A DNA stretch of 64,000 nucleotides from Arthrobacter sp. 9AX. Lineage in GTDB: Bacteria > Actinomycetota > Actinomycetes > Actinomycetales > Micrococcaceae. Positions 1 through 64,000 of this stretch are shown one piece after another. The position numbers and the translations under genes are program-made. Every line of letters begins with the position of its first letter. The stretch's first letter is position 1. The DNA is taken from contig NZ_LR733293.1 of the NCBI RefSeq assembly GCF_902506095.1, positions 2,366,558 through 2,430,557 on the forward strand, read 5' to 3'. The notes under the pieces were generated by a model. That model was not told the origin of the DNA, did not search any database, and saw only the letters and a program-made list of their open reading frames with translations.

Positions 1-440
1 ACGATGTTGTCCAAGCGGTAGCGCTGGTCCGAGAGCCAGGAATCAAACACCGGGCAGTCGGCGAACGCAAGTCCCTCCAGCAACTGGCCGGTGAAGCGGC
101 GGGGATCCCTGCCGGGATGGGCGGCCGAGTCCATCACGTCCAGTGCGTCACAATGCCAGTTGGGCTGCAGTTCCAGCCGCAGCGGGTCACCGGACACCGT
201 GACGCCGTCCAGGGTCCGCCGCAGCTCGGACAGGTTCCAGCGCAGGGCACCCAGGGGATCGGCGGCGTCCGGAAAGAGCAGCGACGCCGTACGGGACCTG
301 CCTGTGCCTTCATCCTGCAACGCCAGGTACGCCAGCACCGCCCACGCCTTGCGGCCCTTGGGCTGCGCGGGAGTGGCGCCGGGGGACTCGATCCGGGGCG
401 GACCGAGGAGCCGAATCCAGTTCTCGGCCATACGGCCCAT
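1..440 (-). CDS. SARP/BTAD-type transcriptional regulator, N-terminal part (runs off the left edge)
   Basis: Reading leftwards from an ATG at 440 (alternative ATG at 431, same frame), the frame stays open to the window edge. The predicted N-terminus reads 'WIRLLGPPRIESPG' followed by 'KGRKAWAVLAYLAL', 'TASLLFPDAADPLGALRWN' and 'LSELRRTL'. This is the layout of the winged-helix OmpR-like DNA-binding domain of SARP/BTAD regulators, in which a beta-strand start is followed by a GRKAxALLAYLAL helix and an ARxxLRxxLxxLRR recognition segment. The downstream 'DALDVMDSAAHPGRDPRRF' fits the beginning of a bacterial transcriptional activation domain. The C-terminal part, which could carry ATPase or TPR domains, lies outside the window, so the regulon cannot be inferred. 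No strong ribosome-binding site precedes either start. Confidence 0.75.
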   Translation of the reverse strand, partial: MGRMAENWIRLLGPPRIESPGATPAQPKGRKAWAVLAYLALQDEGTGRSRTASLLFPDAADPLGALRWNLSELRRTLDGVTVSGDPLRLELQPNWHCDALDVMDSAAHPGRDPRRFTGQLLEGLAFADCPVFDSWLSDQRYRLDNI

Positions 441-545
441 GGTACTGCGGCCCTGCCGGGCCGTCAGCGGCATTCACACGCTTGTTCACACGCCCGCCGC
501 ACACACTGGCATCACCAAATCCACCACTCACCACGAGGTGTAACC

Positions 546-707
546 ATGGAACTGCTCGGTTTGCTGCTCTTTGTACTCTGGGTCCTCATCGCCACCGCCT
601 GCGCCGTCCTGGCGGACGGCCGGGGCCACACCCCGGACGTCCGCTCCACCGCACCGTGGACGGCCGGCAACCTCCCCAGCGAGCCCTACAGGGCACTCTT
701 GATGTAG
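546..707 (+). CDS. Small putative membrane protein (53 aa)
   Basis: Short ORF starting ATG GAA CTG CTC, preceded by GAGGTG (535-540) at good ribosome-binding spacing. Residues 2-23 form one strongly hydrophobic helix (LLGLLLFVLWVLIATACAVLA), followed by a polar tail of about 30 residues ending in SEPYRALLM. This looks like a single-pass membrane peptide with a short cytoplasmic tail. I do not recognise a family. It is divergent from the SARP-like regulator, with about 105 bp between the starts. The Shine-Dalgarno match and the coherent hydrophobic segment are the only support. Confidence 0.5.
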   Translation: MELLGLLLFVLWVLIATACAVLADGRGHTPDVRSTAPWTAGNLPSEPYRALLM

Positions 708-750
708 GCCCAGGCTCCAGCCAGCAAGAAGTACGACGGCGGCCGGCCGG

Positions 751-993
751 GTACTCGGTGTTCCGGGGGTACACGGCCGCGGGATCGGCCTCGAGGCCCT
801 CAACCATGTGCTTGGCATTTCCCGGGACAGCCTGGGGCTACACCGGATCCAGGCCGCCACCCTGGTGCACAACGCCGCCTCGCAGAAAATCCTTCAGCGT
901 ATCGGCTTCGGGAAAATCGGGATGGCCCCCGCCTACCTCAAGATCGCGGGTTCCTGGCAGGACCACAATCTCTACCAGCGCCTCCTGTACTGA
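751..993 (+). pseudogene. C-terminal remnant of a RimJ/RimL-type GNAT acetyltransferase
   Basis: The frame ending at TGA 991-993 encodes the acetyl-CoA-binding end of a GNAT N-acetyltransferase: 'GRGIGLEALNHVLG' (the RGxG-type pyrophosphate loop region), then 'LGLHRIQAATLVHNAASQ', 'KILQRIGFGKIG' and 'WQDHNLYQRLL', which are typical of RimJ/RimL-like ribosomal-protein acetyltransferases. About 80 residues survive out of a usual 170-190, and no N-terminal half is present in any frame upstream, where the 53-aa ORF ends at 707. The internal GTG at 808 would truncate the cofactor loop. I read this as a decayed, probably inactive gene fragment. Confidence 0.7.
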
Positions 994-1219
994 CAGACCC
1001 GCGGCCAGCCTTCGATGGACCCGGCTCCGAACCGGATGTTGCCTGGAAATCTTATGTATTCGCGGCCCTGGAGAAGTACACACTGCGTCATGAAACGTAC
1101 TGCCTTTGAGGCAGTAGAGGAAGGGGCGAAAGCACGGGAGGCATCAGGCAGGGAAGTGTGCGGCATCTCACCCCCGGCACCCGCAGAAGGCCCCGTCCGA
1201 TAAAGGCGCAGACACGAAA
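994..1219. other. Intergenic stretch with no recognisable gene
   Basis: Between the GNAT remnant and the tRNA terminator I see no credible coding frame. It contains one small perfect hairpin at 1098-1116 (8-bp arms TACTGCCT/AGGCAGTA with a TTG loop) without an adjacent T-tract, so it is not a convincing terminator. Confidence 0.4.
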
Positions 1220-1252
1220 AAGCCCCGGAAAATCATTGATTTTCCGGGGCTT
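1220..1252 (-). terminator. Intrinsic terminator downstream of tRNA-Leu
   Basis: Perfect inverted repeat with 15-bp arms (AAGCCCCGG... / ...CCGGGGCTT) and a 3-nt loop. Read on the minus strand it is followed by TTTTCG, as expected for rho-independent termination just 3' of the tRNA gene. Confidence 0.8.
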
Positions 1253-1259
1253 CCGTTTG

Positions 1260-1342
1260 TGCGCGGAGGGGGACTTGAACCCCCACCCCCTTTCGAGGAC
1301 TAGCACCTCAAGCTAGCGCGTCTGCCATTCCGCCACCCGCGC
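1260..1342 (-). tRNA. tRNA-Leu, anticodon GAG
   Basis: On the minus strand the sequence begins GCGCGGGTGGCGGAATGG and ends with TTCAAGTCCCCCTCCGCGC plus discriminator A. The 7-bp acceptor stem pairs GCGCGGG with TCCGCGC. The anticodon arm is GCTAG-C-TTGAGGT-GCTAG, placing GAG in the loop, and a class II variable arm follows, as expected for leucine. CCA is not encoded. A strong terminator lies immediately 3'. Confidence 0.93.
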
Positions 1343-1512
1343 AGGTGGTAATTCGAAGACCGTTTCCGCCTTTCAGCGTTTCGCGTTTCTCCGAAGCAGC
1401 GAGAAAAACTCTAACACGACTTTCGGGGAACAACGAATCGGGCCAAATGGGTAGGCTGAGGGCAGCGAACCGGCGCTTACCCACCTGTCATTCCACAGTG
1501 AGGAGCTTTCAC

Positions 1513-2817
1513 ATGCCTGATGTCCTGCCCGAGGATGAAGTTGTCCGCATCTGCCAGGAGCTGATCCGGATAGACACCTCAAACTACGGTGACGGGTCAG
1601 GGCCAGGGGAGCGCGCCGCTGCCGAGTATGCGGCCGGCCTCATTGAAGAAGTCGGCATGGAGGCTGAGATCTTCGAGTCCGCTCCCGGGCGCGCCAACGT
1701 GGTGACCCGGATGGCGGGCCAGGACCCCTCCGCCAGCGCCCTGGTGGTGCACGGCCACCTCGACGTGGTGCCCGCACTCCGGGACCAGTGGTCGGTGGAC
1801 CCGTTCGGGGCCGAACTGAAGGACGGGCTCATCTGGGGCCGTGGCGCCGTGGACATGAAGGACATGGACGCCATGATCCTGGCCGTCCTGCGGAGCTTTG
1901 CCCGCACCGGCAGGAAACCTAAGCGCGACATCATCTTCGCCTTCTTCGCGGACGAGGAAGCGGGCGGCGCCCTGGGTGCCCGCAACGCCGTGGACAACCG
2001 CCCCGAGCTCTTCGAAGGAGCCACGGAGGCCATCTCCGAAGTGGGCGGTTTCTCGGCAACCATCGGCGGGCAGCGCACCTACCTGCTCCAGACCGCGGAA
2101 AAGGGCATCTCCTGGCTGCGCCTGGTGGCACACGGCAGGGCCGGCCACGGCTCCCAGATCAACACCGACAATGCCGTCACCCGCCTGGCGGCGGCAGTCA
2201 CCCGCATCGGCGAGTACAAATGGCCCATCGAACTGACACCCACCACCAGGCAGTTCCTGGACGGTGTGACCGAACTCACGGGGGTGGAGTTCGACGCCGA
2301 CAACCCGGACCTGCTGCTGAACCAGCTGGGAACCGTGGCACGCTTCGTCGGTGCCACACTGCAGAACACCACCAACCCCACATTGCTCAAGGGCGGCTAC
2401 AAGCACAACGTCATCCCCGAATCCGCCGAGGCCCTCATCGACTGCCGCACCTTGCCCGGGCAGCAGGAGCACGTCCTGGAAATCGTGCGGGAACTGGCGG
2501 GGAATGGAGTGGACGTGAGCTACGTCCACAACGACGTATCGCTGGAAGTCCCCTTCGCCGGGAACCTGGTGGACTCCATGATCGATGCCTTGCACTCCGA
2601 GGATCCCGGCGCCAAAGTACTGCCCTACACGCTCTCGGGCGGCACGGACAACAAGTCCCTCAGCCGGCTCGGCATCACGGGTTACGGTTTTGCCCCGCTG
2701 ATGCTGCCGGAGGAGCTGGACTTCACCGGCATGTTCCACGGCGTGGATGAGCGAGTCCCGGCTGAGTCGCTCAAGTTCGGCGCCAGGGTGCTCAACACCC
2801 TGCTCACCAACTACTAG
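1513..2817 (+). CDS. M20 family metallopeptidase (ArgE/DapE-like)
   Basis: Predicted 434-aa zinc-dependent M20 peptidase/deacylase. Visible family signatures are the first metal region 'VVHGHLDVVP', the bridging Asp in 'WGRGAVDMKDMD', and 'FAFFADEEAGG' carrying the catalytic and metal-binding glutamates. The dimerisation insert follows ('GRAGHGSQ'), and a late 'LSGGTDNKSL' replaces the usual GGTDA. The start at 1513 is set by AGGAG 7 nt upstream; a TAGGCT -10 box at 1452-1457 would give a leader of about 50 nt. The frame extends upstream to 1345 but that part is not coding-like. A related M20 gene sits in the equivalent mycobacterial neighbourhood (Rv2141c), a comparison from memory. The substrate is not determinable; DapE, ArgE and dipeptidase roles are all possible. 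Confidence 0.9.
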   Translation: MPDVLPEDEVVRICQELIRIDTSNYGDGSGPGERAAAEYAAGLIEEVGMEAEIFESAPGRANVVTRMAGQDPSASALVVHGHLDVVPALRDQWSVDPFGAELKDGLIWGRGAVDMKDMDAMILAVLRSFARTGRKPKRDIIFAFFADEEAGGALGARNAVDNRPELFEGATEAISEVGGFSATIGGQRTYLLQTAEKGISWLRLVAHGRAGHGSQINTDNAVTRLAAAVTRIGEYKWPIELTPTTRQFLDGVTELTGVEFDADNPDLLLNQLGTVARFVGATLQNTTNPTLLKGGYKHNVIPESAEALIDCRTLPGQQEHVLEIVRELAGNGVDVSYVHNDVSLEVPFAGNLVDSMIDALHSEDPGAKVLPYTLSGGTDNKSLSRLGITGYGFAPLMLPEELDFTGMFHGVDERVPAESLKFGARVLNTLLTNY

Positions 2818-2827
2818 GCAGGCTGCC

Positions 2828-3988
2828 ATGACTCCGGAAGAGATCCTGCCGGACGCGTTGCTGGAACGGATCCGCAGCCGCGCCGCCGGCTACGACCGGG
2901 ACAACACATTCTTCCACGAGGACCTGCAGGATCTGGTGGAGGCCGGTTACCTGAAGCTTTTTGTCCCCGCGGACGACGGCGGCCAGGGACTTGGCCTGGC
3001 AGCGGCGGCCCAGTGCCAGCGCAGGCTGGCAACCGCTGCCCCGGCCACCGCCCTGGCAGTGAATATGCACCTGGTATGGACCGGCGTCGCGCAGGTCCTC
3101 AGCGCCCGTGGGGACGCTTCCCTTGATTTCGTGCTCAAGGAGGCCGCCGCCGGAGAGGTCTTCGCCTTCGGCAATTCCGAAGCGGGCAACGATTCCGTGC
3201 TCTTCGACTCCCGCACAGTGGCTGAGCGGCGGCCCGGCGGCGGCTACGCGTTCACCGGAACCAAGATCTTCACCAGCCTTTCGCCGGCATGGACCAGGCT
3301 GGGAATCTTCGGAAAGGACCCCGCAGCCAGGGGTGGCGACGGCGAACTCGTCCACGGATTCATCACGCGGGCAACGCCGGGCTACCGGATCCTTGACGAC
3401 TGGGACACGCTGGGAATGCGGGCCAGCCAGTCCGGCACCACTGTCCTGGAAGGTGCCGAGGTTCCGCACCACCGCGTCTTCCGCAAGCTTCCCGTAGGTC
3501 CTAACGCAGATCCCCTGATCTTCGCCATCTTCGCGTGCTTCGAGACACTGCTCGCCGCTGTGTACACCGGCCTGGGGGAGCGTGCCCTCATCCTGGGCGT
3601 CGAGGCTGCCAAACGGCGTACCTCGTTCAAGAACGGCGGCCGCAGCTACGCGCAGGACCCGGACATCCGCTGGAAGGTGGCCGAAGCTGCCATGGCCATG
3701 GACAACCTGTACCCACAGCTGGCATCAGTAGCGGCCGACGTCGACAACCTCGCCGGCCACGGGCCGCAATGGTTCCCGAAGCTCGTAGGCCTGAAGGTCA
3801 ACGCGACGGAAACGGCGCGCCGCGTGGTGGACCTGGCCATCCGGGTCAGCGGGGGATCAAGCTACTTCCGCGGTTCCGAGCTTGAGCGGCTCTACCGGGA
3901 CGTCCTGGCCGGAATGTTCCACCCGTCAGACGATGAGTCGGCCCACAACACCGTGGCAAACGCCTGGCTGGGGCCGCTCGATGATTAG
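2828..3988 (+). CDS. Acyl-CoA dehydrogenase family protein
   Basis: 386-aa flavoprotein of the acyl-CoA dehydrogenase superfamily. The N-terminal helical domain contains 'LVEAGYLKLFVPADDGGQG'. The middle beta domain has 'AFGNSEAGNDS' and 'FTGTKIFTSLSPAWTRLGIF', the FAD- and substrate-contacting strands. The C-terminal helical domain ends with 'RVSGGSSYFRGSELERLYRD', the typical oligomer and FAD-contact region. Like many actinobacterial acyl-CoA dehydrogenase-like proteins it could act as a hydroxylase or desulfurisation-type enzyme; no catalytic Glu assignment is safe by eye. It begins 10 bp after the peptidase stop and is probably co-transcribed with it. Its stop overlaps the convergent DUF5703 stop. 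Confidence 0.87.
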   Translation: MTPEEILPDALLERIRSRAAGYDRDNTFFHEDLQDLVEAGYLKLFVPADDGGQGLGLAAAAQCQRRLATAAPATALAVNMHLVWTGVAQVLSARGDASLDFVLKEAAAGEVFAFGNSEAGNDSVLFDSRTVAERRPGGGYAFTGTKIFTSLSPAWTRLGIFGKDPAARGGDGELVHGFITRATPGYRILDDWDTLGMRASQSGTTVLEGAEVPHHRVFRKLPVGPNADPLIFAIFACFETLLAAVYTGLGERALILGVEAAKRRTSFKNGGRSYAQDPDIRWKVAEAAMAMDNLYPQLASVAADVDNLAGHGPQWFPKLVGLKVNATETARRVVDLAIRVSGGSSYFRGSELERLYRDVLAGMFHPSDDESAHNTVANAWLGPLDD

Positions 3989-4218
3989 ACGGTCCTTTGT
4001 ACCTGCATGACACGGCGGCGTAGCCAGAACCGCCGGCCGCCGCCCATGTACAGCTTGCTGCGCTCGAGTTCCCACTTGCCGTATTCGGAGTGTTCCACCA
4101 GTCGGCGCCGTGCTTCATGCAGTGAATCGACAGGGCTCACTGTCAGCACGAGGTACTCGTACTGCCTGGCATAGTCCCGTTCCCGCTGGACCGAGCTGGT
4201 GAGAAATTGTTCCTTCAT
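3985..4218 (-). CDS. DUF5703 family protein
   Basis: 77-aa conserved actinobacterial protein. The characteristic string is 'YEYLVLTVSPVDSLHEAR' followed by 'EHSEYGKWELERSKLYMGG' and a basic end 'RRFWLRRRVMQVQRT'. No enzymatic motif is visible; the basic tail might bind nucleic acid or acidic phospholipid (inference only). The ATG at 4218 has a GGAGAG ribosome-binding site about 5 nt upstream. Its TAA stop overlaps the acyl-CoA dehydrogenase TAG on the other strand (tail-to-tail). It is divergent from the 87-aa acidic protein at 4259. Confidence 0.82.
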   Translation of the reverse strand: MKEQFLTSSVQRERDYARQYEYLVLTVSPVDSLHEARRRLVEHSEYGKWELERSKLYMGGGRRFWLRRRVMQVQRTV

Positions 4219-4258
4219 TTGCTCTCCATTTTCGTCCTTTTCCGGCTAACGTGAAGGC

Positions 4259-4522
4259 ATGAGCATCGATCCGCGTGTCGCGCTTCAGTCCTTGACCACC
4301 GCTTTGGAAGAACACCTTATAGCAGCATCGAACCGCCGCGGAGATGGAGACCCTTCCGTCGAGGCGGCGTTTTTTGCCGTTGCCGATGCTTTCGAAGTCT
4401 ACGAGGATGCCCTCTACGAGGCCTACAACGAGGTCACACCGCTCCAGGTCTTTGATGACGAGGACGAAGAGGATGAAGACAGCGACGTGGACGACGAGGA
4501 CCTGGAAATCGTCGAGGAATAG
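4259..4522 (+). CDS. Small conserved acidic protein (87 aa), function unknown
   Basis: The protein has a helical N-terminal two-thirds (ALQSLTTALEEHLIAASN, then AFFAVADAFEVYEDALYEAY) and a very acidic tail of roughly 20 residues, nearly all D/E. TAACGT at 4247-4252 ends 6 nt before ATG 4259, the leaderless arrangement seen repeatedly in this window; GAAGG also lies there but is too close to be a good Shine-Dalgarno. I do not recognise a named family. The acidic tail suggests a basic partner (protein or polyamine), but that is speculation. Confidence 0.75.
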   Translation: MSIDPRVALQSLTTALEEHLIAASNRRGDGDPSVEAAFFAVADAFEVYEDALYEAYNEVTPLQVFDDEDEEDEDSDVDDEDLEIVEE

Positions 4523-4599
4523 TCACCGGCACCCGGTCACACACGCTCAGCGCCACACGGCACCCCCGCTGCACAGGAACCCCCGCAGCCCAGGCACGC

Positions 4600-5535
4600 C
4601 TAGGCTGTTGCTGAAGCGTCCTCCAGGGCGCACGCAATCTCGGGCGGCAGCGGCGTGAGCTGGGCGTCCAGGATTTCCTTCAGCTGCGCCGGCGTGCGCG
4701 GTCCCACGATTGCGGTGGCCACGCCGTGCTGGGACAACAGCCAGCTCAGGGACACGTCCTGCGGTGTCCGGCCCAGTCCTTTCGCCGCCATGCACACGGC
4801 CTCCACCGTCCTGGATGCCTTGCCGTCAAGGTAGGGCTCGACGTACCCGGCTCCGGCAGCCGACGCCCCGCGGGAGCCGGACGGGATGCTGCCCCGGTAC
4901 TTCCCGGTCAGCACGCCGCGGCCCAAGGGCGCCCAGGCCATCAATCCGAGCCCGGCGTCCTCCACGGCAGGGATGAGCTCCGCCTCCGGTTTCCGCTCCA
5001 GGAACGAATATTCAGCCTGCGCAGCCACCAGCGGAAAGCCTGCGATGGCCGCAGCCTTGGCCGTCTGCCAGCCGTTGAAGTTCGAGACCCCCGCGTACCG
5101 GGCCCGGCCCGTCCGCACCGCATACTCCAAAGCGGACAGCGTCTCCTCCAACGGCACGTTGCCGTCCCAGGCCTGCGCGAACCAGATGTCCACATAATCG
5201 GTGCCGAGCCTGGCGAGGCTCGCCTCGAGGCCGCTGAGCATTGCATTACGTGAGGTGTCCACGCCGCGCCGGCCATCCGGCGTCGTCATTCCCGCTTTGG
5301 TGGAGATGGAAACCTCCGTCCTGGCCACTACGTCGCCGAGGAGGGAACCGATCATCGCTTCGGACCGTCCGTCCGAGTAGGACGCCGCCGTATCGACGTG
5401 CCGGCCGCCCGCATTGAGGAACGTGCGCAGCAGCTCCGAAGCATCCTGTTCGTCCGTCTCGCCGGCCCAGGACATGGTGCCAAGGGAAAGGGCTGAGACT
5501 CGCAATCCACTGTTGCCGACGTAACGCTGCTGCAT
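4600..5535 (-). CDS. Aldo/keto reductase
   Basis: 311-aa NADPH-dependent TIM-barrel oxidoreductase. The N-terminus 'RYVGNSGLRVSALSLGTM' and 'GGRHVDTAASYSDGRSE' give the catalytic Asp/Tyr segment. The Lys strand is 'TEVSISTKAGM', and 'QAEYSFLERKPE' with 'GLMAWAPLGRGVLTGKY' belongs to the AKR11/12-like oxidoreductases. The NADP-binding end is 'AIVGPRTPAQLKEIL'. An in-frame ATG at 5571 exists, but TAAGCT at 5543-5548 ends 7 nt before ATG 5535, so 5535 fits a leaderless start and the family N-terminus. It is divergent from uppP. The physiological substrate is unknown. Confidence 0.88.
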   Translation of the reverse strand: MQQRYVGNSGLRVSALSLGTMSWAGETDEQDASELLRTFLNAGGRHVDTAASYSDGRSEAMIGSLLGDVVARTEVSISTKAGMTTPDGRRGVDTSRNAMLSGLEASLARLGTDYVDIWFAQAWDGNVPLEETLSALEYAVRTGRARYAGVSNFNGWQTAKAAAIAGFPLVAAQAEYSFLERKPEAELIPAVEDAGLGLMAWAPLGRGVLTGKYRGSIPSGSRGASAAGAGYVEPYLDGKASRTVEAVCMAAKGLGRTPQDVSLSWLLSQHGVATAIVGPRTPAQLKEILDAQLTPLPPEIACALEDASATA

Positions 5536-5542
5536 AGCAGCA

Positions 5543-5581
5543 AGCTTACGGGGCGGAACCGGCACTGCCATGACGTAGGGT
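5543..5581. promoter_or_regulatory. Back-to-back -10 boxes of the divergent AKR and uppP genes
   Basis: Minus-strand TAAGCT (5543-5548) ends 7 nt before the AKR ATG. Plus-strand TAGGGT (5576-5581) ends 6 nt before the uppP GTG. Both fit leaderless transcription starts. No good -35 hexamers are visible, which is common for actinobacterial promoters. Confidence 0.6.
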
Positions 5582-5587
5582 CTTAGC

Positions 5588-6421
5588 GTGAACTGGTTTG
5601 AAGCGGCCCTGCTGGGCCTTGTGCAGGGACTGACCGAATTTCTACCGATTTCATCGAGTGCCCACCTGCGGATTGTGGGGCAGTTCCTCCCCAATGCCGA
5701 GGATCCGGGAGCGGCCTTCACCGCCATCACCCAGCTGGGAACCGAAACCGCGGTGCTCATCTACTTTTGGCGCGACATCGTCCGGATCGTCAAGGCGTGG
5801 GCCGGGTCACTGACCGGAAAGGTATCCAGGCAGGATCCCGACGCCCGGATGGGCTGGCTGGTCATCCTGGGCAGCCTTCCCATCATCGTGCTGGGCCTGC
5901 TCTTCCAGGACCAGATCGAATCCGTCCTCCGCAGCATGTGGATTGTTGCCACGATGCTGATCGTGTTCGGCCTGATCCTGGCCGTCGCGGACGCCGTGGG
6001 CAAGCAGGAACGTGACTTGAGCCGGCTGACGTACAAGCACGGCATTCTCTACGGCTTCGCCCAGGCCATGGCGCTGATCCCCGGCGTGTCGCGGTCCGGC
6101 GGCACCATCACCGCCGGCCTCCTGATGGGCTACACGCGGGAAGCGGCCGCCCGCTACTCCTTCCTGCTGGCCATCCCGGCCGTTTTTGGCAGCGGTTTTT
6201 ACCAGCTTTACAAGACGGTGTCGAAGGAAGGCATTACGGGACCCTACGGCCTGCCGGAGACCGCACTGGCCACCGTGATCGCCCTGGTGGTGGGCTACAT
6301 CATCATTGGCTGGTTCCTGAAATTCGTTTCCACCCGCAGCTACCGCCTGTTCGTCTGGTACCGGATCTTCCTGGGGCTCGCCCTGTACCTGCTTCTCGGT
6401 TTCAATGTCATCAGCGCCTAG
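5588..6421 (+). CDS. uppP: Undecaprenyl-diphosphatase UppP (BacA family)
   Basis: 277-aa integral membrane phosphatase that recycles undecaprenyl diphosphate to the monophosphate carrier for peptidoglycan and other envelope polymers. Both family signatures are present: '[18 protein letters not shown]' near the N-terminus and '[16 protein letters not shown]' in the second half, each contributing catalytic Glu, Ser or Arg residues. About eight hydrophobic segments are seen, and the length is usual. The GTG at 5588 follows TAGGGT by 6 nt, so the transcript is probably leaderless. It is followed 15 bp later by mshC, which has its own -10 box. Confidence 0.96.
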
Positions 6422-6436
6422 CACTAGGCTTACCCT

Positions 6437-7714
6437 GTGAAATCCTGGATCTCCCGCCCTGTTCCTGACCTGCCCGGCAGCATGCCTGCCCTGCGGTTGT
6501 TCGATACCGCCGTGGGACGCGAAGTGGCCCTGGAAGTGGAGGCCCGGCCCTCCATGTACGTCTGCGGGATCACGCCGTACGACGCCACGCACATGGGGCA
6601 TGCCGCCAGTTACGTGGCCTTCGATCTCCTCAACCGGGCCTGGCGGGACGCGGGCCACACCGTGTCCTACGTCCAGAACGTCACGGATGTTGATGATCCG
6701 CTGCTGGAACGCGCCACGGCAACGGGGGTTGACTGGCGTGACCTGGCGGCAAGCCAGATCGAACTGTTCCAGACGGACATGGAAGCCTTGAACGTCCTGG
6801 CGCCGGACCACTACGTCGGCGCCGTGGAATCCATCGACCTGATTGTTCCGGAGGTGGAGCGTCTCGTCAGCATGGGGCTGGCTTACAAGGTGCAGGGCAC
6901 CAACGGCGAGCCTGACGGCGACGTATATTACGACGTCGAAGCGGCCGGCAAGCAGTCGGTGTCACCGGACGCCTGGACTCTGGGTTCCATCTCCGGGTTG
7001 GGCGAAAGCGAGATGCTCGAACTTTTCGCCGAGCGCGGCGGGGATCCCGGCCGCGCCGGCAAGCGGCAGGCACTGGACCCCCTGCTGTGGCGTGTGGCCC
7101 GGGAGGGTGAGCCCAGCTGGCCCGGCGGCAGCCTTGGAGCGGGCCGGCCCGGCTGGCACATCGAATGCACCGTCATCGCGCAGAAGTACCTGCCCGCACC
7201 CTTCACCGTGCAGGGCGGCGGTTCCGACCTGATTTTCCCGCACCATGAAATGGGCGCGGGCCACGCCTATTCACTGGCCGGGGTTCCCCTGGCAAAGCAC
7301 TATGCCCACGCCGGCATGGTGGGCCTGGACGGCGAGAAGATGAGCAAATCCAAGGGCAACCTGGTGCTGGTCTCGAAGCTGCGGGCCGCGGGGGAGGACC
7401 CGGCGGCCATCCGCCTGGCCATCCTCGCCCACCACTACCGTTCGGACTGGTCGTGGACCGACGAAGGCTTCGAGGCCGCCAAGTCGGACCTCGCCGCCTG
7501 GCGCGAGGCGCTGGCCCACGCGCCGGCCGGCTCGGCGTCCGCCCTCATCGCCGACATGCGCGCGGCCCTGGCGGCCGACCTGAACGCTCCGGCAGCCGTT
7601 GCCGCTGTCACCCGCTGGGCAGGACAGGCGAACACTGCCGGTACACCCGCCAGCGGCGAGGACCAGGCATTGGTGCGGGACGCCGTCGACGCCCTGCTCG
7701 GTATCCGCCTTTAG
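6437..7714 (+). CDS. mshC: Cysteine:glucosaminyl-inositol ligase MshC (mycothiol biosynthesis)
   Basis: 425-aa ATP-dependent ligase that joins cysteine to GlcN-Ins in mycothiol synthesis, evolved from class I cysteinyl-tRNA synthetase. The N-terminus has '[19 protein letters not shown]' (zinc-ligand Cys43 and the HIGH-like motif HMGH at 52-55). The middle has '[14 protein letters not shown]' and '[19 protein letters not shown]', and KMSKS lies near residue 302 ('[12 protein letters not shown]'). It lacks the anticodon-binding tail of CysS, which distinguishes MshC. TAGGCT (6425-6430) sits 6 nt before the GTG start. Mycothiol is the actinobacterial thiol buffer, consistent with the assigned lineage. 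Confidence 0.96.
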
Positions 7715-7723
7715 AGCAAAACT

Positions 7724-7760
7724 GCCTGCCGGACCCGCCCTTGGCGCAGGTCCGGCAGGC
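7724..7760. terminator. Hairpin between convergent mshC and PAC2 genes
   Basis: Perfect 12-bp arms (GCCTGCCGGACC / GGTCCGGCAGGC) with a 13-nt loop. The T-tract is weak, but the position between two convergent stops supports a bidirectional terminator. Confidence 0.65.
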
Positions 7761-7786
7761 TGCGTTGTCTGCAGGTACCGTGCCGG

Positions 7787-8692
7787 CTAGGGCCGGTCCT
7801 GGCCCCGCCGTTTAAGGTAGCGTTCGAACTCCCTGGCGATCGACTCCCCGGTTGCTTCCGGAAGGTCTGCCGTGTCCTTTGCCTCCTCAAGCTGCCGGAC
7901 GTAGGCCGCGATTTCCGGGTCCTCGGTGGCCAGTTCGTCCACGCCGCGTTCCCAGGCGTCGGCTTCCTCCGCCAGCTCGTGCGTGTCCAGCGGCACCTGG
8001 AGCAGCTCCTCGATTCGGTGAAGGAGTGCCAGCTGGGCCTTCGGTGACGGGGCCTGCGCAACATAGTGCGGAACCGCGGCCCACAGTGAGACCGTGGGGA
8101 TTCCGGCCAGCAGTGACACTTCCGACAAAACGCCGACGATTCCCACGGGGCCCTCGTACTGTGAGGCTTCGAGGTTCATGCGTTCCCGCAGGGGTCCGTC
8201 GTCCGAGGACGTGCTGACGGGGATGGGCCGGCTGTGGGGAACGTCGGCCAGGAGTGCACCCACCAGGATGACGTAGTCAACACTCAAGGCTTCGGCATGC
8301 ACCAGGAGTTCGGCCGTATAGGCACGCCATTTATAGGACGGCTCCGTGCCCTGCACAAAAATGACGTCCACGTTCGAACCTGGTGCGCTGGCCTTGTAGA
8401 TGCGCGTGGAGGGCCACTTGATCTTGCGTTCGCCGGCCGCGTTCCTGCGGATCGTAGGGCGCGTGAACTGGAAGTCGTAATATTCGTCGGCGTCGACGGA
8501 CGCCACCTTCTTGCCGCCCCACAGCTTGTTGAGATAACGCAATGAGTCACTTGCGGCCTCACCGGCATCGTTCCAGCCTTCAAAGGCGGCAAGCATCACT
8601 GTCACGCGCTGCCCGTCGGGCACAGGCTGCAGGAACCGTTCGCGGGCGGGTTCCGCCCCCGGTTCGATGTTGTCTCCCTCGAAGCTATTCAT
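7787..8692 (-). CDS. PAC2 family protein (proteasome assembly chaperone-like)
   Basis: 301-aa member of the PAC2 family (same family as mycobacterial Rv2125). Recognisable elements are 'VMLAAFEGWNDAGEAAS', 'DADEYYDFQFTRP', 'VQGTEPSYKWRAYTAEL', 'LVGALLADVPHSRP' and 'GIVGVLSEVSLLAGIPTVS'. Eukaryotic PAC2 assists 20S assembly, but the bacterial proteins have no established proteasome role. Its occurrence here, 3 kb from the Pup-proteasome locus, is suggestive only. The C-terminal quarter is a charged helical extension. TAGGGT (8699-8704) ends 6 nt before the ATG, a probable leaderless start. Confidence 0.9.
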   Translation of the reverse strand: MNSFEGDNIEPGAEPARERFLQPVPDGQRVTVMLAAFEGWNDAGEAASDSLRYLNKLWGGKKVASVDADEYYDFQFTRPTIRRNAAGERKIKWPSTRIYKASAPGSNVDVIFVQGTEPSYKWRAYTAELLVHAEALSVDYVILVGALLADVPHSRPIPVSTSSDDGPLRERMNLEASQYEGPVGIVGVLSEVSLLAGIPTVSLWAAVPHYVAQAPSPKAQLALLHRIEELLQVPLDTHELAEEADAWERGVDELATEDPEIAAYVRQLEEAKDTADLPEATGESIAREFERYLKRRGQDRP

Positions 8693-8843
8693 TTCTTCAC
8701 CCTACGTCCAAGGAGCAGGCTGACGCATTGAATGAAGCGCCGAAAATTGGCGGTTTCCCCGCGGGATAACGCTGCAACCAGCACCATATTCGCCGACGGC
8801 GTAGCCACAGGCCGCGTCCAGACCGGCCCCGTAGACTTGGGGA

Positions 8844-9590
8844 ATGCGACAGCCAGCCACACGTTCCCCGCTCAAAGCCGTCCTCTGGGACATGGACGGC
8901 ACCATAGTGGACACCGAGCCCTACTGGATTGCCGCTGAGCATGCCTTGGTCGAAGCCCACGGGGGTACCTGGTCCCACCAGCAGGCCATGCAACTGGTGG
9001 GCCAATCGCTGACATTTTCCGCCGGGCTCCTCCGGCAGGCCGGCGTCGATCTTGAAATTCGGGAAATCATCGACCACCTCACCGCGGAAGTGGTGGCCAG
9101 CGTCCGGAAGCAGGTGCCATGGCGGCCCGGCGCACGGGAACTGCTCGAAGACCTCCATCAGGCCGGTGTCCGGTGTGCGCTTGTCACCATGTCTGAAGGA
9201 CCCCTCGCCCGGGAAGTGGTGGCCAGCCTTCCGCGGCCCTACTTCGAGGTCATCGTGACGGGAGATACGGTAACGCAGGGAAAGCCACACCCGGAGGCCT
9301 ACCTCAAGGCAGTGGAACTGCTCCAGACAACCGACCCGGACCTTTCCCGGGACAACTGCGTCGCGTTGGAAGACTCAACGCCCGGAGTGGCAGCCGCCGT
9401 GGCCTCCGGCGTGGCCACCGTTGCCATCCCGCACATCGTCCCGCTGCCGGAGGACGAGGGCTACTTCCTGTGGGAATCACTGGCAGGCCGCTCCCTGGCT
9501 GACCTTGAAGACCTCCTCCTGGGACGATCAGTTCCGGACGCTTCAGCCCAGCTGGAAGGGGCCGGGGCGCCGGGGACCACCCATGACTGA
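8844..9590 (+). CDS. HAD superfamily phosphatase (beta-phosphoglucomutase-like)
   Basis: 248-aa haloacid dehalogenase-fold hydrolase. Motif I is 'LWDMDGTIVDTEPYW' (nucleophile Asp and acid/base Asp), motif II 'CALVTMSEG' (a Met replaces the second Ser/Thr), motif III Lys in 'TQGKPHPEAYL', and motif IV 'CVALEDSTPGVAAAVASG'. An alpha-helical C1 cap lies between motifs I and II, as in subfamily IA sugar-phosphate and phosphoglycolate phosphatases. TAGACT (8832-8837) ends 6 nt before the ATG. Its stop overlaps the start of the site-2 protease by 8 bp, so the two are coupled. The substrate cannot be assigned. Confidence 0.9.
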   Translation: MRQPATRSPLKAVLWDMDGTIVDTEPYWIAAEHALVEAHGGTWSHQQAMQLVGQSLTFSAGLLRQAGVDLEIREIIDHLTAEVVASVRKQVPWRPGARELLEDLHQAGVRCALVTMSEGPLAREVVASLPRPYFEVIVTGDTVTQGKPHPEAYLKAVELLQTTDPDLSRDNCVALEDSTPGVAAAVASGVATVAIPHIVPLPEDEGYFLWESLAGRSLADLEDLLLGRSVPDASAQLEGAGAPGTTHD

Positions 9591-10749
9591 GACGGCTGCA
9601 CCGGTCCGCCGTGAAGGCATCCCCCTGGGACGGATTGCAGGGGTCCCCATCGTCCTGGCCTACTCATGGTTCGTCATCGCCGCGTTCACGGTGATTGTCT
9701 ACGGACCGGTCCTGGACCGGAGCAACCCGGCTCTGGGGGCCAGCGCCTACGTCGTGGCCTTCGCTTACGCTGTCCTGCTGCTCATTTCGGTGCTGGTGCA
9801 TGAACTGGCCCACGCCCTGACGGCCAGGATTTACGGCTGGCCCACCCAGAAGATTGTGCTCAACCTGTGGGGCGGGCACACCCAGTTCGACAGCTTCACG
9901 GCCACGCCGGGACGGTCCGTCCTGGTGGCCCTCGCCGGTCCGGCCGCCAACTTCATCCTGGCCGCCGGTGCCTGGCTGATGCTCAACGCTGTTCCACTTG
10001 GCAGCGTCGCCGAAATCCTCACCAACATCTTTATGTGGGCCAACTTCCTTATCGGCGTCTTCAACGTCCTGCCCGGGCTGCCCCTGGACGGCGGCCGGCT
10101 GGTGGAATCTGCCGTCTGGAAGGCCACCGGCAGCCAGGCCAAAGGCACAGTGGCGGCAGGCTGGGGCGGGCGCCTCATCGTGATCGCGCTGGGCTATTGG
10201 TTCATCCTCCGACCGCTGCTGGCCGGCGATTCGCCCGAGTTCAGCCTGCTCATGATAACCGTCCTGGTGGGCGGCTTCCTCTGGATGGGCGCCTCGGCAG
10301 CCATCCAGCAGGGAACCCTCCGGGGACGGCTCCACCTGGTCAGCGCGGCAGGACTGTCTACGCCGGCCGTCGGGCTGCCGGCCACGGCGTCAGTCCAGGA
10401 GGCCCTCCGGATGGGGGCGCCGTCGTCAACCTCGGTAGTGGTCTGCGCCGCGGACGGACGCCCGCAGGGAATAGTTGACCCGGCCGCCCTGCACACCGTC
10501 CCCGCCGCCGCAGCCGGAACCACCCCGCTGAGTGCGGTGTCCTACGCCCTCGCCCCCGGGGCCTATGTGCCCGAATGGTCCAAGGGCCAGGAGCTCCTGC
10601 ACTTCCTTTCACAGCTGGAAGGGCGGGATTACGCCGTGGTGGACCACAACGGCAAGGTCACGGGCCTGCTCTCGCAGGAAGCCGTGCTGTCCGCCATCAC
10701 GGGCAGGCAACCGCGGCAGAATGGGCGCCCGCGGGGCAGGAACCGGTAG
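9583..10749 (+). CDS. Site-2 protease family (M50) membrane metalloprotease with C-terminal CBS-like region
   Basis: 388-aa multi-pass intramembrane zinc protease. The metal motif 'LVHELAHALTA' (HExxH) lies in an early transmembrane helix, and the second metal region is 'FNVLPGLPLDGGR'. This is the M50B group exemplified by mycobacterial Rip2/Rip3-like proteins. About six hydrophobic segments precede a soluble C-terminal part (roughly residues 240-388) resembling a CBS pair, with 'GLPATASVQEALRMG' and 'RDYAVVDHNGKVTGLLSQEAV'. CBS pairs usually bind adenine nucleotides and may gate activity. It overlaps the HAD gene by ATGACTGA. Likely substrates are anti-sigma factors or remnant signal peptides; none is identified here. 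Confidence 0.9.
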   Translation: MTETAAPVRREGIPLGRIAGVPIVLAYSWFVIAAFTVIVYGPVLDRSNPALGASAYVVAFAYAVLLLISVLVHELAHALTARIYGWPTQKIVLNLWGGHTQFDSFTATPGRSVLVALAGPAANFILAAGAWLMLNAVPLGSVAEILTNIFMWANFLIGVFNVLPGLPLDGGRLVESAVWKATGSQAKGTVAAGWGGRLIVIALGYWFILRPLLAGDSPEFSLLMITVLVGGFLWMGASAAIQQGTLRGRLHLVSAAGLSTPAVGLPATASVQEALRMGAPSSTSVVVCAADGRPQGIVDPAALHTVPAAAAGTTPLSAVSYALAPGAYVPEWSKGQELLHFLSQLEGRDYAVVDHNGKVTGLLSQEAVLSAITGRQPRQNGRPRGRNR

Positions 10750-10752
10750 AGT
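10747..10752 (+). promoter_or_regulatory. Probable -10 box of trmI
   Basis: TAGAGT overlaps the stop codon of the protease gene. It would give a leader of about 85 nt before the trmI ribosome-binding site. No clear -35. Confidence 0.35.
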
Positions 10753-10844
10753 TACCTGCCGGCAGTGCATTGCCGCCGCCACAGCGCAACGTCCTTCAGG
10801 ACGTCTACGCGGGGCACAACAGTTTTACAGGAGCGAGGAATATC

Positions 10845-11909
10845 ATGAGCAGCGAAACTGCCGTCAACGAAGCCGCCGCGGCAGCCCAACCCGGTGTTGC
10901 CCCCGGCGCCTCGCAGCCGGTGGGAGCTGCCCGCCGCCGCGGTCCCTTCCGGGAAGGCGAACGCGTCCAGCTCACTGACGAGCGGGGCCGCATGAACACT
11001 GTCACCCTCGAAAGCGGCGGCGCGTTCCACACCCACCGCGGCTTCCTGAACCACGATGAAATCATCGGCAAAATGGACGGCTCCGTGGTGGTCAACAACG
11101 TTGGCCAGCAGTACCAGACGCTGCGCCCGCTGCTCTCGGACTTCGTACTGTCCATGCCCCGCGGCGCTGCGGTGGTCTACCCCAAAGACGCCGGCCAAAT
11201 CGTCACCATGGCGGACATCTTCCCCGGCGCACGCGTAGTAGAGGCCGGCGTGGGCTCCGGCGCCCTGTCCATCTCGCTGCTCCGCGCGGTGGGCGACAAC
11301 GGCTACCTGCACTCCTTCGAACGGCGTGAGGAATTCGCGGACATCGCCCGCGGCAACGTCGAAACCATTTTCGGCGGCCCCCACCCGGCCTGGCAGATCA
11401 CCCTGGGCGACTTCCAGGAAGAGGTTGTCCGGACCGAAGAACCCGGCTCTGTGGACCGCGTGGTCCTGGACATGCTTGCCCCCTGGGAGTGCCTGGATGC
11501 CGTGGCCACTGTCCTCGCGCCGGGCGGCGTGTGGATCAACTACGTCGCCACCGTTACCCAGCTGTCCCGCACCGCCGAGGCCATCCGCGCGGACGGCCGG
11601 TTCACCGAACCCGACGCCTGGGAGTCCATGGTGCGCGGCTGGCATCTCGAAGGACTCGCAGTCCGCCCCGACCACCGCATGGTGGCGCACACCGGATTCC
11701 TGCTGGTCACCCGCCGGCTGGCCGACGGCGTCACGGGCATCTCCGTCAAGCGCCGGCCCTCCAAGACCGAGTTCAACGAAGAGGATGTCAACGCCTGGAC
11801 GCCCGGCGCAGTAGGGGAGCGGGCCGTCTCCGACAAGAAGCTCCGGCGCGCCGCACGCGACGCCATCGCGGGGACGAACGTCGTGGACACACCGGAGATC
11901 ACGAACTAG
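10845..11909 (+). CDS. trmI: tRNA (adenine-58-N1)-methyltransferase TrmI
   Basis: 354-aa SAM-dependent enzyme making m1A58 in the T-loop of tRNA; the mycobacterial orthologue Rv2118c is also near the proteasome genes. An N-terminal beta-barrel region ('FREGERVQLTDERGRMNTV', 'HRGFLNHDEIIGKMDGSVV') precedes the Rossmann fold. SAM motif I is 'VVEAGVGSGALSISLLRAV', and the catalytic region 'RVVLDMLAPWECLDAV' carries the conserved D-x-P. The ATG at 10845 is preceded by AGGAGCGAGGAA. The frame extends upstream but inside the preceding protease gene, so it was trimmed. About 35 extra low-complexity Ala/Pro residues start the protein. Confidence 0.95.
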   Translation: MSSETAVNEAAAAAQPGVAPGASQPVGAARRRGPFREGERVQLTDERGRMNTVTLESGGAFHTHRGFLNHDEIIGKMDGSVVVNNVGQQYQTLRPLLSDFVLSMPRGAAVVYPKDAGQIVTMADIFPGARVVEAGVGSGALSISLLRAVGDNGYLHSFERREEFADIARGNVETIFGGPHPAWQITLGDFQEEVVRTEEPGSVDRVVLDMLAPWECLDAVATVLAPGGVWINYVATVTQLSRTAEAIRADGRFTEPDAWESMVRGWHLEGLAVRPDHRMVAHTGFLLVTRRLADGVTGISVKRRPSKTEFNEEDVNAWTPGAVGERAVSDKKLRRAARDAIAGTNVVDTPEITN

Positions 11910-11991
11910 TCCATATTTCGGGAGTCTCCATCCCTACCTGCCATCTTGGGGCTAAGGTCTTAATAGAAGCGCAGGAAGGGGCTGATACATC

Positions 11992-13743
11992 ATGGAGACG
12001 CCAAACCAGGACTCCGGACGTACACCGGCAGAGCAGTCTGCCGCCAACGACCTCTCGGTTGCCGACCGCCAGGTCAACATCCTCCGGGACAAGCTCAGGC
12101 ACATCGACCGCCAGTTGGCTGCGGCAACGCAGAACAACACCAAGCTGGTCACCATGCTTGAGGCCGCGAAGGCCGAGATTCTCCGGCTGAAGAACGCGTT
12201 GGACCAGGAAGGACAACCTCCCTACAGCTTCGGCACCATTCTTCAGCTGAATCCGCGGCGGCAGGCTTCGCCGGGCAACAGCGGGCAGGCGGCCACCGAA
12301 GAATCAGTAGACATCTTCAACGCCGGCCGGAAGATGCGGGTGGGCATCAGCCCGCTGGTGAACATCAACCAGCTGGCGGTGGGCCAGGAGGTCCTGCTGA
12401 ACGAGGCCCTCCTCGTTGTTGCCGGCCTGGGATATGAGCGGGCCGGTGAGCTGGCCACCCTTAAGGAAATGCTCGGCGCCGACCGCGTCCTCGTGGTGGG
12501 CCGGGCCGATGAAGAGCGGGTGGTCCGGCTTTCCGGGGCGCTCCTGGCCGAAAAGCTCCGGGTGGGCGACGCCCTCTCCATCGACTCCAGGACCGGGTAC
12601 GCGCTTGAGAAGGTGCCGCGGTCCGAGGTGGAGAACCTGGTCCTGGAAGAAGTCCCGGACATCACGTACGAGGACATCGGCGGACTCGGGCCGCAGATCG
12701 AACAGATCCGCGACGCCGTTGAACTGCCTTTCCTGCACCCGGACCTCTACCGGGAACATGGGCTGAAGGCGCCCAAGGGCATCCTGCTGTACGGTCCGCC
12801 CGGTTGCGGCAAGACGCTCATCGCCAAGGCCGTGGCCAACTCGCTGGCGGCCCGCGCCGCGGAGCGTTCCGGGAACGTGGACCTGAAGAGCTACTTCCTG
12901 AACATCAAAGGCCCGGAGCTGCTGGACAAGTACGTGGGGGAGACCGAGCGGCACATCCGCCTCATCTTCTCCCGGGCACGCGAGAAGGCATCGGACGGCA
13001 GCCCGGTAGTGGTGTTTTTCGATGAGATGGATTCGCTGTTCCGCACCCGCGGGACCGGGATTTCCTCCGACGTCGAAACAACCATTGTGCCCCAGCTGCT
13101 GAGCGAGATCGACGGCGTGGAGCGGCTGGACAACGTCATTGTCATCGGCGCGTCCAACCGCGAGGACATGATCGATCCGGCCATCCTTCGGCCCGGCAGG
13201 CTGGACGTTAAGGTCAAGATCCACCGCCCGGACGCCGAGGCCGCGGCCGACATTTTCAACAAGTACATCACCACGGACCTGCCGTTCCACGAGTCCGATC
13301 TCGCCGAGCACAACGGCGACGTCCAGGCCACCGTTGACGCTATGGTCCAGCGCACTGTGGAGGCCATGTACTCTACGGACAAGTCCAATGAGTTCCTGGA
13401 AGTCACCTACGCCAACGGCGATACCGAGATGCTGTACTTCAAGGACTTCAACTCCGGCGCAGTGGTCCAGAATGTGGTGGACCGGGCCAAGAAGTACGCC
13501 ATCAAGGACCTCCTCACCCTGCACCAGAAGGGGCTCCGGATCGAGCACCTGCTCCGTGCCGTAGTGGACGAATTCCGCGAGCACGAGGACATGCCCAACA
13601 CCACCAACCCGGACGACTGGGCCCGCATCTCCGGCAAGAAGGGCGAACGGATCACCTACATCCGCACCATCGTCCAGGGAAAGGCCGGCCAGGAGCCTGG
13701 AAAGTCCATCGAAACAATGCCCACCACAGGACAGTATCTATGA
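11992..13743 (+). CDS. arc: Proteasome-associated AAA ATPase Arc/Mpa
   Basis: 583-aa hexameric ATPase that recognises Pup-tagged proteins, unfolds them and feeds the 20S proteasome. The order is a coiled coil (about 20-72, the Pup docking site), tandem OB domains (about 75-220), then the AAA module with Walker A 'GPPGCGKT' (268-275), Walker B '[12 protein letters not shown]' and the sensor region '[11 protein letters not shown]'. The C-terminus ends in G-Q-Y-L, the penultimate-tyrosine motif that docks into the proteasome alpha ring. The start has AGGAAGGGG upstream; TAAGGT at 11953-11958 is a possible -10. Its stop overlaps the dop start (ATGA). Confidence 0.97.
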
Positions 13744-15413
13744 CGGCAGCGCAGGAACCCGCCGCCGGGGGCGCCCTCCCCGTGGGCGGGGCCATGCGTG
13801 TCATGGGAGCAGAGACCGAATACGGCATCCATGCCCCGTCCGCCCCGTCCGCGAACGCCACCATGATGAGCGCCCGCGTGGTGCAGGCTTACGCCCAGGT
13901 AACGCGGCAGCGTGCCGCCGGCGGGGCGGAAACCCGTTGGGACTATACGGACGAGGAGCCGCTGCACGACGCCCGCGGCTGGACCGTGGACAGAGGCGCG
14001 GCGCATCCCAGCCAACTCACCGACCAGCCGCCGGTGCTGGACGCGGAAGCTGTGGCCCTGGCCTACGGCCGGGAAGACCTCGAGCTTGACGGGCAGGACG
14101 AGTCCGGCACGCTGTTGATGAACATGGTCCTGGGGAACGGGGCCAGGCTGTACGTGGACCATGCGCACCCGGAGTACTCAAGCCCCGAAGTCACGAACCC
14201 CCGGGACGCCGTGGCGTGGGACGCCGCCGGTGACCTCGTGGCGCTGGCCACGGTACGGCGGCTGGCCGCCGACCCGGACCTGCCGCCGGTGAACCTCTAC
14301 AAGAACAATACGGACAACAAGTCGGTATCCTACGGCTCGCACGAGAACTACCTCATGCCCAGGTCAGTTCCCTTTGGCGACATTGTCCGGGGCCTGACGC
14401 CGTTCTTCGTCAGCCGCCAGGTCCTCTGCGGCTCCGGGCGGGTGGGGATCGGCCAGGACGCGTCCACCCCGGGTTACCAGATGAGCCAGCGGGCCGACTT
14501 CTTCGAGGCGGAAGTGGGCCTGGAGACCACCATCCGCCGCCCCATCATCAACACCCGGGACGAGCCGCACGCGACCGCCGACAAGTACCGGCGCCTCCAC
14601 GTCATCATCGGGGACGCCAACCTCAGCCAGGTCTCCAACTACCTGAAATTCGGGACCACGTCCATGGTCCTCAGCCTCATCGAGGCCGGGCTTGCACCGA
14701 AGATCGAGGTCTACGAACCTGTTGCCGCCCTGCAGGCGGTCAGCCACGATACGTCGCTTACCGCCACCGTGAGGCTGCAGGACGGCAGGCGGGTAACTGC
14801 CCTGGACCTGCAGTGGATGTACCACGAAGCGGCCGCAAAGCTCGCCCAGGACACCGGCGTCGGTGATGCGGTGGACGGCGACGGACACACGCACGACGTC
14901 CTGGACCGCTGGGCCGCCGTGCTTTCCCAGCTGGACAGCGACCGGGCAGCTGCCGCGGCCTCTGTGGAATGGCTCGCCAAGCTCTCCCTCCTCGAGGGTT
15001 ACCGCGACCGCGACGGACTTGAATGGAACGATGCCCGGCTCGGGCTGATCGACCTCCAATGGGCGGACATCAGGCCCGAGAAAGGCCTGTACTACCGGCT
15101 CCTTGCCAGGAACCGCATGGACAGGATCATTGACGACGGCGCCATCGCGGCGGCGGTGGGAGAGCCGCCGTCGGACACCCGCGCGTTCTTCCGCGGCAAG
15201 TGCATCAGCAGCTTCGGCAAGGACGTGGTGGGGGCCAGCTGGGACTCGGTCATTTTCGACGTGCCGGGCTACGGCCGGCTCCAGCGCGTGCCCACCCGGG
15301 AACCCCTGAGGGGAACGAAAGCCTTGACCGGAACGTTGTTCGAACGCTACCGGGAAGCAGGCCCTTTCCTCGCGGAGCTGCTGGGACACAGCACCGCTCC
15401 GCCTCCGGCATAA
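13740..15413 (+). CDS. dop: Deamidase/depupylase of Pup (Dop)
   Basis: 557-aa carboxylate-amine/glutamine synthetase-like enzyme. It converts the C-terminal Gln of Pup to Glu and also removes Pup from substrates. The N-terminal nucleotide-binding strand is '[15 protein letters not shown]'. It is followed by a long insertion rich in Ala and Arg (about residues 32-80), the Dop loop absent from PafA. The acidic active-site region is '[14 protein letters not shown]', then '[19 protein letters not shown]' and '[12 protein letters not shown]', shared with PafA. Pup in this genome ends in Gln, so Dop is required before ligation. ATGA overlap with arc indicates translational coupling. Confidence 0.96.
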
Positions 15414-15496
15414 ACCGCGCCGGAACGCCCGCTTCGTGGCAGGATGGGCATATCGGAGGATCCGCCGGATCCCACCGCAGCAAGGGAGAGGTAACC

Positions 15497-15700
15497 ATGG
15501 CAGGCCAGGAGCAGCAGCAGCCACAATCGCGCGACAGCCAGGTCGACGAAGACATTCCCGAGGCACCCCCGGCGCCGCCCGAAGCGCAGGCATCAGCAGC
15601 CACTGAAGGCGTTGATGACCTCCTCGACGAGATCGACGGAGTCCTCGAATCCAACGCCGAGGAGTTCGTGCGCGCCTTCGTCCAAAAAGGCGGCCAGTAA
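15497..15700 (+). CDS. pup: Prokaryotic ubiquitin-like protein Pup
   Basis: 67-aa intrinsically disordered modifier that is attached to substrate lysines. The first half is Gln/Glu/Ala/Pro-rich; the conserved second half reads 'EGVDDLLDEIDGVLESNAE' and ends '...FVQKGGQ'. The terminal Gln must be deamidated by Dop before PafA uses it. The helix-forming segment (about 35-60) is the part that folds against the Arc coiled coil. AGGGAGAGG precedes the ATG. It sits 83 bp downstream of dop and 74 bp upstream of prcB. Confidence 0.97.
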   Translation: MAGQEQQQPQSRDSQVDEDIPEAPPAPPEAQASAATEGVDDLLDEIDGVLESNAEEFVRAFVQKGGQ

Positions 15701-15774
15701 CCCGAGGGTGGCGGACGCCGCGGCCGGCCGGGATCTGTACCGACGTTGAAGAACTACGTTCAAGGAGTGCATGA

Positions 15775-16596
15775 GTGCAGGAATCAACCGCCAACCAGGT
15801 AGCCGCCAACGCCACCTCATCCTTTACCGAACATCTGCAGCGGGACCGGCCGGAACTCCTGCCCTATAACAGGGGACTCCAGGCCAGTGCGCCAGGCACC
15901 GCTCCGCTGCAGGTGCCGCATGCCACCACCATCGTCGCGTTGAGCTACGCCGGCGGTGTGCTGATGGCCGGGGACCGGCGGGCCACCATGGGCAACGTGA
16001 TTGCCAGCAGGCACATTGAAAAAGTCTTTCCCGCGGACCGCTACTCCGTCCTGGGCATCGCCGGTACCGCCGGTATCGCCATCGATCTCACCCGCCTGTT
16101 CCAGGTGGAACTCGAGCACTACGAAAAGATCGAAGGCACCCTCCTCAGCCTCGAAGGCAAGGCCAACAGGCTGGGCGCGATGATCCGCGGCAACCTGCCC
16201 CTGGCCATGCAGGGGCTGGCCGTGGTGCCGCTGTTCGCCGGTTTCGATACCAGCGCCGGCGTCGGGAGGCTCTTCTCCTACGACGTCACCGGCGGCAGGT
16301 ACGAGGAACACGAACACCACACTGTGGGCTCCGGTTCGGTCTTCGCCCGGGGCGCCCTGAAGAAGCTGTGGCGGCCCGACCTGACCGAGGCCGACGCCGT
16401 CTCTGTCGCCGTCGAGGCCCTTTACGATGCGGCCGACGACGATTCCGCCACCGGCGGCCCGGATACCGTCCGAAAGCTGTGGCCCGTCATCTACACCGTG
16501 GACAGGAGCGGCGCCCGGCGGGTGGCTGAGAACGAAATCGCCGCCGCAAGCGTGAACATTATCGAGGCCCGCACCACCGCCGGACGGGAGGCCTGA
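15775..16596 (+). CDS. prcB: Proteasome beta subunit PrcB
   Basis: 273-aa precursor of the catalytic 20S subunit. A 50-residue propeptide precedes the mature N-terminus '[19 protein letters not shown]', making Thr51 the nucleophile after autoprocessing, with the conserved 'GDRRATMGN' (Asp17/Lys33 region; Arg is seen at the usual segment) downstream. 'VVPLFAGFD' and '[14 protein letters not shown]' are conserved strand and helix segments. The GTG start is supported by AAGGAG at 15762-15767; an ATG at 15771 is in another frame. It is 1 bp from prcA. Confidence 0.96.
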
Positions 16597-16597
16597 G

Positions 16598-17308
16598 ATG
16601 ACGCAGCAGTTTTACGTATCGCCTGAGCAACTGATGAAGGACCGTGCGGACTTCGCACGGAAGGGCATCGCCCGAGGCAGGTCCGTGGCAGTGATCAGCT
16701 GCGCGGACGGCATCGCGCTGGTAGCCGAAAACCCCTCTCCGTCCCTGCACAAGATCGGCGAGATCTACGACAAAATTGCGTTCGCCGCCGTCGGAAAATA
16801 CAACGAATTCGAAAGCCTCCGGCAGGCCGGCGTACGGTACGCCGACGTCCGCGGCTACTCCTACGACCGCGAGGACGTCACCGCACGCGGCCTCGCCAGT
16901 GTCTATGCCCAAAGCCTGGGCGCTGTGTTCACCGCCGAGCAGAAGCCGTTCGAGGTGGAACTGGCAGTAGCGGAGGTAGGTCCAACGCAGGCTGACGACC
17001 ACCTGTACCGGCTGACCTTCGACGGTTCCATCGCGGACGAGCACCAGTTCGTAGTGATGGGCGGTCAGGCGGAGAAGGTCTCAGCGGCAATCGACGAGGG
17101 CTGGCGCAGCTCACTGAGCTTCGCCGAGGCCTTGCGCCTTGCCCTGGCAGCCCTCGTCCCGGCCACGGAATCCGGGGACCGTCCGCAGGCGCTGCCTGCC
17201 GCGGCGGTGGAAGTTGCCGTGCTGGACAGGCAGTCGGAGAGCTCACGGGGCTCGCGCCGCGCCTTCCGGCGGCTTGACGACGCGGACATCACTGCACTGC
17301 TGGCCTAG
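16598..17308 (+). CDS. prcA: Proteasome alpha subunit PrcA
   Basis: 236-aa structural ring subunit of the 20S core that forms the gated entry pore and receives the Arc C-termini. It has the alpha-type N-terminal H0 helix region '[19 protein letters not shown]', then '[19 protein letters not shown]' and '[19 protein letters not shown]'. There is no catalytic Thr, as expected. The C-terminal tail (about 190-236) is charged and flexible. The gene starts directly after the prcB stop (one base between), consistent with coupled 1:1 expression. Confidence 0.96.
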
Positions 17309-17316
17309 GAGGACAC

Positions 17317-18681
17317 ATGGACAAGAGAATCTTCGGTATCGAAACGGAATTCGGGATTTCGTATTCCAGTCCCGACTCGAGGCCTCTTGCCCCGGAGGAG
17401 GTAGCCCGGTACCTCTTCCGCAAGGTTGTGAGCTGGGGCCGGTCTTCCAACGTCTTCCTGACCAACGGCTCGCGGCTGTATCTGGATGTGGGATCCCACC
17501 CCGAATATGCCACCGCCGAGTGTGACGACCTCGCCCAGCTGATCGCCCACGACCGCGCCGGCGAACTGATCCTCGATGACCTGGTGGACGAGGCCCAGGC
17601 CCGGCTCGCGGCGGAGGGCTTCAACGGCACCGTGTACCTGTTCAAGAACAACACGGACTCGGCAGGGAACTCCTACGGCAGCCACGAGAACTACCTCATT
17701 CCGCGCCGCGGCGAATTTTCCCGGCTCGCCGAGATCCTGATTCCCTTCCTCGTCACCCGGCAGCTGATTGCCGGCGCCGGCAAGATCCTCAAGACGCCGC
17801 ACGGGGCCACCTTCGCCTTTTCACAGCGGGCCGACCACATCTGGGAAGGGGTTTCTTCCGCCACCACCAGGTCTCGGCCCATCATCAACACCAGGGACGA
17901 GCCGCACGCTGACGCCGAGTTCTACCGGCGGCTGCACGTTATTGTCGGCGATTCGAACATGTCCGAAGCCACCGCCCTGATGAAGGTGGGCACGGTGGAC
18001 CTGGTGCTGCGCATGATCGAGGCCGGCGTGATCATGCGGGACATGCGGATGGAAAACCCCATCCGCAGCATCCGCGAAATCTCGCACGACCTCAGCGGCC
18101 GTGCCCTGGTCCGCCTGGCCAACGGGCGCCAGCTGACAGCCCTGGAGATCCAGCAGGAGTACCTCACCAAGGTCACGGCGTTCGTCAGGGAACATGGCGC
18201 CCATAACTCCCACGTGCCGTTGATTCTCGACCTGTGGGAGCGGACTTTGAAGGCCATCGAAAGCGGTGACACCCGCGGCATCGACACGGAGATCGACTGG
18301 GCGATCAAGAAGAAGCTGATGGACAACTACCGCGAACGCCATGGACTGGGGCTGGACGCCCCGAGGATAGCCCAGTTGGACCTGACCTATCACGATATTT
18401 CCCGCAGCCGTGGACTCTATTACCTCCTGCAGTCGCGTGGCGCAGTCCGGCGGATCGTGGATGACACCGTGGTCAAGGACGCCGTTGACGCGCCGCCCCA
18501 GACCACCCGCGCAAAACTCCGCGGCGACTTCGTAAGGCGTGCCCAGGAACTGGGCCGTGACTACACCGTGGACTGGGTGCATTTGAAGCTCAATGACCGG
18601 GCGCACCAGACCATTTTGTGCAAGGATCCCTTCCGCAGCGTTGATGACCGGGTGGATGCGCTTCTGGACTCTATGGGCTGA
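17317..18681 (+). CDS. pafA: Pup--protein ligase PafA
   Basis: 454-aa ATP-dependent ligase coupling the C-terminal glutamate of Pup to substrate lysines. The ATP/metal strand is '[12 protein letters not shown]' (Glu9 and Glu11), and the candidate catalytic base is Asp57 in '[18 protein letters not shown]'. '[19 protein letters not shown]' and '[19 protein letters not shown]' are shared with Dop, but the long Dop loop is missing. The C-terminal domain ('[15 protein letters not shown]') matches the family end. It follows prcA by 8 bp with AGGAGG overlapping the gap, so arc to pafA probably form one operon. Confidence 0.97.
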
Positions 18682-18794
18682 CACTCAGGTTCAGGGGCTA
18701 TTCTGGATGAGGCCTTTAACATGGCCCTCGCGCGGTGCTGCCCGCCCAAGTGCGGATCGCCGCCTCCATCCTGCCCCGACGAAAGTTCTCTTAC

Positions 18795-19757
18795 GTGCGC
18801 CGACTACTAGCAATCCTTCTTCCTGTTCTGCTGCTGTTGACCGCCTGCGGCGGTTCATCGGCAGAACCGGAACCCACCAGCAAGCCCGCTGGTGAGACTG
18901 CGAAGTTCGACTCCCTCAAACTGACTGACAACGGGGACAAAAAGGCCCCGGGTGTGGAATTCGACAAGCCGCTGGACGTGGCCGACCCCACCATCAAGGT
19001 GGTCACTGAGGGCAGCGGCGAAACGGTCAAGGCGAACCAGATCGCCAACATCTCGATCCTCGCCCTGAACGGCAGCGATGGGTCCACGCTGGAGGATACA
19101 TTCCCCAACGATCCCGAACCCCTCGAACTGAATGAGGAACTGAAGACCGGCAGCGAGGTCATCTACAACGCGTTCGTGGGTGCCAAGGTTGGTTCCAGCA
19201 TCGCCCTGGCCGTGCCGGGCCAGCAGGGTGCAGCCGCCCCCAGCCCCTCCGACGGTGCCAGCCCTGCGCCGTCCGCTGCAGCCCAGCCCACGCAGCTGCT
19301 GATCATCAAGATCCTTTCCGCCACTGACGTGACTCCCGCGCTGGAGAAGCCCCAAGGTGAAACCGTGACCCCGCCCGCCGGGCTGCCCACCGTCACCGAA
19401 AAGGACGGCATCCCCGAAATTTCCGTCGAAGGTGCGGCCGCTCCCACAGAACTCGTGTCCCAGGACCTGATCAAGGGCACCGGCGCCACGGTAAAGGAAT
19501 CCGACACCCTCACTGTTAACTACGTGGGCGTCACCCTGGTAGGCGGAACCAAGTTCGATTCCAGCTTCGACCGTGGTGAACCGGCCAGCTTCCCGCTCAC
19601 CGGCGTCATCAAGGGCTGGACGCAGGGCCTTGCCGGCAAGACCGTAGGCTCCCGCGTCCTGCTGGTCATCCCCAAGGACCTGGCCTACGGCGACGCCGGC
19701 CAGGGCGAGGCCAAGGGCGACCTTGTGTTCGTAGTGGACATCCTCGGAGCCAAGTAG
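18795..19757 (+). CDS. FKBP-type peptidyl-prolyl isomerase lipoprotein with two FKBP-like repeats
   Basis: 320-aa exported lipoprotein. The signal peptide 'MRRLLAILLPVLLLLTAC' has the lipobox LTAC with lipidated Cys18, followed by a Ser/Glu/Pro linker. The C-terminal about 110 residues form a canonical FKBP domain: 'KGTGATVKESDTLTVNYVG', 'FDSSFDRGEPASFPL', 'VIKGWTQGLAGKTVGSRV', 'PKDLAYGD'. The region at about 60-160 looks like a second, degenerate FKBP copy lacking most active-site aromatics. It likely assists folding of secreted proteins at the outer face of the membrane. The GTG at 18795 was chosen because it begins the signal peptide. A cytoplasmic FKBP follows. Confidence 0.9.
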   Translation: MRRLLAILLPVLLLLTACGGSSAEPEPTSKPAGETAKFDSLKLTDNGDKKAPGVEFDKPLDVADPTIKVVTEGSGETVKANQIANISILALNGSDGSTLEDTFPNDPEPLELNEELKTGSEVIYNAFVGAKVGSSIALAVPGQQGAAAPSPSDGASPAPSAAAQPTQLLIIKILSATDVTPALEKPQGETVTPPAGLPTVTEKDGIPEISVEGAAAPTELVSQDLIKGTGATVKESDTLTVNYVGVTLVGGTKFDSSFDRGEPASFPLTGVIKGWTQGLAGKTVGSRVLLVIPKDLAYGDAGQGEAKGDLVFVVDILGAK

Positions 19758-19834
19758 CAACAATGGCATCAGGCCCGGCCTTCGCCGCGGCATCCAACAG
19801 CAGCACACCATCTGCCAGACACCAAGGAGCAACC

Positions 19835-20230
19835 ATGTCTTTTGGACAGCGGGACTTTGACCGCCAGAAGCCCGAGATCGACTTCCCCGAGGGCGACGTC
19901 CCCACGGAACTCGTCATCACCGACCTCATTGAGGGTGACGGCCGCGAAGCCCAGGCCGGGGACACCGTGTCCACCCACTACGTGGGCGTTGCCTGGTCCA
20001 CCGGCGAAGAATTCGACGCCTCCTGGGGCCGCGGAGCTCCGCTGGACTTCCGGGTGGGCGTCGGCCAGGTCATCCAGGGCTGGGACCAGGGCCTGTTGGG
20101 TATGAAGGTGGGCGGCCGCCGCCGCCTCGAGATCCCCTCGGAGCTTGCCTACGGCTCCCGTGGCGCCGGCGGGGCCATCGCCCCGAACGAAGCCCTGATC
20201 TTCGTGGTTGACCTCGTAGCAGTGCGCTGA
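19835..20230 (+). CDS. FKBP-type peptidyl-prolyl cis-trans isomerase
   Basis: 131-aa cytoplasmic FKBP with no signal peptide. The active-site pattern is nearly complete: 'GDTVSTHYVGVAWSTGEEFD', 'FRVGVGQVIQGWDQGLLGM', 'GGRRRLEIPSELAYG', and 'LIFVVDLVAV' at the end. The Val-Ile and Trp in 'VIQGWD' line the proline pocket. AAGGAG precedes the ATG at 19835. It lies 77 bp after the lipoprotein FKBP, suggesting duplication or co-transcription, and is followed by a strong hairpin. Confidence 0.94.
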   Translation: MSFGQRDFDRQKPEIDFPEGDVPTELVITDLIEGDGREAQAGDTVSTHYVGVAWSTGEEFDASWGRGAPLDFRVGVGQVIQGWDQGLLGMKVGGRRRLEIPSELAYGSRGAGGAIAPNEALIFVVDLVAVR

Positions 20231-20248
20231 CCCCACCTTTGGGCGGCC

Positions 20249-20297
20249 AGGAGCGCGGCAGCAGCAGGACCAAGTGTCCCGTTGCTGCCGCGCTTCC
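20249..20297 (+). terminator. Hairpin downstream of the FKBP gene
   Basis: Arms around GAGCGCGGCAGC and GCTGCCGCGCTTC pair over about 12 bp, extended by a G-T and further pairs, with a loop of about 20 nt. No clear T-tract. It lies between the FKBP stop and the pafBC promoter. Confidence 0.55.
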
Positions 20298-20332
20298 TGC
20301 GTTCCGGCGCCGAGTTTAGTAACGTAGCCAGA

Positions 20333-22339
20333 GTGTCCGCATCCCGTACTGAACGCCTCCTCAACCTGCTGATCGCACTGCTGAACACCAGGTACGGCTT
20401 GCGCCGCGGTGAACTCCGCGAAACGGTCTACCGGGCAGTTCCCGGCAACGAGGCCTCCTTCGGCAGGATGTTCGAGCGGGACAAGGCGGACCTTCGGAAG
20501 TTCGGCTTTGACGTTGAGACCCTGACGGACCTGGGCTGGAGCGAGGACGACCCCGCAACCACCAGGTACCGGATCGGCAAGGAATCCAACCGGCTCCCGG
20601 ACGTGGAACTGGACCCGGAGGAGTGGACGGTCCTGCTCCTGGCCTCCCAGCTCTGGGAGCGTGCAGCGCTCGGCACTGCCGCCCGAAGCGCGCTGCGGAA
20701 ACTGCAAGCCTCCGGTGCGGTCGCCAACGTGCAGCTTCCCGCCGGGGTCCAGCCGCGGATCAAGCCGGCGGGCCAGGCTTTTGACGACCTCATCGCGGCC
20801 ATGCATGCCAGGCACCCGGTCTCGTTCACCTACCTGGCGGGCAGTACGGGCTCCGAGGAACAACGGACGGTGGAGCCCTGGGGCCTTGGCAGCCGCTTCG
20901 GCCACTGGTACCTCATGGGGTATGACCGTGCCAGGAAAGCGCCCCGCCACTTCCGGCTCTCCCGTTTCACCAGCGCCGTGGCAACCCTCGAACGTGAGCA
21001 GTTCAGCCCGCCGCTGGACTTCAATATCCGCCGGGAACTGGAACGCCTGCCCGAACTGCCGCTCCGCACCGCCGTCGTGGACGTCCGCGAAGGACGCCTC
21101 CTGGCGCTCCGGCGCCGCGGCGTCGCCACGGGAGCGGTGCAGGATGGACAGTTCGACGGCGGGCCCTCCACGCCGCCGGACGCAGGCTATGAGCGCTTCA
21201 GCCTGCAGTACAGGGACCCGGAGGTGCTGGCGGAGGAACTTGCCTCCTACGGCCTGGACGCTCTCGCGGTGGCTCCGCCCGAACTCGCGGACGCCGCGCG
21301 GCGCCGGCTCCGTGCCGCCGTCGACTTCAGCAACGCGCCCGCGCCCGCATACCGTTTTGCCGGGGCACCTGCCCGGCCCGTCCGTGCCCGGACCTCCGAG
21401 GACCAGCTGAAGCGGATGCTGCAGCTGGTGCCCTTCCTGGTGCACAACCAGGGTCTGCACATCCAGGACGTCGCGGAGCGCTTCGGCATCAGCCGGCAGG
21501 AGTTGGAGGACGACCTGCAGATCCTCATCTGCTCGGGGCTCCCTGAGGGATACCCGGACGACCTGCTCGACATCCAGTGGGAGAACGACCACGTCTACAT
21601 CACCCAGGACCTGGACCTGAAGAAACCGGTCCGCTTCACCGTGGACGAAGCCTGCGCCCTTCTCACCGGACTGGAATCGCTGAACGGGTTGCCCGGGGTG
21701 GCCGAGGGCGGCGCCCTGGAATCGGTGACCCTCAAACTCCTCGCCGCAGCCGGTGAAGAGGGGCTTCAGGCGGCTTCCCTGGCGGGACCGGAGGTGGCAC
21801 CCGCCGACGCCGGCACGCACGCCACCGTGCTGCAGGCCATCGAGTCCAGGTCCCAACTGCGCCTGACATACCTGGCCCCGCAGCGGGACACGGTGTCAGA
21901 ACGGAACGTGGACCCGCTGCGGCTCTACTCCCTGGACAACACCTGGTACTTCGAGGCCTACTGCCATTCCGTGGAAGGCTTACGGAATTTCCGCCTCGAC
22001 CGGGTCCAGGCAGTACATCCCAACGGACGGTCAATCCCCGCCGGAACGGCGCCCGCTGCGGGCGTACCGGCGAAGCTCTTCACCCCCAAGGACGACGATA
22101 CGGTTGTCACCGTCCAGCTCACCCGGCAGGGGAGGGGTCTCGCGGACGACTATTATGCCGAGCGCACGGCCGAACTCGACGACGGCGGGCTGGTGGCCGA
22201 AATCCGCTTTGGCAACACCGACTGGCTGCCGATGTTTGTGGCCCAGCATGGCGGTTCCGCCCGGATCCTGGCCCCTGCGGACCTGGCCGACGCGGCCCGC
22301 AACTGGCTCGCGGCATCCCTGGCAAGGTACGGCGGCTAG
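20333..22339 (+). CDS. pafBC: PafBC: fused PafB-PafC WYL-domain transcriptional activator
   Basis: 668-aa protein equal to two tandem HTH-WYL units; in mycobacteria these are separate genes, pafB and pafC. The first unit starts 'SRTERLLNLLIALLNTRYGL' (winged HTH, about 1-80) and continues into WYL and C-terminal extension modules. The second HTH is 'LKRMLQLVPFLVHNQGL' with 'VAERFGISRQELEDDLQIL' (about 365-420), followed by a second WYL domain ('QLRLTYLAPQRDT', 'WYFEAYCHSVEGLRNFRLD'). PafBC drives the mitomycin/RecA-independent DNA damage response with RNA polymerase; fused Arthrobacter PafBC is known. TAACGT (20320-20325) lies 7 nt before the GTG. It is not co-oriented through the preceding hairpin with pafA. 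Confidence 0.93.
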   Translation: MSASRTERLLNLLIALLNTRYGLRRGELRETVYRAVPGNEASFGRMFERDKADLRKFGFDVETLTDLGWSEDDPATTRYRIGKESNRLPDVELDPEEWTVLLLASQLWERAALGTAARSALRKLQASGAVANVQLPAGVQPRIKPAGQAFDDLIAAMHARHPVSFTYLAGSTGSEEQRTVEPWGLGSRFGHWYLMGYDRARKAPRHFRLSRFTSAVATLEREQFSPPLDFNIRRELERLPELPLRTAVVDVREGRLLALRRRGVATGAVQDGQFDGGPSTPPDAGYERFSLQYRDPEVLAEELASYGLDALAVAPPELADAARRRLRAAVDFSNAPAPAYRFAGAPARPVRARTSEDQLKRMLQLVPFLVHNQGLHIQDVAERFGISRQELEDDLQILICSGLPEGYPDDLLDIQWENDHVYITQDLDLKKPVRFTVDEACALLTGLESLNGLPGVAEGGALESVTLKLLAAAGEEGLQAASLAGPEVAPADAGTHATVLQAIESRSQLRLTYLAPQRDTVSERNVDPLRLYSLDNTWYFEAYCHSVEGLRNFRLDRVQAVHPNGRSIPAGTAPAAGVPAKLFTPKDDDTVVTVQLTRQGRGLADDYYAERTAELDDGGLVAEIRFGNTDWLPMFVAQHGGSARILAPADLADAARNWLAASLARYGG

Positions 22340-22349
22340 ACTTCTCAGC

Positions 22350-22697
22350 ATGCCTTGGTGGTCCTGGATCCTGATATGGGTGGCGCTTGTTGCGCTGTCG
22401 CTGCTTTTTTATGTCCTGCTGGGCATCCGGCTGTTCCGCCAGTTCATGGCCACGGTGAAGGATCTCGGTGCAGCAGGCGAAAAACTGGGGCACATCGGCC
22501 CCGTTGAACAGCCGGCTGCCAGTACAGACCCGGAGGGACCGCCGCCGGGCTCTGCCATTTTTGCCTCACCCGCGGTCATGCGACATGATTACGAGGCATC
22601 CAAGTGGTCCCGCCGGGAACAGCGCCGCATCCGGCGGGTGCAGCGCAAGACGGACCGGGGCCAGCCGCAGGCGCTCGGCGATCTCGACTTCACATAG
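22350..22697 (+). CDS. Small membrane protein (115 aa) between pafBC and tatA
   Basis: One N-terminal transmembrane helix ('WSWILIWVALVALSLLFYV') is followed by a cytoplasmic tail with a basic C-terminal region ('SRREQRRIRRVQRK'). I recognise no named family. TAGACT at 22337-22342, overlapping the pafBC stop codon, ends 7 nt before the ATG, indicating a leaderless start of its own. The location directly before tatA is compatible with a role at the membrane, but no function is inferred. Confidence 0.8.
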   Translation: MPWWSWILIWVALVALSLLFYVLLGIRLFRQFMATVKDLGAAGEKLGHIGPVEQPAASTDPEGPPPGSAIFASPAVMRHDYEASKWSRREQRRIRRVQRKTDRGQPQALGDLDFT

Positions 22698-22729
22698 AAG
22701 TAGGATGTACGTAGAGGAAAGGATTTCCC

Positions 22730-23005
22730 GTGGGAAGACTCTTTGATGGCCCCTGGCCGATCGTTATTATCATCATCGTCGCTTTGCTGCTCTTTGCCGC
22801 ACCCAAGCTTCCGGCCATGGCCCGCAGCCTTGGCCAGTCCATGCGGATCATCAAATCCGAAGTCAAGGAAATGAAGAACGACGGCAAGACCGACACCCCC
22901 ACCGACGCTTCCGGGCCGGTGGAGGGCACCGTCGTCAACCATCCCCAAGCGAAGCCCGGCGAGCGGACAGACGGCACTGACGTTCCGCCGTCGAACCGCG
23001 CCTGA
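22730..23005 (+). CDS. tatA: Sec-independent protein translocase TatA
   Basis: 91-aa twin-arginine translocase pore component. It has a short N-terminal transmembrane helix ('PIVIIIIVALLLFAAPKLP'), the conserved hinge 'APKLPAMARSLGQ', then an amphipathic helix 'SMRIIKSEVKEMKND' and an unstructured acidic/polar tail. In actinobacteria, TatA next to TatC at this locus is standard; a TatB is not seen here. The GTG start at 22730 is preceded by GAGGAAAGG. The tatC start follows 6 bp after the stop. Confidence 0.95.
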   Translation: MGRLFDGPWPIVIIIIVALLLFAAPKLPAMARSLGQSMRIIKSEVKEMKNDGKTDTPTDASGPVEGTVVNHPQAKPGERTDGTDVPPSNRA

Positions 23006-23011
23006 CCCCCA

Positions 23012-23848
23012 GTGGCACTGTCGCGGTCCCGTAAAGCCAACCCCGAAGGGCGCATGGCTCTTTGGGACCACCTCAAAGAACTGAAGAACCGGCTGATCAA
23101 GTCGGCGATCGGCGTCGTCATTGGCGGCATCGGAGGCTGGATACTTTACGATCCGCTGCTGAAGGCGCTGGCCGAGCCCGTCAACCGTATCTCGGAACAG
23201 ACGGGCGGGCTCGCGGCAATCAACTTCGGAAGCATTGCGTCCCCGTTCGACTTCAAACTACAGATGTCGCTCCTGATCGGTGTGGTCATTTCCAGCCCCA
23301 TCTGGATCTACCAACTGTGGGCGTTCATCACCCCGGGCCTAACGTCCAAGGAGCGCCGCTACACGCTGGGCTACATGGCCGCCGCGGTCCCGCTGTTCCT
23401 GGCCGGGATCTGGGCCGGCTGGCTCGTGGTGCCCCAGGTGGTTCACGCCCTGACGCAGTTCACGCCCGAAGGTTCGTCCAGCGTCATTGATGCCCGGACG
23501 TACATCGAGTTCGTCACGCGGATGGTACTGGTGCTCGGCGTTGCCTTCCTGGTACCCGTGGTGCTTGTGGGCGTGAACATGGCCGGCATCATTTCGGGCC
23601 GCGTCATCCTCAAGGCCTGGCGCATCACCGTGTTCCTGGTCTTCGTCCTGGCCGCGATCGCCGCCCCCGGCGCGGACGCCATCTCCATGTTTATGTTGGC
23701 AGGCCCGCTGCTGGTGCTCTTTTTCGCCGCCATCGGCATCTGCCTGATGAACGACAAGCGCCGTGAACGGCGCCAGGCCAAGCGCGTGGCTGAGACCGAG
23801 GCCACAGCGGACATCGCCACCCCCGGCAGTGAGCTGAAGAACCTCTAG
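23012..23848 (+). CDS. tatC: Sec-independent protein translocase TatC
   Basis: 278-aa six-helix membrane receptor for twin-arginine signal peptides. The N-terminal 'MALWDHLKELKNRLIKSA' carries the conserved signal-peptide-binding face. 'FKLQMSLLIGVVISSPIW' and 'YQLWAFITPGLTSKERRY' are the diagnostic first periplasmic and second helix regions. 'FVTRMVLVLGVAFLVPVVL' lies in TM4-5. The C-terminal tail is charged and cytoplasmic. The GTG start is 6 bp after tatA, so they are one operon. Confidence 0.96.
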   Translation: MALSRSRKANPEGRMALWDHLKELKNRLIKSAIGVVIGGIGGWILYDPLLKALAEPVNRISEQTGGLAAINFGSIASPFDFKLQMSLLIGVVISSPIWIYQLWAFITPGLTSKERRYTLGYMAAAVPLFLAGIWAGWLVVPQVVHALTQFTPEGSSSVIDARTYIEFVTRMVLVLGVAFLVPVVLVGVNMAGIISGRVILKAWRITVFLVFVLAAIAAPGADAISMFMLAGPLLVLFFAAIGICLMNDKRRERRQAKRVAETEATADIATPGSELKNL

Positions 23849-23868
23849 GCGCCCGATAGGCTTGGGGT

Positions 23869-26820
23869 ATGTCCTCCAATACCGGGCCGTTCTCCACTGG
23901 TCCATTCTCTTCCGGACCCAGCGATCCTGAGGAGCTGTCTCCCGCCGAGAGATACCGCGCCGACGCTGAACGAAGGTCAGAAGCAGCCACCTATCTCGGC
24001 TCCTTCATCCGGACCCTGGACTTTGAACTGGATGATTTCCAGCGGCAGGCGTGCAAGTCCCTCCAGGAGGGCAGGGGAGTCCTGGTGGCAGCGCCTACCG
24101 GGGCAGGAAAAACCATAGTGGGCGAGTTCGCCATCTACCTCGCACTCCAGCGTGGGCTGAAGGCCTTCTACACCACGCCCATCAAGGCGCTCAGCAACCA
24201 GAAGTTCACCGAGCTCACCGAGAAATACGGGGCCGAAAACGTTGGCCTGCTCACCGGGGACACCAGCATCAACGGCGATGCGGCGGTGGTGGTGATGACC
24301 ACCGAAGTCCTGCGCAACATGCTCTACGCCGATTCCGCCACCCTGGACGACCTCGGCTATGTGGTGATGGATGAGGTCCACTACCTTGCGGACCGCTTCC
24401 GCGGCGCCGTCTGGGAGGAAGTGATCATCCACCTTCCCAGCGAAGTGCAGGTGGCGTCCCTCAGTGCAACCGTTTCGAACGCCGAGGAGTTCGGCGCGTG
24501 GCTGGATACAGTCCGCGGCGACACGGACATCATTGTTTCTGAACACCGGCCGGTGCCGCTGTGGCAGCACGTGATGGTGGGCCGGCAGATCATGGACCTC
24601 TTTGCCGGTGAAACCACGTTCGACGAGATCGCACCGCCTGTCGACCCCGGTGCCGCCGCCCAGGCCGGCGAGCCGGAGACCCCCCACGGCAGGAAGGACA
24701 AAGCCAGGGGTCCCGGGTTCGATGTGAACCCGGAGCTCATGACTGTGGCGAGAAGCGAAAGCATGCAGGGCTTCCGCGCCAGGTCCGGTCCTGGAGGCCG
24801 GGGACAGCGGGGCCGGCGCGGCAATGACCGGCCCGGCCGCGGGGGAGACGAACGGGGCGTGCGTCCCGCCAGCCGCCCCCAGGTCATTGCAAGCCTTGAC
24901 AGGATGGACCTGCTGCCCGCCATCACGTTCATCTTCTCCCGGGCCGGGTGTGACGCCGCCGTCGCCCAGTGCGTCGGCTCCGGCCTGTGGCTCACCACCG
25001 AAAAAGAGCAGCGGATCATCGCCGAGCGCGTCGACGAGGCCGGCCGTGACATCCCGCCGGACGATCTCGATGTCCTGGGTTTCTGGACTTGGCGGGACGG
25101 ACTCCTCCGGGGGTTCGCCGCCCACCACGCCGGCATGCTGCCCACGTTCAAGGAAGTGGTGGAAAAGCTCTTCGCGGACGGCTTCGTCAAGGCGGTCTTC
25201 GCCACCGAAACGCTCGCCCTGGGTGTCAACATGCCCGCCCGTTCGGTGGTGCTGGAGAAGCTGGACAAGTTCAACGGTGAAGCCCACGTGGACATCACCG
25301 CGGGGGAGTACACCCAGCTGACCGGACGCGCCGGACGGCGCGGCATCGACGTCGAAGGCCATGCGGTGGTCCTGTGGCAGCCGGGAACGGACCCGACGGC
25401 GGTCGCGGGCCTGGCGTCCCGGCGCACCTACCCTTTGAACTCCAGTTTCCGGCCCACCTACAACATGAGCATCAACCTCCTGGCCCAGTTCGGCCGGGCC
25501 AGGGCACGTGAAATCCTGGAATCGTCCTTCGCCCAGTTCCAGGCCGACCGGTCCGTGGTGGGCCTGGCAAAGCAGGTCCGCAGCCGGGAAGAATCGCTGG
25601 CCGGGTACGCAAAGTCGATGACCTGCCACCTGGGCGACTTCACCGAGTACGCCCGGTTGCGCCGGGAATTGTCCGACGCCGAAAACGTCTCCTCGCGGAC
25701 CAAGTCCCGGGCCCGCAAATCACTTAACGAAGACTCGCTCGCCAGGCTGCTTCCCGGTGACGTGGTGAACGTTCCCGGTGGAAGGGCGCCCGGACCGGCC
25801 ATTGTGCTCAGTTCGGACCACAGCAGCCGGGAGCCCCGGCCTGCCGTGCTGACGCTGGACAACCAGCTGCGGCGGATCGGGACGGACGACCTGGAAGGCC
25901 CCATCTCACCGGTCACCCGGATCCGAATTCCCAAGTCCTTCAATGCCAAAGTGCCCAAGTCACGGCGCGACCTGGCGTCCTCGGCCCGGAACGCGTTGCG
26001 GGAGAACCGTCCGCCCGCCCCGGGGAACAACCGCAACAACGATTTTGGCCTCGCCACATCGCTGCCCAACCAGGAGAAGCGCATCGCAGACCTCCGGCGT
26101 GCCCTCCGGGCGCACCCGTGCCACGGCTGCAGCGAACGGGAGGATCACGCCCGCTGGTCCGAACGCTGGTGGAAGCTCCGCCGCGAAACTGACGGGCTGG
26201 TCCGGCAGATCCAGAGCCGCACCAACACCATCGCGAAGACCTTTGACCGGGTCTGCGATGTGCTGTCCTCCTACGGTTACCTGGAGCCCGCCGGTGACGG
26301 CCGGCTGATCATCAGCCCCGACGGGCAGCGCCTGCGCCGGATCTACGGGGAAAAGGACCTGCTGATCTCCCAATCCTTGCGGCTCGGCGCCTTCAACGAC
26401 CTTGACGCCGCTGAAGTCGCCGCACTGGCCAGCGTCCTGGTGTACCAGGCCAAGCGGGAGGACCGGGGACTCCGGCCGCGGATGCCCAGCATCTCCCTGG
26501 AAACTTCGGTGGACATCATCGTCAGGGAATGGTCTGCGCTGGAGGACGTGGAGGAGGACAACAAGCTGCCGCTGACCGGCGAGCCCGAACTTGGCCTGGT
26601 ATGGCCGCTCTACAAGTGGGCGCGCGGCCGGCATCTGCAGGACGTCCTGAGCGGCACCGACCTCGCCGCCGGAGACTTTGTCCGGTGGGTGAAGCAGGTT
26701 GTTGACCTGCTGGACCAGCTCGCCAAGATTCCCGGCCTCGAACCCCGCCTCGCCCGCCTGTGTTCGGAAGCCATCTCACTGATCCGCCGCGGCGTCGTGG
26801 CCTATTCGTCCGTCCTCTGA
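23869..26820 (+). CDS. helY: HelY-type DEAD/DEAH helicase (Ski2/Mtr4-like)
   Basis: 983-aa superfamily 2 RNA helicase, orthologous in position to mycobacterial HelY next to tatC. Motif I is 'AAPTGAGKT' (about 74-82), motif II DEVH (168-171, in 'VVMDEVHYLADRFRG'), motif III 'SLSATVSNAEEF', and motif VI 'QLTGRAGRRGIDVEGHA'. The C-terminal DSHCT-like helical domain follows. Between the RecA domains, residues about 303-335 form an arginine/glycine-rich insert. A Cys/His cluster 'HPCHGCSERE' is present late, similar to Ski2-like beta-barrel inserts. TAGGCT (23857-23862) precedes ATG 23869 by 6 nt. A role in RNA turnover or ribosome assembly is inferred from the family. Confidence 0.93.
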   Translation: MSSNTGPFSTGPFSSGPSDPEELSPAERYRADAERRSEAATYLGSFIRTLDFELDDFQRQACKSLQEGRGVLVAAPTGAGKTIVGEFAIYLALQRGLKAFYTTPIKALSNQKFTELTEKYGAENVGLLTGDTSINGDAAVVVMTTEVLRNMLYADSATLDDLGYVVMDEVHYLADRFRGAVWEEVIIHLPSEVQVASLSATVSNAEEFGAWLDTVRGDTDIIVSEHRPVPLWQHVMVGRQIMDLFAGETTFDEIAPPVDPGAAAQAGEPETPHGRKDKARGPGFDVNPELMTVARSESMQGFRARSGPGGRGQRGRRGNDRPGRGGDERGVRPASRPQVIASLDRMDLLPAITFIFSRAGCDAAVAQCVGSGLWLTTEKEQRIIAERVDEAGRDIPPDDLDVLGFWTWRDGLLRGFAAHHAGMLPTFKEVVEKLFADGFVKAVFATETLALGVNMPARSVVLEKLDKFNGEAHVDITAGEYTQLTGRAGRRGIDVEGHAVVLWQPGTDPTAVAGLASRRTYPLNSSFRPTYNMSINLLAQFGRARAREILESSFAQFQADRSVVGLAKQVRSREESLAGYAKSMTCHLGDFTEYARLRRELSDAENVSSRTKSRARKSLNEDSLARLLPGDVVNVPGGRAPGPAIVLSSDHSSREPRPAVLTLDNQLRRIGTDDLEGPISPVTRIRIPKSFNAKVPKSRRDLASSARNALRENRPPAPGNNRNNDFGLATSLPNQEKRIADLRRALRAHPCHGCSEREDHARWSERWWKLRRETDGLVRQIQSRTNTIAKTFDRVCDVLSSYGYLEPAGDGRLIISPDGQRLRRIYGEKDLLISQSLRLGAFNDLDAAEVAALASVLVYQAKREDRGLRPRMPSISLETSVDIIVREWSALEDVEEDNKLPLTGEPELGLVWPLYKWARGRHLQDVLSGTDLAAGDFVRWVKQVVDLLDQLAKIPGLEPRLARLCSEAISLIRRGVVAYSSVL

Positions 26821-26869
26821 TTCTCCCAACCGGCCACCGACCGGCCCTAGCCCAGGAGTTTGCCTTCCC

Positions 26870-28531
26870 ATGCCCAACCCTGCACCTCTGCCCGACGCCC
26901 GCCCGAAGCCCCGTCCGGTGCTCTACCGCAACGGATCCGTCTACACCGCAGCCGACCCGTTTGCCACGGCCATGCTGGTGGATGGCGACACGGTGGCCTG
27001 GGTGGGGTCGGAACAGGCGGCGTCCTCCATCGCCGACAGCTCCATGGAGATCATCGACCTCCATGGAGCCCTGGTGGCGCCGGGCTTCGTTGATTCCCAC
27101 ATGCACCTGACCGAAACCGGGATGGCCCTGGACTCCCTGGCGCTGCAAGGCGTTTCCTCGGCCAGGGAACTCCTCGACGCGGTGGCCGCTGCCCGCGGTG
27201 ACGGTCCCGTCCTCGGCCACGGCTGGGATGACACCAGCTGGGCCGATGCCGCGCTGCCAACGGCGGAGGAACTGGAACGCGCGTCAGGGGGACGGCCGGT
27301 CTACCTCGCCCGGGTCGACGTGCACTCCGCCCTCGTGTCGCCGGCGCTGGCGGGCGCCGCCGGCCTTCGTGGCCTTGACGGATACGACGGCGGCGCGCGG
27401 GTCACGCGGGCCGCTCACGGAGCTGCCCGGCAGGCCACCCGCCGGCTCCCCGACGAGGTGCTCCGCAGGCACCAGGAGCGTGCCCTGGCCGAAGCCGCGT
27501 CCCACGGTTACGTGGCTTTGGTGGAGATGGGTGCGCCGCACATTGGCGGCGCCGAGGACCTCCGGCTGGCCCGGACCTGGAATAACACCAGCGACGAGGG
27601 GTCCCCAGCGCCTGAAGTCTTGCCGTACTGGGGCGAACTGGCGACCTCCGAAGAGCACGCCCGCAGCATCCTCGGCAAGCTGGGCCCCGGTGTCCGCGGC
27701 CTGGCGGGCGACCTCAACATCGATGGCTCCATCGGATCACGGACTGCAGCGCTGCGGTCCGGCTACAGCGACTCGGCCGGCGAATCCGGCAGCCTCTACC
27801 TCAGCGTCGAAGAAGCCGCGGCCCACCTGGCCGCATGCTCGCTCGCCGGCATCCAGGGCGGCTTCCACATCATTGGTGACGCCGGGCTGGACGCTGCGCT
27901 GCGGGCCCTTGAACTCGCGGCCGCCGAGGTGGGCGAGCAACGGCTCCGGGCTGCCGGCCACCGCTTTGAACATGTCGAAATGGTGGATGCCGCTGCAGTG
28001 GCGACCTTGGCGCGCTACTCGGTCACCGTCAGCGCCCAACCTGCTTTCGATGCTGCCTGGGGTGGGCCCGGCGGCCTCTACGAGAAGCGGCTGGGGGAGC
28101 GTAGCAGGTCCATGAACCCCTTTGCGAGTCTGTACTCGGCAGGAGTTCCCGTGTGCTTCGGCAGTGACAGCCCTGTCACCCCGCTGCGGCCCTGGTCCAG
28201 TGTCCGTGCGTGCCTGGAGCACCACAATGAGGATGAACGGATCTCGGCGCGCGCAGCGTTCCTCGGCCACACGCGGGCAGGGTGGCGGGCCGCCAGGTAC
28301 CAGAACCCGATGGCGGGCCAGTTGGTGCCCGGCGCTCCGGCGAGCTTCGCCGTGTGGGAGGTCGAGGAATTGATGGTCCAGGTGGCCGATGGCCGGGTCC
28401 AGTCCTGGAGCACCGACCCACGGGCCCGCACACCCCTGCTGCCGGCACTGGACACGGGTGCTGATCCGGTATGCCTGCAGACTGTGCGCGACGGCGTGGA
28501 GCTGTTCGCGAGTCCTGCCTTGCGTTCCTGA
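26870..28531 (+). CDS. Amidohydrolase family protein (YtcJ-like, amidohydrolase 3)
   Basis: 553-aa metal-dependent hydrolase with a composite beta-sandwich and TIM barrel. The first metal motif is 'APGFVDSHMHLTETG' (HxH), the later His is in 'GGFHIIGDAGLD' and 'RFEHVEMVDA', and the catalytic Asp is in 'CFGSDSPVTPLRPWSS'. It starts with the typical 'YRNGSVYTAADPFATAMLV' sandwich strand. AGGAG lies 11 nt before the ATG, 49 bp after the helicase stop. Substrates of this branch are mostly unknown (N-substituted formamides and similar amides). The C-terminal 'LVPGAPASFAVWEVEELMV' completes the fold. Confidence 0.9.
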   Translation: MPNPAPLPDARPKPRPVLYRNGSVYTAADPFATAMLVDGDTVAWVGSEQAASSIADSSMEIIDLHGALVAPGFVDSHMHLTETGMALDSLALQGVSSARELLDAVAAARGDGPVLGHGWDDTSWADAALPTAEELERASGGRPVYLARVDVHSALVSPALAGAAGLRGLDGYDGGARVTRAAHGAARQATRRLPDEVLRRHQERALAEAASHGYVALVEMGAPHIGGAEDLRLARTWNNTSDEGSPAPEVLPYWGELATSEEHARSILGKLGPGVRGLAGDLNIDGSIGSRTAALRSGYSDSAGESGSLYLSVEEAAAHLAACSLAGIQGGFHIIGDAGLDAALRALELAAAEVGEQRLRAAGHRFEHVEMVDAAAVATLARYSVTVSAQPAFDAAWGGPGGLYEKRLGERSRSMNPFASLYSAGVPVCFGSDSPVTPLRPWSSVRACLEHHNEDERISARAAFLGHTRAGWRAARYQNPMAGQLVPGAPASFAVWEVEELMVQVADGRVQSWSTDPRARTPLLPALDTGADPVCLQTVRDGVELFASPALRS

Positions 28532-28549
28532 CCCCGTTGCCCGGCGCCC

Positions 28550-28598
28550 TATAATGGGTAGCTGCGCCCGCCGGCTGTTTCGCTGGCCAGCGGGCGCA
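28550..28598 (+). promoter_or_regulatory. ppm promoter: consensus TATAAT followed by a leader hairpin
   Basis: TATAAT at 28550-28555, with CTGACC at 28528-28533 as a possible -35. The predicted start point is near 28562. Positions 28563-28598 then fold into a GC-rich hairpin (9 bp, one mismatch, 3 more bp) before the AGGAAGG ribosome-binding site. Confidence 0.5.
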
Positions 28599-28626
28599 CC
28601 GACCGCTCCCACCAGGAAGGCTCTCT

Positions 28627-29370
28627 GTGCGCGTCCTTACGATCATCCCTACCTACAACGAGTTGGAATCGCTGCCGATCACCCTTCAGCGGCTCCGTGC
28701 AGCAGTGCCGGCCTCGGACGTGCTGGTAGTGGATGACAACAGCCCCGACGGCACCGGCAAGCTCGCCGACGGGATCGCCGCCGAGGACTCCCAGGTCCAT
28801 GTCCTGCACCGCAAGGGCAAGGAAGGCCTGGGCGCCGCCTACATCGCAGGCTTCAAGTGGGGCCTGGACGCCGGCTACGACGTATTGGTGGAGATGGACG
28901 CGGACGGCTCCCACCAGCCCGAACAGCTTCCCCAGCTCCTCGAAGCGATCGAGCAGGGCGCCGACCTCGCCATGGGCTCGCGCTGGGTCCCGGGCGGCAG
29001 CGTGGTGAATTGGCCGCTGTACCGGCAGGCTATCTCAAGGGTGGGCAGCACCTACGCCCGGCTGATGCTGGGGCTGAAGATCAAGGACGTCACCGGAGGT
29101 TACCGGGCCTTCCGCCGTACCACCCTGGAGAAACTGAACCTGGACCAGGTGGACTCCGTGGGCTACGGCTTCCAGGTTGACCTTGCCTGGCGGGTTGCAA
29201 AGATGGGGCTGCGGATCGAGGAACGCCCGATCACCTTTGTGGAGCGCGAACTCGGCGCCTCCAAAATGAGCGGCAACATCGTTGTCGAAGCCATGATCAA
29301 CGTCACCAAGTGGGGACTCCAGGCCCGCTGGAACACCCTCACCCGCAAGAAGGCTCAGGCAGGGCAGTAG
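28627..29370 (+). CDS. ppm: Polyprenol monophosphomannose synthase (DPM1-like glycosyltransferase)
   Basis: 247-aa GT2-fold enzyme making polyprenyl-phosphate-mannose, the mannosyl donor for extracytoplasmic glycosylation and lipoglycans. 'IIPTYNELESLPI', 'LVVDDNSPDGTGK' and 'VLVEMDADGSHQPEQ' (DxD metal site) are diagnostic, followed by 'AMGSRWVPGGSVVNW', 'KDVTGGYRAFRR' and 'FVERELGASKMSG'. In mycobacteria this domain may be fused to, or paired with, an Lnt acyltransferase; none is seen here. The GTG start has AGGAAGG upstream. It is convergent with rbpA across a very strong hairpin, the same neighbourhood as ppm1-rbpA in mycobacteria. Confidence 0.94.
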   Translation: MRVLTIIPTYNELESLPITLQRLRAAVPASDVLVVDDNSPDGTGKLADGIAAEDSQVHVLHRKGKEGLGAAYIAGFKWGLDAGYDVLVEMDADGSHQPEQLPQLLEAIEQGADLAMGSRWVPGGSVVNWPLYRQAISRVGSTYARLMLGLKIKDVTGGYRAFRRTTLEKLNLDQVDSVGYGFQVDLAWRVAKMGLRIEERPITFVERELGASKMSGNIVVEAMINVTKWGLQARWNTLTRKKAQAGQ

Positions 29371-29380
29371 CACAAACGCC

Positions 29381-29419
29381 AATGGGCCGTCCCGCACACA
29401 TTGTGCGGGACGGCCCATT
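29381..29419. terminator. Bidirectional terminator between ppm and rbpA
   Basis: Perfect 18-bp stem (AATGGGCCGTCCCGCACA paired with its complement) and a 3-nt loop, followed by TTT on the plus side and T-rich on the minus side. Located exactly between two convergent stop codons. Confidence 0.9.
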
Positions 29420-29435
29420 TGCTGTATTCAGGGTG

Positions 29436-29783
29436 CTACGCGGAGCGGCGTTCTCCGCGGCGTTCGCGCAGGATGGTGAGGCGGTCCTCGAGGATCTGCT
29501 CCAGTTCAGGCAGGGAGCGGCGCTCCAGGAGCATGTCCCAGTGCGTGCGGACAGCCTTGTCGTTGCTGGTGTCCGGGCGTTCGCCGTCAACCAGGAGCGC
29601 TTCCTTGCCGGTCTTGGAAACCCACACCGGAGGAATCTCCGCTTCGGAGGAGAAGGTGACGAAGACCTGCTCGCCGTCTTCGCACCGGTACTCGACGCGC
29701 TGGCGCGGAGCCGGCTCGACTCCGGACTCGGTCTCCATGCTCTGCGCACCAAGGCGCATGCCCCGCAGGCTGCGATCGCTCAT
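29436..29783 (-). CDS. rbpA: RNA polymerase-binding protein RbpA
   Basis: 115-aa actinobacterial transcription factor that stabilises promoter complexes of the principal sigma factor. Hallmarks: 'LRGMRLGAQSMETE' (N-terminal tail), the Zn/core domain 'RQRVEYRCEDGEQVFVTFS' (only one Cys visible, so zinc may not be bound), 'IPPVWVSKTGKEALLVDG', and the sigma-interaction domain 'RTHWDMLLERRSLPELEQ' with 'LEDRLTILRERRG'. The ATG has AGGGAG upstream. Presence of RbpA is a strong actinobacterial marker. Confidence 0.97.
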   Translation of the reverse strand: MSDRSLRGMRLGAQSMETESGVEPAPRQRVEYRCEDGEQVFVTFSSEAEIPPVWVSKTGKEALLVDGERPDTSNDKAVRTHWDMLLERRSLPELEQILEDRLTILRERRGERRSA

Positions 29784-29940
29784 GATTTCTCCCTCTGGTC
29801 GGTTCGCGGTGTAGAACCCGCGCTAGCCGGCGGCGCCAAGCGCCTCCGGACTACTCTGTGCACTGTGCTGCATCGTTAGATTCAACGCATTGCGAAGCTT
29901 GGTTGTTCCAGCGGATCTACTCCGGCCGGACAAATACCCA

Positions 29941-29946
29941 ATTATA
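29941..29946 (-). promoter_or_regulatory. Consensus TATAAT -10 upstream of rbpA
   Basis: Minus-strand TATAAT about 160 nt before the rbpA ATG. It would give a long leader; no clear -35 at the expected distance. Other weaker boxes exist closer in, so the assignment is tentative. Confidence 0.35.
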
Positions 29947-29973
29947 CGCGTGCCCTACCGTGTCGGCCAAAAT

Positions 29974-30006
29974 GGAAGGGATCCGCAGCGGCTGCGGATC
30001 CCTTCC
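29974..30006 (-). terminator. Terminator of the SPFH/NfeD operon
   Basis: Perfect 15-bp inverted repeat (GGAAGGGATCCGCAG arms) with a 3-nt loop, 21 nt past the SPFH stop codon, followed on the minus strand by ATTTT. Confidence 0.85.
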
Positions 30007-30027
30007 CTGTCTTGGCATAGCGTCGGT

Positions 30028-30972
30028 TTACGGCTCGGAGGGCTTGGCGCCGACCTCATCGAACAGGCCGGTTGCCGCGGTCTCCGTGGCGGTCCCGCCC
30101 AGGGCATTGCCGATGCCCTTGAGGGCTTCGCCGACTTCACTGGGGATGATCCACAGTTTGTTGGACGAGCCCTCCGCGAGCTTCGGCAGGGTCTGAAGGT
30201 ACTGGTAGGCCAGCAGTTTCTGGTCCGGGTTGCCCTTGTGGATGGCGTCAAAGACCTTCTGGATGGCCTGGGCCTCACCGTCTGCACGGAGGATGGCCGC
30301 CTTGGCATCGCCTTCGGCCGCGAGGATGGACGCCTGCCGCTGGCCTTCGGCGGTGAGGATGGCTGACTGCTTGGTGCCTTCTGCGGTGAGGATGGCGGCA
30401 CGCCGGTCCCGCTCCGCGCGCATCTGCTTCTCCATCGAGTCCTGGATGGAGTGGGGCGGGTCGATGGCCTTGAGCTCCACCCGGGAAACGCGGATGCCCC
30501 ACCGCCCCGTGGCCTCATCCAGCACGCCGCGCAGCTGGCCGTTGATCTGGTCGCGGGAGGTGAGTGCCTCTTCGAGGTTCAGGCCGCCCACCACGTTGCG
30601 CAGGGTAGTGGTGGTCAGCTGCTCGACGGCCTGGATGTAGTTGGCGATCTCGTAGGTGGCCGCCCGCGGGTCAGTGACCTGGAAGTAGACCACCGTGTCG
30701 ATCGACACCACCAGGTTGTCCTCGGTGATGACCGGCTGCGGCGGGAAGGACACCACCTGTTCGCGCAGGTCCAGCAACGGCAGGAGCCGGTCCACAAAAG
30801 GAATCAGGATAGTGAGTCCCGGGTTCAGCGTGCGCTGGTACTTGCCCAGCCGTTCCACCACGCCCGCGCGCGCCTGCGGAATGATCCGCACCGAACGGAC
30901 CAAAACAATAATCACAAACACGATCAGGACTACCAGCACAATGGCCAATGCAGTACCTCCGGCGTTATCCAT
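30028..30972 (-). CDS. SPFH/Band 7 (stomatin-like) membrane protein
   Basis: 314-aa protein with an N-terminal transmembrane helix ('ALAIVLVVLIVFVIIVLV'), then an SPFH domain starting 'IIPQARAGVVERLGKYQRT' with 'DLREQVVSFPPQPVITEDN' and 'IDTVVYFQVTDP', and a long Ala/Glu-rich coiled coil ('ILTAEGTKQSAILTAEGQR', 'ILAAEGDAKAAILRADGEA'). Such flotillin/stomatin homologues form membrane microdomain cages, usually with an NfeD partner. AGGAG precedes the ATG. The NfeD gene lies 23 bp upstream on the same strand, so the two form an operon. Confidence 0.93.
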   Translation of the reverse strand: MDNAGGTALAIVLVVLIVFVIIVLVRSVRIIPQARAGVVERLGKYQRTLNPGLTILIPFVDRLLPLLDLREQVVSFPPQPVITEDNLVVSIDTVVYFQVTDPRAATYEIANYIQAVEQLTTTTLRNVVGGLNLEEALTSRDQINGQLRGVLDEATGRWGIRVSRVELKAIDPPHSIQDSMEKQMRAERDRRAAILTAEGTKQSAILTAEGQRQASILAAEGDAKAAILRADGEAQAIQKVFDAIHKGNPDQKLLAYQYLQTLPKLAEGSSNKLWIIPSEVGEALKGIGNALGGTATETAATGLFDEVGAKPSEP

Positions 30973-30995
30973 ACATCTCCTTGTTCCCCAATTGA

Positions 30996-31469
30996 TCAGG
31001 CTGTATCCGGACTGGCCGCGGACTCGGTGGGGGCTGACACCACTGCGGTGGCCCCCTCGATCGCGGCGACCACAACTTTTTGCCCGGCGGCAAGGACTCC
31101 GCCTGCGGAACGGGCGGTCCAGATGTCACCGCCGATTTTGACCAGGCCGCCGTCGGAAGTCACTGGCTCCATCACCAACGCCTGTTCACCGATCAGCCGG
31201 TCCACGTTGGTCCGCTGGTCTGACGGGCCCTTTTTCAGGTGGGACAGGGCAACGGGCCGGACGAAGGCGATCATCAGCAGCGACACGACGCAGAAGACGA
31301 CGATCTGCAGCCAAAGGTCTGCGCCCGCGAAGTCGGCCACCAGGGCGGCAAGGGTCCCGCCACCAAGCATGATGAAAAACAGGTCAAGCGTGATCATCTC
31401 GATCACTGCAAACGCCAGGAAAGCGGTGAGCCACAACGCCCACCAGTTTTCGCCGAGCCATTCGAACAA
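30996..31469 (-). CDS. NfeD family membrane protein
   Basis: 157-aa partner of the SPFH protein. It has two to three transmembrane helices ('WALWLTAFLAFAVIEMITL', 'LFFIMLGGGTLAALVADF', 'WLQIVVFCVVSLLMIAFV') and a C-terminal OB-fold ('LIGEQALVMEPVTSDGGLV', 'IWTARSAGGVLAAGQKVVV'), the short NfeD type without the ClpP-like protease. TTG at 31469 is chosen because AAGGGGGAG lies just upstream and the protein then begins FEWLGENWWALW. An ATG at 31544 would add about 25 unconserved residues. Confidence 0.87.
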   Translation of the reverse strand: MFEWLGENWWALWLTAFLAFAVIEMITLDLFFIMLGGGTLAALVADFAGADLWLQIVVFCVVSLLMIAFVRPVALSHLKKGPSDQRTNVDRLIGEQALVMEPVTSDGGLVKIGGDIWTARSAGGVLAAGQKVVVAAIEGATAVVSAPTESAASPDTA

Positions 31470-31593
31470 GTTCTCCCCCTTCGCTACGGGGAGCCGCGGA
31501 CGCGCACCCGCCAGTAACTGTCCTTCAATCTTAGTGCTGCCCATCAGCTGTGGGCAGCTTCATCCGTGCGGCCGGAGGATAGTGGCCAACTCG

Positions 31594-32475
31594 TTACCCG
31601 GCTGCGTGTTTCCCCGGGCGGAAGACCATCAGCTGGAACTTCGCACCTGCTGCGACCGGCTCGGGCAGGCCATCGAGGCGGACCAAAAGGGCATCCCGGT
31701 CCAGATGGTGTCCTGCCGGCCCCATGAATGCCAGGTCCGCGGCTTCCCTGCGTGTCAGCGCCAGGGGAATGTCGACGTCGATGGTCGTTTCGGCACTGAA
31801 ATGGCCGCTCATGGCTTCGGCCAGCCGGGCTTCTTTGTCCTCTCCGATGCCCAGCATGCCGGTCACGGCCGCCAGGGAGGCAAGGTGGCCTTTACGCGGC
31901 GTGACCACCACCAGTCGCCCCGACGGCCGCAGCACCCGGGCAAACTCGGCAGCGTTGCGCGGCGCAAAGATGACGGTGACAGCGTCCACGGAACTGTCCG
32001 CCAGCGGCAGGGGCTGCCAGATATCACAGACCAGGTTCACGGCCTCCGGGTTGATCCGCGCCGCCCGGCGGAGCGCAAACTTGGAGATGTCCAGGCCCAA
32101 GGCTGCAACGGTCCGGCCCTGCGCTGCGGCAGCATCGAGCAGGGACCGAAGGTAGTGCCCGGTTCCCGTTCCCGAGTCCAGCACGGCGGCGCCGGCTTCC
32201 GGCAGGAAAGGCACGACGGCGGCAGCCACCGCATCAGCAAGGGGCGCGTAATGGCCGTTCCCCAGGAAGTCGGAGCGGGCCTGCACCATGGCGGATGAAT
32301 CGGCTTCGAAGGCTGTTCCCTTACCCACCAGCAGGTTGTAGTACCCCTGCCGGGCCGCATCGAAGCTGTGGCCGGACGGGCAGGCAAGCCTGCCCTGACC
32401 CGTGTCCGCTGCCAAAAGGTCCAGTCGGTTCGAGCACACCGGGCACTGTAACGGCAGGTTCGTGGTTGAGGGCAT
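31594..32475 (-). CDS. RlmA-like 23S rRNA (guanine-N1)-methyltransferase
   Basis: 293-aa SAM-dependent methyltransferase of the RlmA(I/II) family. The N-terminal zinc finger 'LQCPVCSNRLDL' plus 'RLACPSGHSFDAARQGYYN' has the Cys-Cys/Cys-His arrangement. SAM motif I is 'AVLDSGTGTGHYLRSLLDA' (Ser replaces the usual Asp-x-Gly-Cys), then 'ALGLDISKFALRRAAR' and 'VIFAPRNAAEFARVLRPSG'. This family methylates G745 or G748 in helix 35; RlmA(II) type gives tylosin resistance in Gram-positives. The ATG at 32475 is preferred over 32484, because TAAGAT (32483-32488) ends 7 nt before it. Confidence 0.88.
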   Translation of the reverse strand: MPSTTNLPLQCPVCSNRLDLLAADTGQGRLACPSGHSFDAARQGYYNLLVGKGTAFEADSSAMVQARSDFLGNGHYAPLADAVAAAVVPFLPEAGAAVLDSGTGTGHYLRSLLDAAAAQGRTVAALGLDISKFALRRAARINPEAVNLVCDIWQPLPLADSSVDAVTVIFAPRNAAEFARVLRPSGRLVVVTPRKGHLASLAAVTGMLGIGEDKEARLAEAMSGHFSAETTIDVDIPLALTRREAADLAFMGPAGHHLDRDALLVRLDGLPEPVAAGAKFQLMVFRPGKHAAG

Positions 32476-32537
32476 GGGATCCATCTTATGGCGGGGCTCT
32501 GCGGGGCGTTTCCTGGTGCTGGCCCGCAGCGGGCAGT

Positions 32538-33218
32538 TCAGGTGCGGCTGATACCGGCGGGGCCGGCGTCGAATCCCAGGCCTTGCTGTGCCTTGCTGAT
32601 GCCAGCTTCCGCCCAGCGCGCCGCGTATTCAGCGTTGCTGCTGAGCGACCGCAACTGGGCGCGGTCCACATACAGCACACCGTTCAGGTGGTCCGTTTCG
32701 TGCTGCACTATCCGGGCCTGCCAGCCGGAGAACTCCCGCTGAGTGGCTGCTCCGTCCGGCGTCTGGAATTCAAGCAGTACTTTGTCCGGGCGGGCAACCA
32801 CCGCCTGCAGCCCGTTGAGGGACAGGCAGCCCTCGTAAAAGGAGGCAAGCCCGGTCCCCAGTGGTGTGTAGCGCGGGTTCACCACCGCAAGGAAGTCCAG
32901 CGGACTCCGGTTCCGCAGGGCTGCTGCCTCCGGATCGACGTCGAACTGGTCCTCAAGGACAGCCAGTTGCAGCGGTATCCCGAGCTGGGGTGCTGCGAGG
33001 CCAACACCGGGCGCCCCATGCATCACTTCGCGCATAAGGTTGATTAACCGGTTCAACAGGTCGCCGGACAGCTGGCCGTCAAAGGCGGCGGCACGCTGCC
33101 GGAGGGCTGGGTGGCCGGCCTGCACGATGGGCGGAAGGGTCCCTGCGGCGAGGATCCGCTCCACGGTTTCGCGGATCTGTTCGGCGCTGAGGTCTGTTCC
33201 GGGCGTGCTCTGGCTCAT
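32538..33218 (-). CDS. def: Peptide deformylase
   Basis: 226-aa Fe/Zn hydrolase removing N-formyl groups from nascent proteins. All three motifs are present: 'GVGLAAPQLGIP' (motif 1), 'EGCLSL' (motif 2, metal Cys) and 'QHETDHLNGVLY' (motif 3, HExxH). The length is larger than E. coli Def because of N-terminal (about 35 residues) and C-terminal extensions, as common in actinobacteria. TAGGCT (33225-33230) ends 6 nt before the ATG, so it is probably leaderless. It is divergent from the NTF2-like gene. Confidence 0.95.
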   Translation of the reverse strand: MSQSTPGTDLSAEQIRETVERILAAGTLPPIVQAGHPALRQRAAAFDGQLSGDLLNRLINLMREVMHGAPGVGLAAPQLGIPLQLAVLEDQFDVDPEAAALRNRSPLDFLAVVNPRYTPLGTGLASFYEGCLSLNGLQAVVARPDKVLLEFQTPDGAATQREFSGWQARIVQHETDHLNGVLYVDRAQLRSLSSNAEYAARWAEAGISKAQQGLGFDAGPAGISRT

Positions 33219-33224
33219 GAGCAA

Positions 33225-33264
33225 AGCCTAACGGGCGGGCGCCTGCCGCCCGCTCGGCTAGTGT
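33225..33264. promoter_or_regulatory. Back-to-back -10 boxes of def and the NTF2-like gene
   Basis: Minus-strand TAGGCT (33225-33230) and plus-strand TAGTGT (33259-33264) sit 6 and 7 nt before their respective start codons, leaving 28 bp between boxes. Both promoters share the same short region, so polymerase binding at one may exclude the other. Confidence 0.55.
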
Positions 33265-33271
33265 CTATGTC

Positions 33272-33730
33272 ATGCCTGCCCCTTCCTCTCCGAGCGACAC
33301 CGCATTGGACGCCCCGGCACCGGACCACCCGCCCGCGGGAGCCTCACCGCTGGATTGCGTCCTGGGGTTCATCCGCGTCCTGGAATCGGGCGGGGGAGGG
33401 GCCCGGCTCCGGCCGTTCCTGGCTGACTCGTTTTTGCTGGTGGAAGCCCCGCACCTGCTGGCGCCAGAGGGTTCCACGCGGACGCTGTCCGAGGTGCTTG
33501 CCGGCGCGGATCAGAGCTCCGATGTGGTGGCGGACCAGGAGTTCGTCATCCGGCGGACCACCTGTGAGGGCGGCCGCGTGGCTGTCGAAGCCGACTGGTC
33601 CGCGACGGTGCAGATGGACCTTCGCTACTGGGACCGCGGTGAGGTGATCCGGGCCCGGACGTCGTCCGTCTTCGAGGTCCGGGACGGGCTGATTATCAGC
33701 CAGAACAGCTACGACTGCTACTACCGGTAG
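33272..33730 (+). CDS. NTF2-like (SnoaL-type) protein
   Basis: 152-aa protein with an N-terminal Pro/Ala-rich leader, followed by an NTF2-like alpha+beta barrel: 'FIRVLESGGGGARLRPFLA', 'FVIRRTTCEGGRVAVEADW', 'GEVIRARTSSVFEVRDGLI' and 'SQNSYDCYY'. The F-E-V-R-D-G-x-I strand is typical of nuclear transport factor 2 family proteins and some ketosteroid isomerase-like enzymes. Function unknown. TAGTGT sits 7 nt before the ATG. Confidence 0.82.
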   Translation: MPAPSSPSDTALDAPAPDHPPAGASPLDCVLGFIRVLESGGGGARLRPFLADSFLLVEAPHLLAPEGSTRTLSEVLAGADQSSDVVADQEFVIRRTTCEGGRVAVEADWSATVQMDLRYWDRGEVIRARTSSVFEVRDGLIISQNSYDCYYR

Positions 33731-33735
33731 TCCCG

Positions 33736-33751
33736 CCGGCCGCATGGCCGG
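33736..33751. terminator. Short hairpin between convergent genes
   Basis: CCGGCC-GCAT-GGCCGG, six perfect GC pairs with a 4-nt loop, filling the gap between the NTF2-like stop and the monooxygenase stop. No T-tract; a weak terminator at best. Confidence 0.4.
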
Positions 33752-34897
33752 TTACTGCATGGTGAAGCGCCGTGCCACCCAGCGGTTGACGGCCGGGGTG
33801 GCTGCCGCGGCGCTGATGCCCAGGTTCCGCAGGGTCAGCAGGGGCCCGGGCAGCGGGCGGCCCAGCAGCATGTTGATCTCAGACTGGCGCCTGGCCAGCA
33901 ATGCCGCCTTCCGCCGGCCGGCGTCGAATTCCTTGAACAGCCGTTCCACGTTGTCCGGGCGGCCGCCGGACAACGTTGCCCGGATCAGGGGGGAGAGGGC
34001 CTGGGCATCCAGCCAGCCCAGATTCATGCCTTGGCCGCCGATGGGGCTTATCTCATGGGCCGCGTCACCGATCAGGACAACCCGTCCGGCCACCATCCGG
34101 CGTGCCAGCGTGGACCGGACGCTGAAGGCACTCAGCATGGTGTTGGTCCCGGCGTCCGGGAAGACTCCGGTCCGTTCCCTCACCAGCGCTGCCAGCTGGT
34201 CCGGCCCGGCACCACCGGCGGGACGGCCCAGCCGCACCACCCACCGGCGGACCCCGTCCGGCAGCGGGAATGATTCCACGATGCCGCCGGGCTCAAGGAA
34301 CAGGACCGCAGTCCCGGCGTTAAGTCCCGGGTCCTGGAAGTCGCCCATGAGGTAGTGATCCGCGTAATTCCTGGCCCGGACGGGCACACCGAGGAGGTCG
34401 CGCACACGGGACCGCGCGCCGTCGGCCGCCACCACGAGGGACGCCTCGAACTCCACCCTTTGGTGGCCGGCGTGCCCCACCACGGTGACCCGGCCGCCGT
34501 CGTCCTTCACTTCACTGGCCCGGACGCCGCGGACGATGGCATCGCCGTCGAGGTGGTTGACACGCTCCTCCAGGAGCTCCTCCGTGCGGAACTGGGGCAG
34601 CGCCAGGACGAACGGGAACGCGGCTGACACCCCGGCAAAGGACATGGTGCCCACGGATCGGCCTCCCCGCACGGCCATTCCGTAGCGGATCCGGACGCCG
34701 TCCCGGACAGCGGAAGAAGCAACCTGAATTCCGTGCAGCGCCTCAAGCGCGGGTGGATGGATGCCGATGGCGCGGGTGTGCATGTTCCTCGATTGGCGCT
34801 GTTCCAGCACCCTGACGCCAACGCCGTCCTGCAGCAGCGAAGCGGCAAGGTACAGTCCCACGGGACCGCCGCCGACGATCAGGACGTCGGTTGCCAC
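33752..34897 (-). CDS. FAD-dependent monooxygenase (UbiH/aromatic hydroxylase type), SrsC-like
   Basis: 381-aa group A flavin monooxygenase. The N-terminal FAD motif is 'ATDVLIVGGGPVGLYLAAS', the DG motif 'VVAADGARSRVRDLLG', and the second FAD motif 'RVVLIGDAAHEISPIGGQG'. It is the last gene of a type III PKS, methyltransferase, hydroxylase operon, so ring hydroxylation of a resorcinolic product is the natural reading, as for SrsC of Streptomyces griseus. The GTG at 34897 has AGGAA upstream and lies one base beyond the methyltransferase stop; the upstream ATG at 34939 would overlap that gene. Confidence 0.88.
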   Translation of the reverse strand: MATDVLIVGGGPVGLYLAASLLQDGVGVRVLEQRQSRNMHTRAIGIHPPALEALHGIQVASSAVRDGVRIRYGMAVRGGRSVGTMSFAGVSAAFPFVLALPQFRTEELLEERVNHLDGDAIVRGVRASEVKDDGGRVTVVGHAGHQRVEFEASLVVAADGARSRVRDLLGVPVRARNYADHYLMGDFQDPGLNAGTAVLFLEPGGIVESFPLPDGVRRWVVRLGRPAGGAGPDQLAALVRERTGVFPDAGTNTMLSAFSVRSTLARRMVAGRVVLIGDAAHEISPIGGQGMNLGWLDAQALSPLIRATLSGGRPDNVERLFKEFDAGRRKAALLARRQSEINMLLGRPLPGPLLTLRNLGISAAAATPAVNRWVARRFTMQ

Positions 34898-34898
34898 G

Positions 34899-35594
34899 TC
34901 AGTTCCTGCGCAGGGCGAGAACCTGGTGGAACGCGGCACCGGCTTCCACCGCCCAGCCGGGGGGAGCGAGCGCAGATAATTCCGCGGGCGTGTAGCTCCT
35001 GCGGATGGAGGTCAGTCCGTCCACGCGGATATACGAATGGCGGAATGGCAGTGCTGCAGCGGAGAACAAGGCGTAGGCTGTCCGGCTTCGGCGGAGGTCG
35101 TTGTGGAGCACCTTCTGCAGGGCCAGGACATCGGAGTCAGTGAGCAGCTGCTGAAGCCCGCCGGCAGAAAGATGATGGAGTACATGGTTTGAGATGACGA
35201 AGTCGAACGCGTTGCCTTCCCGCACCAGATCCGCACTGTGCGCCTGCCGGAACGCCACCTGTGCCAACGGCGGCCGGCCTTGTGCGAAGGCTGCGGCACG
35301 GTAATCCGGGTCGATGCCGGTGATCCGCAGGTCCAGTCCGTCGCGGCGGGCCCACCCGGCCAGCAGGTACGCGAGATCGCCACCACCGGATCCGATGTCC
35401 AGCAGCGTGGCAGGGGCCGTCTTTTTCGCCAGCGCCGGGCGGAGCTCCCGGACGTACAGCCTCCGCCAGCCGGACAACGCACGGTTGACCAGCCCAAACT
35501 GGCGATAGGTGTTGTCCAGCAGCCCGGGGTCGCAGTCCGGCCGGTCCATCAGCTCCACAGCATCAACGGCCCGGCGCCGCAGCAGGAGGTCCAC
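34899..35594 (-). CDS. Class I SAM-dependent methyltransferase of the PKS operon
   Basis: 231-aa Rossmann-fold methyltransferase. Motif I 'TLLDIGSGGGDLAYLLAGW', then 'ITGIDPDYRAAAFA', 'FDFVISNHVLHHLS' and 'RRSYTPAELSALAPPGWAV' are typical of UbiE/UbiG-like enzymes acting on small molecules. The N-terminal 'DNTYRQFGLVNRALSGWRR' is common in methyltransferases beside type III PKS genes. It probably O-methylates (or C-methylates) the polyketide ring (inference). The GTG start is 5 bp after the PKS stop. Confidence 0.87.
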   Translation of the reverse strand: MDLLLRRRAVDAVELMDRPDCDPGLLDNTYRQFGLVNRALSGWRRLYVRELRPALAKKTAPATLLDIGSGGGDLAYLLAGWARRDGLDLRITGIDPDYRAAAFAQGRPPLAQVAFRQAHSADLVREGNAFDFVISNHVLHHLSAGGLQQLLTDSDVLALQKVLHNDLRRSRTAYALFSAAALPFRHSYIRVDGLTSIRRSYTPAELSALAPPGWAVEAGAAFHQVLALRRN

Positions 35595-35599
35595 CCGGC

Positions 35600-36790
35600 T
35601 CAGGGAACCGGCACTTCCGCCGCCTGCCCGGACATCCGGTCCAGGCTGGCGCCCACCGGTGCCTGGCGCAGCTTGGTGAACAGTCCTGTCTCCACCGTGA
35701 GTCCGGGCCCGAATGCCATGGAGCAGATCCGTTCAGCGCCGTCTTCGGTAGCCTGTTCGAGGATGTGCTTGAGCACAAAGAGAACGGTCGAGCTGCTCAT
35801 GTTGCCGTAGTTGCGCAGGGTCTCGCGTGCCGGGACCAGCTGCTCATCGCTCAGGCCGAGACGGGACTGGACTTTGTCCAGGATGCTGCGGCCGCCGGGG
35901 TGTATGGCCCAGTGGCGGATGGAAGCGTAGGGGAGTGCCTCCAGTTCCGGGTCCCTCGCCAGGAGGGGCCGCAGCGCGTCGACAATGTGGTCATCGATGA
36001 TGTGCGGCACGTAGTTGCCCAGCACCATTTCGAAGCCGTGATCGCCGATGTTCCACGCCATGGCGTCCTCGCCGACAGGTGTGAGGACGGTTTCGAAATG
36101 GTCCAGCCGGAGCAGGGATTGTTCCTCGGCGCCGTTGCGGGCTGTTACGACGGCGGCCGCGGCACCGTCGGCGAACAGGGCGGAGCCCATGATCGTGTCG
36201 GGATCGTTGGAAGTGCGGACGTGGAGGGAACAGAGCTCGGCGCACACCACCAGCACAACGGCGGTGGGATCCGCCTCACAGAACAGTTTCGCTGCGCGCA
36301 GGGCAGGAAACGCCGCATAGCAGCCCATGAATCCAAGGTGGTAGCGCTGGACGGCCGGGTCCAGGCCGAGCTCCCGGACGATTTTGTAGTCAGGTCCGGG
36401 GTTGAAGAACCCGGTGCAGGAAACAGTAATTAGATGAGTTATGTCAAGTAACTCGAATTCCGGGGCGGCTGCGACGGCGGAGCGGGCAGCTTCCACAAAG
36501 AGCTTGGTGGCCTCACGGCCGAAAATCTCATTGCGGACCTTGGTGCTGGGATTCAGCAGGAGGCCGGTCCGGGGGTCGTAGAACTGCGGATTTTCGGACC
36601 GGAAATCGTTGGTGAGTTCCTCCACGGCGGTGAAACGGGTATCGATGGCGGCCGAGTCAAAACACGTACTGACAAGCCGCGAACCGAGCCTGGTCAAACC
36701 AGGCTGGGCCGCAAACACGTCACGGGCTTCTGTCTGGATCAGCATCGTTTTCGGGACAGCAGTTTCAAGTGATCGCACATAGACCGTCAT
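35600..36790 (-). CDS. Type III polyketide synthase (chalcone/alkylresorcinol synthase-like)
   Basis: 396-aa thiolase-fold homodimeric synthase that extends an acyl-CoA with malonyl-CoA. The catalytic triad is visible: Cys125 in 'ITVSCTGFFNPGPD', His297 in 'HWAIHPGGRSILDKVQSR' and Asn330 in 'NYGNMSSSTVLFVL'. 'FMGCYAAFPALRAAK' and 'FGPGLTVETGLF' are also conserved. Together with the downstream methyltransferase and flavin hydroxylase it resembles the srsABC phenolic lipid pathway, whose products reside in membranes. The ATG at 36790 starts the conserved 'TVYVRSLETAVP'; the frame extends upstream to 36877 without support. Starter and ring-closure mode are not predictable by eye. Confidence 0.92.
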   Translation of the reverse strand: MTVYVRSLETAVPKTMLIQTEARDVFAAQPGLTRLGSRLVSTCFDSAAIDTRFTAVEELTNDFRSENPQFYDPRTGLLLNPSTKVRNEIFGREATKLFVEAARSAVAAAPEFELLDITHLITVSCTGFFNPGPDYKIVRELGLDPAVQRYHLGFMGCYAAFPALRAAKLFCEADPTAVVLVVCAELCSLHVRTSNDPDTIMGSALFADGAAAAVVTARNGAEEQSLLRLDHFETVLTPVGEDAMAWNIGDHGFEMVLGNYVPHIIDDHIVDALRPLLARDPELEALPYASIRHWAIHPGGRSILDKVQSRLGLSDEQLVPARETLRNYGNMSSSTVLFVLKHILEQATEDGAERICSMAFGPGLTVETGLFTKLRQAPVGASLDRMSGQAAEVPVP

Positions 36791-36888
36791 TGACTCATTC
36801 TTAACGAGGCCTTCGGATAAGACAATGCTGACCTGCGGATTCGTGTGGTGCAGCAGGCTCTGGGCAATGCGGACCACAGGCAGGTGCC

Positions 36889-36936
36889 GGGCCCCTTTCG
36901 GGGCCCTGACAAAGTGCCGATAATCTACATTATGTA
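36889..36936 (-). promoter_or_regulatory. Leader hairpin and TACATTATGTA palindrome upstream of the PKS operon
   Basis: An 11-bp odd palindrome TACAT-T-ATGTA (36926-36936) lies about 140 bp before the PKS ATG. A 7-bp GC hairpin (GGGCCCC-TTTC-GGGGCCC, 36889-36906) lies between it and the gene. The palindrome looks like an operator for a dimeric repressor; the -35/-10 elements are not clear. Confidence 0.4.
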
Positions 36937-36982
36937 AAGCTAGGGCTGAGAGGGACTCCTCCTTCGCTTATTCAGCGAGCGC

Positions 36983-37285
36983 CTAGCCCTCGCATTCGAC
37001 GCAGTACGAGTGGCCGTTGCTTTGGCGTGCCAGTTGGGACCGGTGCCGGACGAGGAAGCAGGACGAGCAGGTGAATTCGTCCTTGCCCTGCGGGATGACC
37101 TGGACGATGAGTTCCTCGGAGACGATTTCCCCGCCCGGAGTCAGTCCTTCGTCAAGGACGTCGGCTTCATCCAGTTCGGTGACGACGCTGCGGGCGTCCG
37201 GGGCACTGGCGGACTTCAGCGCTTCCAGCGAGCTGTCCTGGGATTCCTTGACATCGGAACGGACTTCGTCATAATCGGTTGCCAC
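36983..37285 (-). CDS. DUF4193 family protein with C-terminal zinc-ribbon-like motif
   Basis: 100-aa conserved actinobacterial protein beginning 'ATDYDEVRSDVKES'. It has an acidic central region and a C-terminal Cys pattern, CSSC followed by YCVEC, four cysteines spaced like a small zinc ribbon. The conserved start 'MATDYD' corresponds to GTG 37285, with GAGAAG upstream; an in-frame ATG at 37300 would add five residues. It is transcribed towards the PKS operon on the same strand, 190 bp upstream of the PKS start. Function unknown; DUF4193 genes are usually single-copy and widely conserved in Actinobacteria. Confidence 0.86.
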   Translation of the reverse strand: MATDYDEVRSDVKESQDSSLEALKSASAPDARSVVTELDEADVLDEGLTPGGEIVSEELIVQVIPQGKDEFTCSSCFLVRHRSQLARQSNGHSYCVECEG

Positions 37286-37533
37286 GTTGGTGCTTCTCAT
37301 TTCTGTTGTGCTTCTTCTCCGACCGAGACTGCAACGTACTCCGTTGTTCCCTTGTTCCCACGCTTGGTGCTGATGAAACAGCGCCGCCGGATAACTGTTC
37401 GCCTCGCCCGCAACCGGCCATAAGCACTCCCCTGCTGCCGCGTCAGGTGCTCAAAGCTGTGGCTGACTGGCATAACGACTCTCGGCCCGGCCCAGATGCC
37501 GCTGCTCCGCGCCCAATCTTCAAGTTCGTGGGG

Positions 37534-37857
37534 TTATACGTCGAAATAGCGCGTGTGGAGGGTGCCCGGCGAGAGTGGTTTTAGGATTTCAGCGGCCAGG
37601 TCCCGCAGTTTGATGTTGCGTCCGTTGAAGCCCTTCTGAGAGTTTGGAAGATTTTGAGGGCGGGACGTAAGGCCGTTGAAACGTGCGCGGCGAAATCTTC
37701 TGCGCTGATGATGTCTGAGTCGGTGAAGGCGCCGGCGGGTGCCGCATAGAAAGCAAGGGCAGCTGGGGTTTCTGTTTCCACCAAGATCGGGACGGCCAGG
37801 ACGGATTGGACCCCATGGGCTTCGGCTGCCTGTATCGCGGCCACCGCTGCTCGGCCT
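37534..37857 (-). pseudogene. Degraded GAF-ANTAR regulator (internal deletion and frameshift)
   Basis: Minus-strand frame from 37857 reads the end of a GAF domain ('AIQAAEAHGVQSVLAVPIL', 'ALAFYAAPAGAFTDSDI', 'DFAAHVSTALRPALKIFQ') and then the last part of an ANTAR RNA-binding domain ('TLRRAST'). The ANTAR end continues only in another frame as 'RNIKLRDLAAEIL'. The middle of the ANTAR domain (the coiled coil and acidic helix, about 40 residues) is missing, and the N-terminal half of the GAF domain is absent behind a stop. GAF-ANTAR proteins are transcription antiterminators common in Arthrobacter. This copy is dead. Confidence 0.7.
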
Positions 37858-38202
37858 GTTCAGCTTACGCTGACCGCTGTATTTCCTCGTGCCCTTCGCG
37901 GGCCAACTTCGGAGGAAGAGCACTTCAGCTCGGCTTCGCCATCCCCGGACTCCCCCAATACCCCGCAAGTAGATCGAAAGAATCCCGTTATCGGCGTTTT
38001 GTCCGAGCCGTCGTTAGACGAAAGAAGCGCACAGCTGATTCTAGGTGAAGGAGGATCAGTTCTCGGGTAGGACGCCGAACGGTGGCCCGATGCTCAAGAT
38101 CGGTACAAGGTCTGCCGAGGATTGGCTTATTCGCTTCCGCTCGGTCGCCCGGGGTTCTTAGAGTGTTTGCACAAGCAGCAACGATTACGTCGAGGGGGAC
38201 GT
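37858..38202. other. Gene-poor stretch between the GAF-ANTAR remnant and a small ORF
   Basis: No frame in this interval has convincing codon use or a recognisable motif. It probably contains promoter sequence for the small ORF at 38203 and decayed DNA. Confidence 0.35.
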
Positions 38203-38388
38203 ATGAGGACGAGTGAAAACCATACGGCTAAGGAATCGAGCACAGTCCGGGCAGTTCCAGCAGCGCCCAGCAGTCGCCTGGCTCAGCCGCGGCCAGCGCC
38301 CCAGCTTCCAGCGCGCAACGATAGGGAACACGAAATGCAGCGGCTGATCCGGGACCTGGCCGCGCTTGCCGCACATAAGACATCGTGA
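38203..38388 (+). CDS. Small hypothetical protein (61 aa)
   Basis: ATG at 38203 is preceded by CGAGGGGG at 6-nt spacing, a better ribosome-binding site than any other in this gene-poor interval. The product starts MRTSENHTAKESST, has a Pro/Ala/Arg-rich middle, and ends in a short amphipathic helix 'EHEMQRLIRDLAALAAHK'. No family recognised. The combination of start signal and helical end gives modest support. Confidence 0.4.
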   Translation: MRTSENHTAKESSTVRAVPAAPSSRLAQPRPAPQLPARNDREHEMQRLIRDLAALAAHKTS

Positions 38389-38934
38389 TCGCTATACCCC
38401 AACCGCCTCCCGTTCCTGTCGCGCACCTTAGCTCCGCTGCCAACGGCCACACGCCCGGAGAACTTCTTCGCGCGCAACATCTCCCCCTTATCGGGAACCT
38501 ACCTGCGTGTTCCCCATCTGCCGAAACCCGTACCCACTACTCAGGTGTCCCTCGGCCTCTGGCTATAGCGTGGTGGGCGGCGCCGGCGGCGAGGGCGTCG
38601 CCTGAGACCACGACGCCTCCCCCAGCCGTCGCCGGCTCCCACTTCTTTGCTACGAGGCGGATTCTTCGAGTGGAATTCGACCCAAAAGTCCTGAAGTAGG
38701 AAAATCGCAACCCATGTGTCCCTATGGGCTACTTGACGGAAAATCCGTTAGGCGTTCGCCCAACCGCTTCTGGGCCCTATAGGACGATAGTGCCAGGCAA
38801 CGGGTCGGCTTCGGGAAGCCTTCGAGGTTCTGCGAAGTTGCCGTCCGCTGGCAGTCCCGGAGCATACAAGGTTGTGTGCAAGAGCGGAGCTCGAAACCCT
38901 TCTCTTCCCTGTTCCCCACCCCTTCCATGGTCAC
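38389..38934. other. Gene-poor region, nothing recognisable
   Basis: About 550 bp without a credible ORF on either strand. Possible frames have irregular composition, and no motif, repeat or RNA gene was identified. Its base composition is visibly less GC-rich than flanking genes. Confidence 0.4.
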
Positions 38935-38976
38935 AGTTCAGGGTCCTGTCCGCTGACGCGGGCAGGACCCTGAACT
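38935..38976. terminator. Terminator of the secreted-protein gene
   Basis: 19-bp stem (one G-T pair) built on AGTTCAGGGTCCTG and its complement, with a 4-nt loop, 15 bp beyond the stop codon of the minus-strand gene. Confidence 0.8.
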
Positions 38977-38990
38977 GTTGTTGCTGGCGG

Positions 38991-40979
38991 TTAGCGCGTG
39001 GTAACTGCTCCCGTCGCGGTTCCGCCGCGGCTGGTCTGGACCATCACACTGCTGACCTGCCGGTTCGGGCCCGGCTTGGCCTGCAGCGACCATGCGCCCA
39101 AAGTGTCCACCTGTGCGGTACCGAGCTTGGTAACCGCCCTGCCGGGGGTGGTGTCGTAGATGACAACGGTCGTGGCCGGGATCAGGAGTGCCGTGCTGCC
39201 ACCCAGTGTTGACGTACCGGAAATCCTCATGTCCTTTCCAATCCGGTGGCGGGAACCGGCGTCAACCGTCACGGTGTCGGCCTGGATGGCCACGTCAACG
39301 GTGGCCGGGGCACTATCTGCACCGTTCTTATCGGTCACAATCAGCTCGATCTTTACCGAGCCATCCCCCTTCTCATTCAGCGGAGCCGTGTCCGTGCTCT
39401 TGGCGTAGAAAGGAATGGAAACCACCGGTTTTGCCGCAGTGTTGTTCGACAGGGTAACGGCAGGGCCGCTTACCTGGCGCCACTTGTAGCTGACGGCGCC
39501 GGTGGATGCGCTGCCGTCAAGCTGCACGGTGCCGCCCCGGTTCAACGAGGGCGAAGCGGCGGTGGCTGTTGCGGTTGCAGGCGCGTTCGGGTCTACAGGT
39601 GGCGGGGTGACGGTGCCTGTCCCGCCACCGGTGTCCGTCACAGGACCCGGATCAGGTTGTGCGGTGATGGGGTCCAGGCCCACAGGGGTGACGTCGCCGC
39701 CGCTGATCGTGACCGGCAGGGAAGCCGAACCACCGGTGGCTGTCTTCACGGTGACAGTTGAAGGCGGGGCCTTGATCGGCCACGATTTCTCGGTTTGGGT
39801 TCCGGGAGTTGCGTTGTCGAGAGTGCCGATATCAGTGACAGTCAAAGCACCCGTTTCACTTGATACTGCGGCGACCGTAAGGGCGGTTCCGTCAAATGAT
39901 GCCTTGGTAACGGAAATCGTGCTGGGCTTGGCCACCTTGACGGTGCTGCTGCTGGCGGGCTTGTCACCGATGTTGGTGATCTTGACGCTCTCTGGCGCAG
40001 AGCCGTTCAACTTGATCCGGGCGTAGTACCGACCGGATCCCGGATCGCTAACCATAGGCGTTGTCTCGAACGTCGATCCCTGTCCATCTACCTGGAGCTG
40101 AGCCTCAGGGCCGCTGCTGGCGAAGACATCTATCATGTCGCCGTTCTGGATGGCGCCGTCGGCGCTGACTCCGCGGTTGGTGGAAATCTTGCCCTGGAGG
40201 CCGAATTGGTCGGTTTCCAGGTTAAGGCCCCCACCGGTGACAGAGAACTTGTTGTAGTTCATGGGGCTACCCGTGACCGCGTGTTCCTGGTTCGGGTCAC
40301 CGAGGTATCCTTCCGGTGCTACCGGGGCGACCGCAGGATCCCACTTCAAAAAGGGTCCGATATTGCTCTTCAAAGCGGTGCTGAAGTTGCCGATTGCCGG
40401 CGAGATGTCTTCGACGAGTTTCCCGTCGCCGGAACCGTCGGTGTCGATGGTGATGGTGCCGTACGGGTGCTTGAACTCCAGCGTCGTGTTTGCCGGGCCG
40501 CCCTTGACAACGATGCGCTGACGGCCGAACACTACCTGGTCACCATCCGTGACCGTATTCGCGAATGCAGCTTCAAGACCGAGAACCAGGACTGCTCGTC
40601 CTCCGCCAGGCAGATCCAGTCCCGAGCCCGCGAGCATGTAAAAAGCCTCCTCCGGGAAGTTGTCCGGGAAAGAGATGGGGGCAGTTTCGTCCGGGACATC
40701 GCCGGGCAGGAACCCACACAAAGGGTTCAGGGCGTCAAGGCACAGCTCAACGCGGGTTTTGGTGCTGTCCTCATACCAGGCCGGAAAACCGTGTTCGGTG
40801 TTGACGGGGCCAACGGCAATTAGCTTTCCCGGGTTCTTCACGGTCACCTGGGTCGCGGCCAGGGAAGCTCCTGCTCCAGTCCCAATGAGTAGGATGGCGG
40901 CCACAGCAGCAACAGCCTTACGCGTACTCAAGCGGAACCTCAAGCGCGCTCTTGGCGCCTGTGGTGGGTTGGGTTTCAT
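38991..40979 (-). CDS. Large secreted protein with PKD/Ig-like repeats, function unknown
   Basis: 662-aa exported protein. The signal peptide is 'STRKAVAAVAAILLIGTGA' ending near 'ASLAATQ' after a basic N-terminus. Residues about 45-260 form a domain seen in assorted secreted bacterial proteins: 'GFPAWYEDSTKTRVELCLD', two Cys pairs, 'SFPDNFPEEAFYML', 'LVLGLEAAFAN'. Beta-sandwich-like segments follow, then a Pro/Thr/Gly-rich linker with 'GGGTGTVTPPPVDPNAP', a PKD/REJ-like domain ('GGTVQLDGSASTGAVSYKW', 'VTLSNNTAAKP') and a C-terminal beta module 'VDTLGAWSLQAKPGPNRQ'. No LPXTG or membrane anchor is visible. GGAGGAG precedes the ATG. An adhesin, matrix or enzyme-accessory role is possible; none is demonstrated. 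Confidence 0.85.
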   Translation of the reverse strand: MKPNPPQAPRARLRFRLSTRKAVAAVAAILLIGTGAGASLAATQVTVKNPGKLIAVGPVNTEHGFPAWYEDSTKTRVELCLDALNPLCGFLPGDVPDETAPISFPDNFPEEAFYMLAGSGLDLPGGGRAVLVLGLEAAFANTVTDGDQVVFGRQRIVVKGGPANTTLEFKHPYGTITIDTDGSGDGKLVEDISPAIGNFSTALKSNIGPFLKWDPAVAPVAPEGYLGDPNQEHAVTGSPMNYNKFSVTGGGLNLETDQFGLQGKISTNRGVSADGAIQNGDMIDVFASSGPEAQLQVDGQGSTFETTPMVSDPGSGRYYARIKLNGSAPESVKITNIGDKPASSSTVKVAKPSTISVTKASFDGTALTVAAVSSETGALTVTDIGTLDNATPGTQTEKSWPIKAPPSTVTVKTATGGSASLPVTISGGDVTPVGLDPITAQPDPGPVTDTGGGTGTVTPPPVDPNAPATATATAASPSLNRGGTVQLDGSASTGAVSYKWRQVSGPAVTLSNNTAAKPVVSIPFYAKSTDTAPLNEKGDGSVKIELIVTDKNGADSAPATVDVAIQADTVTVDAGSRHRIGKDMRISGTSTLGGSTALLIPATTVVIYDTTPGRAVTKLGTAQVDTLGAWSLQAKPGPNRQVSSVMVQTSRGGTATGAVTTR

Positions 40980-41712
40980 TTTGCTCCTCCAAAAGGGGTG
41001 GGGTGGCCCTTTATGTCTACGGGGAGGTTCTTGCAAAACACTTTGAGCCCCGGTTGGAAAAACCTTGCGAAGACGCCCCAAGTGTCACTAAGGCAATGCG
41101 CGTCGCACCTCCCCGACAGCCGTGGCCTGCGTTCCCGGAATGCGTACCCGACGCCGCTGGAGGCAGAAGGGCGCGCTCCCTGCACACGGCGCTTCCGCAG
41201 CACGTAAAAAGGTGAACGGTTGTGACCGGGCCCGGCACCGCATCGTCCTGCAGCGCCGGGCGCGGCCGGTTCTGGGCTTAGTGAGGTTGTCAGTCGCACC
41301 ACCAGGATCAGAACGTCTCCACGGTTGCTCACCGGCCTTGGAAAAACCAAACGGGCGTTCCAATTGGCTGCTGAGATTTGAGGTGGCGGGGGCGACGTTT
41401 TTTCACTGTCGGGGAGAGACGTGACAGAGCCGTTTTCTACCTTGCGACCAGGGCGGTGCCGGGAGGCACTCACGTAACCATGGCGAATGGATTCACAACG
41501 CGGCTTTGGTGGCCGCGCGCTTCTGTATCCCTGCCGTGTTGTTCCGACTAGGTCGGCATGGAGTGGTGTCGATGTCCGGGTCCGAACCTGAACGCAGTAG
41601 TCCGGCTTCTCAGGGAGCTCTGAAGAACTCAATCATCGATGGAGCAGCGCGCTCGAATGCAACAACCAGGTCCAATCACTGAAGGGGTAAAGACCCACCC
41701 GCTCAACTGCAG
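40980..41712. other. Long intergenic region upstream of the secreted protein and downstream of the LysR gene
   Basis: No convincing ORF in 730 bp. On the minus strand TTGCAA (41031-41036), 17 nt and TAAAGG (41008-41013) form a possible promoter for the secreted-protein gene. The 11-mer TTGGAAAAACC occurs twice in direct orientation, at 41054-41064 and 41338-41348. Confidence 0.35.
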
Positions 41713-42654
41713 TCAGTCGAGCAGCGCTACGCCGAACTCAGCGACGACGGCCCGCAATTCCCTGAGGTAGCGCTGCGCCTGGTCGGTGAGCGGAATCGCT
41801 GCGTGGCCGATCCAGCCGATCTCGATGCGTTCGTCAACGTCGAGCGGGATGGCGACGATCTCCGGGTCGAGCTGCCCGCTGATGATGCCCGTCGAGATCG
41901 TGTAGCCGTGGAGCCCGATCATGAGGTTGAAGATCGTCGCACGGTCGGAGACCCGGATCTCCTGCTTGCTGGACAAGGTGGAGAGAATCTCCTCGGCGAA
42001 GTAAAAAGAGTTGTTCGCACCTTGATCGAAGGTTAGCCGCGGCAAGCCGGCGAGATCGGCGAGAGTCGCCCGCTCTTTTGAGGCGAGCGGGTTGTTCCGT
42101 GAAATGAAAATGTGCGGATCGGCGAGGAAAAGCGGAGTGAACGCGAGCCCGGATTCCCGGAGCAGCTTGTCGATGATCTTCCGGTTGAAATCGTTCCGGT
42201 AGAGGATGCCTATCTCGCTGCGGAGGGTGCGGACATCCTCGATGATGTCCCAGGTGCGGGTCTCACGCAGCGAGAACTCGTATTCGGCCACCTCAGCGGC
42301 CTTGACCATCCGCACGAAGGCGTCCACCGCGAACGAGTAGTGCTGCGTTGACACCCCGAGCAGACGTCGCGTCGGTGGCCTGCCAAGGTAGCGCTGCTCA
42401 AGGAGAGCGAACTGCTCGACGACCTGCCTCGCATAGCCGAGGAACTCTACCCCGTCGGCGGTGAGGGTCACCCCGCGGGCAGAGCGAACCAGGAGCGGAC
42501 GGCCCACCCGGGCTTCAAGGTCCTTCATCGCTGCGGACATTGTCGGCTGCGCTACGTAGAGAAGATCGGCAGCCGCGGAGATCGACCCCTCAGCTGCAAC
42601 TTCTATGAAATAGCGGAGCTGCTGCAGGGTCAGTCCGCTCGAAAGCTGGGGCAT
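41713..42654 (-). CDS. LysR-family regulator divergent from the mesX-mesD operon
   Basis: 313-aa LysR-type transcriptional regulator. The N-terminal winged HTH is 'LTLQQLRYFIEVAAEGSIS' and 'AAADLLYVAQPTMSAAMKD' followed by 'LEARVGRPLLVRSARGVTL'. The co-inducer domain contains 'SEIGILYRNDFNRK' and 'FISRNNPLASKE'. The divergent position makes it the likely regulator of mesX, mesD and the flavin reductase; methionine, homocysteine or O-acetylhomoserine would be natural effectors (inference). TAGACT (42661-42666) ends 6 nt before the ATG, and a palindrome overlaps this box, so autorepression is plausible. Confidence 0.93.
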   Translation of the reverse strand: MPQLSSGLTLQQLRYFIEVAAEGSISAAADLLYVAQPTMSAAMKDLEARVGRPLLVRSARGVTLTADGVEFLGYARQVVEQFALLEQRYLGRPPTRRLLGVSTQHYSFAVDAFVRMVKAAEVAEYEFSLRETRTWDIIEDVRTLRSEIGILYRNDFNRKIIDKLLRESGLAFTPLFLADPHIFISRNNPLASKERATLADLAGLPRLTFDQGANNSFYFAEEILSTLSSKQEIRVSDRATIFNLMIGLHGYTISTGIISGQLDPEIVAIPLDVDERIEIGWIGHAAIPLTDQAQRYLRELRAVVAEFGVALLD

Positions 42655-42660
42655 AGGAAA

Positions 42661-42713
42661 AGTCTATATGAATGCATAGCAGCGCCGAGTTACTCGATAC
42701 CCTCCGATAGGTT
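42661..42713. promoter_or_regulatory. Divergent LysR/mesX control region with two palindromes
   Basis: Contains the LysR -10 TAGACT (minus, 42661-42666) and the imperfect repeat CTAT-N8-ATAG (42664-42679), which includes T-N11-A spacing typical of LysR sites. It also has a perfect odd palindrome CGAGT-T-ACTCG (42686-42696) and a plus-strand TAGGTT (42708-42713) as the probable mesX -10. Confidence 0.55.
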
Positions 42714-42775
42714 GCACCATGGATGCATCCCCTTCTGGAAGGCCGTCTCCGGCCCATCAACAACGGATTGGCAGC

Positions 42776-43768
42776 ATGGCAGACGACTTCACCTTCAGTA
42801 TCACCACCACCCGCTTCGACGAGGACTACTCCCCGTCGGAAGACTCCCGCATCACGACGAATTTCGCCAACCTGGCACGGGGCGAGCACCGCCAGGAGAA
42901 CCTCCGCAACGCCTTGACCATGATGCGGCGCCGCTTCAACGATCTCGCAGACTGGGACAACCCGGACCGGGACCGCTATACGCTCGAGCTTGAGATCGTT
43001 TCCGTGCAGATACAGCTCACCGCAGACGGCACGGATCAGCAGTTCCCGCTGTTCGAGGTTCTCGATATCCAGATCGTCGATCTGCTGAACGGGGTCCGCC
43101 ACCAGGGAATCGTCGGCAACAACTTCTCCTCCTACGTCCGAGACTTCGACTTCAGCGTCGTACTGCCAGCGGCAGCAGGGGGCTCAGGCAAGCCCACCGT
43201 GCCCGAGGACTTCGGAGACCTTCACGGCAAACTGTTCCAGCACTTCCTCGATTCCCCGGAATACCAGGAACGCTTCCCGCAGCCGCCAGTGGTGTGCATC
43301 AGCGTCTCCACGAGCAAGACGTACCGGCGAACGGAGAACCGTCACCCGGTTCTGGGCGTCGAGTACCAGCAGGACGAGTTCTCGCTGACAGACGCATACT
43401 TCGCAAAGATGGGGCTGCAGGTCCGCTACTTCATGCCACGCGGCAGCGTTGCGCCGCTGGCCTTCTATTTCCGCGGCGACCTGCTCAACGACTACTCCAA
43501 TCTGCAGCTCATCGGCACGATCAGCACCATGGAGACGTTCCAGAAGATCTACCGCCCGGAGGTCTACAACGCGAACTCCGCCGCCGCCGTCGTCTACCAG
43601 CCGAGCCTGGGTGAGCAGGATTACTCACGGACCCAGATCGCTTATGACCGCGTCGAGCGCGGTCAGCTCGCGGTCACGCAGGCGAAGTACACGGAGGAAC
43701 ACTTCATCACGCCCCACAAGGATCTGTTGGACCAGTGGACCGCCAACTACCCCGCTCTCGTCAACTGA
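42776..43768 (+). CDS. mesX: MesX (DUF1852), partner of the folate-independent methionine synthase MesD
   Basis: 330-aa DUF1852 protein. Typical strings: 'FTFSITTTRFDEDYSPSED', 'RITTNFANLARGEHRQENL', 'ALTMMRRRFNDLADWDNPD', 'DFSVVLPAAA', 'VVCISVSTSKTYRRTENRH' and 'ALVN' at the end. DUF1852 is required together with MesD and oxygen for methionine synthesis without methylfolate or cobalamin; its chemical role is not known, and supplying the methyl group is the leading idea. No cofactor motif is obvious. Start 42776 matches the family N-terminus; an in-frame ATG at 42719, 5 nt after TAGGTT, could be a leaderless start adding 19 residues. mesD follows 20 bp downstream. Confidence 0.9.
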   Translation: MADDFTFSITTTRFDEDYSPSEDSRITTNFANLARGEHRQENLRNALTMMRRRFNDLADWDNPDRDRYTLELEIVSVQIQLTADGTDQQFPLFEVLDIQIVDLLNGVRHQGIVGNNFSSYVRDFDFSVVLPAAAGGSGKPTVPEDFGDLHGKLFQHFLDSPEYQERFPQPPVVCISVSTSKTYRRTENRHPVLGVEYQQDEFSLTDAYFAKMGLQVRYFMPRGSVAPLAFYFRGDLLNDYSNLQLIGTISTMETFQKIYRPEVYNANSAAAVVYQPSLGEQDYSRTQIAYDRVERGQLAVTQAKYTEEHFITPHKDLLDQWTANYPALVN

Positions 43769-43788
43769 CCCACGGAGAATCGCCAATC

Positions 43789-44835
43789 ATGAACACACTC
43801 TTGCCCACCACCCTTGTCGGAAGCCTGCCGAAACCATCGTGGCTCGCACAGCCGGAGACTCTTTGGTCCCCGTGGAAGCTGGAAGGAGATGCGCTGCTCG
43901 AGGGCAAGCAGGACGCGCTGCGCATCGCCATCCACGAGCAGAGCCGGCGCGGCATCGACATTGTCAGCGACGGCGAGCAAACCCGCCAGCACTTCGTCAC
44001 GACCTTCATCGAGCATCTCAGCGGGGTCGATTTTGAACAGCGCAAGACCGTGCGCATCCGCGATCGCTACGACGCGAGCGTACCGACCGTCGTCGGAGCG
44101 GTGCGCCGCGAGCGGCCGGTATTCGTCGAAGACGCCAAATTCCTCCGCGCAAGCACAGACAAGCCGATCAAATGGACTCTTCCCGGTCCAATGACGATGG
44201 TGGACACGCTCTACGATGACCACTACAAGAGCCGCGAGAAGCTGGCCTGGGAGTTCGCCACGATCCTGAACCAGGAGGCGAAAGAACTCGAGGCGGCCGG
44301 CGTTGACATCATCCAGTTCGACGAGCCCGCGTTCAATGTCTTCCTGGATGAGGTCAAGGACTGGGGCGTGGCTGCGCTTGAGAGAGCGGCAGAAGGGCTG
44401 CGTGCCGAGACCGCCGTGCATATCTGCTACGGCTACGGGATCAAGGCCAACACTGACTGGAAGGCGACGCTCGGCTCACAGTGGAGGCAGTACGAGGAAA
44501 CGTTCCCGCTGCTTCAGAGCTCCAGCATCGACATCATCTCGCTGGAGTGCCAGAACTCCCACGTGCCCATGGACCTCATCGAGCTCCTCCGCGGCAAGAA
44601 GGTCATGCTCGGGGCTATCGACGTCGCAAGCGAGACCATTGAGACCCCGGAGGAAGTCGCCGACACCCTCCGCAAGGCCCTGCAGTTCGTCGATGCGGAC
44701 AAGCTCATCCCCAGCTCTAACTGCGGCATGGCACCGTTCCCCCGGGACGTCGCACTGGCCAAACTGAGTGCCCTCAGCGCCGGGACGAACATCGTTCGCG
44801 AGGAACTCGCCCGCTCCGCCCCCAGGGTGTCATAA
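43789..44835 (+). CDS. mesD: MesD-type core methionine synthase (MetE C-terminal domain only)
   Basis: 348-aa protein equal to the catalytic half of MetE without the N-terminal folate-binding half. The zinc/homocysteine ligands are present: His211 and Cys213 in 'HICYGYG', Glu253 in 'SLECQNSH', and Cys312 in 'SSNCGMAP'. 'TTLVGSLPKP' and 'PGPMTMVDTLY' are conserved core segments. Association with DUF1852 identifies it as the MesD family, which makes methionine from homocysteine with an unidentified methyl donor and an oxygen requirement. GGAGA lies upstream of the ATG. It sits 2 bp before the flavin reductase gene. Confidence 0.92.
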   Translation: MNTLLPTTLVGSLPKPSWLAQPETLWSPWKLEGDALLEGKQDALRIAIHEQSRRGIDIVSDGEQTRQHFVTTFIEHLSGVDFEQRKTVRIRDRYDASVPTVVGAVRRERPVFVEDAKFLRASTDKPIKWTLPGPMTMVDTLYDDHYKSREKLAWEFATILNQEAKELEAAGVDIIQFDEPAFNVFLDEVKDWGVAALERAAEGLRAETAVHICYGYGIKANTDWKATLGSQWRQYEETFPLLQSSSIDIISLECQNSHVPMDLIELLRGKKVMLGAIDVASETIETPEEVADTLRKALQFVDADKLIPSSNCGMAPFPRDVALAKLSALSAGTNIVREELARSAPRVS

Positions 44836-44837
44836 GG

Positions 44838-45410
44838 ATGTTTCACGCCTACCCCGCAGACACGTGGCTCGAGGCACCGAAACAACGCTTCCCGTCCTCC
44901 CTCTCAGCCGACGAATTCAAAGCACTGTTCCGTGGGCACCCCGGAGGTGTCGCCGTCATCACCGCGGATGCCGGCGAAGGACCGGTGGCACTGACGGTAT
45001 CGTCGGTCGTGTCAGTGAGTGCGGACCCTCCATTGCTGGTTTTCTCGGTCTCGGCACTGTCCTCGGCGTCAGAGGTGCTTTCCCGCGCCGAATCCGTCGT
45101 CGTGCACCTGCTGGACGCGCACGACGTCGACTTGGCGAAGTTTGGAGCGACCCCCGGCGCCGACCGCTTTGACCAGACGCACCGCTGGTCGGCCCTTGCC
45201 ACCGGCGAAGCGGTGTATAACGATGTCCGCGCGTGGGTGCGCTGCGCCGTCATCAATCGCATGGAGGTGGGGACCTCCACAGTCATCGCCGTTCACGCCC
45301 TGGAATCCCGCGTGATGCGTGACGTCCAGGCGGGCGAACCCGGCGACGCCCTGGTCTACCACAACCGTTCATGGCACCGTCTGGGCGAGTATTCCAAGCT
45401 TGGAGGCTGA
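44838..45410 (+). CDS. Flavin reductase family protein in the mesXD operon
   Basis: 190-aa FMN-binding split-barrel protein of the flavin reductase-like family (HpaC/RutF type). The core is 'LFRGHPGGVAVITAD', 'VALTVSSVVSVSADPPLLV' (the T-x-S-S-x-x-S-x-S-x-x-P-P flavin signature), 'VHLLDAHDVDLAKFGATPG', and a conserved late region 'GDALVYHNRSWHRLGEYS'. Such enzymes usually supply reduced FMN to a partner monooxygenase. Starting 2 bp after mesD, it is presumably co-translated, suggesting that reduced flavin and O2 feed the MesX/MesD reaction (inference). No separate monooxygenase is present in the operon. Confidence 0.9.
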   Translation: MFHAYPADTWLEAPKQRFPSSLSADEFKALFRGHPGGVAVITADAGEGPVALTVSSVVSVSADPPLLVFSVSALSSASEVLSRAESVVVHLLDAHDVDLAKFGATPGADRFDQTHRWSALATGEAVYNDVRAWVRCAVINRMEVGTSTVIAVHALESRVMRDVQAGEPGDALVYHNRSWHRLGEYSKLGG

Positions 45411-45616
45411 GCGCCGCGCCAACAATGCGAGGCAACCACCGAACGCCGTCGTCCTGGTTAACATCGGAGCGTGCATCCATTTCCTGAATGCTCGGATGCA
45501 ACCGTGGTCTGCACGACTTGCGCTTTTGCGGCGCGCAGAAACGATCGGTGAACCCATCAACCCACCCTCTAGGGAAGAATTGGACGGGCAACCTAGTGAC
45601 GAGGAGAACAACACAC
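45411..45616. other. Intergenic region upstream of the PEBP gene
   Basis: About 200 bp with no gene. It should contain the 3' end of the mes operon transcript and the promoter of the following gene; no strong hairpin or clear promoter was identified. Confidence 0.3.
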
Positions 45617-46144
45617 GTGACATCCCATGACCCTTACGAAAGACTTCCCCAGCTTCCGGAATTTCAGGTAACCAGCACCGACATCGCGCACGGCCTCACG
45701 CTTTCCCCGGCACAGCGCAGCGGGAAGATGGGCATTAAAGGCGGCGAGGACCGGTCCCCACAGCTGTCGTGGTCGGGCTTTCCTGCGGAGAGCAAGAGCT
45801 TTGCGGTCACCGTCCTCGACCCCGATGCTCCGACTGGGAGTGGTTTTTGGCACTGGGCCGTGTTCAACCTGCCAGCGTCGACCACCTCCCTTCCCTCCGG
45901 CGCAGCGGAGGGCGGACTGCCCGAAGGTGCCGTGCAGTTGGCGAATGACGCCGGCTTCCCCGGCTTCGTGGGCGCGGCGCCGCCCTCCGGTCACGGTGTG
46001 CACCACTATCACGTGGTGGTACACGCCCTGAATCTGGATAAGCTCGACATCCCCAGTGAAGCCAGCCCCGCCTATCTGGGGTTCAACCTCTTTTCGCACG
46101 CCATCGGCCGCGCACGACTGGTCGGTACTTTCGAGCAGCCCTAA
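45617..46144 (+). CDS. YbhB/YbcL family Raf kinase inhibitor-like (PEBP) protein
   Basis: 175-aa phosphatidylethanolamine-binding-protein fold. The signature is '[19 protein letters not shown]' and '[19 protein letters not shown]', then '[15 protein letters not shown]' with the ligand-pocket histidines. Cytoplasmic (no signal peptide). The GTG at 45617 has AGGAG upstream (about 10 nt). Bacterial members have no agreed function. A PEBP gene also occurs near pyrD and an M20 gene in mycobacteria (Rv2140c), but here it is in a different position. Confidence 0.92.
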
Positions 46145-46150
46145 CACGAT

Positions 46151-46393
46151 TCATAACTGTAGGTGCACGTCCGGGTGCTCCGGACGTGCACCTACAGCTA
46201 CTGGGAGACACGGCGCGCGCACGTTCCCGTCACCTTCGACAACAAATTTCGCGGTCGTCTCAGTAGCCTCCGAAGCGTCCTCCGGCAGTTCGAGCAGTCG
46301 TGCGAGGGCGGCGCCGATAGCCTCCCATGAGTCTCCGTTCGAGCGGGCGGCGCTGACGGCGGCGTCCAGTTCCGCCTCGAGGGCGCCATTCAC
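46151..46393 (-). CDS. Doubtful 80-aa ORF, probably a truncated or frameshifted gene
   Basis: Starts with GTG 46393 overlapping the upstream TGA. It begins with a plausible helical stretch 'ALEAELDAAVSAARSNGDS' and 'WEAIGAALARLLELPED', resembling helix-turn-helix-like small proteins. The last 15 residues are encoded by the terminator hairpin at 46157-46197, so the natural C-terminus is not here. I treat it as a remnant or mis-ended gene. Confidence 0.3.
   Translation of the reverse strand: MNGALEAELDAAVSAARSNGDSWEAIGAALARLLELPEDASEATETTAKFVVEGDGNVRAPCLPVAVGARPEHPDVHLQL
46157..46197. terminator. Strong hairpin downstream of the PEBP gene
   Basis: Perfect 18-bp stem (arms starting CTGTAGGTGCACG) with a 5-nt loop (GTGCT), 12 bp after the stop. 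Without a long T-tract but exceptionally stable. Confidence 0.75.
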
Positions 46394-46524
46394 CGAAGCG
46401 GCGCGGCCAGATGCTCGACGTGCAGCACGTAGCCTTCTTCGGGACCGCGCTGCATGTAAAGGGTGAGGACGGTCTTTCCCTCGCCGTCGTCAAAGTCCAC
46501 TTTTCCGTAGCTCGCACTCGGCCG
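46390..46524 (-). pseudogene. C-terminal fragment of an unknown protein
   Basis: The frame reads 'SYGKVDFDDGEGKTVLTLY' and 'MQRGPEEGYVLHVEHLAAP' before TGA at 46390-46392. This is sensible protein-like sequence, but it is cut by a stop just upstream and has no start signal. It overlaps the next small ORF by its stop, suggesting the two were once a coupled pair. Confidence 0.35.
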
Positions 46525-46959
46525 TCAGGCCACGGGCGGGGCCTCAGCCGCCCTGTGGCTTCGTACTGCCCCGAATGGTTAAAGTTGCTCCCCTTCGGGG
46601 AGCCGGCCCTTCGTCGAGGAGGCATTCGGGTTAGCGCCCGCGACTCGTCCCGACCCCACCTATGTCTGACTGGATGCCGGTGGGGTTTCCATGTCAATCG
46701 CTGTTTCGAGTGTCTTCGGCCGCACCCTGTTCGAGGGCAGCTGATATTGCTTCTGGTGAGGGGAGCGCTTCTCGTTCCTCCGGCGCAAGGGTGTAGTAGG
46801 TATATGAGGCGACAGCCACGGGCTGAGAGGACCCATTCCGGGGAATCACGCTTGAATTTCCCGAATACGCCTACATGCCAATAATGCGGAAATCCCGGAG
46901 CTGATGCAGTTCAGCCCTCCTCCCCGCGTCGCCGTCGCGGGACGCATAACCCAGCCTTG
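46525..46959. other. Gene-poor region
   Basis: About 430 bp in which no frame on either strand looks coding. No RNA gene or repeat was recognised. Confidence 0.35.
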
Positions 46960-47517
46960 TCACCACGGCAGGCCCCGCAGATCAATTGTCCCGGCGGGCC
47001 ACGCCTCAATTGATTTGGTTCCTGCACAGACCAGGGTTGGGCCAGCGCTTTCGATCACAGTCATCGCATCGCGCGGGGAAACGTCACGGATAAGGGATTC
47101 GACAAGGACAAAGCCGCACGACTGATAGAAGGGCACCACCTCTTCACGGCACCCGAGCAGGCCAAATTCGGCCGGAGCATCACCACGCATAGCTTCCTGG
47201 AGCGAAGACATCATCCCATGGCCAATACGTTGGCCACGGGTCGCAGCCGCAGTCAGGACCCCGCCGATGCCTGCAACGACAACTTCACCTTTGCCCACTG
47301 CTACAAAGCGTCGTGCCGAGGCAGCATATCCAACGAGGTTGCCACCGTCGCGGACCAGGCAATGCAGTTCGCCTCGTGCATACCCGTAGCCTTGCTTCGG
47401 ATTCCAAGGACCCCATTCATCCTCGTACTCACTGTCGAAGAGAACAGCCATATCGGCGTAGTCACTGGCAGAGAGTTGGGTAGTCCACCGAAGTTCCAGG
47501 GAAGTCACCCGGCCCAC
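46960..47517 (-). CDS. GNAT acetyltransferase related to the AAC(2')/NodA group
   Basis: 185-aa acetyltransferase. 'YARGELHCLVRDGGNLVGY' and 'AGIGGVLTAAATRGQRIGH' contain the acetyl-CoA loop (R-G-Q-R-I-G-H), followed by 'GMMSSLQEAM' and 'FYQSCGFVLVESLI'. The layout, including a C-terminal 'AGTIDLRGLPW', resembles aminoglycoside 2'-N-acetyltransferases and related enzymes, but substrate specificity cannot be claimed. GTG 47517 was chosen because TGGAGA lies 8 nt upstream; the frame continues to 47550. Confidence 0.83.
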   Translation of the reverse strand: MGRVTSLELRWTTQLSASDYADMAVLFDSEYEDEWGPWNPKQGYGYARGELHCLVRDGGNLVGYAASARRFVAVGKGEVVVAGIGGVLTAAATRGQRIGHGMMSSLQEAMRGDAPAEFGLLGCREEVVPFYQSCGFVLVESLIRDVSPRDAMTVIESAGPTLVCAGTKSIEAWPAGTIDLRGLPW

Positions 47518-47592
47518 GCTAACAATCTCCAGGGAATTGCGGCCGGTCACCTGACAAGGCCGGTTTCTGCCGGTACCGGTTTCGCCGCGGCC

Positions 47593-47742
47593 CTAGTGCC
47601 GCTGTCCGACGCCGGCGCCCACCACGGCACCAAGGCCCAGCCCCACCGCAAAGCCGAGGAAGGGACTGTCAAAGACAGCCAGGCCCAGGGCTATTCCGAC
47701 GGCGGCGCCCACGAGGCAGCAGATCCACAGCGGCTTGTTCAT
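47593..47742 (-). CDS. Small two-helix membrane protein (49 aa)
   Basis: ATG at 47742 opens 'MNKPLWICCLVGAAVGIAL', continuing to two glycine-rich hydrophobic segments (about 5-22 and 27-45) and ending GQRH. TAGCAT at 47751-47756 ends 8 nt before the ATG, close to the leaderless spacing used elsewhere here. It looks like a glycine-zipper type small membrane protein. No family recognised. Confidence 0.6.
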   Translation of the reverse strand: MNKPLWICCLVGAAVGIALGLAVFDSPFLGFAVGLGLGAVVGAGVGQRH

Positions 47743-47811
47743 GGGGACTGATGCTACCTGCCATCCGGCGTGACATCGCGGAGGTGCCGGACCCGGCCGT
47801 GTACACCGGGC

Positions 47812-48281
47812 CTAGCCGTTATAGGCCTTCTGCAGTTCAGCGATGTCCAGCTTCCGCATTCCGAGCATCGCCTGCATCGCCCGCTGTGAACCGAGGGGAT
47901 CCGGGCCGGCGATCAGGGAGTTGAGTACTGACGGGATGATTTGCCAGGAGACCCCGAAGCGGTCCTTGAGCCAGCCGCACTGGCTTTCGCTGCCGCCGTC
48001 GGTCAGGGCTGACCAGTAGCGGTCCACCATCTCCTGGTCGCCGCACTCGACCATAAAGGAGACGGCTTCGGTGAACCTGGCTCCCCGCGCACCATTTAGA
48101 GCCGTGAAGGCGCGGCCCTCGAGCTCAAATTCGACGGCGATGGCCTGGCTCTCGGGCCCGGGTGCACCTTCGAAACGCGAGACGTTGAGAATCCTGGAGT
48201 CGTCAAAAACTGACGTGTAGAACTTCGCGCCTGTTCAGCCTCGTTCTCGAACCAGAGGCAGGTTCCGATGGTGCGTGGCAT
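47812..48281 (-). pseudogene. VOC/PhnB-like protein with a one-base frameshift
   Basis: The N-terminus 'MPRTIGTCLWFENEAEQA' (ATG 48281, AAAGGAG upstream) and the downstream frame 'FYTSVFDDSRILNVSRFEG' through 'MVECGDQEMVDRYWSALTD' and 'CGWLKDRFGVSWQIIPSVL' belong to one PhnB/3-demethylubiquinone methyltransferase-like VOC protein of about 156 aa. The frames are joined only if one base is inserted near 48228-48232, giving E-Q-A-A-K-F-Y. A sequencing error or a genuine mutation are both possible. The metal/ligand residues are otherwise intact. Confidence 0.8.
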
Positions 48282-48336
48282 AGGTTGCTCCTTTCCGGCT
48301 TGAGCCTAGCGGCGGCTCATGACGGGGACAACGGTT

Positions 48337-48735
48337 TCAGTTGACCCCCGCGTCCCGGGGCGCCGGTTCCGCGGGATGCCGGCTGACAAGACCCACGGTG
48401 TTGCCCTCACTGTCCCTGATGAAGGCCATCCACTCATCCGTGCCAACGGGCCCCAACAGCCCGTCATTGTGGCTGAAGATGACCTGCGGCTCCGCCACCA
48501 CTTCGACTCCCCTGCCCCGGAGTTCCCTGACGGACTTCCGCACGTCGGGAACCTCGAGGTACAGAAGGGCCCGCGGGGCTCCCCGCTCCAGCAGCAGCCG
48601 AAGGCCGTCAAGGTCGAAGAAGAGGAGGCCGGGCGGGTCGAACACTGCCGTGGGTTGGACAGCGAGCAGTTCCGAATAGAAGCGGGCCGCACGCTCGAGG
48701 TCGTCCGCGTACTGCGCCACCTGGATCAATCGCAT
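48337..48735 (-). CDS. VOC family protein (glyoxalase/bleomycin-resistance fold)
   Basis: 132-aa two-repeat beta-alpha-beta protein. It begins 'MRLIQVAQYADDLERAARF' and 'YSELLAVQPTAVFDPPGLL', and the second repeat is 'LYLEVPDVRKSVRELRGRG' ending 'AFIRDSEGNTVGLVSRHP' with the conserved F-x-D-P/S-x-G-N motif. The ATG at 48735 has AAAGG upstream. Substrate unknown. A second, frameshifted VOC gene follows 55 bp downstream on the same strand. Confidence 0.88.
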   Translation of the reverse strand: MRLIQVAQYADDLERAARFYSELLAVQPTAVFDPPGLLFFDLDGLRLLLERGAPRALLYLEVPDVRKSVRELRGRGVEVVAEPQVIFSHNDGLLGPVGTDEWMAFIRDSEGNTVGLVSRHPAEPAPRDAGVN

Positions 48736-48838
48736 GGTTCTGCCTTTCCAATATCCGGCTGAGTCCATCCTGCTGAGTCGCCGGGTCAGGAACAAGGGGT
48801 GGCAACCGGGAGTGCTCCACATTGCTAGGCTCGAAACC

Positions 48839-49240
48839 ATGACCCCTTCAATTCAGCGGCCCGTGCCGGCCCTTTCCAGGCGGCGGATTGCAGCCGCGGC
48901 CATCACGGACACCGTTCTGATCCTGGTGTTCGCAGCAGTGGGCAGGGACGCCCACCAGCGGGGCGATGTGGTGGCGGGCGTTTTCCTGACGGCGTGGCCC
49001 TTCCTTGCCGGAGCGGCCCTGGGCTGGCTGGTTTTCAAAGCCTGGCGCAATCCCATGTCCGTGCGCCGGACCGGCCTGGCCGTGTGGCTGGCGGCGTTGG
49101 CCGGCGGCATGGTGCTGCGGCTGCTCACGAACCAGACCGTGGTGTTGCCGTTCATTCTTGTTGCTTTGCTCAGCCTCGGGCTGCTGCTGGTTGGCTGGCG
49201 GCTGGTGTGGGCAGGAGCCCGCCGGCTCCGGAAGACCTGA
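48839..49240 (+). CDS. DUF3054 family membrane protein
   Basis: 133-aa protein with four transmembrane helices: 'AITDTVLILVFAAVGRDAH', 'GVFLTAWPFLAGAALGW', 'GLAVWLAALAGGMVLRLL' and 'LPFILVALLSLGLLLVGWR'. 'D-T-V-L-I-L-V-F-A-A-x-G-R' and 'R-x-G-L-x-V-W' are the family marks. No catalytic motif. TAGGCT (48826-48831) ends 7 nt before the ATG, so it is probably leaderless. Confidence 0.87.
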   Translation: MTPSIQRPVPALSRRRIAAAAITDTVLILVFAAVGRDAHQRGDVVAGVFLTAWPFLAGAALGWLVFKAWRNPMSVRRTGLAVWLAALAGGMVLRLLTNQTVVLPFILVALLSLGLLLVGWRLVWAGARRLRKT

Positions 49241-49352
49241 GGCAGAGGCGCACGCCAGGTACCGGCGGCGCGGGGACTCGATGTAATAGGCTGACAGCAC
49301 CGAGAAGCCTGCCGGGCCCTGCCACGGCGCAACAGATCCGAAAGGATTAACC

Positions 49353-49634
49353 GTGATCACCGCATTCGTTCTGATCAAGACCGACGCCGCGCGCATTCCT
49401 GAAACCGCCGAGGAAATCTCAGCGATCGACGGGATCAGCGAGGTCTACTCAGTGACGGGCGAATGGGACCTGATCGCGGTGGCACGCGTACGGCGGCACG
49501 AGGACCTTGCCGATGTCATCGCGGACCGGCTCTCCAAGGTGCCTGCCGTTGTGCACACCACAACGCATATTGCGTTCCGCGCCTACTCCCAGCATGACCT
49601 GGACGCAGCTTTCGCCCTCGGTTTCGAGCAGTAG
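49353..49634 (+). CDS. Stand-alone RAM (Lrp/AsnC ligand-binding) domain protein
   Basis: 93-aa protein consisting only of the amino-acid-sensing RAM domain: 'MITAFVLIKTDAARIPETA', 'ISAIDGISEVYSVTGEWDL', 'IAVARVRRHEDLADVIADR' and 'VHTTTHIAFRAYSQHDLDA'. There is no DNA-binding domain. AAAGGA lies upstream of the GTG. Such proteins can hetero-oligomerise with Lrp regulators or act as allosteric sensors. It sits next to trpD in convergent orientation (15 bp gap), a conserved arrangement in actinobacteria near ctaE. Confidence 0.9.
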   Translation: MITAFVLIKTDAARIPETAEEISAIDGISEVYSVTGEWDLIAVARVRRHEDLADVIADRLSKVPAVVHTTTHIAFRAYSQHDLDAAFALGFEQ

Positions 49635-49649
49635 GCCGCCGCGGGTCCG

Positions 49650-50705
49650 TCAGCGGCGGGTCAGCGACACCCAGTTGTCCAGCACTGCCGCAGCGGCGCC
49701 GGAAGCGATGGATTCGGCTGCCCGGTCGTAGGCAGCCCGCATCCGCTCAAGGAGCGGGCCTTCCGCCGTGGTGTCATATGCCACGAGACCGGCCGCAGCG
49801 TTGAGCAGGACGGCATCCCGGGCGGGGCCTTCCTTGCCTGCGAGGACCTCGCGGACCACGGCAGCATTCGCATGCGCGTCTCCGCCGCGAAGCTGCTCCA
49901 CTGTAGCCAGCGTGATGCCCAGGTCCTCAGGGGAAAACGTCTGCTCCACCACGGTGCCGTTGCGGATCTCCCATACGGTTGAAGGCCCGGTAGTGGTGAG
50001 CTCGTCCAGCCCGTCATTGCCACGGAACACCAGGCCCCGGCTCCCCCGCTGGGCCAGGACTCCTGCCACCAGCGGCGCCATCCTGGCATTGGCAACGCCG
50101 ACTGCCGAGGCCTGCACATGTGCCGGGTTGGTCAGGGGGCCAAGGAAGTTGAAGGCGGTAGGGATGGCCAGCTCCTTTCGCGGCACCGCCGTGTGGCGGA
50201 AGGACGGATGGAACACCTGCGCGAAGCAGAAGGTGATTCCCGCCTCCTCGGCGTTGCGGGCCACCTGCCCGATGGACAGGTCCAGCCGGACCCCGAGCGC
50301 CTCCAGCACATCCGCTGACCCGGACGACGACGACGCCGCGCGGTTGCCGTGCTTAACCACCTTTGCGCCCGCCCCGGCAGCAACCAGTGCAGCCATCGTG
50401 GAGATGTTCACGGTGTTGAGTTGGTCACCACCGGTCCCCACGATGTCAAGCTTTTCTCCGGAGATGGATACCGGATTCGCGTGCGCAAGCATGGCATCAA
50501 CGAGGCCGGACAGCTCCTCAACGGTTTCGCCCTTGGCGCTGAGGGCTACCAGGAATCCTGCGATCTGGGCAGGCGTAGCCTCCCCGGACATGATGGTGTC
50601 CATGGCCCACGCGGTGTTGTCCGCGGTGAGGTCCTTGCCATTGATCAGTGCCGAAATCAGCCGCGGCCAAGTGTTGACCGATGCTGCAGATGCCTGTGAA
50701 GTCAC
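49650..50705 (-). CDS. trpD: Anthranilate phosphoribosyltransferase TrpD
   Basis: 351-aa enzyme of tryptophan synthesis joining anthranilate to PRPP. PRPP motif '[19 protein letters not shown]' (GTGGD), then '[19 protein letters not shown]' and '[12 protein letters not shown]' are diagnostic; the Gly-rich hinge is intact. The GTG at 50705 is preceded by TAGCAT (50712-50717) at 6 nt, so it is likely leaderless. The gene is away from other trp genes and divergent from ctaE, as at the mycobacterial trpD-ctaE locus. Confidence 0.96.
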
Positions 50706-50711
50706 CTGCTG

Positions 50712-50847
50712 ATGCTACCGAGGGATGGCAGGCACTGACCAATGTGAACGGCCGGCGGAACTTTTCCGGGCAATTTCGCGTCTTTGTAGAAAAAGTCCCC
50801 CGAAAAGCCGGTTTGCGTTGGGCAGCACGGAGTTTTACAGACATAAT
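50712..50847. promoter_or_regulatory. Divergent trpD and ctaE promoters
   Basis: Minus-strand TAGCAT (50712-50717) lies 6 nt before the trpD GTG. Plus-strand CATAAT (50842-50847), with TTGGGC 18 nt upstream, lies 6 nt before the ctaE GTG. Between them are about 120 bp without other recognisable sites. Confidence 0.5.
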
Positions 50848-50853
50848 GTCTAT

Positions 50854-51492
50854 GTGACATCTGCGACCCATGCCCCCAGTACCCCGGCGCACCCCACGCT
50901 GAACCGCCCCAATATGGTTTCCGTTGGAACCGTAGTGTGGCTCTCCAGCGAGTTGATGTTCTTCGCCGGTCTCTTTGCCATGTACTTCACACTGCGCTCC
51001 ACCAGCGGCGAGATGTGGGCCGAAGAGACAGCCAAGCTCAACTTCCCGTTTGCGCTCGTTAACACGATCGTCCTTGTGGCCAGTTCCTTTACTTGCCAGA
51101 TGGGCGTCTTCGCCGCCGAGCGGCTGCAGCCGCGCAAGACCGGCGGGGCTTTCCAGTTCTCCCGCTGGGGAATGAACGAATGGTTCACCCTCACATTCCT
51201 GATGGGTGCCTTCTTCGTCGCCGGCCAGGCCACTGAATACGCGATGCTGGTTTCCGAGCATGTCTCGCTTTCCTCCAACGCCTACGGTTCAGCCTTCTAC
51301 ATGACCACCGGATTCCATGGCCTGCACGTGATCGGCGGACTGGTTGCCTTCCTCCTGATCATGGGGCGCTCCTTTGCCGCGAAGAAGTTCGGGCACTTCG
51401 AAGCAACATCTGCGATCGTCACCTCGTACTACTGGCACTTTGTTGACGTCGTCTGGATCGGCCTCTTCCTGGTCATCTACGTACTCAAGTAG
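50854..51492 (+). CDS. ctaE: Cytochrome c oxidase subunit III (CtaE)
   Basis: 212-aa subunit of the aa3-type terminal oxidase with five transmembrane helices. Conserved: '[19 protein letters not shown]', 'YFTLRSTSG', '[19 protein letters not shown]', '[17 protein letters not shown]' and '[19 protein letters not shown]'. The GTG start follows CATAAT by 6 nt (leaderless candidate). It heads the ctaE-qcrC-qcrA-qcrB operon. In actinobacteria this oxidase forms a supercomplex with the bcc complex encoded next door. Confidence 0.95.
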
Positions 51493-51578
51493 CCAGCTTT
51501 GATTCTTTTTCTACAAGAGGCAGAATTTCAGGTAGCGGCTCCCGGAGCCCGCCCAGGATCGAATAAAGGAACCACCAC

Positions 51579-52367
51579 GTGAAGGCACTCTCGCAAAAGC
51601 GGCGACACCCACTGGCAGTCATTGCCCTCCTACTGATGGGGCTTCTCATCACTGGCGGGCTGTACGCCGTGGCCACCACCGTCAACGAGGCCAAGGCTTC
51701 CACCACCACCTACAGCACAAGTGACGTTGAGGAAGGTGGAAAACTCTTCGCCGCCAACTGCGCCACCTGCCACGGCATGGGCGCCAGCGGTTCCCAGGAT
51801 GGTCCGTCCCTCGTGGGCGTCGGCGCTGCTGCTGTTGACTTCCAGGTTGGAACCGGCCGCATGCCCATGCAGATGAACGGCCCCCAGGCGCTGAAGAAGC
51901 CTGCGCAGTTCAACGACGAACAAACCCGCGAGCTTGCAGCCTATGTTGCCTCCCTGGGAGCCGGCCCGGCAATTCCTGATGAAAGCCTGTTGGACGGCAA
52001 GGGTGACGCAGCCAAAGGTGGAGAACTCTTCCGCACCAACTGCGCAATGTGCCACAACGCTGCGGCCGCCGGCGGCGCATTGACCCGGGGTAAGTTCGCA
52101 CCCGCACTGGCAGATGTTTCCGGCAAGCACATTTACGAGGCAATGGTCACCGGACCGCAGAACATGCCGGTCTTCAGCGACTCCAACATCACGCCTGAAG
52201 GAAAGCGCGACATCGTCACCTTCCTGAAGCAGATCGAGACCACCGGCTCTCCCGGCGGCGCTGACCTCGGTTCCCTCGGCCCCGTGGCGGAAGGCCTGTT
52301 CGTCTGGGTCGCAGGCCTTGGCGTCATCATCGCCTTCACCATCTGGCTGACTTCCCGGACGTCCTAG
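51579..52367 (+). CDS. qcrC: Diheme cytochrome c subunit of the bcc complex (QcrC)
   Basis: 262-aa membrane-anchored cytochrome c1. An N-terminal helix ('LAVIALLLMGLLITGGLYA') is followed by two c-type heme sites, CATCH and CAMCH, each in its own domain (about 45-130 and 140-215), and a C-terminal transmembrane helix ('GLFVWVAGLGVIIAFTIWL'). The diheme form replaces a separate soluble cytochrome c and passes electrons directly to the oxidase. The GTG start has AAAGGAA upstream. Confidence 0.95.
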   Translation: MKALSQKRRHPLAVIALLLMGLLITGGLYAVATTVNEAKASTTTYSTSDVEEGGKLFAANCATCHGMGASGSQDGPSLVGVGAAAVDFQVGTGRMPMQMNGPQALKKPAQFNDEQTRELAAYVASLGAGPAIPDESLLDGKGDAAKGGELFRTNCAMCHNAAAAGGALTRGKFAPALADVSGKHIYEAMVTGPQNMPVFSDSNITPEGKRDIVTFLKQIETTGSPGGADLGSLGPVAEGLFVWVAGLGVIIAFTIWLTSRTS

Positions 52368-52466
52368 GATCTTCGCGGAACACCACAACTTCTGCTGGCG
52401 AGTCAGCAGCTTGATATTAGAAACTAACCCGGCATCCGCCGGGACGAGAGAAGGATGAGGCGAATT

Positions 52467-53537
52467 ATGGGCAACCATAGTGACGGCAGTCCGAACCACT
52501 CGGGCACCGTAGCTACGGCTGGTCAGAATGAGGTGGAGAAATTCCAGGATCCTGGAATTCCCCCGCACCGTTTGCGCCTGGCTGACACGGACCCGAAGGC
52601 CGCAAAGCGGGCAGAACGGCAGGTCGCCTTACTATTTGGCATTTCTGTTGTTGGCACCCTGATCTTCCTGGTGGCGTACTTCGCCATCGATCTTGGGGAA
52701 GACTCGGCGATTGCCACCATCCGGCTCCAGAACATGCTCCTGGGCCTTGGTACCGCGTTTGCGATGCTTGGCATCGGTACCGGCATCGTGCACTGGGCAA
52801 AAGCCCTGATGCCGGACCACGAAGTATCCGAAGAACGCCACGCGATCCGCTACGAAGAGGACCGCCAGGCCGCTGTCCGCATCGTTGAGGACATCGTCGA
52901 AGAGACCGGCATCAAGCGCCGTCCTCTGATCCGCAACACCCTTCTGGGTGCTGTGGCGCTGGCGCCGCTGCCCGCAGTTGCCATTTTCGGCGACCTCGGT
53001 CCGCGTCCGGACGACAAACTGGCCCACACCATGTGGGCACCCCAGGAAGGCAAGCTCAAGCGCCTCGCCCGGGACCCTGACGGAACCCCGATCAAGGCTT
53101 CCGACGTCACCATCGGTTCTGCCTTCCACGTCATCCCGGAAGGCCTGAACGAGCTCCACGAGGGCAAGCTGAACGAGAAGGCCAAGGCCGTTGTCCTGCT
53201 CATGCGCCTTGATCCCGCTTCATTGAACCCCTCCGAGGGCCGCGAAGACTGGGGTTACAACGGCATCGTTGCCTACTCCAAGATCTGCACCCACGTTGGT
53301 TGCCCCGTTGCTCTCTACGAGCAGCAGACGCACCACCTGCTGTGCCCGTGCCACCAGTCCACCTTTGACCTCACTCAGGAGTGCAAGGTGATCTTCGGCC
53401 CCGCCAGCCGGCCCCTCCCCCAGCTGCCCATCGCAGTTGACGATGAGGGCTACCTGGTCGCCACCAGCGACTTCAAAGAACCTGTAGGACCGAGTTACTG
53501 GGAGCGTGATATGCATGAGCGCAGCATCACCAGCTGA
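52467..53537 (+). CDS. qcrA: Rieske iron-sulfur subunit (QcrA)
   Basis: 356-aa Rieske protein. The two cluster motifs are 'CTHVGCP' and 'CPCHQS' (Cys-His pairs ligating a 2Fe-2S). Three N-terminal transmembrane segments ('ALLFGISVVGTLIFLVAYF', 'MLLGLGTAFAMLGIGTGIV', and 'TLLGAVALAPLPAVAIF') are the actinobacterial arrangement. ATG 52467 is favoured because GAGG lies 7 nt upstream; ATG 52455 would be too close to GAGAAGG. It overlaps qcrB by 23 bp. Confidence 0.95.
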   Translation: MGNHSDGSPNHSGTVATAGQNEVEKFQDPGIPPHRLRLADTDPKAAKRAERQVALLFGISVVGTLIFLVAYFAIDLGEDSAIATIRLQNMLLGLGTAFAMLGIGTGIVHWAKALMPDHEVSEERHAIRYEEDRQAAVRIVEDIVEETGIKRRPLIRNTLLGAVALAPLPAVAIFGDLGPRPDDKLAHTMWAPQEGKLKRLARDPDGTPIKASDVTIGSAFHVIPEGLNELHEGKLNEKAKAVVLLMRLDPASLNPSEGREDWGYNGIVAYSKICTHVGCPVALYEQQTHHLLCPCHQSTFDLTQECKVIFGPASRPLPQLPIAVDDEGYLVATSDFKEPVGPSYWERDMHERSITS

Positions 53538-55185
53538 GCCCGCTTTCGTCGCCAAAACCAAGACAGGCCGGTTCACCGACTTCGTCGATGCACGTGTTGG
53601 CGGTTCCGGCATCCTCCGCGAATTCGGCCGCAAGGTCTTCCCCGACCACTGGTCCTTCATGTTCGGGGAAGTGGCACTGTACTCCTTTGTCATCCTGCTG
53701 CTGTCCGGCACCTTCCTGACATTCTTCTTCGACCCGTCCATGGCAGAAACGCACTACGACGGTTCCTACGTGCCCCTCAAGGGCGTCGAAATGTCCGTGG
53801 CCTACAGCTCCTCCCTGGACATCTCGTTCGACATCCGTGGCGGCCTGTTCATGCGCCAGGTCCACCACTGGGCAGCACTGCTGTTCGTGGCCTCCATCGC
53901 CGTGCACATGCTGCGCGTGTTCTTCACCGGCGCGTTCCGCAAGCCGCGTGAAATGAACTGGGTGGTGGGCAGCGTGCTGCTCATCCTGGCCATGGCTGCC
54001 GGCTTCACCGGCTACTCCCTCCCCGATGACCTGCTGTCCGGAAACGGCCTGCGCATCATCGACGGCGTGATCAAGTCCATCCCCGTGGTTGGCACCTACA
54101 TCTCCTTCTTCCTCTTTGGTGGGGAGTTCCCGGGTACCGCCATCATCAGCCGCCTGTACATGCTGCACATCCTGCTGGTCCCCGCACTGATCCTGCTGAT
54201 GATCGTCCTTCACCTCTTTATGGTGGTGGTCCACAAGCACACCCAGTACCCTGGCCCGGGCCGCAACGACAACAACGTTGTCGGTTACCCGCTGGGTCCC
54301 GTCTACGCTGCCAAGGCCGGTGGATTCTTCTTCATCGTCTTCGGTGTGCTGGCCCTGATGGCCGGTTTCTTCACGATCAACCCGATCTGGAACTACGGTC
54401 CCTACGACCCCTCCCCGGTGTCCGCCGGTACCCAGCCTGACTGGTACATCGGCTTCGTGGACGGTGCCCTCCGCCTGATGCCGGGAACCTTCGGTGACTG
54501 GCACGTCGAGCAGACGTGGCTCGGATTCGTGTTCACGTTCAACGTCCTGCTCCCCGCACTGGTACCTGCCGGCATCCTGTTCACGGTGATGTTCATGTAC
54601 CCCTGGATTGAGCGGTGGATCACCAAGGACGACCGCGAACACCATGTCCTGGACCGTCCGCGCAACGCTCCCACCCGCACCGCCATTGGTGTGGCCGGCT
54701 TCGTCTGGTATTGCGTGATGTGGGCCGCTGCCGGTTCGGACCTCATCGCCACCCACTTCCACGTGTCACTCAACGACGTCACCTACTGGCTGAGGGCACT
54801 GTTCTTCGTGGGACCGATCATCGCGTTCATCGTCACCAAGCGCGTGGCGTTGGCCCTGCAGCGCAAGGACCGCGAAATCGCCCTGCACGGCCGGGAGACC
54901 GGACGCATCGTCCGCCTGCCGCACGGCGAGTTCATCGAGGTGCACGCACCGCTGGACGAGTACAAGCGCTACAAGCTGGTCGGTTTCGAATCGCCTCAGG
55001 TCCTGCCTGCTGTACCCAACGAACACGGTGTGGTGACCCGCAAGGAGAAGCGCCGCGCGTTCCTCTCCCGCTGGTTCTTCGAGGACCGTGTTGCCCCGGC
55101 AACCCCGGCTGAGCTGGAAGCCGCCCACGGCCACGGCCATGCGGCAGTCGAAGCACCCGAGGAAGCCAAGAGCCTGAGCCACTAG
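53515..55185 (+). CDS. qcrB: Cytochrome b subunit of the bcc complex (QcrB)
   Basis: 556-aa menaquinol-oxidising subunit. The b-heme and quinone elements 'MRQVHHWAALLFVASIAVH', 'GSVLLILAMAAGFTGYSLP' and 'VPALILLMIVLHLFMVVVH' are clear, and 'PYDPSPVSAGTQPDWYIGF' carries the PDWY (Qo) motif. The C-terminal region of about 120 residues is a charged actinobacterial extension. ATG 53515 has GGGAG 9 nt upstream inside qcrA. This is the target subunit of Q203-class inhibitors in mycobacteria. Confidence 0.95.
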   Translation: MSAASPAEPAFVAKTKTGRFTDFVDARVGGSGILREFGRKVFPDHWSFMFGEVALYSFVILLLSGTFLTFFFDPSMAETHYDGSYVPLKGVEMSVAYSSSLDISFDIRGGLFMRQVHHWAALLFVASIAVHMLRVFFTGAFRKPREMNWVVGSVLLILAMAAGFTGYSLPDDLLSGNGLRIIDGVIKSIPVVGTYISFFLFGGEFPGTAIISRLYMLHILLVPALILLMIVLHLFMVVVHKHTQYPGPGRNDNNVVGYPLGPVYAAKAGGFFFIVFGVLALMAGFFTINPIWNYGPYDPSPVSAGTQPDWYIGFVDGALRLMPGTFGDWHVEQTWLGFVFTFNVLLPALVPAGILFTVMFMYPWIERWITKDDREHHVLDRPRNAPTRTAIGVAGFVWYCVMWAAAGSDLIATHFHVSLNDVTYWLRALFFVGPIIAFIVTKRVALALQRKDREIALHGRETGRIVRLPHGEFIEVHAPLDEYKRYKLVGFESPQVLPAVPNEHGVVTRKEKRRAFLSRWFFEDRVAPATPAELEAAHGHGHAAVEAPEEAKSLSH

Positions 55186-55202
55186 GCCCAGTCAGTTTCC
55201 AC

Positions 55203-55242
55203 ACAGAGAAGGCCCGGTCCGAAAGGACCGGGCCTTCTCTGT
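55203..55242 (+). terminator. Terminator of the ctaE-qcrCAB operon
   Basis: Perfect 18-bp stem (ACAGAGAAGGCCCGGTCC paired with its complement) with a GAAA tetraloop, 17 bp after the qcrB stop, followed by TTGCC. Confidence 0.88.
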
Positions 55243-55328
55243 TGCCAGGGGCACTCCATCGTCTTCCCGCCGCAGGCGCTTCCCGCCACGGGCCATTGTC
55301 GCCGTCGGCACAGTGCGCCGTAGCCCCG

Positions 55329-56099
55329 CTAGTGGCTCCTGGACCTGCGTGCACCCGGCCGCTGCAGTGGAACCCATAGTTTGTAGCGGTCCGCGCGGTA
55401 ATACGAAACCGAGTAGTCCACCATGGTCCGCGCAACGAAGGCGTGACGCTGGATCTTCAACAGTGGGGCGCCGACTTCGACGTTCAGCAGCCGGGCCGTG
55501 GACGGGGAGGCCGCGGTGGCTTCGATCATGTCCTCCCCCCACTCCATTACCAGGCCGTACTGCTCACTCAGGACGTTGTAGAGCGATGTGGGCGGCTCGC
55601 CGTCCAGCAGGCCGGGAACGCGGTGTGCCGGGATGAAGTTCTCATCGACGCTCATCGGTTCACCATCCGCCAGCAGGAGGCGCCTGAACCGGACCAGGGG
55701 CGTTCCCTCGTCCAGCTGGAGCTCGCGGGCCAGGAAGGCACTTGCCCCGATCTGCTCGAAACTCAGGACCTTGGCAGCCGGGACCATGCCTCGGCGCTGC
55801 ATTTCCTCGCTGTACGAGGTCAGCTTGACCTGCAGGTCCAGCTTGGGCCTGCGGACGAAGGTCCCCAACCCCACTACCCGCTCAATCACTTCTTCGCCCA
55901 CCAAGGCGTCAATGGCCTGGCGGACGGTCATCCTGGCGAGGCCGAACCGTTCCGCCAGGTCGCGTTCCGAGGGCAGCGCGGAGCCCGGCCGGCACTGCTC
56001 GACAATGTAGGTCCGGAGGATTTCGCGCAGCTGGACCCAGATGGCTGTGCCACTGGTCCGGTCAATGTCACCGGCGATGGCGGCCGCGCTACCGGCCAC
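55329..56099 (-). CDS. GntR family (HutC/UTRA) transcriptional regulator
   Basis: 256-aa repressor. The N-terminal wHTH is 'IWVQLREILRTYIVEQCRP' with 'LPSERDLAERFGLARMTVR' and 'GLGTFVRRPK'. The UTRA effector domain follows ('LTSYSEEMQRRGMVPAAKV', 'RLLLADGEPMSVDENFIP', 'VVDYSVSYYRADRYKLWVP' region). It is divergent from ptsH with 166 bp between starts. HutC/UTRA members such as DasR control amino-sugar and PTS genes, so a PTS-linked regulon is a reasonable inference. Confidence 0.9.
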   Translation of the reverse strand: MAGSAAAIAGDIDRTSGTAIWVQLREILRTYIVEQCRPGSALPSERDLAERFGLARMTVRQAIDALVGEEVIERVVGLGTFVRRPKLDLQVKLTSYSEEMQRRGMVPAAKVLSFEQIGASAFLARELQLDEGTPLVRFRRLLLADGEPMSVDENFIPAHRVPGLLDGEPPTSLYNVLSEQYGLVMEWGEDMIEATAASPSTARLLNVEVGAPLLKIQRHAFVARTMVDYSVSYYRADRYKLWVPLQRPGARRSRSH

Positions 56100-56265
56100 G
56101 GCACACCGCCCGTTGATTTAGGTTCACCCGGCCATTTTAGGGCAGGTCTAGACCACGGGGGGCCACAGAAGCGGAGCATTTCGCCGTGCGGGCCGGCCTG
56201 CCGCTATATTGGACAGGAAAATTTCCATTCCCGACGGATGGGGCCGTCATCAAGAAGGAGTCCCG

Positions 56266-56559
56266 TTGCCAACTCAGAAGGCCGTGGTCACAGCCTTGAT
56301 CGGACTGCATGCGCGTCCAGCCGCCGTATTCGTCCGGGCCGTTACCGAGACCGGGCTTCCGGTGACCATTACCAGGGCCGGCGTCAAGGACGTCGACGCC
56401 CGGTCCCTGCTGCAGGTGATGACAGCTGATTTTTATCACGGGTGCGAAGTGGAGCTCGGCATTGCGGAATCCGCGCTGGACGGCCCGCTAAGCCGCGAAA
56501 AGGCACAAGATGCCCTCCGCACCCTCGGCCAGCTTTTGGAGTCCCAGGGCGCAGCCTAG
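56266..56559 (+). CDS. ptsH: Phosphocarrier HPr (PTS)
   Basis: 97-aa HPr domain protein with the phosphorylated His15 in 'GLHARPAAVFVRAV' and Ser47 in 'DARSLLQVMTADF', the position phosphorylated by HPr kinase in Firmicutes. TTG 56266 is chosen because AAGGAG lies 5 nt upstream and the length matches HPr. TATATT at 56205-56210 is a likely -10. No enzyme I or EII genes are visible in the window. The GntR repressor is divergent. Confidence 0.93.
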   Translation: MPTQKAVVTALIGLHARPAAVFVRAVTETGLPVTITRAGVKDVDARSLLQVMTADFYHGCEVELGIAESALDGPLSREKAQDALRTLGQLLESQGAA

Positions 56560-56647
56560 CGCCGTGCCGCAGCCGCACTCGGGCCGCGCCGCAGCGCGCT
56601 TGCAATGCTGTATCTGCGGACGGTGCCTTCACTCCCCGCTCACACGA

Positions 56648-56700
56648 CAAACAACGACGGCGGGCCTCACCTGAAAGGTGAGGCCCGCCGTCGTTGTTTG
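56648..56700. terminator. Very long terminator hairpin between ptsH and ctaF
   Basis: 25-bp perfect stem with a 3-nt loop, centred between convergent genes; A/T-rich outer base pairs give T-rich tails in both directions. Confidence 0.9.
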
Positions 56701-56711
56701 CTGCTTTGTGC

Positions 56712-57113
56712 CTAGTGGGCGTGATCGCCGCGGCTGTATTCGTAGACCCAGCCGATGAGGGCTACGAGTGCCAGGCCACCTGCGATGAAGACGATCCACC
56801 AACCGACAGCCAGGCCGAGGAACCCTGTTGCGCAGGCGATGCCCAGGACCAGCGGCCACCAGCTCCAGGGGCTGAAGTGGCCCTGCTCGCCGGCACCCTC
56901 GTGGATCTCGGCGTCGTTGCGGTCCTCAGGACGCATACCAACGCGCTTGCCGGTGAAGCCGAGGTAGCCGCCGATCATGCCGGCCAGGCCGCCCACGAGG
57001 AGGATCCCCAGGATACCTACCCACTCACCCCAGTTGGTGAGGAATCCGTAGACCAGCGAAACCGGCACGAAGAAGAAGACTCCGGAACCAAAGATCCATG
57101 ATTCGATTTTCAC
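56712..57113 (-). CDS. ctaF: Actinobacterial cytochrome c oxidase subunit IV (CtaF)
   Basis: 133-aa membrane protein with four transmembrane helices ('[19 protein letters not shown]', '[19 protein letters not shown]', '[19 protein letters not shown]', '[19 protein letters not shown]'), the actinobacteria-specific subunit of the aa3 oxidase. Starts with GTG 57113 in a 4-nt overlap (GTGA) with the ctaD stop, so it is translationally coupled to ctaD. Confidence 0.92.
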
Positions 57114-58837
57114 TGTGCGGTGTCCTTCTGTTCGGCGTTACCGAGCACCTGGGCTGCCGCAGCCGGTGACTCGACGGTGTGGACCTGGCGAAGCTCCGGG
57201 TGGTGCAGGTCGAGTGCGGGACGCTCCGAACGGATCCGGGGCAGCGAGGTGAAGTTGTGCCGCGGCGGTGGGCAGGACGTGGCCCACTCGAGCGATGCTC
57301 CGAAGCCCCACGGATCATCAACCTGAACCCGCTCGGCACTGCGCCAGGTGATGTAGACGTTCCAGAAGAACGGGACCAGGGATGCACCCAGGACGAACGA
57401 GGCAACGGTGGAGAACTGGTTCATCCAGGTGAAGTTGTCCTCGACCAGGTAGTCCGCGTAGCGGCGGGGCATGCCTTCAACGCCGAGCCAGTGCTGGATC
57501 AGGAAGGTTCCATGGAAGCCGAGGAACAGGAGCCAGAAGTGGATCTTGCCCAGGCGCTCGTTGAGCATCTTGCCGGTCCACTTGGGCCACCAGAAGTAGA
57601 AGCCTGCGAACATCGCGAACACCACGGTGCCGAACACCACGTAGTGGAAGTGTGCCACCACGAAGTAGGAGTCGGAGACGTGGAAGTCCAGCGGCGGCGA
57701 AGCCAGGATGATGCCGGTGAGGCCGCCGAAGAGGAAGGTGATCAGGAAGCCGATGCTCCACAGCATGGGCGTCTCGAACGTGATGGAACCCCGCCACATG
57801 GTGCCGATCCAGTTGAAGAACTTCACACCCGTCGGGACCGCGATCAGCATGGTCATGAAGGCGAAGAACGGCAGCAGCACGGCGCCGGTGACGTACATGT
57901 GGTGTGCCCACACGGTCACGGACAGCGCGGCAATGGCGATCGTGGCGTAGACCAGGCCCTTGTAGCCGAAGATCGGCTTGCGGCTGAAGACCGGGAAGAT
58001 CTCCGAGACGATGCCGAAGAACGGCAGCGCGATGATGTACACCTCGGGGTGGCCGAAGAACCAGAACAGGTGCTGCCACAGGACGGCACCGCCGTTTTCG
58101 GGATCGAAGATGTGGGCTCCGAAGCGGCGGTCGGCACCGAGTGCGAACAGAGCGGCGGCCAGCGGCGGGAACGCCATGAGCACCAGGATGGCCGTGACCA
58201 GGGTGTTCCAGGTGAAGATCGGCATACGCCACATGGTCATGCCGGGGGCGCGCATGCAGATGATGGTGGTGATGAAGTTGACCGCACCAAGGATGGTGCC
58301 GAAACCGGACAATGCCAGGCCGAATACCCACAGGTCCCCGCCGATGCCGGGGCTGAACGTGGTGTTGGACAACGGTGCGTAGGCGAACCAGCCGAAGGAT
58401 GCGGCACCCTGCGGGGTGATGAAACCGGACACCGCGATGGTGGAGCCGAACAGGAAGAACCAGAAGGCCAGCGCGTTCAGGCGCGGGAACGCCACGTCAG
58501 GTGCACCGATCTGCAGCGGCATGATGACGTTCGCGAAGCCTGCGAAGAGCGGGGTGGCGAACATCAGGAGCATCACGGTGCCGTGCATCGTGAAGAGCTG
58601 GTTGTACTGCTCCTTGGTCTGCAGGATCTGCATGCCTGGCTCGAACAGCTCTGCCCGGATCAGCAGGGCCATCACGCCGCCGAGGCAGAAGAACACGAAG
58701 GACGCGATCAGGTACATGTACCCGATGGTCTTGTGGTCGGTGGAAGTGATCCAGTTGACGACGATGCGTCCCTTGGACTTGGGAACCACGGGAGCTGTAA
58801 GCGCTCCGGTGGGTGCGGATTGAGTGTACGTAGCCAC
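57110..58837 (-). CDS. ctaD: Cytochrome c oxidase subunit I (CtaD)
   Basis: 575-aa catalytic subunit with 12 transmembrane helices. The heme and CuB site residues are in '[19 protein letters not shown]' (His/Tyr cross-link motif) and '[10 protein letters not shown]' (CuB histidines), with '[19 protein letters not shown]' for heme a/a3. It reduces O2 and pumps protons. The C-terminal about 60 residues form a cytoplasmic tail ('[19 protein letters not shown]'). GTG 58837 is preceded by GGGGAG that directly follows the ctaC stop codon. Confidence 0.96.
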
Positions 58838-58847
58838 GTCGCTCCCC

Positions 58848-59720
58848 TTACTTAATTTCGTTCAGGTTCGGGTTGCGGTCGTACTCCACACCGAGGAGGC
58901 CCGTGTTGCCGGATGCCTTGAGCTCTTCCATGTGTGCCTGGAATTCAGCCTCGGACACCACCTTCACGCGGAACAGCATCTCGGAGTGGTACTCACCGCA
59001 GAGTTCGGCGCACTTGCCGTCGTAGGTGCCCTCTTTGGTGGGGGTGAACCGGATGTAGTTGGTCTTGCCCGGGATCATGTCGCGCTTCTGCAGGAAGGCG
59101 GGAACCCAGAAGGAGTGGATCACGTCGCGGGAGTTGAGCTCCAGGTCCACGGACTTGTTGACCGGCAGGTACAGCGTGGGGAGCTTTTCCTTGTCGATCG
59201 TGTTGCCCGTGAGGTGGGCCTGGACTCCGGCCTCGTGGAGATCTTCCTCAATGACGTCGCCGGCCTTGTAGTTGAAGTCCCAGGCCCACTGCTTGCCGCG
59301 GACGTCAACAACGACGTCGGCGGGCTTGGACCGGTCATCAATGGCCTGCTGGTCGCGGTCCGTGAAGTAGAAGAACACGAGGACCATAAACAGCGGGATG
59401 GTCAGGTAAAAGACTTCCAGGGGAAGGTTGAAGCTGGTCTGCCGCGGGAACCCCACGGTGCCCTTGCGGCGACGGTAGGCAACAAGGCACCAGACGATCA
59501 GGCCCCACGTAATGATGCCCACAACGAGGGCGGCAATCCATGAGTTGACCCAGAGGTCCATGATGCGGTCGCTATTGCTGGTGGTGCCACGTTCTGTGGG
59601 CAGCCACCCCTTCTCTACCTCTGGCGAACATCCGGTCAAAACCAACGCGCCGGCAATTGCCAAGCTTGTGATCGTGGTGATCGTTTTGCGTCGGCTGCCG
59701 GTTCGGTTCTGCGAACTCAC
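58848..59720 (-). CDS. ctaC: Cytochrome c oxidase subunit II (CtaC), lipoprotein
   Basis: 290-aa precursor. The signal peptide ends in the lipobox LTGC (Cys31), giving a lipid-anchored N-terminus. Two transmembrane helices follow ('[19 protein letters not shown]', '[19 protein letters not shown]'), and the extracellular cupredoxin domain carries the CuA site '[14 protein letters not shown]' (two Cys, His, Met). The GTG start has GGAAGG upstream. It is first of the ctaC-ctaD-ctaF operon. Confidence 0.96.
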
Positions 59721-59837
59721 AGACGGCCCTTCCTACTTGTTGCTGTTGTCCGGGCAGCCATCGGCGCCGCGGGCACACTAAAAGTTTTACTACTCGGTGT
59801 AGAGCTTACCGCTCCCCCGGGCGTTTCGCCCACATGT

Positions 59838-59885
59838 CGGCGCCGTGGCTCCCGCACTTGTTGACTGCGGAAGGCCACGGCGCCG
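59838..59885 (-). terminator. Hairpin downstream of erpA
   Basis: Arms CGGCGCCGTGG and CCACGGCGCCG (11 bp, extended by one C-G and a G-T) with an inner CCGCA/TGCGG helix. It lies 22 bp after the erpA stop and before the ctaC promoter. Confidence 0.7.
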
Positions 59886-59907
59886 GCACCAGGCGAAACA
59901 ACCGGTT

Positions 59908-60297
59908 CTAGTGGAAGGAATCTCCACAGGCGCAGGAGCCGCCGGCGTTCGGGTTGTCGATGGTGAAGCCCTGCTTCGAAATGGTGTCTTCGAAGTCGAT
60001 GCTGGCGCCACTGAGGTACGGAACGCTCATCTTGTCCACCACTACCTCAACGCCGTCGTAGTCGCGGACGGCGTCGCCGTCGAGGAGGCGCTCGTCGAAG
60101 TAGAGCTGGTAGATCAGCCCGGAGCAGCCACCCGGCTGCACGGCGACGCGGAGGCGGAGGTCGGTGCGGCCTTCCTGTTCAAGGAGGCTGCGGACCTTGC
60201 CTGCGGCGACGTCGGTCAGGTTGACCTCGTGGACGGGCAGCTCATCGGCGGCAGCGCTGGTGGTCTCGGTGCGGTTCTCATTGGTTGCGGTGCTCAT
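59908..60297 (-). CDS. erpA: Iron-sulfur cluster insertion protein ErpA (HesB/IscA type)
   Basis: 129-aa A-type carrier. The three cluster cysteines are in 'GGCSG' and 'CACGDSF' near the C-terminus. 'LRLRVAVQPGGCSGLIYQ' and 'GVEVVVDKMSVPYLSGASI' are typical. It delivers Fe-S clusters to targets; the Rieske protein and other oxidoreductases in this region are possible clients, though this is inference. AGAAGG precedes the ATG. The gene is upstream of ctaC on the same strand but separated by a terminator. Confidence 0.92.
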   Translation of the reverse strand: MSTATNENRTETTSAAADELPVHEVNLTDVAAGKVRSLLEQEGRTDLRLRVAVQPGGCSGLIYQLYFDERLLDGDAVRDYDGVEVVVDKMSVPYLSGASIDFEDTISKQGFTIDNPNAGGSCACGDSFH

Positions 60298-60471
60298 TGG
60301 CCTACCTTCTTAGGACGGTCTGGCGGCCCCGCGCTAACGGTGCCTGCCCCTACGGATTCGGTATGGGCTATAGCTACATGCTACGCGGGGCGCACCTGTA
60401 GCTCTAACTCCTGACGTAACCATGCGGGCACCGTCATTGTTCCCGCGGAGCCCGTCCGGGAGCGTTGTTTC

Positions 60472-61914
60472 CTAGAGTCCGCCGCTGTCCAGCCGCGCCA
60501 GCAGCAGCGCCTCGGCGAGGATGGCTTTCCGGAAGTCACCCAGATGCAGGGACTCGTTTGCGCTGTGGGCGCGCGAGTCCGGGTCCTCCACACCCGTCAC
60601 CAGGATCTGGACGTCGGGGTACAGTTCCGTCAGGTCCGCGATGAAAGGGATGGAACCGCCGATTCCCGTCTCCACGGCCGGCACCCCCCACGCTTCGCCG
60701 AGAGCCCACATTGCCAGGGTGGCGGCCGCTGAGGAGGTGTCCGTCCGGAACGGGTTGCCGCTCTCCCCCGGCGTGAAAGTGACTTCCGCACCGAACGGCG
60801 CATTCGCTTCGATGTGCCTGCGCACTGCCTCCATCGCTTCTTGGGGAGACTGGCCCGGGGCGAGCCGCAGGCTGAACTTGGCCCGCGCCCGGGGCAGCAG
60901 GGTATTCGAGGCCACATCGACGGCAGGTGCGTCGAAGCCGATGATGGAGAGCGCCGGCTTGGTCCAGAGCCGTGAGGCGATGCTGCCCGTACCGGCCAGA
61001 CGGACGCCGTCGAGGACCGAGGCATCAGCACGGTAGTCCGCTTCCGGGAAATCCACTGAGGTGGTATCCGTGGCGACGAGCCCCGGGATGGCGACGTTGC
61101 CGTTGTCGTCATGAAGGGTGGCGATCAGCCGGGCCAGCAGCGTGGGTGCATCCAGCACCGGGCCGCCGAACATGCCGGAGTGCACTGCGTGCTCCAGGAC
61201 CTGGACTTCGATGGTCCCGTCCACAAGCCCGCGGAGGCTTGTTGTCAGGGCCGGAACACCCACTTTCCAGTTGCTGGAATCGGCAACAACAATGACATCG
61301 GCACGGAGGAGCTCGCGGTTTGCCTCCAGGAAAGGCCGGAACGTGGGAGATCCCGCTTCCTCTTCACCTTCGATGAAGAACGTGACGCCAAGGCCAAGCT
61401 CCGCCCCGATGACCTCAGAGACGGCAGCGTAAGCGGCAATGTGGGCCATAATCCCGGCTTTGTCGTCGGCGGCGCCGCGGCCATACAGCCGGCCGTCCTT
61501 TTCCACGGCGGCGAACGGTTCCGTTTCCCACAGTGCCTCGTCGCCCGCCGGCTGCACATCATGGTGCGCATACAGCAGGATGGTTGGCTTGCCTTCGGCG
61601 GCGGGGCGGCGGGCGACGACGGCAGGACCGCCCGGAGTGCCGTCCGGTTTGTCACAGCACAGGATCCGGACGTCCTCGAGGCCGGACTCCCGCAGCAGCC
61701 CAGCCACTGCTTCTGCGCTGCGCTCCAGGGGCGACCTGTCAAAGCTGGGCCAGGCGATGCCCGGAATCGCGACGAGTTCCTTGAGGCGTGCAAGGGTCCG
61801 GTCGAAGGAGTTGTCCACTGCGGCCCGGAGATGGTCCGTGCCTGTGCCTGCGGCCGAGCCGGCGGGTTGGGCTCGTTCAATACTGTCCGGGGTTACCGGT
61901 GAGGGTGACGTCAT
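60472..61914 (-). CDS. M20 family dipeptidase
   Basis: 480-aa zinc dipeptidase of the carnosinase/PepV-like M20 group. The metal site is 'LLYAHHDVQPAGDEALWET', the bridging Asp is in 'LYGRGAADDKAGIMAH', the catalytic Glu is in 'FIEGEEEAGSPTF', and the late motif is 'TGIGGSIPFIADL'. The dimerisation domain includes 'LEHAVHSGMFGGPVLDAP'. It shares the fold of the peptidase at 1513 but is longer and of a different subgroup. The ATG at 61914 follows a U-rich stretch with a weak ribosome-binding site. It is divergent from the DUF3043 gene. Confidence 0.93.
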   Translation of the reverse strand: MTSPSPVTPDSIERAQPAGSAAGTGTDHLRAAVDNSFDRTLARLKELVAIPGIAWPSFDRSPLERSAEAVAGLLRESGLEDVRILCCDKPDGTPGGPAVVARRPAAEGKPTILLYAHHDVQPAGDEALWETEPFAAVEKDGRLYGRGAADDKAGIMAHIAAYAAVSEVIGAELGLGVTFFIEGEEEAGSPTFRPFLEANRELLRADVIVVADSSNWKVGVPALTTSLRGLVDGTIEVQVLEHAVHSGMFGGPVLDAPTLLARLIATLHDDNGNVAIPGLVATDTTSVDFPEADYRADASVLDGVRLAGTGSIASRLWTKPALSIIGFDAPAVDVASNTLLPRARAKFSLRLAPGQSPQEAMEAVRRHIEANAPFGAEVTFTPGESGNPFRTDTSSAAATLAMWALGEAWGVPAVETGIGGSIPFIADLTELYPDVQILVTGVEDPDSRAHSANESLHLGDFRKAILAEALLLARLDSGGL

Positions 61915-62004
61915 GGAAAAAACATTACCCTCGTCACATTGGGCACCACCGCAGGCAGGCGTACGCACGGAAACCGGAGCCCCGCCGCAAGGTATTCTGT
62001 TCAG

Positions 62005-62607
62005 GTGTTCGGACGTAAAAAGGAAGCGCCCTTGGCGCAGGAAACCATAGACCAGCAGGCTGCTGAAGCTGCGGCGCGGCAGGGCGGCATAGCCGGCAAG
62101 GGCGCCCCCACCCCCACGCGCAAGGCGCAGGAAGCGGCCCGCAGGCGCCCGCTGGTGCCGGAGGACCGCAAAGCCTCGAAGGCTGCAGAGCGGCAGGCCA
62201 TCGCGGACCAGCGTCTCAAGATGCGCCAGGCACTGGACACCGGCGACGAGAAATTCCTGCCGCTGCGGGACAAGGGTCCGCAAAAGCGCTTTGCCCGTGA
62301 CTACGTGGACGCGCGGTTCAGCCTCGGCGAATACCTGATGTTCGGAGCCCTCGTTTTTGTCCTGGTGTCCCTGGTGGTGCCGGCATCCAGCGACATGATG
62401 ATCTATGTCCTGGGCGGTTTCTGGGTCATGTTCCTGGCGGTCTTCCTGGATGTTTTTATCCTCTCCCGCAAGCTCCGCAAGCGGCTGGCCGAGAAGTTCG
62501 GTGAGGTGGAGCGCGGCACCGTCTGGTACGGCTCCATGCGTTCCCTGCAGTTCCGCAAGCTGCGCCTGCCCAAGCCGCAGGTCAAGCGCGGGCAGTACCC
62601 GGCCTGA
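62005..62607 (+). CDS. DUF3043 family membrane protein
   Basis: 200-aa protein. The basic N-terminal region 'VFGRKKEAPLAQE' and a long Lys/Arg/Ala-rich cytoplasmic stretch containing 'GAPTPTRKAQEAARRRPLV' precede two transmembrane helices ('LMFGALVFVLVSLVVPASS', 'MIYVLGGFWVMFLAVFLDV'); a conserved 'RKRLAEKFGE' follows. The GTG at 62005 lies 6 nt after TATTCT (leaderless candidate). Function unknown; conserved in actinobacteria. Confidence 0.88.
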   Translation: MFGRKKEAPLAQETIDQQAAEAAARQGGIAGKGAPTPTRKAQEAARRRPLVPEDRKASKAAERQAIADQRLKMRQALDTGDEKFLPLRDKGPQKRFARDYVDARFSLGEYLMFGALVFVLVSLVVPASSDMMIYVLGGFWVMFLAVFLDVFILSRKLRKRLAEKFGEVERGTVWYGSMRSLQFRKLRLPKPQVKRGQYPA

Positions 62608-62638
62608 CCCCGCCCGGCAGCAGCATTGCCGCGCAGAC

Positions 62639-62679
62639 AACAAACAACCCCGGCGGACCATCCACCGGGGTTGTTTGTT
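62639..62679. terminator. Terminator between DUF3043 and pyrD
   Basis: 18-bp stem with one mismatch (AACAAACAACCCCGG arms), a 5-nt loop and TTT tails on both sides. It lies between convergent genes. Confidence 0.85.
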
Positions 62680-62704
62680 TAAGGACCCAAACGCTGCAGG
62701 GAGG

Positions 62705-63775
62705 TCAGGCCCTGCGGTTCCTTGCCAGTTGCCGGTTGATGCGGGCAGCCCAGAACGGTCCCTCGTACAGGAAAGCCGTGTAGCCCTGCACCAGAGTTGC
62801 TCCGGCGTCGAGCCTGTCCTGGACATCCTGCGCGGTCTCGACACCGCCAACCGCCACCAGGGTGAGGGAATCGCCGGTGACCTTCCGGAGCCGCCGCAGC
62901 ACGTCGAGGGAGCGCTGCTTCAACGGTGCACCGGAGAGACCGCCCGCGCCGCATTTTTCCACCTGCTCCGCCGGGGAAGCCAGCCCGGTACGGGCAATGG
63001 TGGTGTTGGTGGCGATGATTCCGTCAAGGTTCAGGTCCAGCGCAAGGCGGGCGACGTCGTCGATATCCTCATCGCTGAGGTCCGGGGCGATCTTCACCAG
63101 CAGGGGAACGTGCCGGCCGGCTGCGCGGTCGGCTTCGCCGCCCACGGCCGTGAGCAGCGGGCGGAGGCTTTCCACGTCCTGCAGGAGCCGGAGGCCGGGA
63201 GTGTTGGGGGAACTGACGTTGACCACCAGGTAGTCGGCAGCGGGTGCGAGGCTGCGGGCACTGACCAAGTAGTCTTCGACGGCGTCCGCCAGCTCCACCA
63301 CTTTGGTCTTGCCGATGTTGACGCCGATGACGGGGCGCACGGAAGGGTTCCTGCGCTGGAGTGCAGCGCGCGCTGCCTTCAGCCGGGGCGCAACGGCGGT
63401 GGCACCGTCGTTATTAAATCCCATCCGGTTGATCACGGCGCGGTCGTCAATGAGGCGGAAGAGGCGCGGCTTCTCGTTGCCGGGCTGGGCCTGGCCGGTG
63501 ATGGTTCCCACCTCCACGTGGCCGAAGCCCAGCTCTGTGAGGGCTTCAATGCCGTGCCCTTCCTTGTCGAAGCCGGCAGCAAGCCCGAAGGGGGACGGAA
63601 AGGTGATGCCGAATGCGGTGGTCTGCAGTGATGGGGCCGGCGCCGTCAGTTTCGCCAGGATTCTTCCCGCACCGGAGCGGTGTGCAAGCCTGATGCCCTG
63701 GAATCCGATTTTGTGGGCGCGCTCGGCGTCCATCCATGAAAAGGCCAGCCTGAAGAATGTGGGATAAACGCGCAT
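62705..63775 (-). CDS. pyrD: Dihydroorotate dehydrogenase (quinone), PyrD
   Basis: 356-aa class 2 DHODH that reduces the membrane quinone while making orotate. N-terminal membrane-associating helices '[19 protein letters not shown]' mark class 2. FMN/substrate motifs: '[19 protein letters not shown]', '[12 protein letters not shown]', '[15 protein letters not shown]' and '[11 protein letters not shown]', with '[18 protein letters not shown]' and '[13 protein letters not shown]'. The catalytic Ser is expected in the 'NVSSPNT' loop. The ATG at 63775 has GGAAGG upstream. Confidence 0.95.
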
Positions 63776-63886
63776 GCCTTCCAGTCTTCCGCCTTTCGCC
63801 GCGCCATACCAAAACGGGCCCGGACCATAACGCCACCGGACAGAATGCACCGAAGCGCGGCCGGGCCGGCAGATTAGCATAATGCC

Positions 63887-64000
63887 ATGGAATGGCAGCG
63901 GGACATCCTGGGCGCGGAGTTCGAGTCCCACGCCTTCACCGCGGCAGGACAGGACGGGGTGGAACGGACCGCCACCCTGGTCCGGTTCCGGCCCGCCCGG
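63887..64000 (+). CDS. Probable alpha/beta hydrolase, N-terminal part (runs off the right edge)
   Basis: ATG 63887 opens 'MEWQRDILGAEFESHAFTA', followed by 'DGVERTATLVRFRPAR', and stays open to the window end. The W-x-x-D-x-L-G-x-x-F start with A-T-L-V-R recalls the N-terminus of monoglyceride lipase/serine aminopeptidase-like alpha/beta hydrolases found near pyrD in actinobacteria. No catalytic residue is included in the window. TAGCAT (63875-63880) ends 6 nt before the ATG. The family call is tentative. Confidence 0.5.
   Translation, partial: MEWQRDILGAEFESHAFTAAGQDGVERTATLVRFRPAR

Follow-up and report, generated by a model that had tools for sequence, protein, structure and literature searches.

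MesD is a core methionine synthase that, according to the sections of Price, Deutschbauer and Arkin (2021; PMC7857596) drawn on here, requires MesX and aerobic conditions, but not methyl-folate, in agreement with the oxygen requirement assumed in an earlier sequence-only reading of the locus described below. Oxygen-dependent, folate-independent methionine synthesis was demonstrated in that work with S. koreensis genes in E. coli, and mesD and mesX, without a linked reductase, rescue E. coli mutants in metE and in metF, MetF being dispensable for the MesD/MesX route (PMC7857596). The authors also reported flavin reductases near mes genes and predicted that MesX uses flavin, mentioned an A. baylyi protein that resembles MetF and has no assigned function, and remarked that the aerobic requirement may reflect peroxide (PMC7857596). 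The sequence-only reading had proposed that a flavin reductase supplies FMNH2 to MesX; since Price et al. had predicted flavin use by MesX, this hypothesis is theirs, already published in 2021, and is not new (PMC7857596). No test of it was found among the later papers searched.

Another close point of comparison is the two-component FMNH2-dependent monooxygenases, such as MsuE with MsuD or SfnG, HpaBC, and DszC with its reductase, in which a small NAD(P)H:FMN reductase stands beside an oxygen-using component. These systems use reductases of the same families as those in mes clusters, and in mes loci an FMN reductase gene likewise adjoins a candidate oxygen-using component, MesX. MesX differs, however, in having neither a luciferase-like nor an acyl-CoA dehydrogenase signature, and searches with its predicted fold gave no clear relative.

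The window (the whole 64,000-nucleotide stretch of DNA from the soil bacterium Arthrobacter sp. 9AX analysed here) contains a mes locus in which a LysR-family regulator gene is followed by mesX, mesD and a predicted flavin reductase gene (Table 1). The protein families, the mesX-mesD order, the nearby flavin reductase and the flavin/oxygen hypothesis are all the same as for the system of Price et al., but the sections of their report considered here name only two linked reductases, and describe neither a three-gene cluster with a 2-bp junction nor the linkage of two unrelated reductase families that emerged from our surveys. Activity was shown for the S. koreensis genes in E. coli (PMC7857596), and for the strain of the window it is predicted from the genes.

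Table 1. Features of the mes locus, with positions numbered from the first letter of the window.
Feature	Position	Strand	Details
LysR-family regulator, divergent from mesX	41713..42654	-	Pfam
mesX (PF08908, formerly DUF1852), putative oxygenase	42776..43768	+	Start chosen from alignment as the likelier one; ORF open from ATG 42719
mesD, folate-independent core methionine synthase	43789..44835	+	NF006589, 672.9 bits (cut-off 392)
mesD, alternative longer form	from 43735	+	Possible GTG start
mesD-reductase junction	44833..44840	+	Sequence: mesD stop TAA (44833-44835), GG, reductase ATG
Flavin reductase (PF01613), third mes-cluster gene	44838..45410	+	190 aa, ATG start

The 2-bp gap between mesD and the reductase gene, on which the sequence-only reading had laid weight, is thus read directly in the letters. 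The same spacing is found in most Arthrobacter-group loci, and in some Microbacterium loci the two genes overlap by 4 bp. The LysR regulator is a recurring neighbour, lying beside mesX in 38 of 80 loci; the first 80 mes loci collected were those closest to the query and form a biased sample, and ORFs in the surveyed loci were called by a simple rule of length and conservation. On the 3' side of the cluster is a gene for a PEBP-family protein (Pfam). An Rfam scan of 41000-46500 returned no match and therefore no evidence of a riboswitch, and promoter and terminator scans were at chance level. Elsewhere in the window, 46960-47550 matches a NodA/GNAT-like acyltransferase (PF02474, 52.7 bits, cut-off 22), here on an actinobacterial chromosome. 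The genome also contains MetE-, MetF- and MetH-like genes, so MesD would be one of several routes to methionine, and it has six PF01613 genes in total, so the mes-linked reductase has possible substitutes in the five others.

The reductase matched Pfam PF01613 (Flavin_Reduct) over most of its length at 95.3 bits (cut-off 27), which bears out its earlier identification, and the closest solved structures are flavin reductases (e.g., 2qck). MesX matched PF08908 at 562 bits (cut-off 25), and MesD (348 aa, PF01717) has no folate domain. Although the PF01613 domain is common to the window reductase and the short-chain flavin reductases of the HpaC/RutF/FerA type, the former falls below every NCBIfam equivalog cut-off by a wide margin (RutF, 63.8 against 254.75; HpaC, 51.3 against 205.95), and no equivalog was assigned. 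It also departs from these enzymes at the GDH motif, which in PF01613-type reductases serves in NAD(P)H binding and is not required for Pfam membership. At this position the window reductase has G-T-S, the Acinetobacter reductases G-T-H and MesX-negative relatives G-D-S. The substitution suggests caution over the name of the enzyme. The claim that the operon holds no conventional flavin monooxygenase stands, in that scans of the cluster and of nearby ORFs turned up no luciferase-like or acyl-CoA-dehydrogenase-like family and no FAD monooxygenase.

A survey of the neighbourhoods of MesX genes, proposed in the sequence-only reading as a check, gave a divided answer. Within the Micrococcaceae, MesX was present in 36 of 245 genomes. 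Reductases with at least about 64% identity occurred in 15 genomes, all of them MesX-positive and all with the reductase gene adjacent to mesD, giving linkage in 15/36 against a rough expectation of about 0.003 if a gene's neighbour were drawn at random. At an E-value of 1e-40 or better, no such reductase was present in the remaining 21 MesX-positive Micrococcaceae. Some genomes without MesX have more distant homologues (44-60%), and in one case examined the gene adjoins that for a DszC-like protein of the acyl-CoA-dehydrogenase fold. Among 249 Microbacteriaceae genomes, MesX was found in 42, the reductase in 77 and both in 22; the association (22/42 against 55/207 MesX-negative genomes) has a Fisher p of 0.0016 with phylogeny ignored, and physical linkage was confined to 3 of the 42 MesX-positive genomes. 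Unlinked reductases in MesX-positive Microbacteriaceae had no common partner among their neighbours. Outside the Arthrobacter/Glutamicibacter group, the reductase is missing from most actinobacterial mes clusters, and none was linked in the mes loci examined from Rhodococcus, Pantoea, Acetobacter, Rahnella, Paracoccus, Vibrio and Klebsiella. MesX occurred in 12 of 399 Burkholderiales genomes, and in 8 of these 12 the cluster includes an FMN reductase from either of the two families described below; a class-level search around Xanthomonas found MesX in just 2 of 185 genomes. Linkage of the reductase to mes genes is thus real but, given 15/36 in Micrococcaceae and only 3/42 in Microbacteriaceae, limited to certain lineages.

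Several other genes were observed around these loci. At two Microbacterium loci, unlinked reductase copies about 70% identical to that of the window have cysteine-synthase-like, Cys/Met PLP, nitroreductase-like and LLM-like neighbours (several named by eye), and in Glutamicibacter loci such as L180 and L183, Cys/Met metabolism PLP enzymes (PF01053) adjoin the LysR-mesX pair. A distant MetF-like gene (PF02219, about 298 aa, with weak scores against MTHFR models) lies within 5 kb of mesX in 12 loci, recurring in Proteobacteria and appearing once in Microbacterium. On plasmids of Acidovorax and Novosphingobium, acnD and prpF of the 2-methylcitrate cycle are near mesXD.

PF01613 reductases lie 3' of mesD in Arthrobacter/Glutamicibacter, Rhizobiaceae, Acinetobacter and some Burkholderiales. 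A reductase tree (67 sequences) requires three origins for the mes-linked members, and a single clade for them was rejected (p-AU 8.75e-07); one clade joining the Rhizobiaceae and Acinetobacter reductases was not rejected (p 0.349). Five further Burkholderiales PF01613 reductases fell in two places, two with Acinetobacter and three in another clade. In addition, other mes clusters contain an MsuE-type NADPH:FMN reductase of the unrelated family PF03358 (TIGR03566, 258.6 bits, cut-off 212.5). Its gene is the immediate 5' neighbour of mesX in 14 loci from Proteobacteria (Xanthomonas, Janthinobacterium, Burkholderia, Achromobacter, Acidovorax and Cupriavidus) and likewise in three further records (Comamonadaceae and Aeromonas), and in genome G1008 (L294, 3866-6566) is located between mesX and mesD. 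Broken MesX fragments were also seen elsewhere in that last genome.

Flavin reductases of at least two unrelated kinds have therefore come to lie beside mesXD independently in different bacteria. In all six examined records in which MsuE was at least 71% identical to the Janthinobacterium protein, the gene was beside mesX, while the next homologues examined (57-61%) were beside SfnG or LLM monooxygenases, and neither of these monooxygenase families appeared among the 22 neighbours scanned in mes loci. MsuE beside mesX has the position in which its homologues stand next to SfnG, an FMNH2 monooxygenase. Of the new evidence, the repeated recruitment of non-homologous FMN reductases argues most strongly that reduced flavin is required. 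Because of the repeated linkage, the reductase likely works with mesXD, and the recurrence of unrelated FMN reductases where no conventional monooxygenase was found lends indirect support to a supply of FMNH2.

The reductase is nonetheless not obligatory for the mes system, since relatives with mesXD have lost it or carry it in broken form, and since mesD and mesX alone work in E. coli (PMC7857596). The nearest MesX relative of the window in our set, at 91% identity, lacks a reductase at its locus although mesXD is intact there, and in Glutamicibacter soli intact mesXD is followed by a reductase pseudogene with stops and frame changes. Over the MesX tree, reductase linkage changes at least 12 times. 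We accordingly rejected the idea that the reductase is a constant part of the system, as many mesXD loci have no linked reductase, and also the idea that it is a MesX-specific orthologue throughout, as its clade is common without MesX and the mes-linked members are polyphyletic. The best explanation is that the mes-linked reductase can be replaced by other flavin reductases of the cell. On a plasmid of Sinorhizobium sp. RAC02 (L219, 3399-5268), mesD and the reductase gene are intact and the upstream MesX is open only in its last part, which may reflect truncation or an assembly error.

With methylcobalamin, the A. baumannii MesX gene ABUW_3198 showed a log2 change of -8.33 and the flavin reductase gene ABUW_3196, two locus tags away, one of -2.52, which is consistent with joint regulation; sulfur genes in this organism likewise respond to B12. 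It is conceivable, though unlikely, that the reductase serves a general function or one in sulfur starvation, and is co-regulated with mesXD while having no direct role in methyl donation. The B12 response of the sulfur genes would fit such a role, as would the wide occurrence of the clade without MesX, the two unlinked Microbacterium copies among cysteine and methionine genes, and the loss or decay of the gene in relatives that keep mesXD. However, it leaves aside the independent linkage of unrelated FMN reductases, the tight junctions with mesD, and the MsuE gene inserted between mesX and mesD.

The structure of MesX was also predicted. An AlphaFold2 model built from 37 sequences had a pLDDT of 90 and a pTM of 0.89. 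Sequence search found no solved MesX homologue, Foldseek found no match for the model in the PDB at an E-value of 0.001 or better, and comparison with a viral library gave no match. With VIA-align 2, the best scores, up to a Z of 4.2, were to acetyltransferase-like (GNAT) folds, values that appear too low for kinship, and MesX may yet turn out to have a known fold. Across 121 MesX sequences, H150, H190, E94, D123, D125, E196, E253, E262, D291 and E294 are invariant or nearly so, and several arginines are also invariant. These conserved H, E and D residues may be enough for a metal site, and the predicted model matched no flavoenzyme fold in these searches, both of which would suit a MesX that is a metal-dependent (e.g., iron-dependent) oxygenase, with free reduced flavin from the reductase holding its metal, or the iron pool, in the reduced state. 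Ferric iron is among the substrates that FMN reductases can reduce. We consider this alternative improbable, although it is, with the indirect role above, one of the two main rivals, set against MsuE and PF01613 homologues that are known or were found as partners of FMNH2-dependent monooxygenases.

Taken together, the best single reading, which we hold with modest confidence, is that the reductase feeds FMNH2 to MesX. The enzyme would be the partner that reduces FMN in an oxygen-dependent system of two components, making FMNH2 with NAD(P)H; the FMNH2 would diffuse to MesX, which would react it with O2 and oxidise a central metabolite, so that a methyl group is released or activated, and MesD would pass this group to homocysteine. 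The core of the sequence-only reading thus survives in part: the recurrence of unrelated FMN reductases speaks for it, but the linked enzyme is not obligatory, as its losses and the E. coli rescue indicate, and the MesX model showed no recognisable flavin-binding fold, which counts against flavin use; the most likely role of the reductase is that of a replaceable supplier of FMNH2 to MesX. Two further sources of the oxygen dependence or of the methyl group deserve mention. Reduced flavin and O2 might yield peroxide, which, rather than flavin, would be the co-substrate of MesX; the peroxide remark of Price et al. (PMC7857596) leaves room for this, but an uncontrolled peroxide source would presumably be costly to the cell, and we regard it as very improbable. 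Reduced flavin might alternatively reduce a more oxidised one-carbon unit to the methyl group for MesD, given a reductase in the cluster and MetF-like genes near several mes loci. We give this hardly any credence, however, as the route requires aerobic conditions but can do without MetF (PMC7857596), and the oxygen requirement indicates an oxidation rather than a reduction. More tentatively, and as a possibility that we do not favour outright, MesX may be the founding member of a novel class of flavin-dependent oxygenases whose fold differs from those of known flavoenzymes; it would oxidatively cleave a central metabolite for its methyl group and take FMNH2 from whichever FMN reductase the lineage has recruited.

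Given that unrelated FMN reductases have been recruited repeatedly, flavin is the first cofactor to test, and the mes clusters that contain MsuE are ready three-gene cassettes for reconstitution in vitro. At stake is where MesD obtains its methyl group. Should MesX use FMNH2 and O2, these bacteria would have an oxidative route to the methyl group of methionine that bypasses both folate and B12.
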